From contig NZ_AFWT01000015.1 of assembly GCF_000224065.1 (NCBI RefSeq), forward strand, positions 62,001 to 126,000: 64,000 nt of DNA, in the 5' to 3' direction. This document shows positions 1 through 64,000 of the stretch, one piece after another (within the stretch, counting starts at the first letter, position 1; each line of letters starts with the position of its first letter). Both the position numbers and the translations under genes were made by a program. The notes beneath the pieces were generated by a model. It searched no databases, was not told the origin of the DNA, and was given only the letters and a program-made list of their open reading frames with translations. This DNA is from Thiorhodococcus drewsii AZ1. GTDB taxonomy: Bacteria; Pseudomonadota; Gammaproteobacteria; Chromatiales; Chromatiaceae.

Positions 1-422
1 GGCTCGAGCTCGCGCCATTCGGCCAAGGGGATCAGCGCCGGAGCGGTCCGTGGCCGGTTGGTCCAGCCGCTGTAGGGGGCCCCCCCGACATCCGGCCGAA
101 TGATCTCCGTCGGGGCAATCGGAAGGTTGGACTCGAGTGTCTGCACGCGCCAGAAGCGGGCCGGAGACATGGGCAGGGCATCGATCTGGGGTACCGTGAC
201 CGATGCAGCCGCACCGGACCCGGCGGCCAGGGACTGGGTCAGCGCACGGGAATCCGCCACCTCCGTCTCGGGCGAAGGCGGAGACCAGATCCGTCCGCTC
301 AGCTCGGCGATGGCACGCGCCGTCTCCAGGTCTCCGGCCGCCAGCGCCTCGACCAGATCGGCCCTGGCGCAAAGGCCGGCCGGACTAGTCCTGGTCCTGT
401 TCTGGGATCTGCTTGAAGGCAT
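1..422 (-). CDS. Unrecognised protein, N-terminal part, third gene of the MoxR/trypsin cassette (cut by window start)
   Basis: An open frame runs from an ATG at 422, inside the end of the MoxR gene (38-bp overlap), to the window edge without a stop, giving about 140 residues. The segment includes DLVEALAAGDLETARAIAEL, a likely helix, and later MSPARFWRVQTLESNLP. Codons are strongly G/C-ending, as in the neighbours. I recognise no domain. In the trypsin/MoxR class of conflict systems, genes at this position often encode a vWA or other effector-type protein, but the visible part does not show this. The start is inferred, since the ribosome site is weak; the frame itself is secure. Confidence 0.6.
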   Translation of the reverse strand, partial: MPSSRSQNRTRTSPAGLCARADLVEALAAGDLETARAIAELSGRIWSPPSPETEVADSRALTQSLAAGSGAAASVTVPQIDALPMSPARFWRVQTLESNLPIAPTEIIRPDVGGAPYSGWTNRPRTAPALIPLAEWRELE

Positions 423-1434
423 CCGGATGCTTCTTGAGGACGAATTCGGCCACCTTGTCGAGCAGCGCCTCCTGCTCCTTGGCCTTGGAGACGCTGGTGA
501 CGACGGCGCGCACCAGATCCAGATACTCGGCCTGACCGGGTAGCGGGAGCCAATGGTTCTCGCGCGCGGTATCCCGATCCTCGATCAGCAGCTCGGCCGC
601 CCGCTCCAGCACTCTGGCCGATGCCTTGCGGCCGAAATGGACCCGGCCACGCCCGACCAGCAGCTCGGCGAGCCGCTTGGGATCGGTCGGCAGGCGCAGA
701 TGCAGCACCAGACAGCGCCGAATGAAGGCATCCGGCAGCGCACGTTCCTCATTGGTGGTGATGACGACCAGCGGCGCCCGTCCCACGGCGGTCACCTTCT
801 TGGACCAGCCCTGGGGCTGGAAGCAGCCGGCACCGAGCGCCTCGAGCAGGCCGTTGGGGACGTCGGCCTCGGCCTTGTCGATCTCGTCGATCAGGACGAC
901 GGAGCCCAGGGCGGCATCGCCCGCGTCCGGCTTATCCGGCGGCTGGATGCCGACCCGTTGGGCCTGTTCGAGGGCTCCTGACCAATCGAAGGCCCACCAG
1001 AGCACGCCGGGCTGCAGAAAGCGGCCGACGGCCAGCCGTTCGCGCGCCTGCCGCTCCGCCAGGTCGCACCGAGCCGCTGGATCCGCCGGCGCGTCTGGGC
1101 CGCAGGCACCGAGCCCCAGACCAGCCGTCGCGCCGATCAGCTGGGCCTCGGCAAGCCGGGCAATGGCATCGAAATGCCACAGAAGGTCGCGCGACTCGGT
1201 GCGGGCATCGACGGTGTGGACGACGAAGGCCCGACCGAGACGTTTGGCGGCCGCACGCGCGAGCTGCGACTTGCCGATCCCCGGCTCGCCGCGCACCAGC
1301 AAGGGCCGGCGCGCCGCCAGGGCCGCGTTGACGGCGCTCACCTGGCGCGGGGTGAAGGCATGAACGGCCTCAGGCATATCGCCCGTCGCCGCCAAGCGCA
1401 CCACCGGGTCGTCTCCGATCTCCAGAAGGTTCAT
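385..1434 (-). CDS. MoxR-family AAA+ ATPase of a trypsin-MoxR conflict cassette
   Basis: This 349-residue protein is a MoxR-type AAA+ ATPase. The Walker A motif GEPGIGKS lies near residue 50, Walker B VVLIDEIDKAE near 180, sensor 1 as ITTNEER, and FIRRC carries the arginine finger. A longer than usual insert sits between Walker A and B (about residues 85-165). MoxR ATPases usually act as chaperone-like remodelers of a partner protein, often a vWA protein. The start ATG overlaps the stop of the upstream peptidase gene by 4 bp, so the two are probably translationally coupled, and the 3' end overlaps the next gene. Confidence 0.9.
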   Translation of the reverse strand: MNLLEIGDDPVVRLAATGDMPEAVHAFTPRQVSAVNAALAARRPLLVRGEPGIGKSQLARAAAKRLGRAFVVHTVDARTESRDLLWHFDAIARLAEAQLIGATAGLGLGACGPDAPADPAARCDLAERQARERLAVGRFLQPGVLWWAFDWSGALEQAQRVGIQPPDKPDAGDAALGSVVLIDEIDKAEADVPNGLLEALGAGCFQPQGWSKKVTAVGRAPLVVITTNEERALPDAFIRRCLVLHLRLPTDPKRLAELLVGRGRVHFGRKASARVLERAAELLIEDRDTARENHWLPLPGQAEYLDLVRAVVTSVSKAKEQEALLDKVAEFVLKKHPDAFKQIPEQDQD

Positions 1435-2999
1435 GGCGCTGATTCCGGTGGTTCGTAAAGGATGGAGCGCAGCCGACCGTAGCGGGCCGTCTCGGCGGGC
1501 AGGGGCATCTCGCCGGCCAGGCGCAGAAAGACCAGATGGGGGAAATCCCGCTTCAAGGCGGCGATGTCGGCCTCGCGCTGGCGGCGCACGTCGGCACTGT
1601 CGCCCCGCGTAAAGGGCACGATGTAATAGAAGGTGACAGGCCGATCTTTATCTTCGGACCGGGATTGGAGTTCAAAGGCAACGGTGTCGAGCAATTCCTG
1701 CTCGGCATCCGCCCATTCGGCCGAGCGCAGGTCGCGCTGGATGAATCTCTCCTGCAGATATCGGCGGAAGAGACCGGCGAAACGTCCATCGTCCCTGGCG
1801 AATGCCTCGATGAGCGCGGCGCGCCAATCCTCGCGAAAACGCTGCCCGTCCGCGTCTCGACCTCCTTCGGGCGGCTCCGGCAGATGGCAGGACCCTTCCG
1901 GCCACTGGGCTTCGGTTGCGGCCGGCAGGCATTCGGCTGGCCGCTGATCTGCCGCCGCCATGATGATCTCGGCCAGCGTCTTGAGTTTGGTCGGTAGCGC
2001 CAGAATCGGGACCTGCTGCGCCGCCCGGTCGCGACGGACTTGGGCAACGACCGATGCCTCCTGGAGCACGGGCAGGATCGCGAGCGTGAGATCCCCTGCG
2101 AGCCTGGCGCCGGTCCTGTCGTCGGCGTCCCGAAGCCGACCCTGAACATCCAGAACCAGCGAGAAGAGATCATCGAGCGGCGGCGTCTCGTCGAGAATCC
2201 TTTTCACGAGGGCATCGATCTCGTGCGCGCAGTGAAGGGCCAAGGCGAGCTCGCGGGTCAGGGCCTCGCTTCGGGTCAGCAGCTTGAGGAGATAGCGTCC
2301 AGCCCGCTCGCGACGCTCCCTTGCCTCGTCGAGACCGAGCAGTTCCCGAAACCTAGCGTTTTCGAGCAAACGAAAAGAGGGAACCGCCTCCAGCTTCTGC
2401 CCCCGGTAATTGGACGGAACCTGCTTGACGACGCCCAAGATTGCGCCGTCGACGAACACCGGCATCCCGGACGCACCTCGCCAATCCTGTTCGCACTCGG
2501 GCGGAGCCCGCTCGATCACTTCGAAGAAGGCGGCGTTTTCGGCCATGGAGCGCAGAGTCCCATCGAAATTGCCGGGCTCGCGGACCCCGTTGCGCTTATC
2601 GGCACGGGCGAATCCGACGCTCTGCCAATAAGCATCCGGTTGAGGAAGCGTCTCGGTCAGTCGACCGCAGGGATGACGACCGACTGCATCGGGAATGGGG
2701 CAGCAAATCAGGGCCGCGTCGAGATCGCCCTCTCCTTCCCAGACGACAGCGTCATTGTCGATCGACTGCCAACATCTATCGGAGGCACAGCTTCCGCTTC
2801 CCGGGCGCGCGTAGTACCAGCACACACGGATCTTGGCCCGTCGGTTGCGCCGAGGCGGATTCAAGACATGGGCCGAGGTCAGAACGAGGTCGGCGGCCAC
2901 CGGATATCCGGTACCCAGGCTTCCATGATGACGGCTGCTCGAACTCCCCGAGTCGCTCACTGTAGGGACGAATATGGCGACGATCAGATCCTTGTGCAT
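1431..2999 (-). CDS. Trypsin-like serine peptidase with conflict-system C-terminal region
   Basis: The 522-residue product begins with a trypsin-like fold. His44 lies in LTSAHVL, Asp94 in GDLDAALI and Ser177 in RGASGMPVF, so the catalytic triad looks complete. There is no signal peptide, which points to a cytoplasmic peptidase. Residues from about 220 to 300 are helical and the last 250 residues have no motif I can name; the tail includes DRPVTFYYIVPF. This arrangement matches the intracellular trypsins found with MoxR and Trypco proteins in predicted conflict systems. A good ribosome site (GGAGGA) precedes the ATG at 2999. It follows the Trypco2 gene by 25 bp. Confidence 0.85.
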   Translation of the reverse strand: MHKDLIVAIFVPTVSDSGSSSSRHHGSLGTGYPVAADLVLTSAHVLNPPRRNRRAKIRVCWYYARPGSGSCASDRCWQSIDNDAVVWEGEGDLDAALICCPIPDAVGRHPCGRLTETLPQPDAYWQSVGFARADKRNGVREPGNFDGTLRSMAENAAFFEVIERAPPECEQDWRGASGMPVFVDGAILGVVKQVPSNYRGQKLEAVPSFRLLENARFRELLGLDEARERRERAGRYLLKLLTRSEALTRELALALHCAHEIDALVKRILDETPPLDDLFSLVLDVQGRLRDADDRTGARLAGDLTLAILPVLQEASVVAQVRRDRAAQQVPILALPTKLKTLAEIIMAAADQRPAECLPAATEAQWPEGSCHLPEPPEGGRDADGQRFREDWRAALIEAFARDDGRFAGLFRRYLQERFIQRDLRSAEWADAEQELLDTVAFELQSRSEDKDRPVTFYYIVPFTRGDSADVRRQREADIAALKRDFPHLVFLRLAGEMPLPAETARYGRLRSILYEPPESAP

Positions 3000-3024
3000 C
3001 GCTTGTCCTCCGAACCGCTCCCGA

Positions 3025-3327
3025 TCAGCCCGGGATGTCGTCCTCGTCGGAGATCTCGAAGGGCGCCCCGTCCTCGGCCCGATGCGGCTTGAGTCTCAGC
3101 CTGAGACGATGGGTGCGGACGTCGGAGGCTTTGACATTGGCCTCGGCTTCGTAGACCCAGAACTTGACCCCACCGCCGCCGCCCGCCTCTTTGGTCGTGG
3201 CGATATCGATCTCCAGTTCGACGTCCGCGACCTCGAAGCGTAGCTCGGAGTCCTCTCCTTCAGAGCGTGCCGCAACCAGCTCGGCCCTAAGATCTCTCAG
3301 CATCTCGGACAAGGCGATTTTGCCCAT
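3025..3327 (-). CDS. Trypco2-family (trypsin-co-occurring domain 2) protein
   Basis: A 100-residue soluble protein that resembles the trypsin-co-occurring domain 2 family: an N-terminal helix (LRDLRAELVAARSEGED), a beta-rich centre (LRFEVADVELEIDIATTKEA), a glycine run, KFWVYEAEA, and the closing HRLRLRLKP. The family is known mainly by its genomic linkage to intracellular trypsin-like peptidases, which is what is seen here. It is the first gene of the minus-strand cassette and starts only 33 bp after the sodium symporter stop, so it either shares that transcript or has a promoter inside the end of the symporter gene. Confidence 0.8.
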   Translation of the reverse strand: MGKIALSEMLRDLRAELVAARSEGEDSELRFEVADVELEIDIATTKEAGGGGGVKFWVYEAEANVKASDVRTHRLRLRLKPHRAEDGAPFEISDEDDIPG

Positions 3328-3360
3328 ACGGCTTACCTCTCAGTCGTGTGAATACCCGTC

Positions 3361-4776
3361 TCAAATCACCCCGATCGCGTGGAGGAAAACGATCACCACC
3401 AGTGTCGGCGACACATAGCGCACCAGGAAGCGCCACCCGCGATAGGCGAAGGATTCGCCCATCTGGAGCTCATCGCGCGTCGAGGCGCGGGACATAATCC
3501 AGCCGGCGAAGAGCGCGATAAAGAAACCGCCGAGCGGCAGCAGTATGTTGGCGGTTAGATAGTCGACCAGGTCGAAGATCGTCTTGCCGAACAGCTGGAA
3601 CTCTTCGCCCGACATCACATTGAATGACAGCAACGTCCCAAGCCCCAGGAACCAGGCCAAGGCGCCGACGAAGACGGAGGCCGAGACGCGCTTCATGCCG
3701 TGATTCTCGACCAGCCAGGCAACGGCCGGCTCGATGATCGAGATGGCGGACGACCAGGCGGCGAAGACCAGCAACACGAAGAAAAGGGTGCCGAAGAGCT
3801 GGCCGAAGGGCATGGCGCCGAAGGCGATCGGCAGGGTCTGGAAGATGAGTCCGGGTCCGGCGGCCGGCTGCAATCCGTTGGCGAAGACGATGGGAAAAAT
3901 GGCCATACCGGCCAGGAGAGCGACGGCGGTATCCGCAATCACGATAGCCAGCGTCGCGCGCGCGATCGAGGCATTGCCCGGCATGTAGGAGCCGTAAACC
4001 ATGATGGCGCCCATGCCGAGACTCAGGGTGAAGAAGGCATGGCCGAGCGCGACCAAAATGGGCTCGCCGCTGAAGCTGCAGACCTCGGTACCGACCGCAT
4101 CCAACTCGCAATGAAAGAAGACCTTGCCGAAATCGGGACTGAAGAGAAAATCGAGCCCCTTGCCGAAGGCGCCCAGACTCATGGAATAGGCCACCAAGAT
4201 CAGCAGCAGCAGAAAGAGCGCCGGCATCAGTAAGGTAACGGCCCTCTCCAAGCCGCCTCTCACACCGCGCGCTACAACGAACATGGTCATGACCATGAAG
4301 AGGCTGTGCCAGACGAGAAGGGTCGCGGGCGAGGCGAGAAAACCGTGAAACAGATCCACGACCTGCTGGGCGTTCGCGCCCGTAAACGAGCCGGCTGCGG
4401 TCTGAAAAACGTAAGAAAGCGCCCAACCGGCGATGACGCTGTAATAAGACAGGATCAGAAACCCTGTGATGACGCCGCCCCACCCGAGCAGGCTCCACGC
4501 CGGATGTGCGCCCTCATCCTTGACCAGCGCGCGCATCGTGTTGATCGGGCTCTGACGGCCTCGCCGACCGAGGAGGATCTCGGCCGTCATGATGGGCGCA
4601 CCGATCGCTGCGATACAGCAGAGATAGATGATGACGAAGGCGCCGCCCCCGTTCTCTCCGGTGATGTAAGGAAATTTCCAGATGTTCCCCAGCCCGACGG
4701 CCGAGCCGACGGCCGCAAGGATGAAAACGAACCGGGACGACCATTGGCCGTGAATGGAGCTTCGCTGTTCCGACAT
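3361..4776 (-). CDS. Neurotransmitter:sodium symporter (NSS) family transporter
   Basis: A 471-residue polytopic membrane protein of the SLC6/NSS family. The first transmembrane helix carries the family signature AVGSAVGLGNIWKFPY, followed by GENGGGAFVIIY, and about eleven to twelve helices follow. NSS proteins couple amino-acid or amine uptake to sodium entry; the substrate cannot be read from sequence. I chose the ATG at 4776 (MSEQRSS) because the frame extends upstream to 4980 but that stretch has no membrane character and lies outside the conserved family start. The conflict cassette follows directly downstream. Confidence 0.93.
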   Translation of the reverse strand: MSEQRSSIHGQWSSRFVFILAAVGSAVGLGNIWKFPYITGENGGGAFVIIYLCCIAAIGAPIMTAEILLGRRGRQSPINTMRALVKDEGAHPAWSLLGWGGVITGFLILSYYSVIAGWALSYVFQTAAGSFTGANAQQVVDLFHGFLASPATLLVWHSLFMVMTMFVVARGVRGGLERAVTLLMPALFLLLLILVAYSMSLGAFGKGLDFLFSPDFGKVFFHCELDAVGTEVCSFSGEPILVALGHAFFTLSLGMGAIMVYGSYMPGNASIARATLAIVIADTAVALLAGMAIFPIVFANGLQPAAGPGLIFQTLPIAFGAMPFGQLFGTLFFVLLVFAAWSSAISIIEPAVAWLVENHGMKRVSASVFVGALAWFLGLGTLLSFNVMSGEEFQLFGKTIFDLVDYLTANILLPLGGFFIALFAGWIMSRASTRDELQMGESFAYRGWRFLVRYVSPTLVVIVFLHAIGVI

Positions 4777-4923
4777 AGTCGCTCGCCCACCACTGACTGT
4801 TGCTGACCCGCCACATTTTCCGTGAAGCGGATCGGCGTAACAAGTTGAATAACCTTGAAACCAAGCGACGAAAACGGGCACCACACAGGTGCATAACGCA
4901 CCAGGACACGCGCTTGCATCGCA

Positions 4924-4957
4924 CATAAAAGAAGAGCGCAACCCGAGGGGTGCGCTC
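4924..4957 (-). terminator. Rho-independent terminator downstream of hppA
   Basis: Read on the minus strand, GAGCGCA pairs with TGCGCTC (4934-4957) around a 10-nt loop and is followed by TTCTTTTATG. It lies 45 bp after the hppA stop. Confidence 0.7.
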
Positions 4958-4969
4958 CATGCTGGTGTT

Positions 4970-4989
4970 GGCCGGGGCATGCCCCGGCC
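4970..4989. repeat. Perfect 20-bp GC palindrome after hppA
   Basis: GGCCGGGGCA is followed directly by its exact reverse complement. It begins 13 bp past the hppA stop and precedes the terminator. It may be an RNA-stabilising or terminator-like hairpin; no T tract follows directly. Confidence 0.6.
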
Positions 4990-5001
4990 AGACGCACTGG
5001 A

Positions 5002-7035
<2,034 letters not shown>

Positions 7036-7745
7036 GAACATCCCCCCGTTACGGGTTTTCTCGTTGGTTTGAGCCGAACGATTGGGCGGCAATCACAACG
7101 TCGGGATACGGACGACGACGCGCCGACCGCCGCTAAAACGGCACGGAACTTTAACATAAAGGTCTTGGTGTTTTTCCGATCGCCCCTTGTTTATCAGGCG
7201 CCCGAGCACTATCGGGCCCTGCCGGGCTGAAAACCCAACGAGACACCCGCCGCCAACGCCCCGAATCTCGCCAACTCACCCACCGCGCAAGCCCAAATTT
7301 TTCATCGACTTGCCACCAAGCGGCCCCATCGGAAGACTAAGAGCATTCAACACATGGGTTCCAAGCTCCAGGTTCCCGAACGGGTGAAAAAATTCGTTAA
7401 TGCTCTGTATTGGCTCAAAGACCAAACACAGCTGGCGTTGATGGAATAAGAGACGATTGCGGCGACATGGGTGCAGTCAGCCGATCAAGCGGGAGAATGA
7501 ACACCTGACGTGACAGCCCCGGCACGGTTGCACCGCAACGATCATACGATGCCCCAAGACAAGACCGGCAAGACCGAAGGTAGAGACCTGGGAATGGCTG
7601 TAAAAAGGCGGGATCGGAAACGCGAAAAAACCAAACGACAAAAGGCCGGGAATAATCCCGGCCTTCGTTTCTCGGTGGATCCATTCGATTCAGCGGATCA
7701 ATGCGCGATCGAGACGGATCCCCTCGAACATGCGGCGCTACACGG
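7036..7745. other. Long intergenic region between hppA and hsp20
   Basis: About 700 bp without a convincing gene. The open frames present (7187-7387, 7510-7749 and others) have arginine- and proline-rich shadow composition. The part nearest hppA must hold its promoter, which I could not place. AGAGCATT (7340-7347) and AATGCTCT (7399-7406) form an inverted repeat around a 51-nt segment with an inner CCCGAACGGG hairpin. The hsp20 terminator lies at 7642-7665. Confidence 0.5.
7620..7666 (-). terminator. Rho-independent terminator of hsp20
   Basis: A perfect 10-bp stem, AAGGCCGGGA against TCCCGGCCTT with a 4-nt loop (7642-7665), is followed on the minus strand by a T-rich run that includes GGTTTTTTCG. 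It lies about 80 bp beyond the hsp20 stop. Confidence 0.8.
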
Positions 7746-8222
7746 TTAAGCCGCCTTGGCCGCCTCCTGCCGATCCGAGGCATCCTCGATCGCCGGACCC
7801 TGCTCGCCGCCACGGATCTCGATACGACGCGGCTTCATCATATCCGGCACCTCACGCACCAGATCGATGTGCAGCAAGCCGTTCTCCAGGCTGGCGTCGA
7901 CGACCTTCACATAGTCGGCGAGTTGGAACTTACGTTCGAAGCCACGGTTGGCGATGCCGCGATACAGGAAGTTGCCCTCCGCCTCGGTCGCCTTGCGCTG
8001 ACCGGACACCGTGAGCATGTTTTCCTTGGCCTCGATATCGAGTTCGGAGTCGGTGAACCCAGCGACCGCGAGCGTGATGCGGTAGCTGTTCTCGTCCTGG
8101 ACCTCGACGTTGTAGGGAGGGTAGCCGCCCGGTTCGGTCCGGTAGGCAGTTTCCAGTGAATCGATCAGACGATCGAAGCCGATCATGGAGCGGAACAGCG
8201 GCGAGAAGTCGAGCGTTGTCAT
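7746..8222 (-). CDS. Small heat-shock protein, Hsp20/IbpA family
   Basis: A 158-residue alpha-crystallin-domain chaperone that holds unfolding proteins for ATP-dependent refolding. The crystallin domain covers roughly residues 35-125 (PPYNVEVQDENSYRITLAVA to ASLENGLLHIDLVRE), and RRIEI near 132 is the C-terminal IxI-type anchor. The ATG at 8222 (MTTLDFSPLF) has a GGAGGA ribosome site; the frame upstream of it is the untranslated leader. Expression looks heat-controlled at two levels: a CIRCE operator overlaps the promoter and a ROSE-like hairpin masks the ribosome site. It is monocistronic with its own terminator. Confidence 0.95.
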   Translation of the reverse strand: MTTLDFSPLFRSMIGFDRLIDSLETAYRTEPGGYPPYNVEVQDENSYRITLAVAGFTDSELDIEAKENMLTVSGQRKATEAEGNFLYRGIANRGFERKFQLADYVKVVDASLENGLLHIDLVREVPDMMKPRRIEIRGGEQGPAIEDASDRQEAAKAA

Positions 8223-8227
8223 GACAT

Positions 8228-8244
8228 ATCCTCCAATGAGCAAT
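8228..8244 (-). promoter_or_regulatory. ROSE-like RNA thermometer hairpin masking the hsp20 ribosome site
   Basis: In the leader RNA, AUUGCU (8244-8239) can pair with AGGAU (8232-8228) of the ribosome site across a 6-nt loop, leaving one bulged G. This matches the UYGCU/anti-Shine-Dalgarno core typical of ROSE elements before ibpA-type genes. It is read by eye; no folding calculation was done. Confidence 0.6.
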
Positions 8245-8336
8245 ATGAGCCATATAGGCAATATCAACGATGAAAGTGGCGTTCTTGCGAACCGCCGGTT
8301 TCGCAGCCCCCAAGCGGGCGACTGCTTACGTTATGT

Positions 8337-8365
8337 AAAGTAGAACCTGATTAGCACTCTGTCAA
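8337..8365 (-). promoter_or_regulatory. Sigma-70 type promoter of hsp20
   Basis: TTGACA (8365-8360) and TACTTT (8342-8337) are 17 bp apart on the minus strand. The -35 box lies within the spacer of the CIRCE operator, so HrcA binding would block polymerase. Confidence 0.7.
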
Positions 8366-8377
8366 GGGGAGTGCTAA
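8351..8377. promoter_or_regulatory. CIRCE operator (HrcA binding site)
   Basis: TTAGCACTC, a 9-nt spacer and GAGTGCTAA match the CIRCE consensus exactly. CIRCE is bound by the heat-shock repressor HrcA. It sits 130-155 bp upstream of the hsp20 start, over the -35 box. Confidence 0.93.
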
Positions 8378-8390
8378 ACCCTGCGCTCGA

Positions 8391-9719
<1,329 letters not shown>

Positions 9720-9894
9720 CGATACTCCCGAAAACGCTGACGCGCCTGTCTATCAACAATCTTAGCAATCACCGCGACCACGGCGTGCAACGGTGTCGTC
9801 TCGGTTACCATCGACGACCGCAAGGGGCCGACAGCCGAGGAGACGATAATCCGTTCCAGACAGGGCCCCGCACGACGAACCAGCTAGAGGACAC

Positions 9895-10776
9895 ATGTCA
9901 ATGCACGACTCCCCGTTCGAGCTCGCCAATGATGCTGCCTACCAACACTGGCGCGATGAGAAACTGAGACAGGCCCCGACGGATCTTTCACAGCTTATCG
10001 TGGAGATCGGCGATCCTCGCGAACTCAGCGCCACGGAACACCAGGCCATCCTAGAGCGCTGTCGCATCGCCAACATGGCGATCTATGTCGGCAAGACGGG
10101 AGACGATCCGGCGAAATCCATCCCGCGCGACCTAGGGGCCAGATTTGGACTCACTCGGCTGGACCATAACCCCGGAGCCGATGAGGACGCCATCACCTCG
10201 CTGACCGTGCAGACCGACCGCCAGCATCGCGACTTCATCCCCTACTCGAACCGTCCCATCTCCTGGCATACCGACGGCTATTACAATAGCCCGGACCGCC
10301 AGATCAGAGGTCTGCTCCTGCACTGCGTCCGACCGGCGGAACAGGGCGGCGCCAATGCCCTGCTCGACCACGAGATCCTCTACATCCTACTGCGCGACCG
10401 TAACCCCGATCATATCCGCACCCTGATGCATCCGGAGTGCATGAGCATTCCGGCACATCATGTCGATGGAGAGGAAGCGCGCCCGGAGCGCACCGGCCCC
10501 GTGTTCTCGGTGCAATCGGATGGATGTCTGCATCTGCGCTATACCAACCGCGCGCGCAATATCCGCTGGCGCAACGATCCGGGGACCGGCGCCGCCGTCG
10601 CCGCGCTCAGGGAGATCCTAGAAGAAGAGTCGCCCTGGCATTTCAACGCACGCCTGGAGCCCGGCTGGGGCCTGATCTGCAACAACGTCCTGCACACCCG
10701 GACCGGATTCGACGACGGAACCAGCCAGCGCCTCATCTACCGGGCACGTTATTACGATCGGATCAGCGGAACCTGA
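9895..10776 (+). CDS. TauD/TfdA-family Fe(II)/2-oxoglutarate dioxygenase
   Basis: A 293-residue protein of the TauD/TfdA fold. The metal-binding HxD pair is His125 and Asp127 in ISWHTDGYYN, and the distal histidine is likely the one in NNVLHTRTGF, followed by RLIYRARYYDR as the 2-oxoglutarate arginine region. The substrate is not known; the family oxidises sulfonates, carnitine precursors, herbicides and amino-acid derivatives. A GAGGA ribosome site precedes the ATG. It is divergent from the FHA activator and convergent with hisC, whose stop is 5 bp away. Confidence 0.85.
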   Translation: MSMHDSPFELANDAAYQHWRDEKLRQAPTDLSQLIVEIGDPRELSATEHQAILERCRIANMAIYVGKTGDDPAKSIPRDLGARFGLTRLDHNPGADEDAITSLTVQTDRQHRDFIPYSNRPISWHTDGYYNSPDRQIRGLLLHCVRPAEQGGANALLDHEILYILLRDRNPDHIRTLMHPECMSIPAHHVDGEEARPERTGPVFSVQSDGCLHLRYTNRARNIRWRNDPGTGAAVAALREILEEESPWHFNARLEPGWGLICNNVLHTRTGFDDGTSQRLIYRARYYDRISGT

Positions 10777-10781
10777 GGCGC

Positions 10782-11858
10782 TCAGATCACGGCCTTCAGC
10801 GCCTCGACCATGGCTGCATTCTCCTCGGGCAAACCGACGGTCACGCGCAGACAATCGGCGAGCATGGGATGCGCTCCGTCGAGATTCTTGATGAGGATCT
10901 TGCGTTCCTTGAGGCCGTCGAAGATGGCGCCCGCCTGTCCGGCCGGGGCACGCATCAGGATGAAATTGGCCTCGCTTGGAAAGAGATGCAGTCCGTCGAT
11001 CCCGCTCAGCGCCTCGAACAGATGCACGCGCTCGACACGGATGGATTGGGTCTGGGCATCGAAGAGCGGCTTGTGCTCAAGCGCGAAGGTGGCGGAAACC
11101 TGGGTGAGGACGTTGACGTTGTAGGGCAGACGTACCTTGTCGATCTCGGCCAGCCAAGGCCTGGGACCGACCAGATAGCCGAGCCGCAGACCCGCCAGCC
11201 CCATCTTGGAGACGGTGCGCAGGACCAGCAGGTTCTCCCAGTCGCCGAGCAGCCCCAGGAAGCTGCAGTCGGTGAAGGGTGCATAGGCCTCGTCGACGAT
11301 CACCAGACCGGGAGCGGCCTCAATGATGCGAACCATGTCGTCCGCATCGAAACGGTTCCCGGTCGGGTTGTTCGGATAGGCCAGATAGACCAGCGCTGGC
11401 TGTTCGCGCTCGATGGCCTCCAGCATCGCCGGCAGATCCAGCGAGAAGTCTTCGGCCTGAAGCGGGACGCTGACATAGTCCATCCCGGCGAATAGCCCGA
11501 TCATGCGATACATGACGAACCCTGGATCGACCGAAAGCACCTTGCGTCCGGACTGTGCGACCGTCAGGGCCAGCATCTGGATCAGCTCGTCCGAACCGTT
11601 GCCGAGCAGCACCCCCATGTCGTCGGGAATCCTCATGGCCTCGCGCAGTGCATCCTGAAGCAGCTCGCATTGAGGATCCGGATAGCGGTTCAGCTCGACG
11701 CTGCGCAGCGCTTCAAGCCACTCGGAGACCAGGGATTCGGGCCAGCCATAGGGGTTTTCCATGGCATCCAATTTGATCAGGCCAGCGGCCTCGGCGACAT
11801 GATAGGCGTCCAGCGCGAGAATTTCGGGCCGAACGAGTGACTCGATCCGTGCCTTCAA
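10782..11858 (-). CDS. hisC: Histidinol-phosphate aminotransferase
   Basis: A 358-residue PLP-dependent class II aminotransferase converting imidazole-acetol phosphate to histidinol phosphate with glutamate. [10 protein letters not shown] gives the PLP-contacting aspartate and tyrosine, and [15 protein letters not shown] contains the Schiff-base lysine. [11 protein letters not shown] near the N-terminus is the typical substrate-binding start. Its ATG overlaps the hisD stop by 4 bp, so the pair is probably translationally coupled. Confidence 0.96.
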
Positions 11859-13177
11859 GTCTCCTCCTCGCCTCGATATTCGGCCGAGCGGGCATGAGCG
11901 GTCAACCCTTCGCCACGCGCCAAAACGGATGCGGTGCGCGAAAGCGTGGCTGAGCCGGCGCGCGAGGCCATGATGAGACTCGAACGCTTCTGGAAGTCAT
12001 AGACGCCCAGAGGCGAGGAGAAACGCGCGGTGCGGGAGGTCGGCAGCACGTGGTTGGGGCCGGCGCAATAGTCGCCCAGCGCCTCGGCCGTGTAGCGGCC
12101 CATGAAGATGGCGCCGGCGTGACGGATACGCCCGACGATCGCCTCGGGATCCTCGATCGACAACTCCAGGTGCTCCGGGGCGATCTCGTTGGCGACCCCA
12201 ATGGCATCGTCCAGATCGCGGGCCAGGATGAGCGCGCCACGCGCACGCAGCGCGGAGGCGATGATCTCCTGGCGCTCCATGGTCGGCAGCAGTTTGTCGA
12301 TGCTGGCGGCAACGCGGTCGAGGAAGGCGGCGTCCCAGCTCACCAGGATGGACTGGGCGTCCTCGTCGTGCTCGGCCTGGGAGAAGAGATCCATGGCGAT
12401 CCAATCCGAATCGGTCCCGCCGTCGCAGACGACCAGGATCTCGGAGGGACCGGCGACCATGTCGATACCGACCTGACCGAAGACGGCGCGCTTGGCGGTG
12501 GCGACATAGATGTTTCCAGGCCCGACGATCTTGTCCACGCCCGGAATCGTCTCGGTGCCGTAGGCAAGCGCTGCGACGGCCTGCGCACCACCGACCGCGA
12601 AGGCGCGATCGACGCCAGCGACGTGCGCCGCAGCAAGGACCAACTCGTTGAGCTCACCGTCGGGAGTGGGCACCACCATGATGAGTTCGGAGACGCCGGC
12701 AACCTTGGCCGGAACGGCGTTCATCAGCACCGACGAGGGATAGGCTGCCTTGCCGCCCGGCACATAGAGCCCGGCGCGATCGAGCGGCGTGATCTGCTGA
12801 CCCAGCAGGGTGCCGTCGTCCTCGCGATAGCTCCAACCGGCCATCTTCTGATGCTCGGCATAGGCACGAATGCGCTCGGCGGCCAGCTCCAGCGCCTGGC
12901 GCTGTTCGGCCGGAATGGAGGCCCAAGCCCGAGCCAGACGCGAGCGCGGCAATTCCAGATCGGCCGCAGATGCCGGCGTCCAACGGTCGAATCGGGTGGT
13001 GTATTCCAGCAGCGCGGCATCGCCACGCGTACGAACTTCGCGGATGATCTCGGCGACGGTGCCTTGCACCCGATCGTCGGAGACCGAATCCCAGGCTAGC
13101 AAGGCCGCGAGTTTGGATTGGAAATCGGCGTCCTGGGTGGAGAGACGTTTGATATCGGTCACGGTTGTCTCACTCAT
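11855..13177 (-). CDS. hisD: Histidinol dehydrogenase
   Basis: A 440-residue zinc enzyme that oxidises L-histidinol to histidine in two NAD-dependent steps. Family features are present throughout: [59 protein letters not shown] and GPNHVLPT. The start ATG ([10 protein letters not shown]) lacks a Shine-Dalgarno sequence, because a heptad-repeat element begins 3 bp upstream of it. The gene still follows hisG in the same direction. Confidence 0.96.
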
Positions 13178-13180
13178 GTT

Positions 13181-13351
13181 TGATTGGTAGCTGCCAGCTT
13201 CCTGCCACCAGCCACCAGCGGATGTATGTCTTTATGGACGACCCCTTTCCTCATCCAGCCAAGCATCGGTCAAGGGATCGAGATTGGAAAGCGGCTCCAA
13301 CCAAACTGGCAGCTGGAGGCTGGCCGCTGGAAGCTGGCCACTCCCCAATCA
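13181..13351. repeat. Heptad-repeat inverted element between hisG and hisD
   Basis: The element fills the hisG-hisD gap. Its ends are TGATTGG (13181-13187) and CCAATCA (13345-13351). Inward lie 7-bp repeats of the type GCTNCCA on the left (13190-13219) and GCTGGNN on the right (13306-13340), which can pair. The right end supplies the hisG stop codon and the left end replaces the hisD ribosome site. Confidence 0.65.
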
Positions 13352-13993
13352 CTCGCCGTCGACGGACTCGCGCAGCGACGCCAGCAGGGCGCTCACCGCC
13401 TCGTGCTTCATCTTCCATGAGGCCTTGTTCACCACCAGTCGCGAGCTGATGTCGGAGATGTGCTCAAGCGGCACCAGGCCGTTGGCCTTGAGCGTGTTGC
13501 CGCTCTCGACCAGATCGACGATCAGGTCGGCCAATCCGACCAGAGGCGCCAGCTCCATGGAGCCGTAGAGCTTGATGATCTCGACCTGCTGTCCTTTCGC
13601 GGCGAAATAGCGCTCGGCGCTATGCACGTATTTGGTGGCGATGCGCAGTCGACGGGAGGTCGGCGTCTGGGTATCCGGCAATCCCGCCACCATCAGACGG
13701 CAGCGCGCGATCTTGAGATCCAGCGGCTCGTAAAGCCCCTCGCCGCCGTGCTCCAGCAGGACATCCTTACCCGCCACACCGAGGTCGGCCGCGCCATATT
13801 GGACATAGGTCGGCACATCGCTGGCGCGGATAATGACGAACTTCACCTTGGGATTGCTTGTTTCCAGAATCAGCTTGCGGCTGGTTTCCGGATCGTCCAG
13901 CGGCTCGATCCCGGCATTCGCCAGCAGCGGCAGAGTCTGCTCAAAGATCCGCCCCTTCGACAAGGCAATGGTGAGAGAGGCATTCAAATTCAT
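13349..13993 (-). CDS. hisG: ATP phosphoribosyltransferase, short form
   Basis: A 214-residue catalytic subunit that joins ATP and PRPP in the first step of histidine synthesis. Motifs include [24 protein letters not shown] and the PRPP loop [18 protein letters not shown]. The length fits the short HisG class, which lacks the C-terminal regulatory domain and normally needs a HisZ partner; no hisZ is in the window. I chose ATG 13993 (MNLNASLT), since the upstream extension overlaps murA and has no family similarity. It starts 8 bp after murA ends. Confidence 0.95.
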
Positions 13994-14000
13994 GGTGCGA

Positions 14001-15344
<1,344 letters not shown>

Positions 15345-15662
15345 TCAGGCGGCAACCGGCAGCAGATCCTGCAGATTCGAGAAGGCCGCGATCCGCAGCA
15401 GCGAATCGGGGACGTTGGCGTAGGATAGATGAATGCCACGGGCACGCGCCATGTCCGACCACTCCAGCAGCAGGGCGAGCCCGGCGCTGTTGGCCGACTC
15501 GACCTCGGCGAGATCCAGGATCAGCGCGCCGCCTGGAGCCGGACCGGAATCCTTGAACAGCCGTTCGCCCGCTGTGGCCAGACGGGGCACGGTTGTGAAA
15601 TCCATGGTCCCCGCCAGACGCCACCGGCCGGATTCGACCGGCGTCAAACGTGTCTCGGTCAC
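15345..15662 (-). CDS. mlaB: MlaB, STAS-domain subunit of the phospholipid ABC transporter
   Basis: A 105-residue cytoplasmic STAS protein; LDLAEVESANSAGLALLLEW is the conserved strand-helix with the phosphorylatable serine position. MlaB binds the ATPase MlaF and supports its activity in the MlaFEDB complex, which moves phospholipids between the two membranes. The start overlaps the mlaC stop by 4 bp. It is the last mla gene, before murA. Confidence 0.9.
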   Translation of the reverse strand: MTETRLTPVESGRWRLAGTMDFTTVPRLATAGERLFKDSGPAPGGALILDLAEVESANSAGLALLLEWSDMARARGIHLSYANVPDSLLRIAAFSNLQDLLPVAA

Positions 15663-16279
15663 TCCTGCCCTTTCCTGTTCATCTCGTCCAGCTTGGCGAT
15701 CAAACCATCGATGCCGTTCTGGCGGATTTCGTTGGCGAAGCTGCTGCGGTAGTTGCCGACCAGACTGGCATTGTTGATAACGACGTCGTACACCTTCCAG
15801 CCGCTGCCGTTGTCGAACATGCGGTAGTCGACCGGAATCGGCGCCGCGCCCGCCTCGCGCACCTCGGTCGGCACCGTAACCCTATTCGGGCGACTCCCCG
15901 GCTTGGCGGGAAGATAGCGGATCTCCTGGCCGGAATAACTGAGCAGCGAGCGCGCATAGGTGCGAACCAGTACCTGCTTGAATCCATCGACCAGTTGGCG
16001 CTGCTGAGCAGGCGTCGCCTGACGCCAGTATTGGCCCACAGCCCCCTGGGTGATGCGCTCGAAATCGAAGTGCGGCGCCGCGATGCTCTCGATCATTCCG
16101 TAGATCAGGGACGGATTGCGCTCCGCCTCGCCCCGCCGGGCCTCCAGGGTTGTCAGCATACGGTCGGCGGTTCGCTTCACCAGCGCGGAGGCGTCCTCCT
16201 GGGACGCGAAGAGGCTGCCACTCCACACCAGCGGCATGAGGACCAGCAACAATAGGAAAACATGACGTTTTTGAAGCAT
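15659..16279 (-). CDS. mlaC: MlaC, periplasmic phospholipid-binding protein
   Basis: A 206-residue protein with an N-terminal signal peptide (HVFLLLLVLMPLVWSGSLFA) and the MlaC/Ttg2 domain, including APHFDFERITQGAVGQYW and DVVINNASLVGNYRSSF. It shuttles phospholipids between the outer-membrane MlaA complex and the inner-membrane MlaFEDB complex. It overlaps mlaD by 1 bp (TAATG) and mlaB by 4 bp, so the operon is tightly coupled. Confidence 0.94.
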   Translation of the reverse strand: MLQKRHVFLLLLVLMPLVWSGSLFASQEDASALVKRTADRMLTTLEARRGEAERNPSLIYGMIESIAAPHFDFERITQGAVGQYWRQATPAQQRQLVDGFKQVLVRTYARSLLSYSGQEIRYLPAKPGSRPNRVTVPTEVREAGAAPIPVDYRMFDNGSGWKVYDVVINNASLVGNYRSSFANEIRQNGIDGLIAKLDEMNRKGQE

Positions 16280-16746
16280 TAGCCGCTTTCACCTGCTTTC
16301 TTGAAGAGAAACTGCCCGATCATCTGTTCGAGGAGCAGTGCCGATTGCGTGTTGGCGATTTCATCGCCGTCGCGCAGGAAATCCGGACTTCCGCCAGGCT
16401 CCAGCCCGATGTACTGCTCGCCCAGCAATCCGGCGGTAAAGATATTGGCGAAGGTATCTTCGGGAATCGAGTCAATACCCGCATCGATACGCATGGTCAC
16501 CAGCGCCTCGTAGCGCGTCTTATCGAACCCGATCGACTCGACCCGACCGATACGCACACCCGCCATGGTCACGGGAGAACGAACCTTGAGACTGCCGATG
16601 TTCGAGAAACGTGCCGTCAGATGGTAGCCGTCGCCGCTGGATGCCTGGCTGAGATTGCTGACCTGCATCGCCAAAAAGAAGAGCGCGACGACGCCCAGTA
16701 CCACGAAGGCCCCGACCGTAACCTCGATCGTGTGCCGCTTGCCCAT
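16279..16746 (-). CDS. mlaD: MlaD, MCE-domain subunit
   Basis: A 155-residue protein anchored by one N-terminal helix (VTVGAFVVLGVVALFFLAMQ), followed by an MCE domain (YHLTARFSNIGSLKVRSPVT, GVRIGRVESI, GLLGEQYIGLEPG). MlaD forms the periplasmic hexameric ring that channels lipid. I chose ATG 16746 (MGKRHTIEV), 9 nt after GGAGG; an ATG at 16752 is only 3 nt from it. The longer frame upstream lies inside mlaE. Confidence 0.93.
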   Translation of the reverse strand: MGKRHTIEVTVGAFVVLGVVALFFLAMQVSNLSQASSGDGYHLTARFSNIGSLKVRSPVTMAGVRIGRVESIGFDKTRYEALVTMRIDAGIDSIPEDTFANIFTAGLLGEQYIGLEPGGSPDFLRDGDEIANTQSALLLEQMIGQFLFKKAGESG

Positions 16747-16751
16747 TGTCA

Positions 16752-17534
16752 TCAGCCTCCAAACATCAACGCCGTCAGGACGAAATCGAGCCCCAGCACC
16801 AGGAGCGCGGAATGCACCACAGAACGCGTGGTCGAGCGACTCACGCCCTCCGAGGTAGGAACGGTATCGTACCCCTGGAAGAGCGCGACCCAAGTAATGG
16901 CGACACCGAACACGAGACTCTTGATGACGCCATTGACGATGTCCTCCTGAAAGTCGACCTTGGCCTGCATTTGATTCCAGTAGGCACCGTCATCGACACC
17001 AAGCAGCCCCACACCGACGAAATAGCCGCCAAGCACGCCGACCGCACTGAAGATCGCCGCCAGCAACGGCATGGCGACCACGCCCCCGTAGAAACGCGGC
17101 GCCAGGATGCGCCGGATCGGATCGACCGCCATCATTTCGAGACCCGCAAGCTGTTCGGTCGCCTTCATCAGACCGATCTCGGCGGTCAGCGCCGACCCGG
17201 CGCGACCGGCCACCAGCAGGGCCGCAACCACGGGGCCGAGCTCACGCACCAGCGAGGCGGCGACCATAATACCAAGGCTCTCGGCCGCACCGAACTGCGC
17301 CAGCACATAATAGCCCTGCAGCCCCAGCACCATACCGACGAAAAGCCCGGAGACACCGACGATGAGCAACGAGAGGACACCGACATTGTAGATCTGCTCG
17401 AACAGCAGGCGCGGATGGCGCAGGACCTCGCCGCTGCCGGCCAGGATCGCGAACAGCAGCAGATGCGCCCGCCCCAACCGTTCTAGCGCGCCCAATACAC
17501 CACGACCGAGCACGGCGAAGGCCTCGAATCTCAT
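16752..17534 (-). CDS. mlaE: MlaE, ABC transporter permease
   Basis: A 260-residue MlaE/Ttg2B-type permease with about five to six helices and the family stretch [20 protein letters not shown], followed by [20 protein letters not shown]. It forms the membrane core of the MlaFEDB phospholipid transporter. Its start overlaps the mlaF stop by 4 bp. Confidence 0.95.
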
Positions 17535-18370
17535 CGTTTTCTCCCCTGGGCACTCAGATCCTCGGCCAGCGGCGGTGCCGGGTAATGGAAGTGGACCGGC
17601 CCGTCGGGCAGACCATCCATGAACTGACGCACCGATTCGGATGCATCGAGGGCAATCTCTTGCGGCGTCCCCTGGGCGATGACACGCCCTTGAGAAATAA
17701 GATAGAGAAAATCGGCGATACGGGTCGTCTCGCGCACGTCGTGCGACACCAGGATACTGGTCATGCGAGAGGCGTCGTTGAGCTGGCGAATCAGCGTCAC
17801 CAGCATGCCCATCGAAATTGGATCCTGACCGGTAAAGGGTTCGTCGTAGAGGATCATCATGGGATCGAGCACAATCGCGCGCGCCAAGGCGACGCGGCGC
17901 GCCATGCCGCCGGACAGCTCACTCGGCATCAGATCCCGCGCGCCGCGCAGGCCGACCGCCTCAAGCTTCAGCAAGACCAGCTTGCGCAGCATCGAGGGGC
18001 TCAGATCGGTGTGCTCGCGCAGCGGATAGGCGACGTTCTCGAAGACGCTGAGATCCGTGAGCAGCGCGCCGCTCTGAAACAGCATCCCCATGCGCCGGCG
18101 CAGCCGGTAGAGTCCTGCCTTGTCCAGCCGCAGCACGTCCTCGCCATCGACCTCAATGGTGCCCGCGTCGGGATGCAGCTGTCCGGTGATCAGCTTGAGC
18201 AGCGTGGTCTTGCCCGTACCGCTCGGCCCCATGACGGCGGTCACGGAACCTCGGCGGATATCGAGATCCAGGTCCTCGAAGATGACGCGGGATCCGCGAC
18301 TGAAATGGAGCCCGCGAATCTTCACCAAGAGATCTTGATCGGCCAGATCGCGATCGGTCTCACCGGACAT
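17531..18370 (-). CDS. mlaF: MlaF, ABC transporter ATPase
   Basis: A 279-residue ATPase with Walker [10 protein letters not shown], signature [16 protein letters not shown], and Walker [17 protein letters not shown]. It powers MlaFEDB. This is the first gene of the mla-murA-his transcript. I chose ATG 18370 (MSGETD) because the G-rich ribosome site is 6 nt upstream; ATG 18376 touches it. The gene is divergent from kdsD across 336 bp. Confidence 0.95.
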
Positions 18371-18706
18371 GAGCATCCCCCGCCGTCATCGAAATCGGCA
18401 TCGATTCATGGATGAGCGCATACAATGCCCATGCGCGACCTGCCGCGCCCCGAGCCCTCGCTACCGCCCCTCGCCTATGCATGATGATGGATTCGCGCAA
18501 GACGCGTCATTGACGAAAAATAGGTGATTCTCGCGACCGAACCCATGGGCGTCAAGGCGAACCGTACGGCCCGAATCCCCGGAGACGGCGCATCATCGAC
18601 GCAAATGCCGGGGCGCAGGGGACATCCGAGCCGCCCATAGTGTATTTTTGTGCATCATCCGAACCCCATGACGACGAACACGCGCTAACCCAGGACCCCG
18701 GCAAGC
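18371..18706. other. Divergent intergenic region between mlaF and kdsD
   Basis: 336 bp that must hold promoters for both the mla and kds-lpt directions. I saw no strong -35/-10 pair, operator or repeat. No open frame with coding character is present. Confidence 0.5.
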
Positions 18707-19726
18707 ATGACAGAACGCAGACAACTCGGCGCGCGCGAGGCCGTGCTGGCCGACGGCCAGGCCGAAAAGATCCTCGAACTCGGTCGCGCCGTGATCGAAA
18801 TCGAGGCCACCTCGGTCGCTGCTCTGGGCGCGCGCATCGATGCGACCTTTCTCCGCGCCTGCCGCTACATGCTGGCGTGCGAGGGACGCATCGTGGTGCT
18901 CGGCATGGGCAAGTCGGGGCACATTGGCGGCAAGATCGCCGCGACCCTGGCCAGCACCGGCAGCCCGGCCTTCTTCGTCCATCCCGGCGAGGCGAGCCAC
19001 GGCGATCTGGGCATGATCACGCCGCGCGACGTGGTGCTCGCCATCTCCAACTCGGGCGAGACGAACGAGCTTCTGGTCATCCTGCCGATCATCAAGCGGC
19101 TCGCCGTCCCCATGATCTCCATGACCGGCCGACGCGACTCGACACTGGCGCGCGAGGCCGATGTCAGCCTCGACATCAGCGTCGCCAGCGAGGCCTGTCC
19201 GCTCGGCCTGGCCCCCACATCGAGCACCACGGCCGCACTGGCCATGGGCGACGCACTGGCGATCGCCCTGCTCGAAAGCCGTGGCTTCACGGCCGAGGAC
19301 TTCGCGCGCTCGCATCCGGCCGGAACGCTCGGACGACGACTGCTGCTGCACGTCCGCGACGTCATGCACCACGGCGAGCGACTGCCGACGGTCACGCTGG
19401 GCACCAGCGTCATGGACACGCTAGAGGTAATGTCGCGCGGCGGCCTGGGGATGAGCGCGGTCCTGGCTGACGACGGCACACTCGCCGGAATCTTCACCGA
19501 CGGCGATCTACGCCGCACACTCGATCGCGGAATCGACGTCCACCAGACGCGTATCGATTCGGTCATGACGCCCGACTGCGTCACACTCTCGCAAGACGCG
19601 CTCGCCGTGGAGGCCGTACGACTGATGGAATCCCTGTCCATCAATGGCCTGCTGGTACTCGACGCCCAGCGCAGACCGATCGGGGCGCTCAACATGCACG
19701 ACCTGCTCCGAGCGGGCGTGGTGTGA
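18707..19726 (+). CDS. kdsD: D-arabinose 5-phosphate isomerase (KpsF/GutQ family)
   Basis: A 339-residue enzyme making arabinose 5-phosphate from ribulose 5-phosphate for KDO of lipopolysaccharide. A SIS domain (GMGKSGHIGGKIAATLASTG, HPGEASHGDLGM) is followed by two CBS domains (about residues 215-335, with GIFTDGDLRR and LLVLDAQRRPIGALNMHDLL). It heads the plus-strand cluster with kdsC and lptCAB. Confidence 0.95.
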   Translation: MTERRQLGAREAVLADGQAEKILELGRAVIEIEATSVAALGARIDATFLRACRYMLACEGRIVVLGMGKSGHIGGKIAATLASTGSPAFFVHPGEASHGDLGMITPRDVVLAISNSGETNELLVILPIIKRLAVPMISMTGRRDSTLAREADVSLDISVASEACPLGLAPTSSTTAALAMGDALAIALLESRGFTAEDFARSHPAGTLGRRLLLHVRDVMHHGERLPTVTLGTSVMDTLEVMSRGGLGMSAVLADDGTLAGIFTDGDLRRTLDRGIDVHQTRIDSVMTPDCVTLSQDALAVEAVRLMESLSINGLLVLDAQRRPIGALNMHDLLRAGVV

Positions 19727-19793
19727 CGCCGACAGACGGCGTGCCGGGCACCCAGCCCCCCATCCGATCCACAGCCAATGAGGTCAGCCAGCC

Positions 19794-20315
19794 ATGCAGG
19801 ACATTCGAGAACGCGCATCCCGGATCCGACTGGTCATTTTCGACGTCGACGGCGTGCTGACGGACGGGAGTCTCTATCTCGGCGACGACGGACTCGAGTA
19901 CAAGGCGTTCAATTCGCGCGACGGTCACGGTATGGTCATGCTCCAGCAGAGCGGCGTGCGGCTGGCCGTCATCACCGGACGCACCTCCAATGTGGTCCAG
20001 ATGCGCATGGCGAGTCTCGGGGTCTCCGACGTCTTCCAGGGCTATCGTGAAAAGCTGCCGGCCTACGAGGAGCTCAAACAGCGTCTTGAACTGCCAGACG
20101 AGACGATCGCCTATGTCGGCGACGATGTGGTGGACCTGCCCGTGATGCGCCGTGTCGGACTCGCGGTGGCCGTCGCGGACGCCCAACCGCAGGTCCGCGA
20201 CCTGGCACACTGGTGTACCACCGCACCCGGCGGGCGCGGTGCGGCGCGCGAGGTGTGCGAGATGATCATGGATGCTCAGGGCACGTTCGAGCAGATGATG
20301 TCGCGCTATCGATGA
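19794..20315 (+). CDS. kdsC: KDO 8-phosphate phosphatase
   Basis: A 173-residue HAD-superfamily phosphatase that releases phosphate from KDO 8-phosphate. The catalytic motif FDVDGVLTDG is near residue 16, ITGRTSNVV is motif II, and YVGDDVVDLPVM is the metal-binding motif. It lacks a cap domain, as expected for the small tetrameric KdsC type. The stop overlaps the lptC start by 4 bp. Confidence 0.96.
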   Translation: MQDIRERASRIRLVIFDVDGVLTDGSLYLGDDGLEYKAFNSRDGHGMVMLQQSGVRLAVITGRTSNVVQMRMASLGVSDVFQGYREKLPAYEELKQRLELPDETIAYVGDDVVDLPVMRRVGLAVAVADAQPQVRDLAHWCTTAPGGRGAAREVCEMIMDAQGTFEQMMSRYR

Positions 20316-20938
20316 GCGCCTATTTCGGCTATTTCGACCGCCCCTTCTGGAGCGGACGGCAACTGATGCTCGCGATCCTGTTCGCGATCATCGGGGCCAT
20401 CGCCTGGTGGCAGCTCAAGACACCGGACGAGGATGCCGGCGCGCACCGGACGCGCCCCCGACTGCCCGACTATGTCGTCGATCGATTCTCGGCGGTCGAG
20501 ACCAACGACAGCGGACGGCCGATCCGTCATCTGAAGGCGATCGAGCTGCGGCACTACGCGACGGAAAATGTCTCCGAACTGGACCAGCCGCGCCTGGAGC
20601 TGTACCAGATCAAAGGACCGTCCTGGCACGCTAAGGCCGACCGAGGCACCATCTACGCGGACGGCGATCAGATCCGCCTGGAGGGCAATGTCGAGCTGAA
20701 TCGAGCGGGCGACGACGAAAACCGCCCCGCGCATTTCGAGACCGAACGCCTGGATATCTGGCGCAAACAAGGATTGGCCGAGACCGATCTCGAAGTACGG
20801 GTCAACAGCGATGGCGACGTCCTGACCGCCAACGGAATGCGTCTCTGGTATAACGAACCGACCCGCACCACATTCCATGGGCGCGCGCGCATCCGGCTCG
20901 CGCCCGAGTCCGATCCCGAGCAGGATCCGTCCCCATGA
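20312..20938 (+). CDS. lptC: LptC, LPS export protein
   Basis: A 208-residue bitopic inner-membrane protein: one N-terminal helix (LMLAILFAIIGAIAWWQL) and a periplasmic beta-jellyroll (KGPSWHAKADRGTIYADGDQ, LEGNVELNRA). It receives LPS from LptBFG and passes it to LptA. The ATG at 20312 overlaps the kdsC stop, which makes the upstream extension of the frame unnecessary. It overlaps lptA by 4 bp. Confidence 0.93.
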   Translation: MSAYFGYFDRPFWSGRQLMLAILFAIIGAIAWWQLKTPDEDAGAHRTRPRLPDYVVDRFSAVETNDSGRPIRHLKAIELRHYATENVSELDQPRLELYQIKGPSWHAKADRGTIYADGDQIRLEGNVELNRAGDDENRPAHFETERLDIWRKQGLAETDLEVRVNSDGDVLTANGMRLWYNEPTRTTFHGRARIRLAPESDPEQDPSP

Positions 20939-21456
20939 TAACCTTCAAAGCCGACCGGACCCGCACACCCAGGCCCATCGCACGCCTACTCCTAGCCGCG
21001 CTCACCGTCTTGAGCGCCGGACAGTCCTGGGCGCTGAAGGATGACGCCAAACAGCCGATTCTGATCGAGGCCGACGACGTCGAGGTCCGCGAAAGCGACA
21101 GCACCAGCGTGTATGTCGGCAACGTCCAGGTCGACCAGGGCAGCATGCAACTCCTGGCCGATCATGTGACCGTCTACCATCGCGAGGACCGCCAACCCAA
21201 GTTCATCATCGCGCTGGGCAAGCCGGCACGCTACAAACAGCGGCTCGACGGCGACCAGGGCGAGGTGCACGCGTTCGCCAAGCGGATCGAATACAACGCC
21301 GACAAGGACGAACTCGTCCTGATCGGCGACGGCGTGCTGATCCAGGGAGAGGACCGACTGACCAGCGAGCGCATCATCTACGACCGCGCCCGCGCCCAAT
21401 TCCGCGCCGGAGGCTCGGGACGGGTCAAGATCACCATCACCCCCGAAGAGCAATAA
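20935..21456 (+). CDS. lptA: LptA, periplasmic LPS bridge protein
   Basis: A 173-residue protein with a signal peptide ending near AGQSWA and an OstA-like jellyroll (QPILIEADDVEVRE, VYVGNVQVDQGSMQLLADHV). It polymerises with LptC and LptD to carry LPS across the periplasm. ATGA overlap joins it to lptC. Confidence 0.95.
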   Translation: MITFKADRTRTPRPIARLLLAALTVLSAGQSWALKDDAKQPILIEADDVEVRESDSTSVYVGNVQVDQGSMQLLADHVTVYHREDRQPKFIIALGKPARYKQRLDGDQGEVHAFAKRIEYNADKDELVLIGDGVLIQGEDRLTSERIIYDRARAQFRAGGSGRVKITITPEEQ

Positions 21457-21480
21457 GGCACCCGCGATGAGGAGGCCCGT

Positions 21481-22206
21481 TTGATCGCACTGCGCGCCGA
21501 ACATCTGAAGAAACACTACCGTCGGCGGCAGGTGCTGCAAGACGTCTCGGTCGAGGTCGAACCAGGCGAGGTCGTCGGCCTGTTAGGACCCAACGGTGCC
21601 GGCAAGACGACCTGCTTTTACCTGATCGTCGGGCTCATCGCGGCCGACCAGGGCCGGATCCTGCTGAACGACCAGGACATCACCCGCATGCCGATGCATG
21701 CGCGCGCGCGCGCCGGACTCAGCTATCTGGCACAGGAGCCCTCGGTCTTCCGCAAGCTCTCGGCACGCGAGAACATCCTGGCCATCTTGGAGACCCGACG
21801 CGATCTCAAGCGCGCCGAGCGCGAGACGCGCTGCGAGCAACTGCTCGAAGAGCTAGGCATCGCGCATGTCGGCGATTCGCTCGCCCTGAGCCTCTCGGGC
21901 GGGGAGCGAAGACGGCTCGAAATCGCCCGCGCGCTTGCAGTGGATCCGGTTGTCATGCTGCTCGACGAACCCTTTGCGGGCGTCGATCCCATCGCTGTGG
22001 GCGATATCAAGGCCATCGTCTCCCATCTGCGGGACCGGCGCATCGGCGTCCTCATCACGGACCACAATGTCCGCGAGACACTCGATATTTGCGATCGAGG
22101 CTACATCATCAGTAACGGAAACGTAATCGCCTCGGGCCAGCCGCACGAGTTGCTCGCCAACCAGCAGGTTCGAGACGTCTATCTCGGCGCCGACTTCTCG
22201 ATGTAG
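21481..22206 (+). CDS. lptB: LptB, LPS export ABC ATPase
   Basis: A 241-residue ATPase with Walker [10 protein letters not shown], signature [17 protein letters not shown] and Walker [15 protein letters not shown]. It powers LPS extraction with LptF and LptG, which are not in this window. The start is TTG at 21481, with GAGGAGG just upstream; the only nearby ATG (21467) opens a frame that stops at once. Confidence 0.95.
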
Positions 22207-22245
22207 ACGGCGATCTCACGAAGCATCCATGACCCGATATATCGC

Positions 22246-22390
22246 AACCAGCCACCAGCCGTCAGCCGCCAGCGCCAGTCCATCATGGACGTGGCGGTGC
22301 TCGACCTCGCCCCCCACTTATCGGCCGAGCGAAGACAATAAAATTCTTTCAAAGCAACCGCTTAATCTAGTGACCGGCGACTGGCGGCTC
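22246..22390. repeat. Heptad-repeat inverted element between lptB and rpoN
   Basis: The left arm (22246-22280) holds ACCAGCC, ACCAGCC, GTCAGCC, GCCAGCG and CCAGTCC in 7-bp register. The right arm (about 22370-22390) reads GACCGGC, GACTGGC, GGCTC, roughly complementary. It has the same architecture as the elements at 13181 and 30997 but is more degraded. Confidence 0.5.
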
Positions 22391-22419
22391 TTTTCGCCGA
22401 AATGGGCTAGAATGGCGAT

Positions 22420-22435
22420 AGGCACTCTTATTGCT
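22420..22435 (+). promoter_or_regulatory. Candidate sigma-54 promoter upstream of rpoN
   Basis: GGCAC (22421-22425), 5 nt, then TTGC (22431-22434) matches the -24/-12 layout of sigma-54 promoters. The predicted start is about 22446, 31 bp before the rpoN ATG. It would make rpoN self-regulated. Confidence 0.5.
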
Positions 22436-22476
22436 TTAGACCTCAAGCGGTTCACCTCAAGGCGCATACGCGATCG

Positions 22477-23964
22477 ATGAAGCAATCCATCCAGCTTCGC
22501 CTCAGCCAACACCTCACCATGACGCCCCAGTTGCAGCAGGCGATCAAGCTGCTGCAACTCTCGACGCTCGAGCTCCAGAAGGAGATCCAAGAGGCACTCG
22601 AAACCAATCTCATGCTCGAAGAGGGTGACGAGAACGAACGTTTCGCGGCCAGCGAACGGAGCGACGCCCGGCTCGACCAGAGCCAAGCCGAGGCGGAGCC
22701 CCAGCACGGCGAACAGGACATGGCCGTGGATCGCGAGATCCGCGCCGAGTCGAACGAGATGCCAAACGATCTTCCGGTCGACACCCAGTGGAACGACGTC
22801 TTCGACAGCTATCTGCCGCCCACCTCGCACGGCAGCGACGACAACTCCGATTTCGATCCGTTCGCCCAGCAGAGCCGCCCGCAAAGCCTGCAAGACCATC
22901 TCGCCTGGCAGCTGAATCTGAGCCGGCTGAACGAGCGTGACTTCATGATCGCTCAAACGGTCATCGATTCGATCGATCAGGCCGGCTATCTGCGCGCGGA
23001 CGTCGACGAGCTGCTCGCCTCCATCGACAACCCGGATATCAGCGTCGAGGAGATCGAGACGCTGATCCACCGCGTCCAATCACTCGACCCGCCAGGCATC
23101 GGGGCGCGCAGCATCCAGGAATGCCTGACCATCCAACTGCGCCAGTTGTCTGACCAGTTTCCCGCGCGCGATCTGGCCGTCAGGGTCTGCGTCGAGGGTT
23201 TCGAGCATTTGCCGAGAGGCGACCTTGGCGCGCTCGCCCGTCTGCTGAAGGAACCGGAGGAGCGCATCGCTGAGGCGATCGCACTCATCCGCCAACTCAA
23301 TCCGAAGCCGGGGACCTTGATCGAAGAGGCGCCGCCGGAGTACGTTGTCCCCGACATCTTCGTCCGTAAAGGGGAGGGTCGCTGGCACGTCGAACTCAAT
23401 CCGGAGTCGACGCCGAAACTGAGAGTGAACGCGGATTACGCGCAACTGATCAGGCGCTCGGATCAGAGCGCGGACAGCACCACGCTCAAGAGCCATCTGC
23501 AGGAGGCGCGATGGTTCATCAAGAGCCTGGCCAGCCGCAACGACACGGTTCTGCGCGTGGGATCCAAGATCGTGGAGATGCAACAGGACTTCTTCGAACT
23601 CGGCGACGAGGGCATGCGCCCCATGGTTCTGCGCGACATCGCCGAGGCGCTCGAACTGCACGAGTCCACCGTATCTCGGGTCACCACCCAGAAATACATG
23701 CACACACCGCGAGGCACATTCGAGTTCAAGTATTTCTTTTCATCGCACGTCAACACCGCTTCTGGCGGCGAGTGTTCATCCACGGCGATCCGCGCCCTGA
23801 TTCGCAAGCTGATCTCAGGGGAATCCGCCAGAAAGCCCCTGAGCGACAGCAAAATCGCGCAGGAACTCGCTGATCAGGGCATCAAGGTCGCACGCCGAAC
23901 AGTCGCCAAATATCGCGAGGCAATGGGCATCCCACCCTCGAACGAGCGCAAACGCCTAGCATGA
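22477..23964 (+). CDS. rpoN: RNA polymerase sigma-54 factor
   Basis: A 495-residue sigma-54. Region I is the Gln/Leu-rich activator-contact segment (LRLSQHLTMTPQLQQAIKLL). An acidic linker covers about residues 50-130, then come the core-binding region and the DNA-binding C-terminus. The RpoN box ARRTVAKYRE lies near the end. It sits between lptB and hpf as in many gammaproteobacteria. The FHA activator in this window is one likely client. Confidence 0.97.
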   Translation: MKQSIQLRLSQHLTMTPQLQQAIKLLQLSTLELQKEIQEALETNLMLEEGDENERFAASERSDARLDQSQAEAEPQHGEQDMAVDREIRAESNEMPNDLPVDTQWNDVFDSYLPPTSHGSDDNSDFDPFAQQSRPQSLQDHLAWQLNLSRLNERDFMIAQTVIDSIDQAGYLRADVDELLASIDNPDISVEEIETLIHRVQSLDPPGIGARSIQECLTIQLRQLSDQFPARDLAVRVCVEGFEHLPRGDLGALARLLKEPEERIAEAIALIRQLNPKPGTLIEEAPPEYVVPDIFVRKGEGRWHVELNPESTPKLRVNADYAQLIRRSDQSADSTTLKSHLQEARWFIKSLASRNDTVLRVGSKIVEMQQDFFELGDEGMRPMVLRDIAEALELHESTVSRVTTQKYMHTPRGTFEFKYFFSSHVNTASGGECSSTAIRALIRKLISGESARKPLSDSKIAQELADQGIKVARRTVAKYREAMGIPPSNERKRLA

Positions 23965-23994
23965 GCAGGCTGTTTGAACCTAAGGAGTCAAATG

Positions 23995-24318
23995 ATGCAG
24001 ATTAACCTGACGGGTCACCACATCGACGTAACCGAAGCGCTGAAGAGTTATGTCGACAGCAAATTCGAACGTCTAGCACGACATTTCGACCACGTCATCA
24101 ACGCCCATGTCGTCCTCAGCGTTGAAAAGCTCACCCAGAAGGCGGAGGCGACACTCCACATCAATGGAGGCAAGGTGTTTGCCGACTCCACTCATGAAGA
24201 CATGTACGCGGCCATCGACGGGCTCATCGACAAGCTCGATCGACAAGTGATTCGCTACAAGGAGAAGAAAAACAGCCACCGACCTGGCGCACCGATCGTC
24301 ACCGCCGAGGAGGAATGA
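23995..24318 (+). CDS. hpf: Ribosome hibernation promoting factor, short form
   Basis: A 107-residue HPF/YfiA protein (MQINLTGHHIDVTEALKSYV) that binds the 30S subunit and promotes 100S dimers in slow growth. It lacks the extra C-terminal domain of long HPF. I chose ATG 23995, 7 nt after AAGGAG; an ATG at 23992 and an upstream TTG are less well placed. It follows rpoN closely. Confidence 0.93.
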   Translation: MQINLTGHHIDVTEALKSYVDSKFERLARHFDHVINAHVVLSVEKLTQKAEATLHINGGKVFADSTHEDMYAAIDGLIDKLDRQVIRYKEKKNSHRPGAPIVTAEEE

Positions 24319-24459
24319 GGCGATTGCCGGAAACGCTCATTCCAGATGACGCCGAATTGGCGCTCGTTCTCTGAGAGCGTCGGCGGGAGCATGGCCAAGC
24401 GCCGTGCCCCTAGCCCGACACCGAGGACGAACGTCAAGACACGCCAGCTCACATGAACG

Positions 24460-24489
24460 TTGACCGAAATCGCCCACGATCCCGATACG
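24460..24489 (+). promoter_or_regulatory. Candidate promoter of a small RNA upstream of ptsN
   Basis: TTGACC (24460-24465) and GATACG (24484-24489) with 18-bp spacing. The -35 box is good and the -10 box is moderate. Confidence 0.35.
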
Positions 24490-24495
24490 CATTGA

Positions 24496-24570
24496 TCTGA
24501 CCGCTGCGCCGACTCGCTAAGGCGCGCGACACCTCGGACGGACACAAGGAAGGCCGTTCGAGGTGTTTTT
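24496..24570 (+). ncRNA. Candidate small RNA between hpf and ptsN
   Basis: A transcript from the promoter at 24460 to the terminator at 24570 would be about 75 nt. The 5' half has no open frame and the 3' half is the terminator hairpin. It is not matched to any known RNA family by eye. It could also be only the terminator of the rpoN-hpf transcript. Confidence 0.3.
24530..24570 (+). terminator. Strong rho-independent terminator before ptsN
   Basis: A 12-bp stem, CACCTCGGACGG (24530-24541) against CCGTTCGAGGTG (24554-24565) with one G-U pair, is followed by TTTTT. It separates hpf from ptsN. Confidence 0.85.
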
Positions 24571-24752
24571 CATTGAGACGATGACGACTGAGCACATATG
24601 ATGCACCCGTCATCCCATGCACCCGTCATCGGGCCGATTTCGAGGAAACCACGACTCATGACCAGAACCACTTGTCCGCGATGCCTCTGGCAACCATCGC
24701 CAAGCGACACGATCGCCGTGAAACGCGCCGGTGCCTGACAGGAGTTGACCCC

Positions 24753-25202
24753 ATGTTCAGCCCCGATCTGATCAGCGAATCCCGCATCGGATGCGGCCTT
24801 GAGATCTCCAGCAAGAAGCGTCTGCTCGAAACACTGGCCGAACTCCTGGCGACCGATCACCCTCGACTGCAGACCGAGACCGTCTTCGAGCGCCTGCTCG
24901 AACGCGAGCGTCTCGGCAGTACCGGGCTCGGTCACGGGATCGCGCTGCCTCACGCGCGCCTGAAGGAGGTGTCCGACGTCATCGGCGCCTTCGTCCAGAT
25001 CAGGCAAGGGATCGATTACGATGCCGCAGACGGCGAGTCCGTCGACCTGGCCTTCGCCCTGCTCGTCCCGGAGGCGGCGAACGAGGAGCATCTCCACTTG
25101 CTCGCCCATCTGGCCAGCCTCTTCAGCGACCCCGAGATCCGAGCGCAACTGCGCGAGGCCGACTCCGCAGCCCGCCTTCTGAGCGTTCTGAACGCACGAT
25201 AG
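24753..25202 (+). CDS. ptsN: PTS IIA-like nitrogen regulatory protein
   Basis: A 149-residue EIIA(Ntr). The phosphorylated histidine is His67 in GHGIALPHAR. It ends the EI-HPr-EIIA(Ntr) phosphorelay, which regulates potassium transport, nitrogen and stress responses rather than sugar import. I chose ATG 24753, preceded by CAGGAG; the longer frame upstream has no similarity. It begins the PTS cluster. Confidence 0.95.
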   Translation: MFSPDLISESRIGCGLEISSKKRLLETLAELLATDHPRLQTETVFERLLERERLGSTGLGHGIALPHARLKEVSDVIGAFVQIRQGIDYDAADGESVDLAFALLVPEAANEEHLHLLAHLASLFSDPEIRAQLREADSAARLLSVLNAR

Positions 25203-25224
25203 ACCGCCCGGCGAGACGCCAGCA

Positions 25225-26187
25225 ATGATCGACAGTCTGCAACTCCTGATCGCTCAGACGGCGCCGCAACTCAAGCTCCGTTGGCTCACACCCGAGCCCA
25301 AGGAGCCACGCCCGCTGCGCGGCGAGACCCCCGCGCATGGGAGTCAGTCTCTGATCGGGTCGCTCAACTGCATCCACCCCAACCGACTGCAGGTGATCGG
25401 CCATCCCGAGCAGATCTATCTGACCGAACTGGGAAGCACCGCCTTTACCGAGACCATCGAAAAGCTCTTCGCCGATCGTCCCGCAGCGGTGCTCTTCTCC
25501 GATGACATCGAGCCGGATGCCGCCCTGCGAGAGGTCGCCGAGCGTACCCAAACCCCGCTTCTCAGCTCATCGCTCGGCGATCAGGATCTGATCAACCATC
25601 TACGCTATTTCCTGACCCACGCCTTGGCAGAACGCGAAACCGTTCACGGCGTCTTCATTGAGGTGCTGGGCATGGGCGTGCTGCTGGTGGGCAATCCTGC
25701 GGTGGGCAAGAGCGAGCTGGCCCTGGAGCTCATCACGCGCGGTCACCGCATCATCGCCGACGACGCGCCTCGATTCGCCCGCATCGCGCCCGAGGTACTG
25801 GAGGGAAGCTGTCCCGAGACACTCCGAGACTTTCTTGAGGTCCGCGGACTTGGCATCCTCAACATCCGGGCCATGTTCGGCGAGGGCGCGGTGCGGCGCG
25901 ACAAGACGCTCAACCTCATCATCGACCTGCAGCCACTGGACCACCAACAGCTCGAAAGCATCGACCGGCTCAGTGGAAGTCTCACGGCAATGAACATCCT
26001 GGGCGTCGCCATCCCTAAGATCGTGATGCCGGTCGCCCCAGGCCGCAATCTGGCCATCCTGGTCGAAGCGGCGGTGCGCCACCAGATTCTACGGATCAGG
26101 GGCTATGATGCCGGAGTGGATTTCATCGACCGCCAGGCTAGAGCGATCAGCATCGACCGACCGGATCCACCGGCACTCCGACGCTGA
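25225..26187 (+). CDS. hprK: HPr kinase/phosphorylase
   Basis: A 320-residue bifunctional enzyme that phosphorylates and dephosphorylates HPr on a serine. It has the Walker A loop GNPAVGKSELAL, the catalytic histidine in ETVHGVFIEVLGMGV and the signature EVRGLGILNIRAMFG. The segment HRIIADDAPRF differs from the usual ADDxVE form in having Arg in place of the acidic residue. HPr in this cluster keeps Ser46, so the pair is likely functional. It is typical of proteobacterial PTS clusters with rapZ. Confidence 0.95.
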   Translation: MIDSLQLLIAQTAPQLKLRWLTPEPKEPRPLRGETPAHGSQSLIGSLNCIHPNRLQVIGHPEQIYLTELGSTAFTETIEKLFADRPAAVLFSDDIEPDAALREVAERTQTPLLSSSLGDQDLINHLRYFLTHALAERETVHGVFIEVLGMGVLLVGNPAVGKSELALELITRGHRIIADDAPRFARIAPEVLEGSCPETLRDFLEVRGLGILNIRAMFGEGAVRRDKTLNLIIDLQPLDHQQLESIDRLSGSLTAMNILGVAIPKIVMPVAPGRNLAILVEAAVRHQILRIRGYDAGVDFIDRQARAISIDRPDPPALRR

Positions 26188-26247
26188 AGTCGCTGGACCT
26201 CACATCCAAATGTCTCACATCAACGATACCCGACGCGAAGACATGCG

Positions 26248-27105
26248 ATGAAACTCATCATTCTCAGTGGCCTCTCAGGCTCCGGAAAGAGCGTTGCGCT
26301 CCACACGCTCGAGGATCTGGGGTACTACTGCATCGACAACCTGCCGCTCTTCCTGCTGAAGGATTTGGCGCTGGGGCTCCACAACACGCTGGATACCGCC
26401 TTCACCAACACGGCCGTCGGAATCGATGCCCGAACCAACAGAGAGGCGCTGGTCCAGCTCCCCGAGTTGGTGATGACGGCATTGGAGCAAGGCATCGACT
26501 GCCATGTACTCTTTCTGGAGACCCAGACCGAGACCCTCATCAAGCGTTTCAGCGAGACACGCCGCAAGCATCCGCTGACGCGCGGCGATCGCCCCTTGAG
26601 CGAGGCCATCCAGCTGGAGCGCGAACTGCTCAAGCCGATCCGGGACTGCGCCGATGTCCAGATCGACACGACTCAAACCAACATCCACGAACTTCGCGAC
26701 CGGGTTCGCGGCTGGGCGATGGGCAACGCCTCGCCCAAGGCATCGATTCTGCTTCAGTCGTTCGGCTTCAAGCACGGGGTCCCACAGGACGTCGACTTCG
26801 TCTTCGACGTGCGCTGCCTACCCAATCCCCATTGGCAGCCCGAGCTCAAGCGACTGACCGGATTGGATCCGCTGGTCGAGGCGTTCCTGGAAAAACACGC
26901 CGAGACCCGAGACATGCGCGACGACATCCTCGCCTTCTTCGAGCGCTGGATCCCGCATTTCGAAACCGACGGCCGAAGCTATCTCACCATCGCCATCGGC
27001 TGCACCGGAGGCCAGCATCGCTCGGTCTACATGACGGAGCAACTGAGACGCCATTTCGAGCAACTCGGACATAGCGTCATCGTCCGACATCGAGAACTGG
27101 CGTGA
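26248..27105 (+). CDS. rapZ: RapZ, RNase adapter / nucleotide-binding protein
   Basis: A 285-residue YvcJ/RapZ protein with Walker A LSGLSGSGKSVALHTLED at the N-terminus and the C-terminal RNA-binding region (VDFVFDVRCLPNPHW, IAIGCTGGQHRSVYM). In E. coli it controls glucosamine-6-phosphate synthesis through small RNAs GlmY/GlmZ. The stop overlaps the next gene's GTG. Confidence 0.95.
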   Translation: MKLIILSGLSGSGKSVALHTLEDLGYYCIDNLPLFLLKDLALGLHNTLDTAFTNTAVGIDARTNREALVQLPELVMTALEQGIDCHVLFLETQTETLIKRFSETRRKHPLTRGDRPLSEAIQLERELLKPIRDCADVQIDTTQTNIHELRDRVRGWAMGNASPKASILLQSFGFKHGVPQDVDFVFDVRCLPNPHWQPELKRLTGLDPLVEAFLEKHAETRDMRDDILAFFERWIPHFETDGRSYLTIAIGCTGGQHRSVYMTEQLRRHFEQLGHSVIVRHRELA

Positions 27106-27497
27106 GCGTCGGCGTTCTGCTCATCACCCACAGCCCGCTCGCCGGGGATCTGCTGCGGATCGCAGGCGAGATACTCGGCACCGACCCAGCCGGTGTCGAG
27201 GGTGTGGAGGTCGTCAACGATACGCCGCGTGAGGATCTGATCGAGGAATGCCTGCGCCGCCTAGATCGGCTCAACGAGGGCGACGGTGTGCTCATCCTGA
27301 GCGACCTCTTCGGCTCTACACCGTGCAATGTGGCCAACAGGCTCCAGGAACTACGGACCAACGTACAGGTGCTCACCGGCGTGAATCTGCCCATGCTGTT
27401 GAGAGCGCTGAACTACGCCACCCTCGATCTGGATGCCGTGACCGAGAAGGCACTTCAGGGCGAACGCGATGGCGTCCAACTCTGCAAACACGACTGA
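27102..27497 (+). CDS. PTS EIIA component, mannose family
   Basis: A 131-residue EIIA(Man)-type protein. The phosphorylated histidine is His10 in LLITHSPLAGDLL, and LSDLFGSTPCNVAN is the family's active-site loop. The start is GTG at 27102 overlapping the rapZ stop. No EIIB or EIIC of the mannose family is present, so it probably serves as a regulatory phosphate acceptor, as in other proteobacterial clusters of this type. Confidence 0.92.
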   Translation: MSVGVLLITHSPLAGDLLRIAGEILGTDPAGVEGVEVVNDTPREDLIEECLRRLDRLNEGDGVLILSDLFGSTPCNVANRLQELRTNVQVLTGVNLPMLLRALNYATLDLDAVTEKALQGERDGVQLCKHD

Positions 27498-27539
27498 AAA
27501 CCGCGATGGGACCACTCGCGCAACAGGGATTCATGCCGG

Positions 27540-27809
27540 ATGATTCGCAAAGAATTCGAAATCTGTAACAAGCTGGGCCTGCATGCGCGGGCTGCAGCCA
27601 AGCTGGTGCAATGCGCCGGACGCTTCAAGAGCCATATCGAGATCGAACGCCGAGGCCAGAGCGTCAACAGCAAGAGCATCATGGGCGTGATGATGCTGGC
27701 CGCCAGCCAGGGCACCAAGGTGAGGGTTCAGGCCGAGGGCGAGGACGAGCAGGAGGCCATCGACGCGATCGAGACGCTCATCCGCGACCGTTTCGGAGAG
27801 AGCGAGTGA
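27540..27809 (+). CDS. ptsH: Phosphocarrier protein HPr
   Basis: An 89-residue HPr. His15 in LGLHARAAAKL is the EI-phosphorylated site. Ser46 in NSKSIMGVMMLA is the HprK site, so both control points are intact. The stop overlaps the EI start (GTG) by 4 bp. Confidence 0.96.
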   Translation: MIRKEFEICNKLGLHARAAAKLVQCAGRFKSHIEIERRGQSVNSKSIMGVMMLAASQGTKVRVQAEGEDEQEAIDAIETLIRDRFGESE

Positions 27810-29548
27810 CGATCGCGTTCCAGGGCATCGGGATCGCCTCGGCCTGCTCGATCGCCCTGGGCCCTGCCTTCATCGACGCCCGCGACCAGCATACCGCCGC
27901 CCATCGAGCCATCGCGGCCGATCAGGTCGAGGCCGAACTGACCCGATTCGATCAGGCCCTTGATGCCGCGCGCCAGGCGCTGCGAATGGTGCGGGACCAG
28001 ATTTCGACCGACAGCCGGATCCATGCCGCCGAATTCCTGGACGCGCATCTCCTGATGCTCGACGACCCGATGATGACCGGTGCGATCCAGCACATCGTCC
28101 AGAGCCAATTGTGCTGCGCCGAATGGGCGCTACAGATCCACTGCGAACGACTGATGCAGGTGTTCGACGAGATGGACGACACCTATTTGCGCGCGCGCGG
28201 GGACGACGTCCAGCACCTAGTGCGTCAGATTCAGGGATTCCTGCGCGAGGACGCCGCCCCACCCGTGCTCGCCGATCAGGACCTGATCGGCCATATCGTG
28301 GTCGCTCGGGATCTCACCCCGGCCGACGCCATTCTGCTCCACCAGCGTGGCGCCGCTGCCTTCGTGACCGAATACGGCGGGCCCACGTCGCACACCGCAA
28401 TCCTGGCCCGCAGCCTCGGTATCCCGGCGATCGTTGGGATCCACGAGGCCACGCGCTATCTGCGACCGAACGAGTTCCTGATCGTCGACGGCGAGACCGG
28501 CACACTGCTGGCCAGCTCGGATGACAACACGCGCCAGCATTTCCGCCAACGGCTGCGGGCTATCGAGCAACGTCAGCGCCAACTGCGCGACCTGGTGGAC
28601 CTGCCCTCTCGGACCCGCGACGGTGTACCCATCAAGATCATGGCCAACCTGGAGCTGTCCGAGGATGTCCAGGTCGCCCGGGCCGCAGGGGCGGACGGAG
28701 TGGGCCTCTACCGCACCGAGTTCCTCTACATGAATCGGGACGACCTCCCGGACGAAGAGGAACATCTGGCCAACTACATCGAGATCCTGGAGGGACTCGA
28801 TGGAATCCCGCTCACCATCCGCACGCTCGATCTGGGCGTGGACAAACGCACCGACGCCATGCCCGGCCCGAGTGACAACGCGACCAATCCAGCGCTCGGA
28901 CTGCGCGCAATTCGGCTCTGCCTCAAGGAACTCGAACTCTTTCGCCCGCAGCTGCGCGCCATACTGCGCGCCTCCGCGCTCGGACCGGTCAGACTCATGC
29001 TCCCCCTGGTGACCAATCTGCATGAGGTGGACACGGTCCTCGACCTCATCGGCCAGATCAAGCGCGAACTCGACGCAGACGGACTCGACTACGATCCCCG
29101 GATGCGGATCGGTGCCATGATCGAGGTGCCAGGCGCCGCGCTCGCGGCCAGACCCATCGCCCGCCGACTGGATTTTCTCTCCATCGGCACCAACGATCTC
29201 ATCCAATACACGCTCGCCATCGACAGACTGGACGACGCGGTCAACTATCTCTTCGACCCAACCCATCCGGCCATCCTGCGGCTGATCCGCATCATCATCG
29301 AGGCCGGCGCAGCCGAGGGCGTCCCTGTCAGCATGTGCGGCGAAATGGCCAGCGACCCCCGCTTCACCCGACTGCTGCTCGGAATGGGATTGCGCGAATT
29401 CAGCATGCAACCAGGCGCTATTCTAAATATCAAAGAGACCGTGCTGAACGCCGACACCCAGAAGCTGAACGCGCGCGCCGAGTTCCTTTTCACGCGCCTG
29501 GACGACGCCGATCCGAGTCTTCTGCTCGATGCCCTGAACGCCGACTGA
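27806..29548 (+). CDS. ptsI: PTS enzyme I
   Basis: A 580-residue PEP-protein phosphotransferase that charges HPr. The active histidine is His196 in GGPTSHTAILARSLGIPAIVG; the PEP-binding barrel shows GVGLYRTEFLYM, DLGVDKR, LSIGTNDLIQYTLAIDR and VSMCGEMASD. It lacks the N-terminal GAF domain of the EI(Ntr) form, although its partners include EIIA(Ntr). The start is GTG 27806, overlapping ptsH. Confidence 0.95.
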   Translation: MTIAFQGIGIASACSIALGPAFIDARDQHTAAHRAIAADQVEAELTRFDQALDAARQALRMVRDQISTDSRIHAAEFLDAHLLMLDDPMMTGAIQHIVQSQLCCAEWALQIHCERLMQVFDEMDDTYLRARGDDVQHLVRQIQGFLREDAAPPVLADQDLIGHIVVARDLTPADAILLHQRGAAAFVTEYGGPTSHTAILARSLGIPAIVGIHEATRYLRPNEFLIVDGETGTLLASSDDNTRQHFRQRLRAIEQRQRQLRDLVDLPSRTRDGVPIKIMANLELSEDVQVARAAGADGVGLYRTEFLYMNRDDLPDEEEHLANYIEILEGLDGIPLTIRTLDLGVDKRTDAMPGPSDNATNPALGLRAIRLCLKELELFRPQLRAILRASALGPVRLMLPLVTNLHEVDTVLDLIGQIKRELDADGLDYDPRMRIGAMIEVPGAALAARPIARRLDFLSIGTNDLIQYTLAIDRLDDAVNYLFDPTHPAILRLIRIIIEAGAAEGVPVSMCGEMASDPRFTRLLLGMGLREFSMQPGAILNIKETVLNADTQKLNARAEFLFTRLDDADPSLLLDALNAD

Positions 29549-29632
29549 GTTCGCGAAGATCGCCGCTCGGCTCTGGTAGCATAGGCGCCATCACGGCATT
29601 GCGTCCGCCATCTCGCGACCGACAGGGCTTCT

Positions 29633-30994
29633 ATGACCGTCCCCGTTCCCAGCAACCCCGACAACACCCGACTCGAGGATCTGCAGCAGGTTCTGCAGCA
29701 GGGTGGGATGCGTCGGGCCGCGCGCATGCTCAACGCACTACAGCCGGCCGAAATCGCCCATCTGCTCGAATCGCTCCCACCCAAGGAACGCGAACTGGTG
29801 TGGAATCTGGTGGAGGCCGAATACGACGGCGAGGTCCTCACCTATCTCCACGACGATGTCCGCGAGCATCTGATCCGGCTGATGGACACCGGCGAGCTGA
29901 TCGCCGCCATGGGCAGCCTGGACACGGACGACCTGGCCGACATGCTGCAGGACCTGCCGGTCGCCATCACCCAGGAGGTGGTCAAATCGCTCGATCAGCA
30001 GCGACGCGACCGTCTCGAAAAGGCCCTGTCGTTCGACGAAGACAGCGCCGGCGGTCTCATGAACACCGACACCGTGACGGTGCGTCCCGAGATGACGCTC
30101 GACGTGGTGATGCGCTATCTGCGCCGACTCAAGGACGGACTGCCGGACATCACCGACAACCTCATCGTGGTCGACCGCAAGGGTCACTATCTCGGGGTCC
30201 TCTATCTGACCGACCTGCTCACCCACGACCCGGAGGACACGGTCGCCGAGGCCATGACGCTCGACGTACAGGCCATTCCGGCCTCGTGGAGCGCGCGCGA
30301 GGTCGCGACCCGATTCGAGCAACACGATCTGGTCACGGCGCCGGTCGTGGACGAGGACGGAAGCCTGCTCGGACGCATCACGGTCGACGACGTCATGGAC
30401 GTCATCCGTGAGGAGGCCGATCACCAGTTCCTAGGACAGGCCGGTCTGTCGGAGACCGAGGACATGTTCGCCCCGGTCCTGCTCAGCGCCCGCCGCCGAG
30501 CGCTCTGGCTCGGCGTCAACCTGCTCACCGCCTTCCTCGCGGCCTGGGTCATCGGACGCTTCGAGGCAACCATCCAGCAGGTGGTGGCCCTGGCCGTGCT
30601 GATGCCCGTGGTGGCCAGCATGGGCGGCATCGCCGGCACACAGACGCTCACGCTTGCCATTCGCGGGCTCGCGCTCGGACAGCTCTCGATCAACAACGCA
30701 CGCTGGCTCCTGTGGAAGGAGATGGCGGTCGCCGGCATCAACAGCGTCATCTGGGCCATCGTCGTCGCGCTGGTCGCCAAGCTGTGGTTCCACGACACCG
30801 ACATCGCACTGGTCATCGGCGCCGCCATCAGCATCAACCTGCTGGCCGCCGCCTTCTCCGGCGCCCTGCTCCCGCTGGCACTCGAACGCTTCGGAATCGA
30901 CCCCGCGCTGGCCGGTGGCGTCATCCTCACCACGGTCACCGACGTCATCGGCTTCCTCTCCTTCCTCGGCCTGGCGACCATCTTCCTGCTGTAA
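29633..30994 (+). CDS. mgtE: Magnesium transporter MgtE
   Basis: A 453-residue Mg2+ channel. An N-terminal superhelical domain (about residues 15-130), two CBS domains (about 135-260) and five C-terminal helices with the pore motif MPVVASMGGIAGTQTLTLAIR are present. Cytoplasmic Mg2+ bound between the N and CBS domains closes the pore. It ends the PTS cluster, as it also does in Xanthomonas-type clusters. Confidence 0.95.
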   Translation: MTVPVPSNPDNTRLEDLQQVLQQGGMRRAARMLNALQPAEIAHLLESLPPKERELVWNLVEAEYDGEVLTYLHDDVREHLIRLMDTGELIAAMGSLDTDDLADMLQDLPVAITQEVVKSLDQQRRDRLEKALSFDEDSAGGLMNTDTVTVRPEMTLDVVMRYLRRLKDGLPDITDNLIVVDRKGHYLGVLYLTDLLTHDPEDTVAEAMTLDVQAIPASWSAREVATRFEQHDLVTAPVVDEDGSLLGRITVDDVMDVIREEADHQFLGQAGLSETEDMFAPVLLSARRRALWLGVNLLTAFLAAWVIGRFEATIQQVVALAVLMPVVASMGGIAGTQTLTLAIRGLALGQLSINNARWLLWKEMAVAGINSVIWAIVVALVAKLWFHDTDIALVIGAAISINLLAAAFSGALLPLALERFGIDPALAGGVILTTVTDVIGFLSFLGLATIFLL

Positions 30995-30996
30995 AC

Positions 30997-31087
30997 AGCT
31001 ACCAGCTACCAGCTACCAGCTACCAGCTACCAGCAAGATTATAGTGCTGGCGGCTGGCGGCTGGCGGCTGGCGGCTGGCGGCTGGCG
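30997..31087. repeat. Heptad-repeat inverted element between mgtE and the phosphohexomutase
   Basis: The left arm is five exact copies of AGCTACC (30997-31031) plus AGC. The right arm is six exact copies of GCTGGCG (31046-31087). The 11-nt centre is AT-rich. The arms are largely complementary allowing G-U pairs. The element fills the space between two convergent stops. Confidence 0.85.
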
Positions 31088-31093
31088 ACAAAA

Positions 31094-32581
31094 TCATCGC
31101 CGCCAGCTTGCGAGGATATCCATGCAGGTCGCGTTCATGTCGCGGGCCCGCTCCGGTGAGTCGGCCTCGGTATAGGCGCGCAACTCGGGTGCGTTGCCCG
31201 AGGGACGCAGATGGGCGATCTCGCCGCTGGCGAATGTGATCCTCAGACCATCGGTGACATCGGTTGATACGACTGAGCCAAAAGACTCGCCGAACAGGGC
31301 TTCGATTGCGACCTTGTCTTGGGGGAAATCGCCACTGACCAGCGTGGCGATGCGCGCCTGGCTGATATGGGTGGGAAAATCCTTGAGCCGATCGCTGTAG
31401 GTGAAGCGGCGCGGAAGATCGCTCGCCAGGTCCGAGAGCGGCTTGCCCTGCTCGACCGAGGCCTGCAGGATGGTGACGGCGACCAGCACGGCGTCGCGTG
31501 TGGGTAGGGGCGCCAGCCTGCGTCCGTCGATCTCGATGGGACTGGCGAGCAGGAAGCCACCGTTCGCCTCGTAGCCGACCACCGGACTCAGTCCCCGATC
31601 GATCAGCGTCTGCATGCCCTCGATAACGAAAGGCGAACCGATACGGGTCCGCAGGACGGACTGAAAGCAGCCGCATTTCTCGACCGCCGTGTTGCTGCTC
31701 ACCGGCGTCACGACACCAGTGGCGCCCAGCTGCCGGGCACAGAGCACGCCCGCGATATCGCCGCGCAGCCAGATACCCTGCTCATCACCGATCAGCGGAC
31801 GATCGCCGTCGCCATCGGCCGAGACCAGGGCATCGAAGCGGTCGTTCGTCGCCCATTGGCGCGCCAGATCGATGTCCTCCGGGCGGATCGCCTCGGTATC
31901 GACCGGAACGAACTGCTCCGAGCGCGCGAGGCGGACGATCTCGGCCCCGAGACCGCCAAGTACATCGGCATAGGCCTCGCGCGCCACGCTCGAATGCTCG
32001 TAGATTCCGACCCGCAGACCCGCAAGGCAACCCGACGGGAAGAAGTCGAGATAGCGGGCGATATAGTCGCGATAGGCCGAATCCTCGCGCGGGGGGAGCC
32101 GGGCGGCATTCGCATCGATGAAGGCGCCAGCCGCATCGAACAGTCCGTGCGGCCGCTTGACCTCCTGCTCACGGATGCCCTCCTCGTCCTGTTTGAGGAT
32201 CTCCCCGGTCGGTAGATTGAACTTGATGCCGTTGCGATCGTCCGGGATGTGACTCCCGGTTACCATGAGCGAAGGAATGCCGTGCGCGATGCCATTGGCT
32301 GCAAGCGCCGGACTCGGGATGAACCCGAAGTTGACCGGCCGGCATCCCTGGTCCAGCACCGCCTGTGCGCAAGCGGCCATGATACGCGGCGTGCTCGGAC
32401 GCAGATCGCCCGCGATCCCGACCGCCTGCCCCGCAACCAGGACGCCGACCTCTTGGAGATAGCGCAGAAAACCAACCGTATAGGCATAAGAGACCCAGTC
32501 GGTCATCTCCGAGGCAAGACCTCGGGCACCGCTGGTGCCAAATTTGACCCCACTTTCGGCCATCAAATCGCCAATATGCAT
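31094..32581 (-). CDS. Phosphomannomutase / phosphohexomutase family enzyme
   Basis: A 495-residue alpha-D-phosphohexomutase. The phosphoserine loop is MVTGSHIPDDRNGIKF, the metal loop is SADGDGDRPLIGDE, the sugar loop is VGYEANGGFLL, and the phosphate-binding loop is LRPSGNAPELR. It likely interconverts mannose or glucose 6- and 1-phosphates for surface polysaccharides. I chose ATG 32581 (MHIGDLMAES) with GGGAG upstream; the long frame beyond it is not homologous. An ATG at 32563 is an alternative. Confidence 0.92.
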   Translation of the reverse strand: MHIGDLMAESGVKFGTSGARGLASEMTDWVSYAYTVGFLRYLQEVGVLVAGQAVGIAGDLRPSTPRIMAACAQAVLDQGCRPVNFGFIPSPALAANGIAHGIPSLMVTGSHIPDDRNGIKFNLPTGEILKQDEEGIREQEVKRPHGLFDAAGAFIDANAARLPPREDSAYRDYIARYLDFFPSGCLAGLRVGIYEHSSVAREAYADVLGGLGAEIVRLARSEQFVPVDTEAIRPEDIDLARQWATNDRFDALVSADGDGDRPLIGDEQGIWLRGDIAGVLCARQLGATGVVTPVSSNTAVEKCGCFQSVLRTRIGSPFVIEGMQTLIDRGLSPVVGYEANGGFLLASPIEIDGRRLAPLPTRDAVLVAVTILQASVEQGKPLSDLASDLPRRFTYSDRLKDFPTHISQARIATLVSGDFPQDKVAIEALFGESFGSVVSTDVTDGLRITFASGEIAHLRPSGNAPELRAYTEADSPERARDMNATCMDILASWRR

Positions 32582-32709
32582 GTCGCTCCCTTGGGCGGAT
32601 CGCGCTCGCCGCCAATCGCTGCAATGAAAATTCGATTCTAGCCTAGGCGCTCCAGGTTGCTCGCACAGGCCACCGTGACATCGCGCCAAGCGGCGTCCGG
32701 CCAACTCTC

Positions 32710-33321
32710 TCAGTTCGCCGGCGGTGGCACCTCCAGCCAGCGGTCCAACACCCCCTGAACCGACTCGACGCCCTGGCGCTCCAGGGCCGAGAAGAGCTGC
32801 ACGCTGACACGATCGCTGTGATTGGAGACGGCGCGCTCCACCGCGAGCTGCGCCGAGCGCGCCGGGCCGCGCTTGAGTTTGTCCGCCTTGGTCAGCAACA
32901 GGAGCAGCGGCATCTCGCCCTTCAGCCCCCAGGCCAGCATCTGACGATCGTAGTCGGTGAGCGGGTGCCGAATGTCCATGACGATCACCAACCCCACCAG
33001 CGAGCGCCGACAGTCCAGATAATGCGCGAGATGCTGCTGCCACTCGCGCTTGACCGACACGGAGACCTTGGCGAAACCGTAGCCGGGCAAATCGACCAGA
33101 CGCCGTTCCTCGTCCAGCTCGAAAAAGATCAGTTGCTGGGTGCGTCCCGGAGTCTTACTGGTCCGAGCGAGCGCATTCTGATGACAGAGCACATTGATAG
33201 CACTCGATTTTCCAGCATTGGAACGACCGGCGAAGGCGACCTCGCGACCGCTGTCGGCCGGGGCGTGGTCGAGGCGGCTCGCGGCCGAGAGAAAATGAGC
33301 GCGCTGATAAAAGGGATTCAT
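32710..33321 (-). CDS. engB: Ribosome biogenesis GTPase (EngB/YsxC/YihA)
   Basis: A 203-residue TRAFAC GTPase with G1 [13 protein letters not shown]2 near SKTPGRTQ, G3 [10 protein letters not shown], and G4 LLTKADKLK. It is needed for assembly of the large ribosomal subunit. It is transcribed toward the phosphohexomutase. Confidence 0.94.
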
Positions 33322-33402
33322 CGTCGGAACGCATCCTGGATGTAAAACGAGAGAAAGACGGCGGGTGCCCGCAACGATGACGGAGAGGATCGAAAGGCGG
33401 GA

Positions 33403-33900
33403 TCAAGGATTCGGGACAGAGGCATCGGGATCGCGCCTCCAGAGCCCGGAGCGGCCTCCCGACTTCTCGACGAGCCGGATATCGGTCATGCACATGCCGC
33501 GATCGACGGCCTTGCACATATCGTAGATGGTGAGCAGCGCGACCTGAACGGCGCACAGCGCCTCCATCTCCACGCCGGTCCGGCCGTTGGTCTCGACCGT
33601 CGCGCTGCACTGCACGGCACACTCGCCATGCCGAAGCTCCAGTGCGATGTCGACCCGGCTCAGACTCAGCGGATGACAAAGCGGAACCAGGTCAGCGGTC
33701 CGCTTCGCACCCATGATTCCGGCGACGCGCGCGATTGCGAGCACGTCGCCCTTACCATGTCCACCCCGCTCGATCAGCGCAAGCGTCTCCGGCTCCATCC
33801 GGATCCACCCCTCGGCCACGGCCCGACGTCGGGTCACGACCTTGTCGCCCACATCGACCATGTGGGCGTCGCCCGATGGAGTGAAATGGGTCAGAGACAT
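33403..33900 (-). CDS. moaC: Cyclic pyranopterin monophosphate synthase MoaC
   Basis: A 165-residue enzyme of molybdenum-cofactor synthesis. Family motifs include [46 protein letters not shown] and the active-site region [20 protein letters not shown] with SGGRSG. It normally acts with MoaA, which is not in the window. Its ATG overlaps the ppa stop by 1 bp. Confidence 0.95.
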
Positions 33901-34445
33901 CAGAAGGCCGGCTTATCCGGGGCGTCTTCGAACATCTTGACGCTGTTCATGATCTCCTGATACGCCTCTTCCCGGCCGCCCCAACCGCCGACACGGACCC
34001 ACTTGCCTTCGTCGAGATCCTTGTAGTGCTCGAAGAAGTGCGCGATCTGATCGAGTAGATGCTGCGGCATGTCGCGGAAGCTCTCGATCTGACGATAGCC
34101 CTTGTAGAGCGAATCGACCGGAATGGCCAGGATCTTGGCGTCGTCGCCCGACTCGTCGGTCATCTTGAGCACGCCGATCGGCCGGCACTTGATGACCGAG
34201 CCCGGGATCAGGGAGTACGGCGTGGCCACCAGCACGTCCACCGGGTCGCCATCCGGAGACAGCGTATGCGGCACATAGCCATAGTTGCAGGGATAGTACA
34301 TGGCGGTGGACATGAAACGGTCGACGAACATGGCGCCCGTCTCCTTATCCATCTCGTATTTGACCGGATCGGAGCGCGCCGGAATCTCGATGATCACGTT
34401 AAGCACGTGGGGAAGATCGCCCCGGGAAACCTTGGAAATATCCAT
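33900..34445 (-). CDS. ppa: Inorganic pyrophosphatase (soluble, family I)
   Basis: A 181-residue family I pyrophosphatase. It shows [39 protein letters not shown] (with the metal-binding Asp cluster) and DAKILAIP. It hydrolyses cytoplasmic PPi. The ATG at 34445 has AGAGG 6 nt upstream; the TTG before it is less likely. It lies next to the PPi-using pfp gene, with hppA elsewhere in the window. Confidence 0.95.
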
Positions 34446-34847
34446 CAATGACCTCTGAAAGTCTAAGTAGAGAGGGTGAGTTGAAAAACTGTTCGGGTGA
34501 TTGTCGAAATGTCCTATCCGGTTGGGGCGAGCGAGAGCGAATCCCGACAGCGGCGCACTCTTGGGGTTCGTTTCTCACCCCAAGCGGCAGATGGGATGTT
34601 TTTCGTCATTCACCTTTAGGTCTCTAAGGATGGTGCCAGCAGGGACGTCGAGGCCAAAGAAAAAAGGCCCCGGAAGGGCCCGCTGGAACGTTTAGCCGGC
34701 AATTGTAGTCTATCGAGCCACCGAAAATCCCAATGCTTGAGATTTTCAAGGAATTGTTGCGGCCCGATTGCGAATCGATGACGCCCGAGACGGCAACGGA
34801 GGATGCCGCATCCGACGGCAGCCTCCGCGTGCGGAACCACAGCGCGG
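34446..34847. other. Intergenic region between pfp and ppa
   Basis: About 400 bp, less GC-rich than its surroundings, with no credible gene. It holds a terminator for pfp (34657-34680), a GAAAATC/GATTTTC inverted repeat (34723-34747) and a strong hairpin just after the pfp stop (GGAGGATGCCG at 34798-34808 against CGGCAGCCTCC at 34816-34826). The ppa promoter must lie near 34460-34560 but was not resolved. Confidence 0.5.
34655..34680 (-). terminator. Rho-independent terminator downstream of pfp
   Basis: On the minus strand GGCCC, loop TTCCG, GGGCC is followed by TTTTTTCTTT. It lies about 170 bp beyond the pfp stop. Confidence 0.7.
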
Positions 34848-36101
34848 TCAGAGCTCGAAGGACGGCAGCCTGCGCTCGACCGAGGCGTTCTTCAAGGTGA
34901 CGTACTTGGGCAGCCCCTGCTCGAACGGCGGATAGTCTTCGCCCTGGATCAGCGGAATCAGATACTCCTTGCAGATGGGCGTGATGCCGAAACCGTCTTC
35001 CGAGATGAAATCGCGCGGCATGAATTTCTCGACGTTGGCAACCTCGGACAGCGGCGCCTCGCCAACTTCCCAGGCGTAGGGATCGCTGCTCAAGCGCTTG
35101 ACGGTCGGCATCACGGCATTGTGGCCGGCGAGCGCGAACTCGACCCCGGCGCGCCCCATGGCATAGGCCTGTTCGACATCGGTCTTGGAGGCCAGATGAC
35201 GTGCAGCGCGCTGCAGATAGTCCGCCACCGCCCAGTGGAACTTATAGCCGGTGGCATCCTTGATCATGTTGGCCACGACCGGGGCCGCACCACCGAGCTG
35301 GGCATGACCGAAGGCGTCCCGTGTCCCCTGCTCGGCCAGGAAACGTCCATCGGGATACTTGGCGCCCTCGGACACCAGGATGGTACAGAAGCCGGAGCGC
35401 TCGACCTTGTCCTTGACCGAGGCGAGGAAACGCTCCTGATCGAATTCGATCTCGGGGAAGAGAATCATGACCGGGATGTCGTGATCCTCGATCAGTCCGC
35501 CGGCGGCGGCGATCCAGCCGGCATGACGTCCCATCACCTCCAGGACGAAGACCTTGGTCGAGGTCTTGGCCATCGATCGCACGTCGAAGGACGCCTCCAG
35601 GGCCGAGGTCGCGATGTATTTGGCCACCGAGCCGAAGCCGGGGCAGTTGTCCGTAATCGGCAGGTCGTTATCCACCGTCTTGGGGACATGGATCGCCTGC
35701 ACCGGATAGCCCAGTGCCTCGGAGAGCTGAGAGACCTTGTAGCAGGTATCGGCCGAATCGCCACCACCGTTGTAGAAGAAATAACCGATGTCGTGCGCCT
35801 TGAAGACCTCGATCAGACGCTCGTATTCGCGCCGATTGGCCTCCAGGCTCTTGAGCTTGTAGCGGCAGGAACCGAAGGCGCCGGACGGAGTGTAGCGCAG
35901 CGCAGCGATGGCCTCGTCCGACTCCTGGCTGGTGTCGATCAGGTCTTCCGTCAATGCGCCGATGATGCCATTGCGCCCGGCATAGACGTTGGCGATCTTG
36001 TCGGTGTGACGGCGGGCGGTCTCGATCACACCGCAGGCCGAGGCGTTGATGACGGCGGTGACCCCACCGGACTGGGCATAAAAGGCATTCTTCGCAGACA
36101 T
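34848..36101 (-). CDS. pfp: Pyrophosphate-dependent 6-phosphofructokinase
   Basis: A 417-residue phosphofructokinase. GGGDSADT has Asp at the position occupied by Gly in ATP enzymes, and PKTVDNDLPITDNCPGFGS has the Lys typical of PPi-dependent enzymes. It reversibly converts fructose 6-phosphate and PPi to the bisphosphate and Pi, serving glycolysis or gluconeogenesis at low ATP cost. I chose ATG 36101 (MSAKNAFYAQ), preceded by GAGGGG; the upstream 44-residue extension looks non-coding. Confidence 0.95.
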   Translation of the reverse strand: MSAKNAFYAQSGGVTAVINASACGVIETARRHTDKIANVYAGRNGIIGALTEDLIDTSQESDEAIAALRYTPSGAFGSCRYKLKSLEANRREYERLIEVFKAHDIGYFFYNGGGDSADTCYKVSQLSEALGYPVQAIHVPKTVDNDLPITDNCPGFGSVAKYIATSALEASFDVRSMAKTSTKVFVLEVMGRHAGWIAAAGGLIEDHDIPVMILFPEIEFDQERFLASVKDKVERSGFCTILVSEGAKYPDGRFLAEQGTRDAFGHAQLGGAAPVVANMIKDATGYKFHWAVADYLQRAARHLASKTDVEQAYAMGRAGVEFALAGHNAVMPTVKRLSSDPYAWEVGEAPLSEVANVEKFMPRDFISEDGFGITPICKEYLIPLIQGEDYPPFEQGLPKYVTLKNASVERRLPSFEL

Positions 36102-36184
36102 ATTCGTCCCCTCTCGTTCTGATTCAGCGTAAATGAAAAACGGCACCGGCCGCGTCAGTCGCGCCGCGCGGGCAAATCGCCCCG

Positions 36185-36343
36185 CTACTCGGCGGCTTGA
36201 CCGGCCTGGGCCTGCAGCAGAGCGACGGCACATTCGGCGCTGCCCTGCTGCATGTAGGATCTATAGAAGAACGGGCAGCGACAGGTCCGTTCGCCGGCCT
36301 TGAAGATGACGAAGCTGCGGCCGAAACGGCGGCAAGCCTAACC
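36185..36343 (-). pseudogene. Possible small ORF or gene remnant upstream of pfp
   Basis: A minus-strand open frame between two stops gives about 50 residues, including RSFVIFKAGERTCRCPFFYR, with strongly G/C-ending codons and a CxC motif. It has no ATG, GTG or TTG start except a late internal Met. It could be a remnant, a non-standard start, or chance. The 297-bp gap between pfp and the ubi genes holds nothing else that I see. Confidence 0.3.
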
Positions 36344-36398
36344 AAAAGCGGCGGTCGGTCCAAATCGAAAATTCCGCCGCATGGATGAATCGAATCGA

Positions 36399-37628
36399 TC
36401 AGTGCCCGATCCAGGGCCGCGCCAGCGGCGGCAAATCCTGGCCGAGTCCAAGCGCCCGGTCCATGAAGCGACGCTTGAGCGGAGCGAACCGGTCCGCAAT
36501 CCGCAACCCCAGCCCACGCAGACTGACCATCGGCTCGCCATCCTGACCGAACAGCCGCTTGAAGGCATCCATGGCCGCGAGCATCGCCAGATTGTCGCCG
36601 CGCCGAGCACGCTCATAATGGCGCAGGGTCCAGAGACCGGCCGGCGAGCGCCCGGCGGACTCGGCCAGATCGAGCGCGGAGGCCAGCTCGGCCGCGTCCA
36701 AGAATCCAAGGTTGACACCCTGCCCCGCCAGCGGATGAATGGCATGCGCGGCATCGCCGACGAGCGCGAGTCCGGGCCGGACGTACTGCTTGGCATGTTG
36801 GAGCCTGAGCGGCACCGCCGCCCTAGGTCCATCAAGGGTCAGGCGCCCCAGGCGCGACTCGGAGGCGGCGGTCAGCGCCTCCGAGAAGGCGTCCTCGTCC
36901 ATCGCCAAGAGCTCGGCGGCACGCGCATCGTCGGCCGACCAGACGATGGAACAGCGTCCGTCGGCAAGCGGAAGCAGGGCCAGCGGGCCGGTCGGCAGAA
37001 AGCGCTGCCAGGCGGTCTCCTGATGCGTGCGTTCCGGCCTCACGTTGGCGACGATCGCCTTCTGGCCGTACTCCCAGCCCTCGGTCGCGATCCCGGCGAG
37101 TTCGCGCACCAGCGAGTCGCGCCCATCGGCGCCGACCAGCAGCGGGGTCTCGACCGAGCGGGCATCGGTGAGCAGCAGACGCCATCCAGCTTGCGTCCGC
37201 TCCATGTCCGAAATGGCGGCCGGACAGAGCAGGACTACATCCTCGGCGGCCTCCAGCTCCTCCCAGAGCGCCAGCTGGATCACTCGATTTTCGACGATGT
37301 GTCCGAGATCGGCCTCGCCGACGTCCCGGCTGTCGAAATGGATCTCGCCACCGCCGAGCGCGTCCCAGACATGCATCTGGCGATAGGGGCTGGCGCCCAG
37401 TTCGCGAATGCGATCCCAGGCATCGAGTCGCTGCAGCATCCGTTGGCTCGCACGGCTCAAGGCGGAGACACGCAGATCGATCTCGCCCTCAGGCCACTGG
37501 CGGGCCGGCTCGCGCGGCTCGACGACGGCGATCGAGCGCCCCTGCCCCGACGCGGCGAGTGCGAACGCCGCGCCGACCATGCCGCCACCGACGACCACCA
37601 GGTCGAATGTCGCATCGGCTTCTGTCAT
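36399..37628 (-). CDS. ubiI: FAD-dependent ubiquinone hydroxylase, UbiI/VisC type
   Basis: A 409-residue flavin monooxygenase with the N-terminal dinucleotide motif VVVGGGMVGAAFAL, LGHIVENRVIQLALWEEL, and the FAD motif ALVGDAAHAIHPLAGQGVNL. It resembles the ubiquinone hydroxylases; its position after pepP and ubiH matches ubiI of E. coli, which adds the C5 hydroxyl. UbiF-type activity cannot be excluded. Its start overlaps the ubiH stop by 4 bp. Confidence 0.88.
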   Translation of the reverse strand: MTEADATFDLVVVGGGMVGAAFALAASGQGRSIAVVEPREPARQWPEGEIDLRVSALSRASQRMLQRLDAWDRIRELGASPYRQMHVWDALGGGEIHFDSRDVGEADLGHIVENRVIQLALWEELEAAEDVVLLCPAAISDMERTQAGWRLLLTDARSVETPLLVGADGRDSLVRELAGIATEGWEYGQKAIVANVRPERTHQETAWQRFLPTGPLALLPLADGRCSIVWSADDARAAELLAMDEDAFSEALTAASESRLGRLTLDGPRAAVPLRLQHAKQYVRPGLALVGDAAHAIHPLAGQGVNLGFLDAAELASALDLAESAGRSPAGLWTLRHYERARRGDNLAMLAAMDAFKRLFGQDGEPMVSLRGLGLRIADRFAPLKRRFMDRALGLGQDLPPLARPWIGH

Positions 37629-38857
37629 GAACGACCTCCATCGAGCGAGAGTCCGCAGGCCAGGCGCGGTTGACGGCCGCCCAGCCCCATGAAGCGCCTG
37701 GCCAACAGGTGACGGGCCGGAGGGATGAGATCCACAGCCAGCATGCCGGCGGCACGGGCCATGATCAGCGGCGTCCAGTCGGGCACGAAGAGTCGCGCGA
37801 GTGCATCCGTCATTCCGGCGGTCGCCATCTGGTCGCGACCGCGCCAGCGCCGATATCCGGCGAGCGTCTCGGTCGCGCCCGGATCGTCCCCGGCGGCCGC
37901 GCAATCCGCCAGCACCTCGGCCAAACCGGCGACATCCCTCAGACCCAGATTGAACCCCTGACCGGCCACCGGATGCAGGGTATGGGCCGAGTTCCCGATC
38001 ATGACCAGACGATCCTGAACCGAATCCCGTGTCAGCACGAATTTCAAGGGATAGGCGCGGCGCGACGCCACCTGCCCCAACCGACCGAGCCGAAAACCGA
38101 AACGCACCTGCAACCGGTCCAGGAAGTCCTGGTCGGACAGCATCAGCAGATCTGCGGTCTCGGAATCGCGACAGGTCCAGACCACCGAATAGCGCCCCGC
38201 CGTCATCGGCAGCATGGCCAGGGGACCCGTATCCGTGAACCGCTCGAAGGCGACACCGCGCAGAGGACGGTCCGGGGTGACGGTGGTGATGATGGCATCC
38301 TGTCCGTAGGCATGCTCCCTCACCTGCAGATCCAGTCCGGCCCGAATCCCGGACTGACCGCCATCGGCCGCGACCAGCAGCCGAGTCCGCAAGGAGACCG
38401 ACTCGCCGTCGGCGAGCAGGTTCAGCTCGACGCCATCGGCGCCGACACGATGGGTCAGCAGCTGGGCCGGACAGAAGATCTCCAGGTTGCCCGCATATTT
38501 GAGCGCGGTTTGGATCGCCGCCCCCATGGCGCGGGCCGGGATCACGTAGCCAAGCGCCTCGACGCCCTCCTCGGCATGATCGAGTCGCGTGAAGGCGCAA
38601 TGCCCGCGATCGGAAACCCGCACCTTGAGGATCGGCTCCGCCTCGGGAGCCATCTCCGGCCAGACCCCGATCGCCTCGAAGATGCGCTGGCTTCCCAGGG
38701 AGAGTGCGATGACACGCTCGTCATAGCTCGGACGCGCGCGCGATTGCTGAGAGACCGCCTCGATCAAGGCGACCCTGAGCCCGGTATTGGCCAGGGCGCA
38801 GGCCAGACTGCCGCCGACCAGACCGCCTCCGACAATGGTGACGTCGTATTGGTACAT
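37625..38857 (-). CDS. ubiH: 2-octaprenyl-6-methoxyphenol hydroxylase
   Basis: A 410-residue flavin monooxygenase with VTIVGGGLVGGSLACALA, the DG-type motif LLVAADGGQSGIR and the FAD motif MIGNSAHTLHPVAGQGFNLGL. It hydroxylates C1 of the ubiquinone ring. I chose ATG 38857 (MYQYDVTIVG), the start expected for the fold; upstream Met codons at 38905 and 38920 would add a short unrelated tail. The ribosome site is weak at all of these. Confidence 0.92.
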   Translation of the reverse strand: MYQYDVTIVGGGLVGGSLACALANTGLRVALIEAVSQQSRARPSYDERVIALSLGSQRIFEAIGVWPEMAPEAEPILKVRVSDRGHCAFTRLDHAEEGVEALGYVIPARAMGAAIQTALKYAGNLEIFCPAQLLTHRVGADGVELNLLADGESVSLRTRLLVAADGGQSGIRAGLDLQVREHAYGQDAIITTVTPDRPLRGVAFERFTDTGPLAMLPMTAGRYSVVWTCRDSETADLLMLSDQDFLDRLQVRFGFRLGRLGQVASRRAYPLKFVLTRDSVQDRLVMIGNSAHTLHPVAGQGFNLGLRDVAGLAEVLADCAAAGDDPGATETLAGYRRWRGRDQMATAGMTDALARLFVPDWTPLIMARAAGMLAVDLIPPARHLLARRFMGLGGRQPRLACGLSLDGGRS

Positions 38858-38990
38858 GTCGTTCACACCTGACTTGATTCGATCCAAGAATGGGTTGGGG
38901 TCGGCCATCACTCGGGCCAAGCCCGCGAGGACAGCAGGGCAGCGACTCCTGGAACGAGACAGCGAAACGCGCCTGTAGATCCCGGCCCGG

Positions 38991-40295
38991 CTAGCGGGCC
39001 ATCAATGCCTCGATCTCGTCCGGATCCTTGGGCACGTCGGCGGTCAGGATCTCGGTGCCGTCCTCGGTGATGAGGATGTCGTCTTCGATGCGGATACCGA
39101 TACCGCGATAGGGCTTCGGCACGGCCTTAGTGTCCGGCAGATAGAGGCCCGGCTCGACGGTCAGGACCATACCGGGCTCCAGCGCACGCCAATCGCCACC
39201 CGACTTGTAGTGACCGACATCATGCACGTCCATCCCCAGCCAGTGACCGGTCCGATGCATGTAATAGGGCTTGTAGGCCTCCTCCTCGATCAGTTTCCCG
39301 ACCTTCCCCGACAGGATGCCCAACCGAACCAGGCCTTTGGTGAGCACCTTGACCGCCGCCTCGTGCGGCGCGTTCCAAGACACTCCGGGACGCGACGTGT
39401 CGATGGCGGCACGTTGCGCCTCCAGCACCAGTTCGTAGAGCGCTCGCTGCGGCCGGGTGAAACGGCCATTGACCGGAAAGGTCCGGGTGATGTCCGAGGC
39501 GTATCCATCCAGCTCGCAACCGGCATCGATCAGCACCAGGTCGCCATCGCGCAGGGTCGCATCGTTCTCGACATAGTGCAGAATGCAGCCGTTGATGCCG
39601 CCACCAACGATGGATGGATAGGCGAGATGGCGCGCGCCCTGCTCGGCGCAGGCATGCTGGAACTCGGTTTCCAGGTCGCGCTCCTCAAGCCCAGGGGCCG
39701 CGAGGCGCATCAGCCGGCAGTGAGCCTGGGCCGAGATATGGGCCGCGCGACGCATGACCTGCTGCTCGGCGCGGCTCTTGCGCAATCGCTGCTCGTGCAG
39801 GAGCGACTCGATCGCGACGAAGGTATCCGGGGCGGTAACACCGAGCCTGACCTTGGAACGCACCTTGTTCACCCAGCCCATAACCTGTTGGTCCAGACCG
39901 GCATCCATGCCAATGGGGTAATAGAGCCGCTCGCAACCCTCGATCAACTCGGGCATGCGCTCATCGAGTTCGCTCAAGGGATACGCCTGATCCGCACCGC
40001 AAACGGCAACGGCCCCCTCCACGCCGAGCCGCCGACCGTTCCATTGCTCGCGCTCTGGATCGCTCGGGCGGCAGAAGAGGACGAATTCGCCATCCTTGCG
40101 CTTGGGAATCAGAACGGCAAAGGCGTCCGGCTCGGGGAATCCGGTGAGATAGGCAAAATCGCTGTCCTGGCGAAAGGGATAATGGACGTCGCGATTGCGC
40201 ACCACCTCCCGCGCCGCAGGCAGGATGACGACCGCACCTCGCCCGAGCGCCTTGGCCAGGGCACGCCGGCGGCGCTTGTGCTCGGCCGCTGTCAT
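38991..40295 (-). CDS. pepP: Xaa-Pro aminopeptidase
   Basis: A 434-residue dinuclear manganese peptidase that removes N-terminal residues before proline. Metal ligands appear in order: LIDAGCELDGYASDITRTFP (two Asp), HRTGHWLGMDVHDVG (His), LTVEPGLYL (Glu) and GIGIRIEDDILIT (Glu). It overlaps ygfB by 4 bp; ubiH follows after a 133-bp gap. Confidence 0.96.
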   Translation of the reverse strand: MTAAEHKRRRRALAKALGRGAVVILPAAREVVRNRDVHYPFRQDSDFAYLTGFPEPDAFAVLIPKRKDGEFVLFCRPSDPEREQWNGRRLGVEGAVAVCGADQAYPLSELDERMPELIEGCERLYYPIGMDAGLDQQVMGWVNKVRSKVRLGVTAPDTFVAIESLLHEQRLRKSRAEQQVMRRAAHISAQAHCRLMRLAAPGLEERDLETEFQHACAEQGARHLAYPSIVGGGINGCILHYVENDATLRDGDLVLIDAGCELDGYASDITRTFPVNGRFTRPQRALYELVLEAQRAAIDTSRPGVSWNAPHEAAVKVLTKGLVRLGILSGKVGKLIEEEAYKPYYMHRTGHWLGMDVHDVGHYKSGGDWRALEPGMVLTVEPGLYLPDTKAVPKPYRGIGIRIEDDILITEDGTEILTADVPKDPDEIEALMAR

Positions 40296-40900
40296 GTCGG
40301 CTCCCCGGCGGACGGCAGCGGCGGGGCACTGCGCTCCTCCTGGATGAGCATGGCGGCGACCCGGACGAACTCGGTGATTTCCACGAGCGCCTCCTCGTTT
40401 TCCTCGGTCTCTTCTAGATCGGAGAGGTCCATGCGCGTCAGGTCGGCGAAATCGCGGATGACCTCGCGACTCTGATCCGAGAGGTCGTTCTCTTTCAGCT
40501 CGAGCACGCCGACAGCATAGAGAAAGCCGCGCACCCAGTCGTAGATTCCGGTCGCGCGCTCCAGCAGCGGCCCCTCCTCGGACGGCAGCAACAGCGTCAA
40601 ACCATCGCCGCGCGCCTGAACCTCTTCGGCAACCGAGTGAGCGAACACCTGGAGCCCGCCACGCGCCTCGGACAAGGCGTCATTTTCGGCCTCCTGCTCG
40701 GAGAGTAGATGGTCGAGCCAGAGCGCAACGGGATCTTCCGCTCCAGCGCACACGAAGCCAACCAGGATGCCGTGCGCCTCGCTCGGAGACGGGACGAGAT
40801 GGGTGGCCCGCAGCAGTTGCTCGACCTCGTCGTATTGGTTATCCGTGGAATCCCCCCGGCGCAATGAAAACGCCTGATTGCTGTATCGACGCTCGATCAT
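40292..40900 (-). CDS. UPF0149 / YgfB-family protein
   Basis: A 202-residue helical protein of the YgfB/YecA UPF0149 family (HLVPSPSEAHGILVGFVCAG, FLYAVGVLELKENDLSDQSR). It lacks the C-terminal zinc-binding tail of SecA-like YecA proteins. In E. coli and Pseudomonas ygfB lies before pepP as here; the biochemical role is poorly defined. It is divergent from the zapA module. Confidence 0.9.
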   Translation of the reverse strand: MIERRYSNQAFSLRRGDSTDNQYDEVEQLLRATHLVPSPSEAHGILVGFVCAGAEDPVALWLDHLLSEQEAENDALSEARGGLQVFAHSVAEEVQARGDGLTLLLPSEEGPLLERATGIYDWVRGFLYAVGVLELKENDLSDQSREVIRDFADLTRMDLSDLEETEENEEALVEITEFVRVAAMLIQEERSAPPLPSAGEPT

Positions 40901-40919
40901 AGCATGCGCTCCGACGCGA

Positions 40920-40948
40920 TTGACCGCTCACGGCGCCCCTTCTATAGT
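40920..40948 (+). promoter_or_regulatory. Sigma-70 promoter of the zapA-6S RNA-fau module
   Basis: TTGACC (40920-40925) and TATAGT (40943-40948) are 17 bp apart. Transcription would start near 40955, about 22 bp before the first gene. Confidence 0.75.
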
Positions 40949-40976
40949 GCGCAGAATTTCAACGGAGTCGTGGACT

Positions 40977-41186
40977 TTGGCCAGCTTTGACCTCGACCAA
41001 CTGGAGCAGCAGGTGACCGCCCTGATCCACCTGAACCGACGGCTCCGAGACGAAAATACTTCGTTACGGGCGCGCCAGGACAGCCTGGTCGCCGAACGTA
41101 GCGAGTTGATCGAAAAAACCGAGCAGGCACGGAGCCGCGTTGAGGCAATGCTGTCCCGGTTGCGCGCGATGGAGGAAAATCTGTGA
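40977..41186 (+). CDS. TIGR02449-family small coiled-coil protein (ZapB-like position)
   Basis: A 69-residue coiled-coil protein (DLDQLEQQVTALIHLNRRLR and following heptads) always found next to zapA in many gammaproteobacteria. The start is TTG at 40977, 9 nt after GGAG and just after the promoter; the longer frame begins upstream of the promoter and cannot be used. The role is unproven, perhaps in the divisome. The stop overlaps the zapA start. Confidence 0.8.
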   Translation: MASFDLDQLEQQVTALIHLNRRLRDENTSLRARQDSLVAERSELIEKTEQARSRVEAMLSRLRAMEENL

Positions 41187-41578
41187 TAGAAGAGCCCTTG
41201 CAAGTCAGCATCAAGATTCTCGAAAAGGAGTATCGCATCGCCTGCGAATACCATGAGCAGGACGACTTGAGGGCGTCGGCCCGTCTACTCGACAACCGTA
41301 TGCGCGAGATCCGCCAGTCCGGCCGCGTCATTGGCACCGACCGGATCGCGGTCATCGCCGCCCTGAACATTGCGCACGATCTCATTCAGATCCAACGCTC
41401 GCGGCCGAATTATGGCGAAGACACCAATCGGCGCCTCAGACAGCTTCAGGATCAGGTCAATGCCGCACTGGTTACCGAGCATGACGAGCAGCACCCAGAG
41501 CCGCAGCGAGACGCCGAACAGCACACCGCCCAGACGAGCACCGAGCCCCCTCTGGACGCATCGGACGAAAGAGTATAG
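41183..41578 (+). CDS. zapA: Cell division protein ZapA
   Basis: A 131-residue ZapA (VSIKILEKEYRIACEYHEQD, IGTDRIAVIAALNIAHDL) that cross-links FtsZ filaments at mid-cell. It has a longer acidic, disordered C-terminal tail (about residues 95-131) than E. coli ZapA (109 residues). The start is GTG at 41183, overlapping the upstream stop. Confidence 0.94.
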   Translation: MIEEPLQVSIKILEKEYRIACEYHEQDDLRASARLLDNRMREIRQSGRVIGTDRIAVIAALNIAHDLIQIQRSRPNYGEDTNRRLRQLQDQVNAALVTEHDEQHPEPQRDAEQHTAQTSTEPPLDASDERV

Positions 41579-41590
41579 CCTTGCTTTCAA

Positions 41591-41779
41591 GACACCCCCT
41601 GTAGTGTTCGACAGCGGCCTGGGTATTTTCTTGAGCCTAATCACTACCCCGGGGATATGACGGAATAGCTGTTGCGCAAGTCCGCCTTCGAGCGGAAAGC
41701 CTGAAGCGGCTACGACTGTCCCCACTTGAACCGTCTGGTTCAAGAACGAAGGCCCGCAACGGCACAAATGGGGGGTGTC
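41591..41779 (+). ncRNA. ssrS: 6S RNA
   Basis: The 189-nt segment sits between zapA and fau, the classic ssrS location. The ends pair: GACACCCCC (41591-41599) with GGGGGTGTC (41771-41779). Inside, TGTAGTGTTCG, TTGAGCC, and CACTTGAACC...GGTTCAAG followed by GGCCCGCAACGGCAC align with conserved parts of enterobacterial 6S RNA. It binds housekeeping RNA polymerase and acts as a promoter mimic in stationary phase. Confidence 0.93.
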
Positions 41780-41791
41780 CCTTCCTCTCCA

Positions 41792-42430
41792 ATGCAGTCA
41801 CTCCCATCGACAAGACGCGCGCTGAGGCACGCAAGGCGCGCACTGAGCCCACGAGAACAGCGGCGCCACGCCATTGCTGTCGCCAGACGACTCCGGCGAA
41901 CCCCCCTCTTTCTGCACGCACACCGCATCGCCTTCTATTGGCCGGCGGACGGCGAGCTCGACCCCATCCCCTTGATGGAGCATGCGCTGACGCTTGGCAA
42001 AACCTGCCTCCTCCCGATTCTGGATCGGGCATCCAACAGCACATCACGCCGTCGACTCCAATTCGTCCGCTTTCGGAGCGGCGACCGGATGCGCCCTAAC
42101 CGATTCGGCATACCGGAACCGAGCGCCCGAGGCCGACACCTGACACCAAGCCAGGCCATCGATCTGATCATCATGCCGCTCGTCGGATTCGATGAACGCT
42201 GCAACCGAGTCGGAATGGGCGGCGGCTATTACGACCGCACCCTCGCCTTCCTAAGACGACCCAAGCGCTGGCGGCACCCGAGGCTAATCGGAGTCGCACA
42301 TGAGTGCCAGCGTCTGGAGCGAATCGAGCCGCGAGCGTGGGATATTCCGCTCGATGCCGTTGCCACCGAATCCAGTCTCTATACACCGAGACGACGGAAA
42401 GAGATCGATTCCAAGGGCGCTCTGATATGA
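41792..42430 (+). CDS. fau: 5-formyltetrahydrofolate cyclo-ligase family protein
   Basis: A 212-residue protein of the 5-FCL family with [29 protein letters not shown], which contains the conserved GMGGGYYDR loop. It converts 5-formyl-THF to methenyl-THF with ATP. It is paired with 6S RNA as in most gammaproteobacteria. ATG 41792 lies 12 nt after the 6S 3' end and has no Shine-Dalgarno; an ATG at 41768 is within the 6S RNA. Confidence 0.92.
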
Positions 42431-42467
42431 TCGGCACCCCAAAAATAACCAGACCGGAGGACCAAAG

Positions 42468-43127
42468 ATGAACCAGGACGACCTCAAGCGACAGGCCGCA
42501 AAGGCAGCGCTCGACTATGTCGAGGGCGGCGTGATCGGCGTAGGAACGGGTTCAACCGTCAACCACTTCATCGACGCGCTCGCGACCGTCAAAAATCGCA
42601 TTGAGGGTGCCGTTTCGAGTTCGGAGGCATCGACCCAACGTCTGCGCCAGCACGGCATCGAGGTGCTCGACCTCAATGCGGCCGGCGAACTTTCGCTCTA
42701 CGTCGATGGCGCCGACGAATCCAACGCACGCCTCGAATTGATCAAGGGAGGTGGCGGCGCGCTGACGCGCGAGAAGATCGTCGCCGCAGCGAGCGCACGA
42801 TTCGTCTGCATCGCGGACGAATCCAAACTGGTCGATCGGCTCGGGACCTTTCCCTTGCCAGTCGAGGTCATCCCCATGGCGCGGAGTTATGTCGCTCGAG
42901 AGATCGTACAGATCGGCGGAACCCCCGCCTGGCGAGAGGGATTCGTCACCGACAACGGCAACCTCATCCTCGACGTGCACAACCTCCAGATCGACGCGCC
43001 CGCCGAGCTGGAAACCCGGATCAACGATATCGCTGGGGTGGTGACCGTCGGCATCTTCGCGTTGCGACCGGCGGACGTCCTGATCCTTGGCTCGACGCAG
43101 GGAAACAAGACGCTGACCCGCGACTGA
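42468..43127 (+). CDS. rpiA: Ribose 5-phosphate isomerase A
   Basis: A 219-residue enzyme, the usual length. It shows [16 protein letters not shown] (phosphate loop), [27 protein letters not shown] and CIADESKLV. It interconverts ribose and ribulose 5-phosphates for the pentose phosphate and Calvin cycles. GGAGG precedes the ATG. Confidence 0.97.
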
Positions 43128-43182
43128 GGAGCACGCCACACGATCGCGCTCGCCCCGTCGAGACGAACGATCCGAAGCAACG

Positions 43183-43209
43183 AAAACGGGGCCCGAAGGC
43201 CCCGTTTTT
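43183..43209. terminator. Bidirectional terminator between rpiA and the porin gene
   Basis: AAAACGGGGCC, loop CGAA, GGCCCCGTTTTT gives an 11-bp stem with T tracts on both strands. It serves the two convergent genes. Confidence 0.9.
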
Positions 43210-43233
43210 CTTCTCAAGCGATGAGCGGATCGC

Positions 43234-44364
43234 TTAGAAGTTGTGGATCATACCGACGGAGAAACCGTCCCAGCCAGCATCAGGCGCATCGTCGTCGACC
43301 TGGGTGTAAACCGCATAGGCCTTGGTACGCTTGCTCAGGCTGTGATCGAATGCGATCGCCCAAGTGTAATAATCGCCTTCGATGGAGTCCTTGAACTCAT
43401 CGATGGTGTTGGCGTCGTTGAAGCGACCGTCACGATTGCCGCTGCCGTACATGGCCTTGACCATGTTGTTGCCGAAGGAGTAGCCGGCCTGGATCTGCCA
43501 CATCTTCAGCTTCTCGGGCTCGGTCGAGGGCGAGAGCTGGCCACCCGGAAGGTCGGAGTCTTCTTCGTAGATACCGGTCAGGGTGAAACCGTTCCAGTCC
43601 ATCAAGCCAAGACCAACACGCCACTTGGTGTAATCGTCATCGACGTAGTTGGGGCTCAGCTTGCCCAACTCGCTGGCGGCGGAGTTCATGAACAACTCGT
43701 TGCTGAACGACTCGTAGGCCAAGGACGCGTAGAAGGGGCCGTTGCTATAGATACCGGCAACGGAATAGGCCTCGGCCAGGCTGTCGGAGTTGATGTTCTC
43801 GCCATAACCAGCGGTGGAGGAACCACCAGCGACGACAGCAGCAGCCAGCTGGAAGCCGCTCAGGCTGGGGCTGATGTAAGCGATGCCGTTGTCGGCGCGC
43901 ACGTCGTCGAAGCCGACGGTGCCGTTGTAGTCAGCCATGGTGTCGGAGAACAGATCCAACTTGCCGGTGGAGATCTTCATCGGGGTGTCGTGACGACCCA
44001 CCAGGAAGGTACCCCAGCCGCCGGCCAAGCCCACGTAGCTGTTACGCATGGTGATGGAGTCGTTGCTGCCGGAAGCGAGGTTGCCGGAAGAACTCTCCTC
44101 GGTCATCTTGACGCCGAGCTCGACCTGGTAGATGGCCTTCAGACCATTGCCCAGATCCTCGGAACCCTTGACACCGATGCGGTTGGCACGACCCACGCCC
44201 GGAACAGAGCCACCACCGTTGAGGCCCCAGCCTTTGAAGCCAGACTCGACATCGGCATAGTCAATGGACATGTGCAGCTTGCCGTAGAGGATCGCATCGG
44301 CCATCGCGGCGGTCGGAGCAACCATCGCGGCGGCGACCGCCAGGGTAAGAAGTTTCTTGTTCAT
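43234..44364 (-). CDS. Gram-negative general porin
   Basis: A 376-residue outer-membrane beta-barrel. A signal peptide (LLTLAVAAAMVAPTAAMA) is followed by DAILYGKLHMSIDYADVES, the typical porin start, GVKGSEDLGNGLKAIYQVE, and a C-terminal Phe (GMIHNF) that marks BAM substrates. About 16 strands are expected. It is likely abundant, given its strong promoter and GGAG-type ribosome site. Confidence 0.94.
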   Translation of the reverse strand: MNKKLLTLAVAAAMVAPTAAMADAILYGKLHMSIDYADVESGFKGWGLNGGGSVPGVGRANRIGVKGSEDLGNGLKAIYQVELGVKMTEESSSGNLASGSNDSITMRNSYVGLAGGWGTFLVGRHDTPMKISTGKLDLFSDTMADYNGTVGFDDVRADNGIAYISPSLSGFQLAAAVVAGGSSTAGYGENINSDSLAEAYSVAGIYSNGPFYASLAYESFSNELFMNSAASELGKLSPNYVDDDYTKWRVGLGLMDWNGFTLTGIYEEDSDLPGGQLSPSTEPEKLKMWQIQAGYSFGNNMVKAMYGSGNRDGRFNDANTIDEFKDSIEGDYYTWAIAFDHSLSKRTKAYAVYTQVDDDAPDAGWDGFSVGMIHNF

Positions 44365-45094
44365 GCTGTTCTCCGCTATGTTGTGAATTTGTCAGATTGA
44401 CTGCAGAAACCGAGCGCAATCATGCTTTGCGCTGTGAACTATAGAGGACGACATGGCGTTTTGCAACAGATTGGGCGGAAAAAAGACACACCAGGCAATT
44501 GTGTATCTTTTTTGCACTCATCAAGCCCTCGAATCGCTGTACGCACGCCTTAACGGCTTGAAAAATGACCCATCGATCGATTGACGTCAACCTGCCAAAT
44601 ACCCTAATCACGTCTCAAGAAAGCCCCTGATGCAGATCAGGTCAGTCGAACCCGCCCCATACCCTCGGCATGTGACGCAAAACAACGAGACAGGAACTCG
44701 GCTCCCACCGAACGCATGACGAGCCGCGACACAGGAGCATATCAGTAGCCCAATTCGCCTCCCGAGTCGCCACACAAACCGGCGTGGATCTCCCGCGATA
44801 CAGATCGCAAACGTGGGCCCTATTGCGAACAGAGCACCGAGACGCGCTCGGATTCTGTCGCCCAAGGGGGCGATCACATGCGATCTGATTCCCCCCTGCA
44901 TCCAAGGATCTAAAATCATTGGGCGGACGGTATCGTCGAGCATCCAACGCAGACAGGCTCGGTTGCGGAATGCGCGATGATTTCGAAGGCTCGCACGGAC
45001 AATACGGCTTGGCCTTGTCGACAAGTCCAGCGTACAAGGGAACTTGTTGCTCGCTGAACACCCACGACCAGGCTCATCATCCAGGAAACCGCAT
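44365..45094. other. Intergenic region between the porin and CheB-CheR genes
   Basis: About 730 bp, less GC-rich than the genes. It contains the porin promoter (44438-44466) and no convincing protein gene; a minus-strand frame at 44608-45237 has cysteine- and arginine-rich shadow composition. No further repeat or operator was seen. Confidence 0.5.
44438..44466 (-). promoter_or_regulatory. Sigma-70 promoter of the porin gene
   Basis: TTGCAA (44466-44461) and TATAGT (44443-44438) are 17 bp apart on the minus strand, with the leader about 65 nt before the ATG. Confidence 0.75.
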
Positions 45095-48000
45095 ATGGCC
45101 AGAAAGACCCGATCTGGCGGGGATTCCCCTACGCCAACGCAACCCGACGTATCGAAGCCGTCCTCTACCAACGGAAGCGACAACGACGCGTCGAAGGCAC
45201 CCACAGCGTCTTCTAGCCCATTGGCACCGGACGCCATTCACATCGCATCGACCGAGCAACGCTTCCCGGTTGTCGGCATCGGCGCCTCGGCCGGCGGTCT
45301 TGCGGCATTCGAGTCCTTCTTCTCCGCCATTCCAGTGGATACGGAGACCGGCATGGCCTTCGTGCTGGTGCAACACCTCGCGCCCGATCACAAGAGCATC
45401 CTGACCGATCTGGTGAAGCGCTACACCTGCATGCAGGTCAGCGAGGCCGAGGATGGGATGGCGATCGAACCGGACCACGCCTACATCATTCCGCCCAATA
45501 TGGACATGGCCCTCTTCAAGGGGGTATTACATCTGCTCGAACCGAGCGCGCCACACGGATTGCGCCTACCGATCGACTTCTTCTTCCGCTCGCTGGCCCA
45601 GGATCAGCATGAACGGGCGATCTGCGTCGTACTCTCCGGCACCGGCAGCGACGGCACCCTGGGAGCACGCGCCATCAAGGGAGAGGGCGGTCTGGTCATG
45701 GTCCAGGCGCCGAACACCGCAACCTATGACGGCATGCCGCGCAGCGTCATCGCTACCGGGCTGAACGACTTCGTGCTCGCGCCGGCGGAGATGCCCGCGC
45801 AGCTCATGGCCTATGTGAACCACGCCTTCGGCAAGAGGACACCGACGGTCGCCGCGAGCGGCAGCACCGAAGATGCACTGACCAAGATCTGCATCCTGCT
45901 GCGCGACACGACCGGGCACGACTTCTCCCAGTACAAGCAGAGCACGCTGGTACGGCGGATCGACCGACGGATCGCGCTGCATCAGCTCGATCGTCAAGGC
46001 GACTACCTGCGCTATCTACAGCAGGACCCCGAGGAGATCGAGGCCCTGTTTCGCGATCTTCTGATTGGAGTCACCAATTTCTTCCGCGACCCCGAGGCCT
46101 TTGCCGCCCTTCAGCGAGACGTCATCCCACGGCTGTTCTCCGATAAGCCTGCGGGAACGCCCGTGCGGGTTTGGGTCTGTGGCTGCTCCACCGGCGAAGA
46201 GGCCTATTCCATCGCCATCCTCTTGCAGGAACATCTGGAGACCCTGAAGAAAACCTATCGGGTCCAGGTATTCGCCACGGACGTGGACGCGCGCGCGATT
46301 GAGCAGGCCCGTAGCGGCCTCTATCCGGCCAGTATCGCCGCCGATGTCTCCCCAGAGCGTCTCGCCCGCTATTTTTCACAAAACGCGGACGGCGAGGGCT
46401 ATCGGATTCAGAAGGTGGTCCGCGATCTCCTGGTGTTCTCCGAGCAGGATCTGATCAAGGATCCACCCTTCTCCCGGCTGGACCTCATCAGTTGCCGCAA
46501 CCTCCTGATCTATCTCAACAGCGATCTGCAAAAGCGGCTCATCCCACTCTTTCACTACGCACTGAACGCGCAAGGGGTGCTGTTCCTCGGCAATTCGGAA
46601 AGCATCGGCGAATCCTTGACCCTCTTCAATCCACTGGACCGCAAGTGGAAGATCTACCTCCGACGCGAGCAGGTCGTCGGCCTCCCGTCGACCAGCCTGG
46701 GTCAATTCCTGCCGGCCGCCTCGACCGCGCGCACCACCCCGCCGACGGCGCCCGCGCAGGAATGGCGCAAGAGCAAACCCGATCTGCGCGGTCTGACCGA
46801 ACAGGCGTTGCTCGACCACTATGATCCGGTGGCGCTTTTGATCGGTGGACGGGGTGAGATCCTCTATATCGTCGGCCGCACGGACGCCTATTTCAAACTC
46901 CCGACGGGCGATGCCGACATGAACGTCCTGACCATGGCACGCGAGGGCCTAGCACGGCCCCTGACGACCGCCCTGCATCGGGCCGTCGCGGCCAAGGAGG
47001 TCATCGAGATACCCAACGTGCGCGTCGAGATCGATGACACTGTCACGCGCGTCAACCTGACCGTGCGCCCCCTCCCGCCCCAATCGCCCGACGACACGCC
47101 GCCCGATCTCTATCTCCTGGTCTTCGAACCGACGCCAGCCGCCGATCCCACATCACACCCTGATGCCGTGGCGCCCGATGAGGGGGCCGCGAGCGCCTCA
47201 TCCAATGCGCGCATCACCAAGCTTGAACGCGAGTTGCAAGCCAAAGAGGAATACCTCCAAAGCACCCTGGAGGAGATGGAGACCGCCAACGAAGAGCTGA
47301 AATCGACCAACGAGGAGATGCAATCGGTCAACGAGGAACTCCAATCCACCAACGAGGAACTGGAAACCTCCAAGGAAGAGCTTCAATCGGTCAACGAGGA
47401 ATTGGCCACCGTCAACGTCGAGCTGCAAACCAAGGTCGCCGATCTCTCGCGCGCCAACAACGACATGAACAACCTGCTCGCCGGCACTGGCGTGGCAACC
47501 CTGTTCGTCGATCACCAGTTACGTATCACCCGCTACACACCGACCGCCACCCAGTTGATCAAGCTGATCCAATCCGACATCGGGCGCTCGGTCGGCGACA
47601 TCGTCTCCAACCTCGTGAACTACACTCATTTTATCGAGGATGTCGAAACCGTCCTAAAGACATTGGTCCCGCACGAGCAGGAGGTTCAAACCCAGGAAGG
47701 GGCCTGGTACCTCATGCGAATCGGCCCGTATCGCACACTGGACAATGTCATCGAGGGCGCCGTCATCACCTTCGCCGACATCTCCGGCAGCAGACGGAGC
47801 GAAGACGCCCTGCGCGTCGCGCACCACTTCGCCGAGACCCTCTTGGACGCCGTGCCCACCCCCCTGATCGTATTGAACGAGGATCTGTGCCTGATGTCCG
47901 CCAACCAGGCCTTTTACAGCTATTTCCAGATCGCTCGGACCGACATCCAGGGCCAAAGCCTGTTCGCGCTCATCGATCGCCACTGGAACACCCCAGCGTT

Positions 48001-48241
48001 GCGCCAGCTCCTGTCTGAGGTCCAGTCGACGGGCATCGGCGTCGAGGGTCATGTGGTGGAGCATGAGATCCCGGGGCTCGGGCGTCGCTCGATCGAGCTG
48101 AATGTCAGCCGTCTCGATCCTGGCGAGAAACAGCCGGGGACCGTCCTGATCGCATTCGCGGATGTCACCGAGCGTACCGCTCGCCCAATCACTGACCCGT
48201 CCGAGCCACCAGGAAGTGACCATGAGCAGCCACGAGAATGA
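45095..48241 (+). CDS. CheB-CheR-PAS fusion protein
   Basis: A 1048-residue cytoplasmic fusion. A CheB methylesterase domain (about residues 57-245) has Ser65 in GIGASAGGL, His94 in [10 protein letters not shown] and Asp186 in [10 protein letters not shown] but no receiver domain. A CheR methyltransferase follows (about 265-530, SAM site [16 protein letters not shown]). A long coiled coil of repeated EELxSxNEE units covers about 710-790, then two PAS domains (about 795-910 and 920-1040). Such fusions are presumed to sense signals and modify receptors. ATG 45095 has AGGA upstream; its end overlaps the next gene by 20 bp. Confidence 0.92.
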
Positions 48242-50072
48242 GCAACTGCGCCAGCGCGCCGAAGCCGCATTGCGGGAAGGCGACGAGCCACCGGAGCAGG
48301 CGATCACGGCCGAGAACGCCAAACGGCTGATCCATGAGTTGCGCGTGCATCAGATCGAGCTGGAAATGCAGAACGAAAACCTGCGTCGAGCCCAGGAGGC
48401 ATTGGAGCAATCGCGCCGCCGTTACTTCGACCTCTACGACCTCGCCCCCGTCGGCTATGTGACGCTCACGGAACATGGACTGATCCAGGAGTCCAACCTC
48501 GCCGCCGCCAAGCTTTTCGGTGTCCTGCGCAGCGCGCTGATCGGCTGGCCACTGAGCCGATTCATCCTCCCCGAGGACCAGGACACCTATTACCACGACC
48601 ACCTCGACCACGATCGCCCCTTATCCACAGGCACACACGATTCGGATACACTCCGTTCTTGCGAGCTGCGTCTAAGGCGCGGGGATGCGGCCACCATCTG
48701 GGTCAAATTGGATATCCATCTCGGCGCCCAATCCACAGACAAGCGATCCGTCCATTACGTCACCCTAACCGATATCGATGCGCGCAAAACCGCCGAGGCC
48801 GAACTCAAGCGACATCGCCAACACCTGGAGACACTGGTGGCATCGCGCACCCAGGAGCTGGTCGATGCCCGCGACGCCGCCGAGGTCGCGGCTCGGGCCA
48901 AGAGTACCTTTCTGGCCAACATGAGCCATGAAATCCGCACACCGATGAACGCCATCCTCGGCCTGAACCACCTCTTACTGAAAACAGTCGACTCACCGCT
49001 GGAGCGCGACCGACTGCTGAAGGTTGGCGAGGCGGCATCGCATCTGCTGCAGATCCTCGACGACATCCTCGATATCTCCAAGGTCGACGCCGGCCGCCTC
49101 ACCCTGACGTCCCAAGCGTTCACGCCGGCACAGCTCATGGAACAGACCATCAGCCTGCTCGGCGAGCGCGCCAGGTCCAAGGGGCTGACCCTGATCCGGG
49201 TGATCGACCCCGACGTCCCACCCCAGCTGCTCGGAGATCCACTGAGACTCGGTCAGGTTCTGATCAACTTCCTCAGCAACGCCATCAAATTCTCCACGCA
49301 CGGAGAGATCCGCGTGTCCATTGGGCTGGATCGGGACGAGGGCGAGACGGTCTGTCTGCGCCTGTCGGTCGCCGATCAGGGCGTCGGCCTGACGGCCGAA
49401 CAGCAAGCCCACCTGTTCCAGGATTTCGTTCAGGCGGACGCCTCGACGACACGTCAATACGGCGGGACGGGGCTCGGCCTGGCCATTGCCAGACGCCTCG
49501 CCCACCTGATGGAGGGAGAGGTCGGCGTCGACAGCCAGCCAGACTGCGGCAGCACCTTCTGGATGACCGCGCGCCTGCACCGACCGCAGCATCCGAGTGC
49601 CGCGTCAACCAGTGCACTGGACGCCGACACGCACACAGACCATCTGGAACGACGCATCGCCCAGCGATACACCGGAGCGCGCATTCTTCTGGCCGAGGAT
49701 GACCCGATCAATCAGGAGGTCGCGCTCTTCCTCCTCACAGACACCGGACTATCGGTCGATGTCGCCGACAATGGCCAGCGTGCCCTGGACTTGGCGCGCG
49801 AACGCGATTACGCCCTGGTACTGATGGACATGCAGATGCCGGTGATGGACGGCCTGGATGCGACCCGGGCGATTCGGGCGCTCCCTGGGCGCGAATCGCT
49901 GCCCATCCTGGCGATGACCGCCAACGCCTTCGACGAAGACCGCCAGGCATGCCTGACGGCGGGGATGAACGACCATATCGGCAAACCGGTGCAGCCCGCG
50001 CGGCTCTATGCGGCCCTGTTGCACTGGCTGTCGCCACCCGTCGCGAACGCGGAGGAAATGCCCCTAGATTGA
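48222..50072 (+). CDS. PAS hybrid histidine kinase with receiver domain (1)
   Basis: A 616-residue soluble hybrid kinase. An N-terminal linker ([20 protein letters not shown]) leads into a PAS domain (about 66-185). HisKA has His236 in [12 protein letters not shown], the ATPase domain spans about 335-455 ([17 protein letters not shown]), and a receiver ends the protein with Asp536 in [11 protein letters not shown]. No membrane segment is present, so it senses a cytoplasmic cue or a partner. ATG 48222 lies inside the end of the CheB-CheR gene, which suggests co-translation. Confidence 0.93.
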
Positions 50073-50204
50073 GGTGAGGAACGAACCCCAACATGACGCC
50101 GCGCCCCATGCCGATCGTTAGGTCGCGTCAAATCCAGTAAGGCACGCAGTCAGACACGGACGTTCAGATCGATACAACGGCACCCAACGTGCCAGGAGAT
50201 CAGC

Positions 50205-51905
50205 ATGAACAGCCACACAAGGACGGGGCAGGATTCGCCAAAGGGCCAGGAACTGCGCCAGCGCGCCGAGAAGCATCTGAGGGAGACGCAGCACCCGCAG
50301 GATCGAACGTCCACGCCGAACGAAAGCGAGCGCCTGATCCATGAGCTGCAGGTGCATCAGATCGAGCTGGAGTTGCAGAACGAGGAATTGAGGCGCATCC
50401 AAGAATCCCTGGAGTTCTCCCGGGCGCGCTATTTCGATCTCTACGACCTGGCGCCGGTCGGCTACCTCACGCTCGCCGATCACGGACTGATCCGGGACGC
50501 GAATCTAGCCGCCGCCAGCCTGATCGGCGTGCCGCGAAGCCTCTTGATCGATGCCCCGCTGTCACGCTTCATTCACCCCAACGACAGCGATCGGCTCTAC
50601 CATTGCCGCCAGGACATCATGGTCGCGGGCGGACGACAAAGCTGTGAGGTCGGTCTACGCCGAGACGATGAGACGACCCTGCCCGTCAGACTGGACATGA
50701 GCCTCGGGATCGACCGTGAAACAGGCCTCGCCCAATACCTGACCATGCTCACCGACATCAGCGAGCTCAAGTCAGCCGAGGCCGCGCGACAGGAGGAAGA
50801 CCGCCGCAAGGAAGGATTCATCGCCTCGCTCGGGCACGAGCTGAGAAACCCGCTGTCCCCGATCCAACAGATCGCGAATCTGCTGGGTTCGGATGCGGTG
50901 CTCGATCCCAGCCAGATCCGACACGCCAAGGACATCCTCAATCGTCAGGTCGGCCATCTCACACGGCTGGTCGATGATCTACTCGATGTCGCCCGGATCG
51001 GCCGAGGCGGCATTCCGCTGGCCAAACGCGGCTGCGATCTGCGCGAGGTGGTACAGATTGCCGCCGAGCAGTTGCGTCCGCTGCTCGAACAGTCTGGCCA
51101 GCGGCTGGATCTGAGCCTGCCGGATACGCCAGCGAACGTGCATGGGGATCCGGTGCGACTCGCCCAGGCGATCTCCAACCTGATCCGAAACGCCAGCCAA
51201 TTCAGCCGGCCTGAATCCAGGGTCACACTGGAGATGGAGTGCACCAAGAGCGACGTGCAACTGCGGGTGCGCGATCAGGGCGTCGGGTTCCCCGACTCCG
51301 CCTTAGACGGGTTATTTACGCCATTCAGACACACCGACCAGACGGAGACCTATTCCAGCGGCGGGTTGAGCATGGGGCTCGCGCTCGTCAAGGGACTGGT
51401 GGAATTGCACGGGGGAGAAATCACGGCCAGCAGTCCAGGACCCAACCAGGGCAGCACCTTCGAGGTACACCTGCCCTTATCGCGCCAGGAACCGGTCGAC
51501 GTGATTTCGCCGCACCGGGGCGTACCGATTGCGCCTCATCGCATCCTGGTGGTCGAGGACAACCCCGATGTCGCCGAGGCCCTCCTGCTGTTACTGCGCA
51601 TGCTCGGCCAGCAGGCCGAATCCGTGGCCGATGGACTCGCCGCACTCGCGGCGTCGAAGCGCCTGAACCCCGATCTGATCCTGATCGACCTGGGATTGCC
51701 GGGAATGGATGGCCTGGAGTTGGCCCGCCATCTGCGAACGACCGATACGGGACGACGGGCACGGCTGGTCGCCGTCACCGGATATGGTCGGGATCGCGAG
51801 CGCTCGAGACGGGCGGGGTTCGACGAACACCTGCTCAAGCCGGTCGGACAGGTCGCCCTGGTCGACATCCTGGCCGACTGTCCGTCGTCCACACTGAGGC
51901 ATTGA
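50205..51905 (+). CDS. PAS hybrid histidine kinase with receiver domain (2)
   Basis: A 566-residue soluble hybrid kinase built like its neighbour. The N-terminal linker RLIHELQVHQIELELQNEEL and PAS (about 76-190) are close paralogues of those in the upstream gene. HisKA has His211 in SLGHELRNPLSPI, the ATPase domain includes VRDQGVGFPD and SMGLALVKGLVELHGG, and the receiver has Asp495 in LILIDLGLPGMDG. It is 132 bp after the first kinase and 20 bp before the GGDEF/EAL gene. Confidence 0.93.
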   Translation: MNSHTRTGQDSPKGQELRQRAEKHLRETQHPQDRTSTPNESERLIHELQVHQIELELQNEELRRIQESLEFSRARYFDLYDLAPVGYLTLADHGLIRDANLAAASLIGVPRSLLIDAPLSRFIHPNDSDRLYHCRQDIMVAGGRQSCEVGLRRDDETTLPVRLDMSLGIDRETGLAQYLTMLTDISELKSAEAARQEEDRRKEGFIASLGHELRNPLSPIQQIANLLGSDAVLDPSQIRHAKDILNRQVGHLTRLVDDLLDVARIGRGGIPLAKRGCDLREVVQIAAEQLRPLLEQSGQRLDLSLPDTPANVHGDPVRLAQAISNLIRNASQFSRPESRVTLEMECTKSDVQLRVRDQGVGFPDSALDGLFTPFRHTDQTETYSSGGLSMGLALVKGLVELHGGEITASSPGPNQGSTFEVHLPLSRQEPVDVISPHRGVPIAPHRILVVEDNPDVAEALLLLLRMLGQQAESVADGLAALAASKRLNPDLILIDLGLPGMDGLELARHLRTTDTGRRARLVAVTGYGRDRERSRRAGFDEHLLKPVGQVALVDILADCPSSTLRH

Positions 51906-51925
51906 TCCTTTGCCTGGAGGGAACC

Positions 51926-54211
51926 ATGAGCCACTCGAAGAAACCCGAGACCGAGCCACCGGCCGATTCCACACAGACGTTACAGACGTTGCGCCATCGC
52001 GCCGAGACGCAATTCGCCGTCTCGAACGCCCCAGCACTCAGCAACCTGACACCCCAGGGGGGCGACGAGCTGGTTCAGGAGCTGCAGATCCATCAGATCG
52101 AGCTGCAGATGCAAAACGACGAGCTGCGACGCGCACAAGAGGCATTGGAGCAGTCCCGCACACGCTACTTCGACCTCTACGACCTGGCGCCCGTCGGCTA
52201 CATCACACTCGATCAGAGCGGAATCATCCAGGAAGCGAATCTCGCAGCCGCCTCGCTCACCGTTACCCCTCGAACCAGCCTGATCGGCCAACCGCTGAGT
52301 CGTCTCATCCACAGTGAGGATCAAGATATCTGGTATCTCAGCCGCCAACGGTTGCGATCAACGGGCGATCGCCAGCACTGCGAACTGAGGCTACAACAAT
52401 CCAACGGAACAACCCGTTGGACGTGCATGGACACCCGCCTTGAGACACCCACCGATCCGAACACCTGCTCCTGGATCATCCTGACAGACATCACAGAGCA
52501 TAAAGAGAGCGAACGCCAGTTGCTCGAAACGCAGGCACGCCTGCATCGGATGATGGAAATCGCCGAACTGAGCTTCTGGGAATGGACGCCTCACACCAAC
52601 GCCATCTATTTCCCACCCGAATGGCGCCGCCAGACCGGGTACGGGGCGGGTGAGCTACCCCAGAGTTTCGAGGAATGGGCCACGCTCCTGTATCCACAGG
52701 ACCGCGAACGGATGCTCGAACGTCTCGACGCGATCGCCGCCGGGCGGATCTCCACCTGTGAGATTCAATACCGACTGCGCCACAAGGACGGAGACTATCG
52801 CTGGTTCAGCGCGCGTCTGGAGCCGATCCTGAATGACTCCGGGCACATCGAACGGATCTTGGGCGTCCACCAGAACGTGACCCAACGCAAACTGGCCGAG
52901 GATCAGGCGCTCCAACTCGCCCAACATGACCCGCTGACCGGGCTACCGACACGCGGGCTGCTCGAACAGCTCGCCAACCGCATGCTGGTCAACGCCAAGC
53001 GTTCCGGGTCGCAGATGGCGGTCCTGTTCGTCGACCTGGATCGCTTCAAGGCCGTCAACGACACCTACGGGCACGCCGTCGGCGACCAGTTGCTGCAGTC
53101 GGTCGCGCAGCGGCTGCGCGAGACCTTTCGCGCCCAGGATCTGGCGGCACGCCTCGGCGGCGACGAGTTCGTCGTCGTACTGGCCGACATCCGCGATGGC
53201 GAGGACGCCGCCCGCGTGGCGCAAACGGCCATCGACTCACTGTCGCGCCCCTACCCGATCGATGGCTTGGATCTGATCGTACGCCCCAGCATCGGCATCA
53301 GCCTCTACCCCGAGGACGCCCAGACCATCGGCGATCTGATCCAGCGGGCAGACCTCGCCATGTACCACACCAAGCAGGTCAGCCCAGGACACTATCAATT
53401 CGTCACCGAGGCGCTCAACCGGCAGGCGCAAACGACCCTGGCATTGGAACGGCGTCTGCGCGAGGCGATTTCTCAGCAGGCGTTCAGGCTCGTCTATCAA
53501 CCGATGCTCGATTTTCAGAGCGGCGACATCGTCGGCGTGGAGGCCCTACTGCGCTGGCCGCAGCCCGACGGAACCGAAATCCCGCCCTTGAGTTTCCTGC
53601 CGCTCGCCGAGTCGATCGGCCTGATCCATGAGCTGGGCCAATGGGTATTCGAGGAGGTGTGCCGACAACATCACGCCTGGCAAAAGGCCGGCCTACCCCT
53701 GGTGCGGATCGAGGTGAATGTCTCGACGCGCCAATTTCGTCATCAGTCGTTTCTGTCCCATCTCGCTCAGACCCTCCGAACCAGCGGCGTCGAACCCTCC
53801 GTACTCTCACTGGAATTGGGCGAGGCCACATTGCTGCAGGATCTGCCGACCGCCCGGCACACCCTGGCGGGCCTGCATGATCTTGGGGTTCGCGTCGCGC
53901 TCGCGGACTTCGGCATGGGCTGTTCCTGCCTGAGCGAATTCGACGATCTGTCGCTCGACCGGCTCGGGATCAACCGGGCCCTGGTGCGACGCCTGGATGG
54001 ACCGAACATGCAAGCCATCGTCGAGACCATCGTGCGCCTGGGCCAGCGATTGCAGCTCGACGTGATCGCGGTCGGCATTGAGACGGAGGCGCAATTGGAC
54101 TTCTTCCGTGACCTCGGCTGCAATCAGGTGCAAGGGTTTTCTCTGGGAGCACCCATGACGGGAGATGCCTTCGTCGACTGGTGCCACGACCGTTCCGCCG
54201 GGCCCTGCTGA
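51926..54211 (+). CDS. PAS-PAS-GGDEF-EAL c-di-GMP signalling protein
   Basis: A 761-residue soluble protein. The same linker-PAS module as its two neighbours comes first (QELQIHQIELQMQNDELRRA, PAS about 79-193), then a second PAS/PAC (about 205-325). GGDEF at 411-415 is intact, with an RxxD inhibitory site at 402-405, so diguanylate cyclase activity is likely. The EAL domain keeps E539 but reads ADFG (660-663) for DDFG, Gly681 for the catalytic Lys and Val716 for Glu, so phosphodiesterase activity is probably lost. GGAGGG precedes ATG 51926; the longer upstream frame overlaps the kinase gene. Confidence 0.93.
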   Translation: MSHSKKPETEPPADSTQTLQTLRHRAETQFAVSNAPALSNLTPQGGDELVQELQIHQIELQMQNDELRRAQEALEQSRTRYFDLYDLAPVGYITLDQSGIIQEANLAAASLTVTPRTSLIGQPLSRLIHSEDQDIWYLSRQRLRSTGDRQHCELRLQQSNGTTRWTCMDTRLETPTDPNTCSWIILTDITEHKESERQLLETQARLHRMMEIAELSFWEWTPHTNAIYFPPEWRRQTGYGAGELPQSFEEWATLLYPQDRERMLERLDAIAAGRISTCEIQYRLRHKDGDYRWFSARLEPILNDSGHIERILGVHQNVTQRKLAEDQALQLAQHDPLTGLPTRGLLEQLANRMLVNAKRSGSQMAVLFVDLDRFKAVNDTYGHAVGDQLLQSVAQRLRETFRAQDLAARLGGDEFVVVLADIRDGEDAARVAQTAIDSLSRPYPIDGLDLIVRPSIGISLYPEDAQTIGDLIQRADLAMYHTKQVSPGHYQFVTEALNRQAQTTLALERRLREAISQQAFRLVYQPMLDFQSGDIVGVEALLRWPQPDGTEIPPLSFLPLAESIGLIHELGQWVFEEVCRQHHAWQKAGLPLVRIEVNVSTRQFRHQSFLSHLAQTLRTSGVEPSVLSLELGEATLLQDLPTARHTLAGLHDLGVRVALADFGMGCSCLSEFDDLSLDRLGINRALVRRLDGPNMQAIVETIVRLGQRLQLDVIAVGIETEAQLDFFRDLGCNQVQGFSLGAPMTGDAFVDWCHDRSAGPC

Positions 54212-54260
54212 GGGACGGCCGGAGCCTGATCCGAGCGCGCCAGGCTCCAGCGGCACGGGA

Positions 54261-55151
54261 TCAGGCGGCCGAACCTCCTTGGGCCACGGATTCACACAGC
54301 CGCACCCAGTCGTCGTCCGCAATCTTCAGCTCTCGCCAAATCGCCTCTTCCTCGGAGCAGATCTCGGACATGTCGAGCGAACCCTCGGAGAAGGCGTCCA
54401 GCCGATGCGCCAGATTCGCCAACGCGACCAAGGCACGCACCTTGGGGTCGTCCACCTCGGCGCACTCGACCCGGTGGTGCAGATAGATGGCCAGGGCCAT
54501 CTGATCGGGCAGCTTCCAGTTACCGGCGAGCAGAAAACTGACGGTCGGATGATCCACGCCAAGATGCTTCATCTCGAAATCGATCAGCTCTTCGGTATCC
54601 GTGTGTCGATGAAGAATGAACTCGGTGCTGTAGGACTCGAACAGGCCGGTAAAAACCAGGCAGCCAACATCGTGCATCATGCCGAACAGATAGGCCTCGT
54701 CCGGGGTCACGCCCCGCGACAGACGCGCGATCTCGACCATGACGCGCGCCTCTTCGAGGATGGAATCCCAGACCACCTTCGCCTCTCCACCCTGATCCGC
54801 GAGCATGCGGTCGATCGCCTCTGCCGTCACCATGTTGGCCAAACGACGCAGCCCCATGATGGATACGGCCTGCTGGACGCTCCCCACCTTGGCGGACAGA
54901 CCGAACGCGGGCGAATTGATGGTCTTGAGCAGCTTGCCGGTGATGGCGATATCCTGACCGATGAGTTCCGATGCCTTCTGCATGTTCGGATCAGGGCGGT
55001 CCAACTCTTTCTTCAGTGCCAACACGATATCCGGTATCGGGGGAATCTTGGCCTTCTTGACGACATCGAATGCCGCCTCCAGCGCCGGTCGCGAGGGATA
55101 GAGCCGGTTGTCGGTGGATGTCGGAGCACAAGCCCCTGTCGTCATAGCCAT
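54261..55151 (-). CDS. HDOD-domain protein
   Basis: A 296-residue protein with an HDOD domain (about residues 38-235). It shows LIGQDIAITGKLLKTINSPA, AVSIMGLRRLANMVTAEAID and LFGMMHDVGCLVF. HDOD proteins lack HD hydrolase activity and usually act as signalling scaffolds in cyclic-di-GMP or chemotaxis-linked networks. It is convergent with the GGDEF/EAL gene, 49 bp away. The start could be ATG 55151 or 55145; neither has a good ribosome site. Confidence 0.88.
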   Translation of the reverse strand: MAMTTGACAPTSTDNRLYPSRPALEAAFDVVKKAKIPPIPDIVLALKKELDRPDPNMQKASELIGQDIAITGKLLKTINSPAFGLSAKVGSVQQAVSIMGLRRLANMVTAEAIDRMLADQGGEAKVVWDSILEEARVMVEIARLSRGVTPDEAYLFGMMHDVGCLVFTGLFESYSTEFILHRHTDTEELIDFEMKHLGVDHPTVSFLLAGNWKLPDQMALAIYLHHRVECAEVDDPKVRALVALANLAHRLDAFSEGSLDMSEICSEEEAIWRELKIADDDWVRLCESVAQGGSAA

Positions 55152-55289
55152 TCGAAATCACCATCGGAACATGAAGTTATTCTGAGATGTTGGGACCTGG
55201 CGCGCACCGAAGCAACCCCGGTCACGGAGAGTGCTCGATGGACACGACCAGCGGGAACGGAAGCCGAGCGATCGCTCGAATGATACGGA

Positions 55290-55318
55290 TTGAAATCGCC
55301 CCAAGGCCAAGACATAGT
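55290..55318 (+). promoter_or_regulatory. Candidate sigma-70 promoter of pldA
   Basis: TTGAAA (55290-55295) and CATAGT (55313-55318) are 17 bp apart, about 110 bp upstream of the pldA ATG. Confidence 0.45.
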
Positions 55319-55427
55319 GCGCAAAACGACACACGAGTCGACATGGCCGAACCGATCCCACTCGTGAGACCCTGCAATCGGCCACACAACGCCAAGTCCC
55401 GGCGAACCTCGATGAAGGAGCCCCATC

Positions 55428-56540
55428 ATGGACGTCTACCCGACCGCGAATAGACCGTCACAAGCGCCCGGAGTCGACCGAACCTCGACGAGACCATCAG
55501 GCAGCGCCGTGAATCCACCCCATTGGGCCTTCTGGGCGGCCTGCATTCTGTGGCCGAGCATCGGCCTGGCGAACGCGGACCTGGAGGACGGCCTCGCACG
55601 CTGCGCGACCATCTCCGAGTCGAGCGCCAGACTGGCCTGTTTCGATTCACTGGCCAAGCACCCACCGAGCGCCCAGCCCAGCATCGCGGTCGCCCCGATC
55701 CCTCTGCCGGCGGCTGAAACGAAAGCGGTCGCGGCCCAACCCATGACCGCGGCCACCGCGCCCTCGATACCCGACATCGGGGAGGAGGCGAATCAGCGGC
55801 GCTCGCTCGGAATCCGTCCCTATCGACCGAATTACCTCCTGCCGGTCTCCTACAACGACAATCCCAACCGCAACCTACCAGGTCAGGAGAGTATCGACAT
55901 CCCCTTCCTCGGCGATGCGCTCGACAATGTCGAGATGAAGTTCCAGATCAGCTTCGAGGTGCCGCTCTGGACCAACATCCTCAACCGCGAGCTAGATCTC
56001 TATTTCGCCTACACCCAGCTCGCCTTCTTCCAGGCCTACAACCAGGAATACTCGTCGCCCTTCCGCGAGACCAACTACGAGCCCGAACTGGGCCTGAATT
56101 GGCAGCCAAATCTCTCCGCGCTGGGCTGGCGCCTGTACTCGGCGCGGGTGATGCTGAATCACCAGTCCAACGGCCGCTCCGACCCGTTGTCACGGAGCTG
56201 GAACCGGCTGATCGGACAGTTCGAGGCCGAACAGGGTCCGTTCCAGCTCGCCCTGAGGGTCTGGTCGCCGCTTGAGCCCAGCCCATCCGACAACCCGGAC
56301 ATCTACGAGTATCTGGGCTACGGCGAGCTCCACGGCGGCTACGATCTGGGCAAGCACCATTTCGGCGTCATGTTCCGCAACCCAACACACCCCAGCGTCC
56401 AGCTCGACTGGACCTATCCCTTGAGCGACACGATCAAGGTCTACGCCCAGTATTTCAACGGCTACGGCGAAAGCCTGATCGATTTCGACCACTCGGTAAA
56501 CCGCATCGGAGTCGGCTTCCTGCTGAACGAGTGGCCATAG
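55428..56540 (+). CDS. pldA: Outer-membrane phospholipase A
   Basis: A 370-residue OMPLA-type phospholipase. The catalytic set is intact: His and Ser in NHQSNGRSDPL and Asn 12 residues later in RSWNR, the same spacing as His142, Ser144 and Asn156 of E. coli OMPLA. The barrel ends in RIGVGFLLNEWP. Residues 30-50 form a signal-like helix after an unusually long N-terminus. The stretch LARCATISESSARLACFDSL, before the barrel, is an accessory motif not found in E. coli PldA. AAGGAG supports ATG 55428. Confidence 0.9.
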   Translation: MDVYPTANRPSQAPGVDRTSTRPSGSAVNPPHWAFWAACILWPSIGLANADLEDGLARCATISESSARLACFDSLAKHPPSAQPSIAVAPIPLPAAETKAVAAQPMTAATAPSIPDIGEEANQRRSLGIRPYRPNYLLPVSYNDNPNRNLPGQESIDIPFLGDALDNVEMKFQISFEVPLWTNILNRELDLYFAYTQLAFFQAYNQEYSSPFRETNYEPELGLNWQPNLSALGWRLYSARVMLNHQSNGRSDPLSRSWNRLIGQFEAEQGPFQLALRVWSPLEPSPSDNPDIYEYLGYGELHGGYDLGKHHFGVMFRNPTHPSVQLDWTYPLSDTIKVYAQYFNGYGESLIDFDHSVNRIGVGFLLNEWP

Positions 56541-56601
56541 GCTCCGTCCACAGTTTCCGCTTCCCAGTCATCAAAGCGGCCATCGACCGACCTCCCCCAC
56601 C

Positions 56602-56627
56602 GGCGGCTTACATGGATGTAATCCGCC
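56602..56627. promoter_or_regulatory. 26-bp dyad upstream of yfdX
   Basis: GGCGG-C-TTACAT-GG-ATGTAA-T-CCGCC is an inverted repeat with only one mismatch pair. It lies 62 bp after pldA and 136 bp before yfdX. It could be an operator, with TACA/TGTA half-sites, or a hairpin; no T tract follows. Confidence 0.45.
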
Positions 56628-56762
56628 CGCCAGCGTTCGTTAAGGTGCCCTGACGGATACTGTCAGCGTCGGTAAAGAAGACTCACGTCGAAACAGGATC
56701 GCGGCGCCATTGCGGCGATCCATCGGTTAGATGCCAGCCATCAGACACAAGGGGAGACTTCG

Positions 56763-57656
56763 ATGAAACGCACCTATCAGATCACCGCCGCCACACTCAT
56801 CGCACTGGCCTTCGTCGGCGTCACTCGGCAGCACGCCCAGGCCGAGAGCACGACGGCGTCCAGCGACGCCAGCACCATCACGACCATCGTCACCGGCGGC
56901 CCCAGCAAGAAACAGGCGGCCGAACTCTCCGAGCACGGACTGGCCGCCGCCAATGCGATCCATCTGGCGCGGCTGGCGATCAACGACGGCTATGTTGACA
57001 GCGCCAAGAAACTGCTCGCCGACAGCCGCAAACTGCTCGATGAAGTCAGAAAGGAAGACCGTCCGGTCACGGTCACGACCGATGTCAAGAACGCGGGCAA
57101 GAAGGTCGAGCAGGCACAGAGCAAGGAACGCATGGACCTGATTCCCATCCTGTCCGAGCTCCAGGTCGTCGAGGGCTTCGGCGCGCCAGCCAAGGCGGCG
57201 ACCGATACGGCCAAGGACACGCCACAGACCTCGGCGGACGCCAAGCAGGCCGCAACCATGGACAAGGCATCGAAGCAGCAGACAGCCGCGCGGACCCAGG
57301 CGGAAGACAAGGCCATCTCAGAGGCCAAGGAGCATCTGCGCCAGGGCGACCAGCAGGCCGCAGCCAAGGCGCTGAAATTGGCGGATCTGACCCTGGTCAC
57401 CCGGATGGTCAGCCTGCCTCTGGAGGAGACCACCCAAAAACTGGATGCTGCCATCAAGCTCGTCGACCAAGGCAAGCTGCATGAGGCCAATCTGGAGCTG
57501 AAGCAGATCCAAGATAGCATGGTCCTGACCACGTCGGTCGTGTCCGAACCGGTCGCCGCGACCGATGCCGCACAGAGCGACGCCCACAACCAGACGGCCC
57601 AAAACGACCAACACCAGAACGGTCAAACCGATTCGGCCAAGACCAAGATCAACTGA
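56763..57656 (+). CDS. YfdX-family periplasmic protein
   Basis: A 297-residue YfdX protein with a signal peptide ending near QHAQA. Core features are LAAANAIHLARLAINDGYVD, AKKLLADSRKLL, AKEHLRQGDQQAAAKALKLA and LDAAIKLVDQGKLHEANLEL. It is rich in Ala, Lys and Gln and mostly helical, with a polar tail (QNDQHQNGQTDSAKTKIN). YfdX in enterobacteria is linked to acid and drug stress through EvgA; its biochemical role here is unknown. Confidence 0.88.
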   Translation: MKRTYQITAATLIALAFVGVTRQHAQAESTTASSDASTITTIVTGGPSKKQAAELSEHGLAAANAIHLARLAINDGYVDSAKKLLADSRKLLDEVRKEDRPVTVTTDVKNAGKKVEQAQSKERMDLIPILSELQVVEGFGAPAKAATDTAKDTPQTSADAKQAATMDKASKQQTAARTQAEDKAISEAKEHLRQGDQQAAAKALKLADLTLVTRMVSLPLEETTQKLDAAIKLVDQGKLHEANLELKQIQDSMVLTTSVVSEPVAATDAAQSDAHNQTAQNDQHQNGQTDSAKTKIN

Positions 57657-57974
57657 TCGCGCCCCCGAGGGAAGGCCGCCCGGCCTTCCCGCAAGACCAG
57701 AAGCGGGATCGAAAGATCTCGCTCCCTCTTCATCACTCCCTCTCCCCCTTCCCCCTCAAAAGCCCGCCCGGCGCTCCCGCAACGCCCAGGCTGAAACTCA
57801 GCTCACTTCGCCAATCTCACGGCAGACGTTAAACTCCGTCCCTCAGGCTCGCGCGCTGTCACGCCCCCGAACATGGAGACGACGCCTAACCGGATAGCCC
57901 TGCATCGGCTGACAGTCCTTGCCCAATAAACACAGCCGAAGCGCGGGCCGATCATTCGCGCAACCGAGAGCTCC
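57657..57974. other. Intergenic region between yfdX and the EIIC-EAL gene
   Basis: 318 bp. A strong hairpin, GGGAAGGCCG (57669-57678) against CGGCCTTCCC (57681-57690), follows the yfdX stop and probably ends or stabilises its transcript, though no T tract follows. A pyrimidine-rich run (about 57719-57765) comes next. No gene or clear promoter was seen in the rest. Confidence 0.5.
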
Positions 57975-60158
57975 ATGGTTGAAAACTCCCTCCCGGCCCA
58001 TCGCTGGGCCAGGCTTCCTGAGGCGGCCCGGGAATCCGGACGAGCGCTTTTAGGCCTGCTGACCCGAGCAGGAGACCATCCGCTGCTCCTCTCGATCCAG
58101 CGCGGACTCGCCTTGATCCTGCCGCTCATCATGATCGGCGCCTTCGCCACCTTGGCTCGGGACATCCCGTGGCCGTCACTGCACCAGATGCTCGATGCCA
58201 ACCTCGGGCCGACGTGGCGAGTCGTCTGCGACAACCTGATCGACGGCTCGTCCGGAATCGCCTCGCTCGCACTCTTGTGCACGCTCGCCGGGACCATGAC
58301 GACCCTGCACAACCAAACGCACGCTCGGCATTTCGTCAGCCCCATCATGACGGTGGTCGTGGTGCTCTCCTGCTTCTTCGTCATCACCGCACCAAGCGAA
58401 CCGCAGAACGAGGGAGTGCGGTTGTTGTTGAATCGCGGACTTCTGCTCTCGATGGTCATCGCCACGCTCGGCTCCTGGATCCTGCTGCGCCTCGCTCGAA
58501 TCAGGCTGCTGCGAACACCCTTCCGCAACGTCGGAAGCGATCCGATGATCCGCGACGCGCTCGCCCTCATGCCCGCCGGGATTCTGACCATCGCCTTGTT
58601 CGCCGTCCTGAGAGGGTTGCTCAATGTCGCGGAGCTCACGAGCTTCGACGCCAGCCTGAGCGAGTGGCTGATAAGCCCCTTCGTCGAGATGGAAAGCAAT
58701 CTCGGAGCCGGACTCGCCTACGCCGGCTTGTCCCAGATCCTCTGGTTCTTCGGCGCGCATGGCCCCAACCTGCTGAGCGCCTTCGAAACACATCTGCTGA
58801 TACCCGCCGACCTGGCGAACGCGGCCGCCGTCCAGCTTGGCGAGACCCCAAGCTTCATCGTGACCAAGAGCTTCATCGACGCCTTCGCCCGGCTCGGCGG
58901 ATCCGGAAGTACGCTCAGCATCATTCTGGCTATCCTCGTCGTCAGCCGCGACAACGGCAGCCGCCGACTCGTCGTCTTCGCGCTACTCCCCGCGCTCTGC
59001 AACGTGAACGAGCCCCTGCTGTTCGGCATCCCCCTGATCCTCAATCCGAGCTACCTCATCCCCTTCATCATGACGCCCCTGATCCAGACCCTCACCGCCT
59101 TCGTGGCGACGGCGCTGGATCTGATCCCCCACACGACGCATCCACCGAATTGGACGACGCCGATCCTGGTCAGCGGATTCGTTACCACGGGCTCGCCGTC
59201 GGGGATGGCGATGCAACTGTTCAACCTCCTGCTCGGAACGCTCATCTATATCCCCTTCGTTCGGCTCGCCGATCGGGTCCGGGAGCAGCAGGGCAAAAGG
59301 GTCATGAACGCACTGCTACGGGCCGCAGAAGGACCCGAGGTCGGACCGGGCGGAATCAAGTGTCTCGACCGACCGGGCGAGGAAGGACGGCTGGCCAAGG
59401 CGCTCGGCGAGGATCTCGACCTGGCGCTGAGGGAGGGACACGAGCTCTTCCTCGAATACCAGCCCCAGATCCACATCGACGGACCCCGCGTCCACGGGGT
59501 CGAGGCGCTGGTGCGTTGGGAGCACCCCGTCTACGGACGCGTTCCCCCCCCCGTGATCGTCGCTATCGCCGAGGACATGCGCATCATCGACCGGCTCGGC
59601 GCCTTCGTGCTCGCCACGGCCTGCCATCTGCGCTCCCAATGGCGCGGGCGGGTCCCCGACGCGCTGGTCATCTCGGTCAACGCCTCGCCCCAACAGCTGA
59701 TCGACCCGGCGTTCGAGCGCACCGTCATCGACGTCTTGGAAGACACCAAGCTCGCCCCCGCACTGCTCGAATTGGAGATCACGGAATCGACCCTGCTCAT
59801 CCCGGACGCGCCCGCGCTGGAGGCACTGCGACGATTGAGGGCAACCGGCGTGCGGATCGCCATCGATGACTTCGGCATGGGACATACCTCGCTGCGCTAT
59901 CTGCGCGAGCTTCCGATCGACACGGTCAAGATCGACCGCTCGCTGGCTCAAGGAGCGCCGGGAGGCATCGATGAGTACATCATCCGCAGCATCAACGACC
60001 TGAGTCGCTCGCTCGGTCTCTTCACCATCGTCGAAGGCGTCGAAACCGACCGACAACTGCAACAATGCATCGCGCTCGGCTGCGAGGCCTTCCAGGGCTA
60101 TCTCTTCAGCCGACCGCTCTCCGCCGATGCCTGTTTCGACTTCATCGCCGCCGCCTAG
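57975..60158 (+). CDS. PTS EIIC (lactose/cellobiose-type) membrane domain fused to an EAL phosphodiesterase
   Basis: A 727-residue fusion. Residues 30-435 are a PTS EIIC of the cellobiose/lactose class, with WFFGAHGPN at 257-265 and the sugar-site motif NEPLLFGIPLILNP at 345-358. Residues 475-725 are an EAL domain with E510-A-L, NAS at 569-571, ELEITES, DDFG at 631-634, KID at 652-654 and EGVE at 687-690, all intact, so it should cleave c-di-GMP. No EIIA or EIIB domain is present. I infer a membrane sensor for a sugar or PTS state that lowers c-di-GMP. It overlaps the convergent LysE gene by 4 bp. Confidence 0.93.
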   Translation: MVENSLPAHRWARLPEAARESGRALLGLLTRAGDHPLLLSIQRGLALILPLIMIGAFATLARDIPWPSLHQMLDANLGPTWRVVCDNLIDGSSGIASLALLCTLAGTMTTLHNQTHARHFVSPIMTVVVVLSCFFVITAPSEPQNEGVRLLLNRGLLLSMVIATLGSWILLRLARIRLLRTPFRNVGSDPMIRDALALMPAGILTIALFAVLRGLLNVAELTSFDASLSEWLISPFVEMESNLGAGLAYAGLSQILWFFGAHGPNLLSAFETHLLIPADLANAAAVQLGETPSFIVTKSFIDAFARLGGSGSTLSIILAILVVSRDNGSRRLVVFALLPALCNVNEPLLFGIPLILNPSYLIPFIMTPLIQTLTAFVATALDLIPHTTHPPNWTTPILVSGFVTTGSPSGMAMQLFNLLLGTLIYIPFVRLADRVREQQGKRVMNALLRAAEGPEVGPGGIKCLDRPGEEGRLAKALGEDLDLALREGHELFLEYQPQIHIDGPRVHGVEALVRWEHPVYGRVPPPVIVAIAEDMRIIDRLGAFVLATACHLRSQWRGRVPDALVISVNASPQQLIDPAFERTVIDVLEDTKLAPALLELEITESTLLIPDAPALEALRRLRATGVRIAIDDFGMGHTSLRYLRELPIDTVKIDRSLAQGAPGGIDEYIIRSINDLSRSLGLFTIVEGVETDRQLQQCIALGCEAFQGYLFSRPLSADACFDFIAAA

Positions 60159-60790
60159 CCGCCAATCAGGCCCATCAGCTCCAGGCCGTCGCGCGCCAGC
60201 AGACCGGCCAGAAGCATCAGCAGCAGGCCGAGCAGACGCATGAGATTGCGGTAGACCCTTCCGCTCAGATAGGAGCGCGACCGACCCGCGAGAATCGCCA
60301 GCGCCACCTTGGATCCGACCAGCAGCAGATAGAAGGTGACCACGAACGCCCAGGGCGCCGCCGCGCTCGCGGCCGACGCCTCGGAGATGATCGGAGCCCC
60401 GACACCGAACCAGAAAAGATAGGGATGCGGGCTCAAGAGATTCGCTAGGACACCCTTGGTCAGCGACTTGGCCGGCCCCTCCGGGGACGGCACATCGATA
60501 CCGCTGGTACGCAGACCTGCGTACCCCATCGAAAAAACGAAGGCCGCGCCCAGGAGCGAGATGAGACCGAGGATGAGGTGGAAATCCGCGAGCCGCGACA
60601 CCAGGAACCAGACCGCCAGGATGATCGGCAGATCCGTGAGGACCGGAGCGAAGGCGATCCGTACACCCGCCCGCACGCCGTGACGCAAGGTCTCGGAGAT
60701 CACCAGGGCCAGCAGTGGACCCGGCGCCAGCCCAGCGGACACGCCGAGCAAGGCTCCAACGGAGAGGTAATGCACGACATCCGGATGCAT
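60155..60790 (-). CDS. LysE-family translocator
   Basis: A 211-residue membrane protein of the LysE/RhtB type with about six helices. The N-terminus SVGALLGVSAGLAPGPLLAL carries the family APGP motif, and LLSPHPYLFWFGVGAP is the second conserved loop. Family members export amino acids or small metabolites; the substrate is unknown. It is 33 bp downstream of the DUF1820 gene on the same strand, so the two may be co-transcribed. Confidence 0.9.
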   Translation of the reverse strand: MHPDVVHYLSVGALLGVSAGLAPGPLLALVISETLRHGVRAGVRIAFAPVLTDLPIILAVWFLVSRLADFHLILGLISLLGAAFVFSMGYAGLRTSGIDVPSPEGPAKSLTKGVLANLLSPHPYLFWFGVGAPIISEASAASAAAPWAFVVTFYLLLVGSKVALAILAGRSRSYLSGRVYRNLMRLLGLLLMLLAGLLARDGLELMGLIGG

Positions 60791-60823
60791 GCCGTTACGC
60801 CGAATACGCCTCGGCGACCCCGA

Positions 60824-61153
60824 TCACTCGCGTCCCTTGGGTTTCAGCGGCATCGGGAAGGGGGTGATGGTCGCGCCCTCGCTCGTGCCGACGATGCGGT
60901 TCTGTCCCTCCTTGCTGACTTCGTCGATGCGGATGACGGCATGCATAGGGATGAAGGTCCGCTTGACGCCCTCGAATTCGGCCTTGAGCTTCTCCTCCGA
61001 GGGATCGACGAGGATCTCGGAACGCTCGCCGAAAAGGATGTCGGCGACCTCGACGAAGGCGTACAGACTGCTCGAATCGACGCTACGGGCGTGGAGCTGA
61101 TAGATATCCCCCTGATTGAGGAAGCTGATGCGGTAGATGCTGTGGTCACTCAT
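60824..61153 (-). CDS. DUF1820-family protein
   Basis: A 109-residue soluble protein (IYRISFLNQGDIYQLHARSV, LYAFVEVADILFGERSEILV, EFEGVKRTFIPMHAVIRIDE) that matches the DUF1820 family of gammaproteobacteria, whose function is unknown. I chose ATG 61153 (MSDHSIYRI) with AGGA upstream; the longer frame adds an arginine-rich stretch with no similarity. Confidence 0.85.
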   Translation of the reverse strand: MSDHSIYRISFLNQGDIYQLHARSVDSSSLYAFVEVADILFGERSEILVDPSEEKLKAEFEGVKRTFIPMHAVIRIDEVSKEGQNRIVGTSEGATITPFPMPLKPKGRE

Positions 61154-61394
61154 ATGGAAACGTCCTGACATTGGCCGTCGTCGACTCGGAACGGGCGCGC
61201 GCTGTCGCACCCGAGGCCGCAGCCTACGCTAGAGCCCTTCATCCTCCAAGAGGCCGACGCGCCCCTCATGCGGCTCCAGCGACGATCGGTCGACATCAGG
61301 TTCGCGCCAATGGCCAGGGCCGACAGCATCGGACTTGATCGACGAGACGCCCCGACCGATAGTGGGGACCAAGACTCGGAGATCGGATCAAACG

Positions 61395-62612
61395 ATGACG
61401 CGAACGCCCAGCGATTCCCGGCCCGACCCGAGCGGCAGCACGCCGCCCGGAGAAGAGACCCCACGTCCAGGACACAGCCACCGGCACCCAAGAGCGGCAC
61501 GGCATCGCCACACCCGTCGGCTGTCCCGACCGCGTCTGCCGAGGGCCAAGCGAGCACCGCCCGGACTGCCGGCCGGCATCGAATATCACGAGCTGACCGC
61601 AACCTCGCCGGATACGCCGACCCGCATCCTCTGCACCGACTACAGCCCTGAGCGCATCGAGACCCAGGAGGTCGGCGACGTCGCCGCCTTCCTCGCCATC
61701 CACCGTCCGAGCTGGACCCAGGTACGCTGGATCCACGTCGAGGGACTCCAGGACCAGAGCGCACTGCGCACCCTGGCCGAGAAATACAAGCTGCACCCGC
61801 TCGCCATCGAGGACATTCTGGACCGGGGCCAGCGGCCCAAGCTGGAGGACTATCCAGGGGAGGACGACTTGCCGGGACGGCTGTTCGTCATGGCGCACGG
61901 TATCCAGCTAATCGAGAACCAACTGGTCTCCGAACCCACCGGATTCTTCCTCGGGCGCACTACGCTGCTGAGCTTCCAGCACAGCACCTGTCCAGCGATC
62001 GGGGAGATCCGCAAACGCCTGTACAGCCCGCGCTCGCGGGTGCGCCAGAACGACGCCAGTTTTCTGCTCTACGTCCTGATCGACGCGATGGTCGATCGCT
62101 ACTTCCCCATCCTGGACGCCAGCTCGGAACGCCTGGAGTCCGCCGAGGACGAGGTTCTGACCCGGCCCGACGGGCTGAGCCTGCACGCCATGCACGAGAT
62201 CAAGCGCGACCTGGTCATGATCCGCCGTAGCGCCTGGCCGATGCGCGAATTGGTCGCCCAACTCCAGCGCGACCATCACGAGTGTCTGTCCGAGATCGCC
62301 CAGACCTATTTCCGCGATGTCTACGACCATTGCGTCCAGATCATCGACCTGATCGAGACCTACCGCGAGATCGCCAGCGCCGTGACCGAGACTTACGTCT
62401 CGATCGTCTCGAACCGCACCAACGACATCATGAAGGTCCTGACCGTCATCGGGACCATCTTCATCCCCCTGACCTTCCTCGCCGGGGTCTACGGGATGAA
62501 CCTCGAAATGCCCGAGACCCACTGGGCGCCGGCCTACCCGCTGTTCTGGGTCGCCTGCCTGGTGATCGCCGGCATCATGCTCTGGCGCTTCAAGCGCGGC
62601 GGCTGGCTCTAA
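61395..62612 (+). CDS. CorA-family magnesium/cobalt (or zinc) transporter
   Basis: A 405-residue CorA-type channel. A large cytoplasmic domain includes HPLAIEDILDRGQRPKLEDY and DLVMIRRSAWPMRELVAQL; two C-terminal helices flank the YGMNLEMPE selectivity loop. The first 60 residues are unusually rich in Arg, Pro, His and Ser, so a later start is possible, though no better start codon was seen. Members of the ZntB branch move zinc; Mg2+ or Co2+ is more usual. Confidence 0.93.
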   Translation: MTRTPSDSRPDPSGSTPPGEETPRPGHSHRHPRAARHRHTRRLSRPRLPRAKRAPPGLPAGIEYHELTATSPDTPTRILCTDYSPERIETQEVGDVAAFLAIHRPSWTQVRWIHVEGLQDQSALRTLAEKYKLHPLAIEDILDRGQRPKLEDYPGEDDLPGRLFVMAHGIQLIENQLVSEPTGFFLGRTTLLSFQHSTCPAIGEIRKRLYSPRSRVRQNDASFLLYVLIDAMVDRYFPILDASSERLESAEDEVLTRPDGLSLHAMHEIKRDLVMIRRSAWPMRELVAQLQRDHHECLSEIAQTYFRDVYDHCVQIIDLIETYREIASAVTETYVSIVSNRTNDIMKVLTVIGTIFIPLTFLAGVYGMNLEMPETHWAPAYPLFWVACLVIAGIMLWRFKRGGWL

Positions 62613-62662
62613 GGCGAACGACCGCGCCCGATCTCAATCCACACCAGCGAGGCATGTCCACC

Positions 62663-63655
62663 ATGACCGACAGTGCCGATCCAGCCAAGGTCTCACGCAG
62701 CCTGGGCATCGATTTCCTACGTGCCGTCTGTATCCTCTACATCGTCGGCTACTGGCATCTGATCCCCTACACCACCGCCCTGCCCGGCTACGCCAACTGG
62801 TTCACCGAAGGGCTCAAATACGTCGCGCTCTCGACCTTCGTCTTCTGCTCCGGCTATCTGCTCGGACGCGCCCGCATCCAACTCGACCCGAGCGGACTTT
62901 GGTCCTTCTACCAGCGGCGTCTGCTGCGCATCTATCCGCTCTATCTGATCGCGCTGGTGGCGTTCGGTCTCTACGGCATCGCCAGCTGGGGACAGGTCCG
63001 CGACGGCGCGCTCCTGACCTCCATGTTCACGCCCCCGGCCATGCCGACCCTCTGGTTCATCACCATGATCATGGTGTTCTATCTGGTCGCACCACTGCTG
63101 ATCCGCGTCGCCGACCGTGCACTGCCAACCCTACTCATCGGCCTGCTCCTGGCATCGGCGCTCGCCGCGCAGCATCTGTGGGTCCGGCACATCGACATCC
63201 GCATCTTCATGTATCTGCCGGTCTTCGTGCTCGGGATTCTCTACCAGCGCCAGCCGTCCTGGCGCGCCCTGGCCAAACGCCATCGCTGGGCGCTGCTGAC
63301 GCTCGCACTGCTCCTGCTGCCGAGCAGCCGTTTCGGCAACGAATGGACCCTGACCGGCGGCCTCACCATCATCCCGCTGCTGCTGGCGAGCGCCACCACC
63401 GCCGTCCTCTTCGCCGACCGTCTCGCCGCCCGGCTCCATGCCGGAACCATCGGCCTGCTGGCCTACACCAGCTTCGGGCTCTACCTGGTGCATCGGCTGA
63501 TCTTCAAGGCCAGCATCGCCGTCTATTTCCCCACCGAGGGCTGGAACCAGGTCGGCTATCTGCTCGGTGTCGCCCTGCCGCTCAGTCTGGCGATCGGCTA
63601 CGGCATGCAGCGCGGCTACGACGCGCTCGCCACGCGCTGGAGCCAGCGCCCATGA
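62663..63655 (+). CDS. Membrane acyltransferase, family 3 type
   Basis: A 330-residue polytopic membrane protein of the acyltransferase 3 family. It opens with SLGIDFLRAVCILYIVGYWH (the family Arg and His) and has about ten helices, FYQRRLLRIYPLYLIALVAF and a C-terminal GLYLVHRLIF. It likely acylates a surface sugar or secreted metabolite. ATG 62663 is 10 nt after GAGG; the in-frame ATG at 62654 is too close to it. It follows corA by 50 bp. Confidence 0.88.
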   Translation: MTDSADPAKVSRSLGIDFLRAVCILYIVGYWHLIPYTTALPGYANWFTEGLKYVALSTFVFCSGYLLGRARIQLDPSGLWSFYQRRLLRIYPLYLIALVAFGLYGIASWGQVRDGALLTSMFTPPAMPTLWFITMIMVFYLVAPLLIRVADRALPTLLIGLLLASALAAQHLWVRHIDIRIFMYLPVFVLGILYQRQPSWRALAKRHRWALLTLALLLLPSSRFGNEWTLTGGLTIIPLLLASATTAVLFADRLAARLHAGTIGLLAYTSFGLYLVHRLIFKASIAVYFPTEGWNQVGYLLGVALPLSLAIGYGMQRGYDALATRWSQRP

Positions 63656-63751
63656 GCGCATCATGGATCCATCGTCCCAAGGAATCCTGAACGAGCCTTC
63701 GTCCCAGACGGGCCCGGCCGACTGACGCCTCCGAACCGGCGTGACTCGCCA

Positions 63752-64000
63752 TCAGACCCGAAAGTGTCCGATCTGCTCCTGCATCTCGGCCGCCAGGTGG
63801 GCCAGGGCATCGCTCGCCTGAGCCAGGTTCTCCGAGCCGGATGCCGTCTGATCGACCGTCTTGGTGATGTGATGGATATTGCGGTTGACCTCTTCGGTAA
63901 CCGCCAACTGCTCTTCCGCCGCATTGGCGATCTGAGTGTTCATGTCGTTCAATGCGGTTACCGAGGTACTGATCCGCTTGAAGGATTCGCTGGCGCGTCT
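63752..64000 (-). CDS. Methyl-accepting chemotaxis protein, C-terminal end (cut by window end)
   Basis: The last 82 residues of a chemotaxis receptor: RISTSVTALNDMNTQIANAA, EEQLAVTEEVNRNIHHIT and a heptad helix ending in QIGHFRV. This is the adaptation and signalling helix near the C-terminus of MCPs. The sensor part lies beyond the window. Only a partial frame is visible, with no start codon. Confidence 0.92.
   Translation of the reverse strand, partial: RRASESFKRISTSVTALNDMNTQIANAAEEQLAVTEEVNRNIHHITKTVDQTASGSENLAQASDALAHLAAEMQEQIGHFRV

Follow-up and report, generated by a model that had tools for sequence, protein, structure and literature searches.

A PTS EIIC-EAL fusion of Thiorhodococcus drewsii AZ1 as a candidate sugar receptor for c-di-GMP control

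The PTS_EIIC domain has already been counted among the domains of c-di-GMP proteins. A 2022 review lists it as rare and under the label of phosphoreceiver; in the available part of that review, the sugar example is EIIA-Glc with PdeS and no studied EIIC example is named (PMC8846402). PdeS is an EAL phosphodiesterase of Vibrio cholerae and is controlled by EIIA-Glc, according to the available part of its paper (PMC6877527). The link between the S-components and 5TMR has been called the first case of a prokaryotic transceptor, in the part of the source at hand (PMC11109136).

The copy on a C. difficile plasmid is publicly annotated as 'EAL domain-containing protein'. EIIC-EAL proteins are reportedly included in a 2011 list of C. 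difficile c-di-GMP genes. The architecture is already known, and what we add is comparative evidence for an apparently retired transporter with a live pocket. In the limited literature collection searched, no functional study of EIIC-EAL fusions was found and PMC8846402 alone names PTS_EIIC with EAL, in line with the original prediction that their function is not established.

Many c-di-GMP enzymes respond to signals that have yet to be identified. In this case, the putative sensor is homologous to a transporter whose structure and sugar pocket are known, which points directly to candidate ligands and pocket mutants.

The fusion protein, its sugar pocket and its lost loop motif

The window, the whole analyzed stretch of 64,000 nucleotides, contains a single uninterrupted ORF (P0001) with an ATG start and a 727-aa product at 57975..60158 on the plus strand, matched by Pfam and NCBIfam models. 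Pfam assigns only two families to the protein, PTS_EIIC at residues 44–368 (E 1e-21) and EAL at 480–714 (E 2e-61), and finds neither an EIIA nor an EIIB domain within it. The original prediction of an EIIC permease fused to an EAL domain here, with no EIIA or EIIB, was thus correct in coordinates and description. The fusion is genuine and conserved, and it is no transporter accompanied by its partners.

The EIIC domain spans residues 29–440 (58059..59294, +) and belongs to the lactose/cellobiose family. Its best NCBIfam EIIC models are the cellobiose/lactose TIGR00359/TIGR00410, with 209.5 bits (TIGR00410) over 29–440, below the curated cut-offs of 434 and 236 bits, respectively. Six Desulfobacterota fusions pass the TIGR00410 cut-off with 238–282 bits. 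Among solved EIICs, a sequence match is found only to the chitobiose transporter bcChbC (PDB 3qnq), with an E value of 5e-38 and 24–25% identity.

The pocket residues lie in two aligned motifs. WFFGAHG at residues 257–263 (58743..58763, +) carries His262, equivalent to bcChbC His250, and NVNEP at 343–347 (59001..59015, +) carries Glu346, equivalent to Glu334. E334 and H250 are the only ligand residues common to the glucose and chitobiose transporters, as given in the available part of PMC11393339. For membership in the lactose/cellobiose EIICs, we found both the pocket equivalents of E334 and H250 and the elevator fold.

Across 91 fusions besides the window's own, of which three are truncated at contig ends, E346 and N343 are kept in all 91, G263 in 90, W257 in 89, H262 in 86, W393 in 85 and N345 in 82. 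These pocket residues are kept although the mean EIIC identity between fusions is just 34%. The pocket columns are invariant or nearly so in the fusions and the transporters alike. The NEP motif of the original prediction is present as NVNEP, but its proline is no family feature, being found in only 19 of the 91.

The pocket His is replaced in four full-length fusions (L067, L102, L107 and L108), and a pocket Trp is missing as well in L107 (W257) and L108 (W393). This counts against a receptor.

The same replacements would suit a different role, in which the EIIC serves as a membrane anchor and dimerizer only and its pocket residues are kept for folding. Loss of P335 and P381 beside the pocket points the same way. 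However, the near invariance of the pocket columns in the transporters and in fusions from at least six phyla speaks against it, and a mere anchor needs no Glu334, His250 or Trp382. We therefore regard an anchoring role alone as quite unlikely.

The AF2 model of the whole protein, a monomer, has a mean pLDDT of 91.6 and a pTM of 0.87. Since its listed structure matches were all to EAL, the EIIC part was folded separately, with a pLDDT of 89.5. This part matches 3qnq (Z 28.5, rmsd 11.4 over 329), MalT 5iws (Z 16.2, rmsd 5.0 over 361), MalT 6bvg (Z 9.0, rmsd 7.5 over 320) and the inward-facing glucose IIC 8qsr (Z 10.2, rmsd 7.0 over 300). In a review table, as far as available, 6bvg and 3qnq share a state column and 5iws stands in the other one (PMC7329351). 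We read the EIIC model as closer to the outward state. The elevator-type EIIC fold is complete in the model, which is silent on the movement itself. No signaling step is visible in the monomer model of the whole protein, which counts against a receptor.

One segment of the domain differs from the transporters. At 45 bcChbC positions that are at least 85% conserved among 41 stand-alone EIICs, we called a position kept when at least 60% of the fusions share it in the MAFFT columns. Segment 158–190 keeps one of its eight positions and the rest of the domain 32 of 37 (Fisher p 1.2e-4, not a prior test as the segment was picked after inspecting the position list). The lost positions are E158, I170, P173, V176, P177, F184 and L187.

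We take the segment as the TM4 end, the cytoplasmic TM4-5 loop and the TM5 start on the basis of the model. In the window protein, the stretch between model helices 156–174 and 190–218 (58497..58544, +) lacks the stand-alone motif P-x-x-V-P by alignment and AF2 helix order. The TM4-5 loop of the glucose transporter lies on the cytoplasmic side and reaches the transport domain of the neighboring protomer, according to the available part of PMC11393339. The loop may serve EIIB docking or a transport step.

Outside the segment, F111, P223, L224, P335 and P381 are also lost. Two of these five conserved positions, 335 and 381, adjoin pocket residues, which counts against a receptor.

A further possibility is that the protein still transports, the EIIC acting as a facilitator for unphosphorylated sugar and signaling at once. 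The pocket and the elevator-type fold are intact and, on our reading, nothing in the sequence blocks the movement. However, loss of the loop motif suggests that the mechanics were changed rather than kept, and the 25 commonest neighbor families include neither a sugar kinase nor a glycosidase. Such a double function is conceivable but unlikely.

In the model, the last EIIC helix extends into the linker (residues 408–452) and is followed by the EAL entry helix (468–487), together at 59196..59435 on the plus strand. Linker length is conserved: from F428 to Q496 it has 67 residues in 44 of 90 fusions and 62–73 in all.

The EAL domain covers residues 480–714 (59412..60116, +) and scores 207.8 bits against the PF00563 cut-off of 31.3. 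Its closest folds are 3n3t and 8arv, and the EAL half superposes on 3n3t with a Z of 34.0 and an rmsd of 1.7 over 255. We tabulated 11 positions in the window protein, E510, R514, N569, E601, E604, D631, D632, K652, E687, E690 and Q707, which we take to be the canonical metal- and substrate-binding residues of EAL phosphodiesterases. The first nine are invariant in all 91 fusions, E690 is Glu in 85 and Asp in six, and Q707 is kept in 90.

This conservation of catalytic-site residues across the 91 fusions leads us to reject a degenerate EAL. The predicted presence of all catalytic residues held at all 11 tabulated positions. Judged by its residues, the EAL domain is intact and has what c-di-GMP cutting needs. 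The PHROGs scan gave two matches, both on the EAL part.

Transport partners in the fusion genomes

The own genome of 5.52 Mb has two EIIC matches. One is the fusion; the other, 638 aa long, combines one EIIC with two EIIB domains, and we read it as a fructose-like EIIBC. Both matches to the EIIB family PF02302 in this genome fall within the 638-aa frame, and the lac-type EIIA (PF02255) has no match in it. Hence, when tested for membership in a complete lactose/cellobiose system, the genome lacks both the cognate lac-type EIIB and EIIA.

EI and HPr are present in the own genome. One set is encoded inside the window in a regulatory PTS cluster of HprK, RapZ, EIIA-Man, HPr and EI (25225..29548, +), separate from the fusion. 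This cluster is a possible but unproven partner of the fusion.

At the locus level, the EIIB profile finds a match near 41 of 46 stand-alone EIIC loci with about 1.4 kb of flank each, a count that holds partly by construction as the profile was built mostly from the same loci. A truncated stand-alone EIIC (L111), with no EIIB in 2.7 kb, was excluded from the 46. In contrast, the 101 fusion loci searched, 80 of median length 14 kb and 21 of median length 4.1 kb, give no match to the profile at all, and this zero is free of that construction. Five of the 101 duplicate another, namely L101 and L116 (the window), L115, L166 and L170.

At the genome level, the lac-type EIIB model was run on 67 genomes, of which G038, G243, G300 and G352 were set aside as not known to carry the fusion. 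No match was found in 54 of the remaining 63. The other nine are G066 and G427 (both weak), G326, G332, G418, G424, G429, G439 and G440, with G326 and G332 counted as fusion carriers on frame length alone. The lac-type EIIA has no match in 57 of 64 fusion genomes, and the seven that have it all have the lac-type EIIB too. Two of the genomes, G477 and G398, are apparently one.

Those seven would fit an ordinary transporter whose EIIB and EIIA are encoded elsewhere and whose EAL domain is a passenger. In the one genome examined by position (G429), however, the EIIA, a stand-alone EIIC and the EIIB are adjacent to one another and about 240 kb away from the fusion. Moreover, the 54 fusion genomes with no lac-type EIIB match leave such a transporter highly improbable.

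A working transporter with cognate EIIA and EIIB is rejected by the own-genome, genome-wide and locus searches. The original prediction named such a pairing as evidence against itself; what we found is no EIIB match at the 101 fusion loci and no lac-type EIIA in the own genome.

EI is found in 54 of 63 fusion genomes, the own genome included, and a PTS link is thus conceivable, which counts against a receptor. EI is not found in the other nine, nor HPr in eight of them, and only one of these nine (G342) has a stated completeness, as do few fusion genomes overall. G342 is 100% complete and carries the fusion with no match for EI, HPr, lac-type EIIA or lac-type EIIB. The other eight genomes have nine fusion loci, all of which keep the twelve tabulated pocket positions.

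The G342 fusion keeps W257, H262, N343, E346 and W393 and has N345 changed to C and T394 to M. These two changes near the pocket count against a receptor.

The PTS phosphate sits on EIIA and EIIB, not on EIIC. This established biochemistry weighs against a switch coupled to the PTS, in which the cell's EIIB and EIIA, or HPr and EIIA-Man, act on the fusion as the phosphoreceiver label of the 2022 review would have it. So do the nine EI-less genomes, eight of them also without HPr and eight with every tabulated pocket position kept (G342 having the two changes), and the lack of EIIB at all 101 fusion loci. EI in most fusion genomes, the HprK, EIIA-Man, HPr and EI genes of the window itself and the precedent of PdeS control by EIIA-Glc (PMC6877527, available part) are on its side. 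On balance we hold it to be very improbable.

Distribution, descent and neighboring genes

The fusion's nearest homologs belong to Chromatiaceae, with best-segment identities of 69% for Thiocystis violacea, 68% for an uncultured Chromatium and 67% for Thiorhodococcus mannitoliphagus. The relatives sample includes 34 genomes of this family, and full-length matches are confined to two of them, the own genome and G477; the one same-genus genome matches through EAL parts only.

A protein-seeded scan with one genome per species gave 210 confirmed stretches, and the best 80 were kept. In 79 of these 80 loci, the match lies without interruption in a single frame that encodes the same fusion; the contig start truncates L064, L068 and L075, and L018 is open at the 3′ end. 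The 80th (L084) shows a stop on first reading and the fusion when read from a later start. An assembly or frame artefact is rejected on these loci, and the family-model samples agree.

By record title and tree label, the fusions come from Pseudomonadota, Desulfobacterota/Thermodesulfobacteriota, Bacillota, Synergistota, Planctomycetota and Spirochaetota, with one Myxococcota label. The EIIC-EAL arrangement is present in at least six phyla. The original prediction that related fusions may exist holds but was understated, as PTS_EIIC in c-di-GMP proteins is already catalogued in the available part of PMC8846402.

Family searches that made no use of the EAL domain agree with this distribution. 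Among 398 Pseudomonadota genomes, a lacE-type match is found in 31: 16 genomes have matches above the cut-off in frames of 422–572 aa, and at least 15, two of them among those 16, have weaker matches in frames of 672–742 aa. Thirteen of these 15 have loci at hand, the window included, and all 13 are the fusion.

Six lacE-type matches occur among 297 Desulfobacterota genomes, all in frames of 734–802 aa that keep the pocket and catalytic residues, and two of them (G402, the sample center, and G409) were already known from the protein-seeded scan. No stand-alone lactose/cellobiose EIIC was seen among these 297. Of 299 Bacillota genomes, 46 have matches, 43 above the cut-off and mostly in transporter-length frames, and three frames are of 705–751 aa, one from the center genome. 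Scoring in the Pseudomonadota and Bacillota samples was limited to the top four or five candidates of each genome, so fusions in transporter-rich genomes can escape these counts.

A tree of the EIIC part alone, with 105 rows, has one branch with an SH-aLRT of 100 that separates 63 fusions from 42 stand-alones; SH-aLRT is the only support measure of this unrooted tree. A second tree without 12 long or doubtful rows again separates 53 fusions from 40 stand-alones with a support of 100. The sampling is uneven, as the fusions L005–L084 were collected through similarity to the window protein and the stand-alones through the family model.

The EIIC and EAL identities across 90 fusions correlate with an r of 0.93, as high a value being reached in none of 999 permutations, so the two halves have travelled together. 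A recent or repeated fusion is rejected by the single branch and this correlation. Three Chromatiaceae rows nest among the Desulfobacterota fusions in an 8-row branch with a support of 96, which suggests that Chromatiaceae gained the fusion laterally.

The flanks of the 80 fusion loci, 0.87 Mb in all, contain 13 GGDEF frames in 12 loci by a motif scan, in which L084 was entered with wrong fusion ends. Nine loci have a GGDEF frame within 335 bp of the fusion, always on its strand; about three lineages account for these nine, so the accompanying p of 1.5e-7 overstates their independence. The close frame is upstream in L005, L006, L007 (where it ends at the fusion's start), L069, L076, L073 and L083, and downstream in L050 and L052. 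Pfam confirms the GGDEF in L005, L007, L052, L069, L073 and L083.

In the window, the next gene upstream of the fusion is a YfdX-type gene in place of a cyclase. A full-length relative of the Thiorhodococcus cyclase, 64% identical over 346 residues, is encoded on another contig of the own genome. In a same-genus genome without the fusion, one of six genomes searched, the cyclase is covered only in parts, including the GGDEF end, among the matches listed.

The neighbor survey took 37 of the 80 loci, called 147 ORFs, kept the 117 of 120–1150 aa and scanned 115, with two large ones omitted. The most frequent families in these 115 are GGDEF (6) and V4R (4). None of the 25 commonest of the 165 neighbor families is sugar-specific, so the neighbor genes name no sugar, which counts against a receptor. 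The promoter and terminator scan found no promoter-like site and one terminator-like site on the opposite strand.

A proposed sugar receptor and its relation to known systems

We propose that the fusion is probably a membrane sugar receptor that derives from a retired PTS transporter and controls c-di-GMP hydrolysis. With pocket and EAL residues conserved and the partner genes missing, the EIIC appears equipped to bind a sugar and not to phosphorylate it, so a receptor is the economical reading. The original idea of a sensor made from a transporter stands up to the comparative tests, by the EIIB-free 101 loci and the conserved pocket and catalytic residues; sugar binding and EAL control are the part that we infer.

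Mechanistically, the EIIC would keep the elevator fold and the sugar pocket, with the EIIB partner and the conserved cytoplasmic loop motif gone. The pocket would bind a sugar, with beta-linked disaccharides of the cellobiose or chitobiose type as the likeliest ligands, and the transport domain would shift as a result. The shift could be relayed to the cytoplasmic EAL domain by the last membrane helix, which runs on as a single long helix into the linker, and the dimer state and hydrolysis rate of the EAL domain would change in response. Our guess is that the sugar activates hydrolysis. In some lineages, an adjoining diguanylate cyclase gene may pair with the fusion to set local c-di-GMP.

As a transceptor, the fusion has the transporter homology and the signaling output domain and lacks a transport partner, and an effect of the ligand on the output would complete the picture. 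A sugar-sensing phosphodiesterase is the leading and testable explanation and the one that we consider most likely. The wider claim is about evenly balanced: an elevator-type PTS transporter was once fused to a phosphodiesterase, gave up phosphotransfer and spread between phyla, also into genomes with no PTS detected, as a widespread class that directly reports an extracellular disaccharide to c-di-GMP, sometimes with a dedicated cyclase next door. If the receptor reading is true, the fusion would be a bacterial transporter-to-receptor conversion visible by sequence, with the ligand site kept and the energy-coupling partner lost.

Compared with the lactose, cellobiose and chitobiose EIICs (TIGR00410; bcChbC 3qnq), the window protein shares the family, the fold and the pocket Glu, His and Trp positions. 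It differs in scoring under the cut-off, having no EIIB or EIIA partner, losing the loop motif, carrying a C-terminal EAL domain and lying on a separate branch. With the EALs of the BifA, MorA and DosP types (PDB 8arv, 4rni and 9cmf), it has the EAL fold in common at 32–43% identity. To our knowledge, none of these is fused to EIIC.

PdeS resembles the proposed receptor in that the sugar state controls an EAL phosphodiesterase. Its control, however, goes through a separate phosphorylated EIIA protein, and the word EIIC is absent from the main text of the paper as far as available (PMC6877527). The 5TMR/ECF S-component transceptors are likewise receptors from a transporter fold, also with GGDEF and EAL outputs, but the fold is another one (PMC11109136, available part). 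Their kinship was found by structure comparison, whereas that of the fusion is evident in plain sequence with the ligand site conserved.

The entries of the 2022 review have the same domain with c-di-GMP enzyme domains (PMC8846402, available part). There the EIIC is a phosphoreceiver, whereas the data here favor a sugar receptor without phosphotransfer. The comparative data argue against the phosphoreceiver label and, if the receptor is true, it corrects this catalogued reading of EIIC in c-di-GMP proteins.

PTS and signalling genes in the window

The window carries a regulatory PTS cluster that, together with an adjoining gene, spans 25225-30994 and encodes HprK, RapZ, EIIA-Man, HPr (27546-27785) and EI, followed by an MgtE-type gene (29633-30994). 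A gene pair at 50205-54208 encodes a PAS hybrid histidine kinase (50205-51905) and then a PAS-PAS-GGDEF-EAL protein (51914-54208, extent as scanned). Upstream of the EIIC-EAL fusion, 55428-57656 holds the genes of a phospholipase A1 (PF02253) and then a YfdX-domain protein (PF10938).

Neighbours of the fusion elsewhere

A diguanylate cyclase gene abuts the fusion start in three Chromatiaceae, ending there at L005 (6868-7932), L006 (6934-7998) and L007 (6946-7998), and is unlinked to the fusion in the T. drewsii genome itself (L175, G000:C139:78765-79802). The N-terminal half of this cyclase lacks any Pfam match. In the survey of fusion neighbours, V4R is the second most frequent domain, occurring in 4 of the 115 ORFs; one of these is placed at the Clostridia locus L069, where the stretch 6122-7987, upstream of the fusion, encodes a protein with a V4R domain and another with GGDEF, and the other three are known from the tally only.

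Carriers of the fusion

Judging from record titles, metagenome-assembled genomes are numerous among the carriers at L005-L084, the best 80 of 210 confirmed stretches, and include Zoogloeaceae, Synergistaceae and Desulfovibrio; their bin names are presumably of a termite-gut series. A fusion also lies on a Clostridioides difficile plasmid record (L177, NZ_CP149720.1, 45156-47258). Publicly annotated just as an EAL domain-containing protein, this EIIC-EAL protein has the same pocket and catalytic residues.
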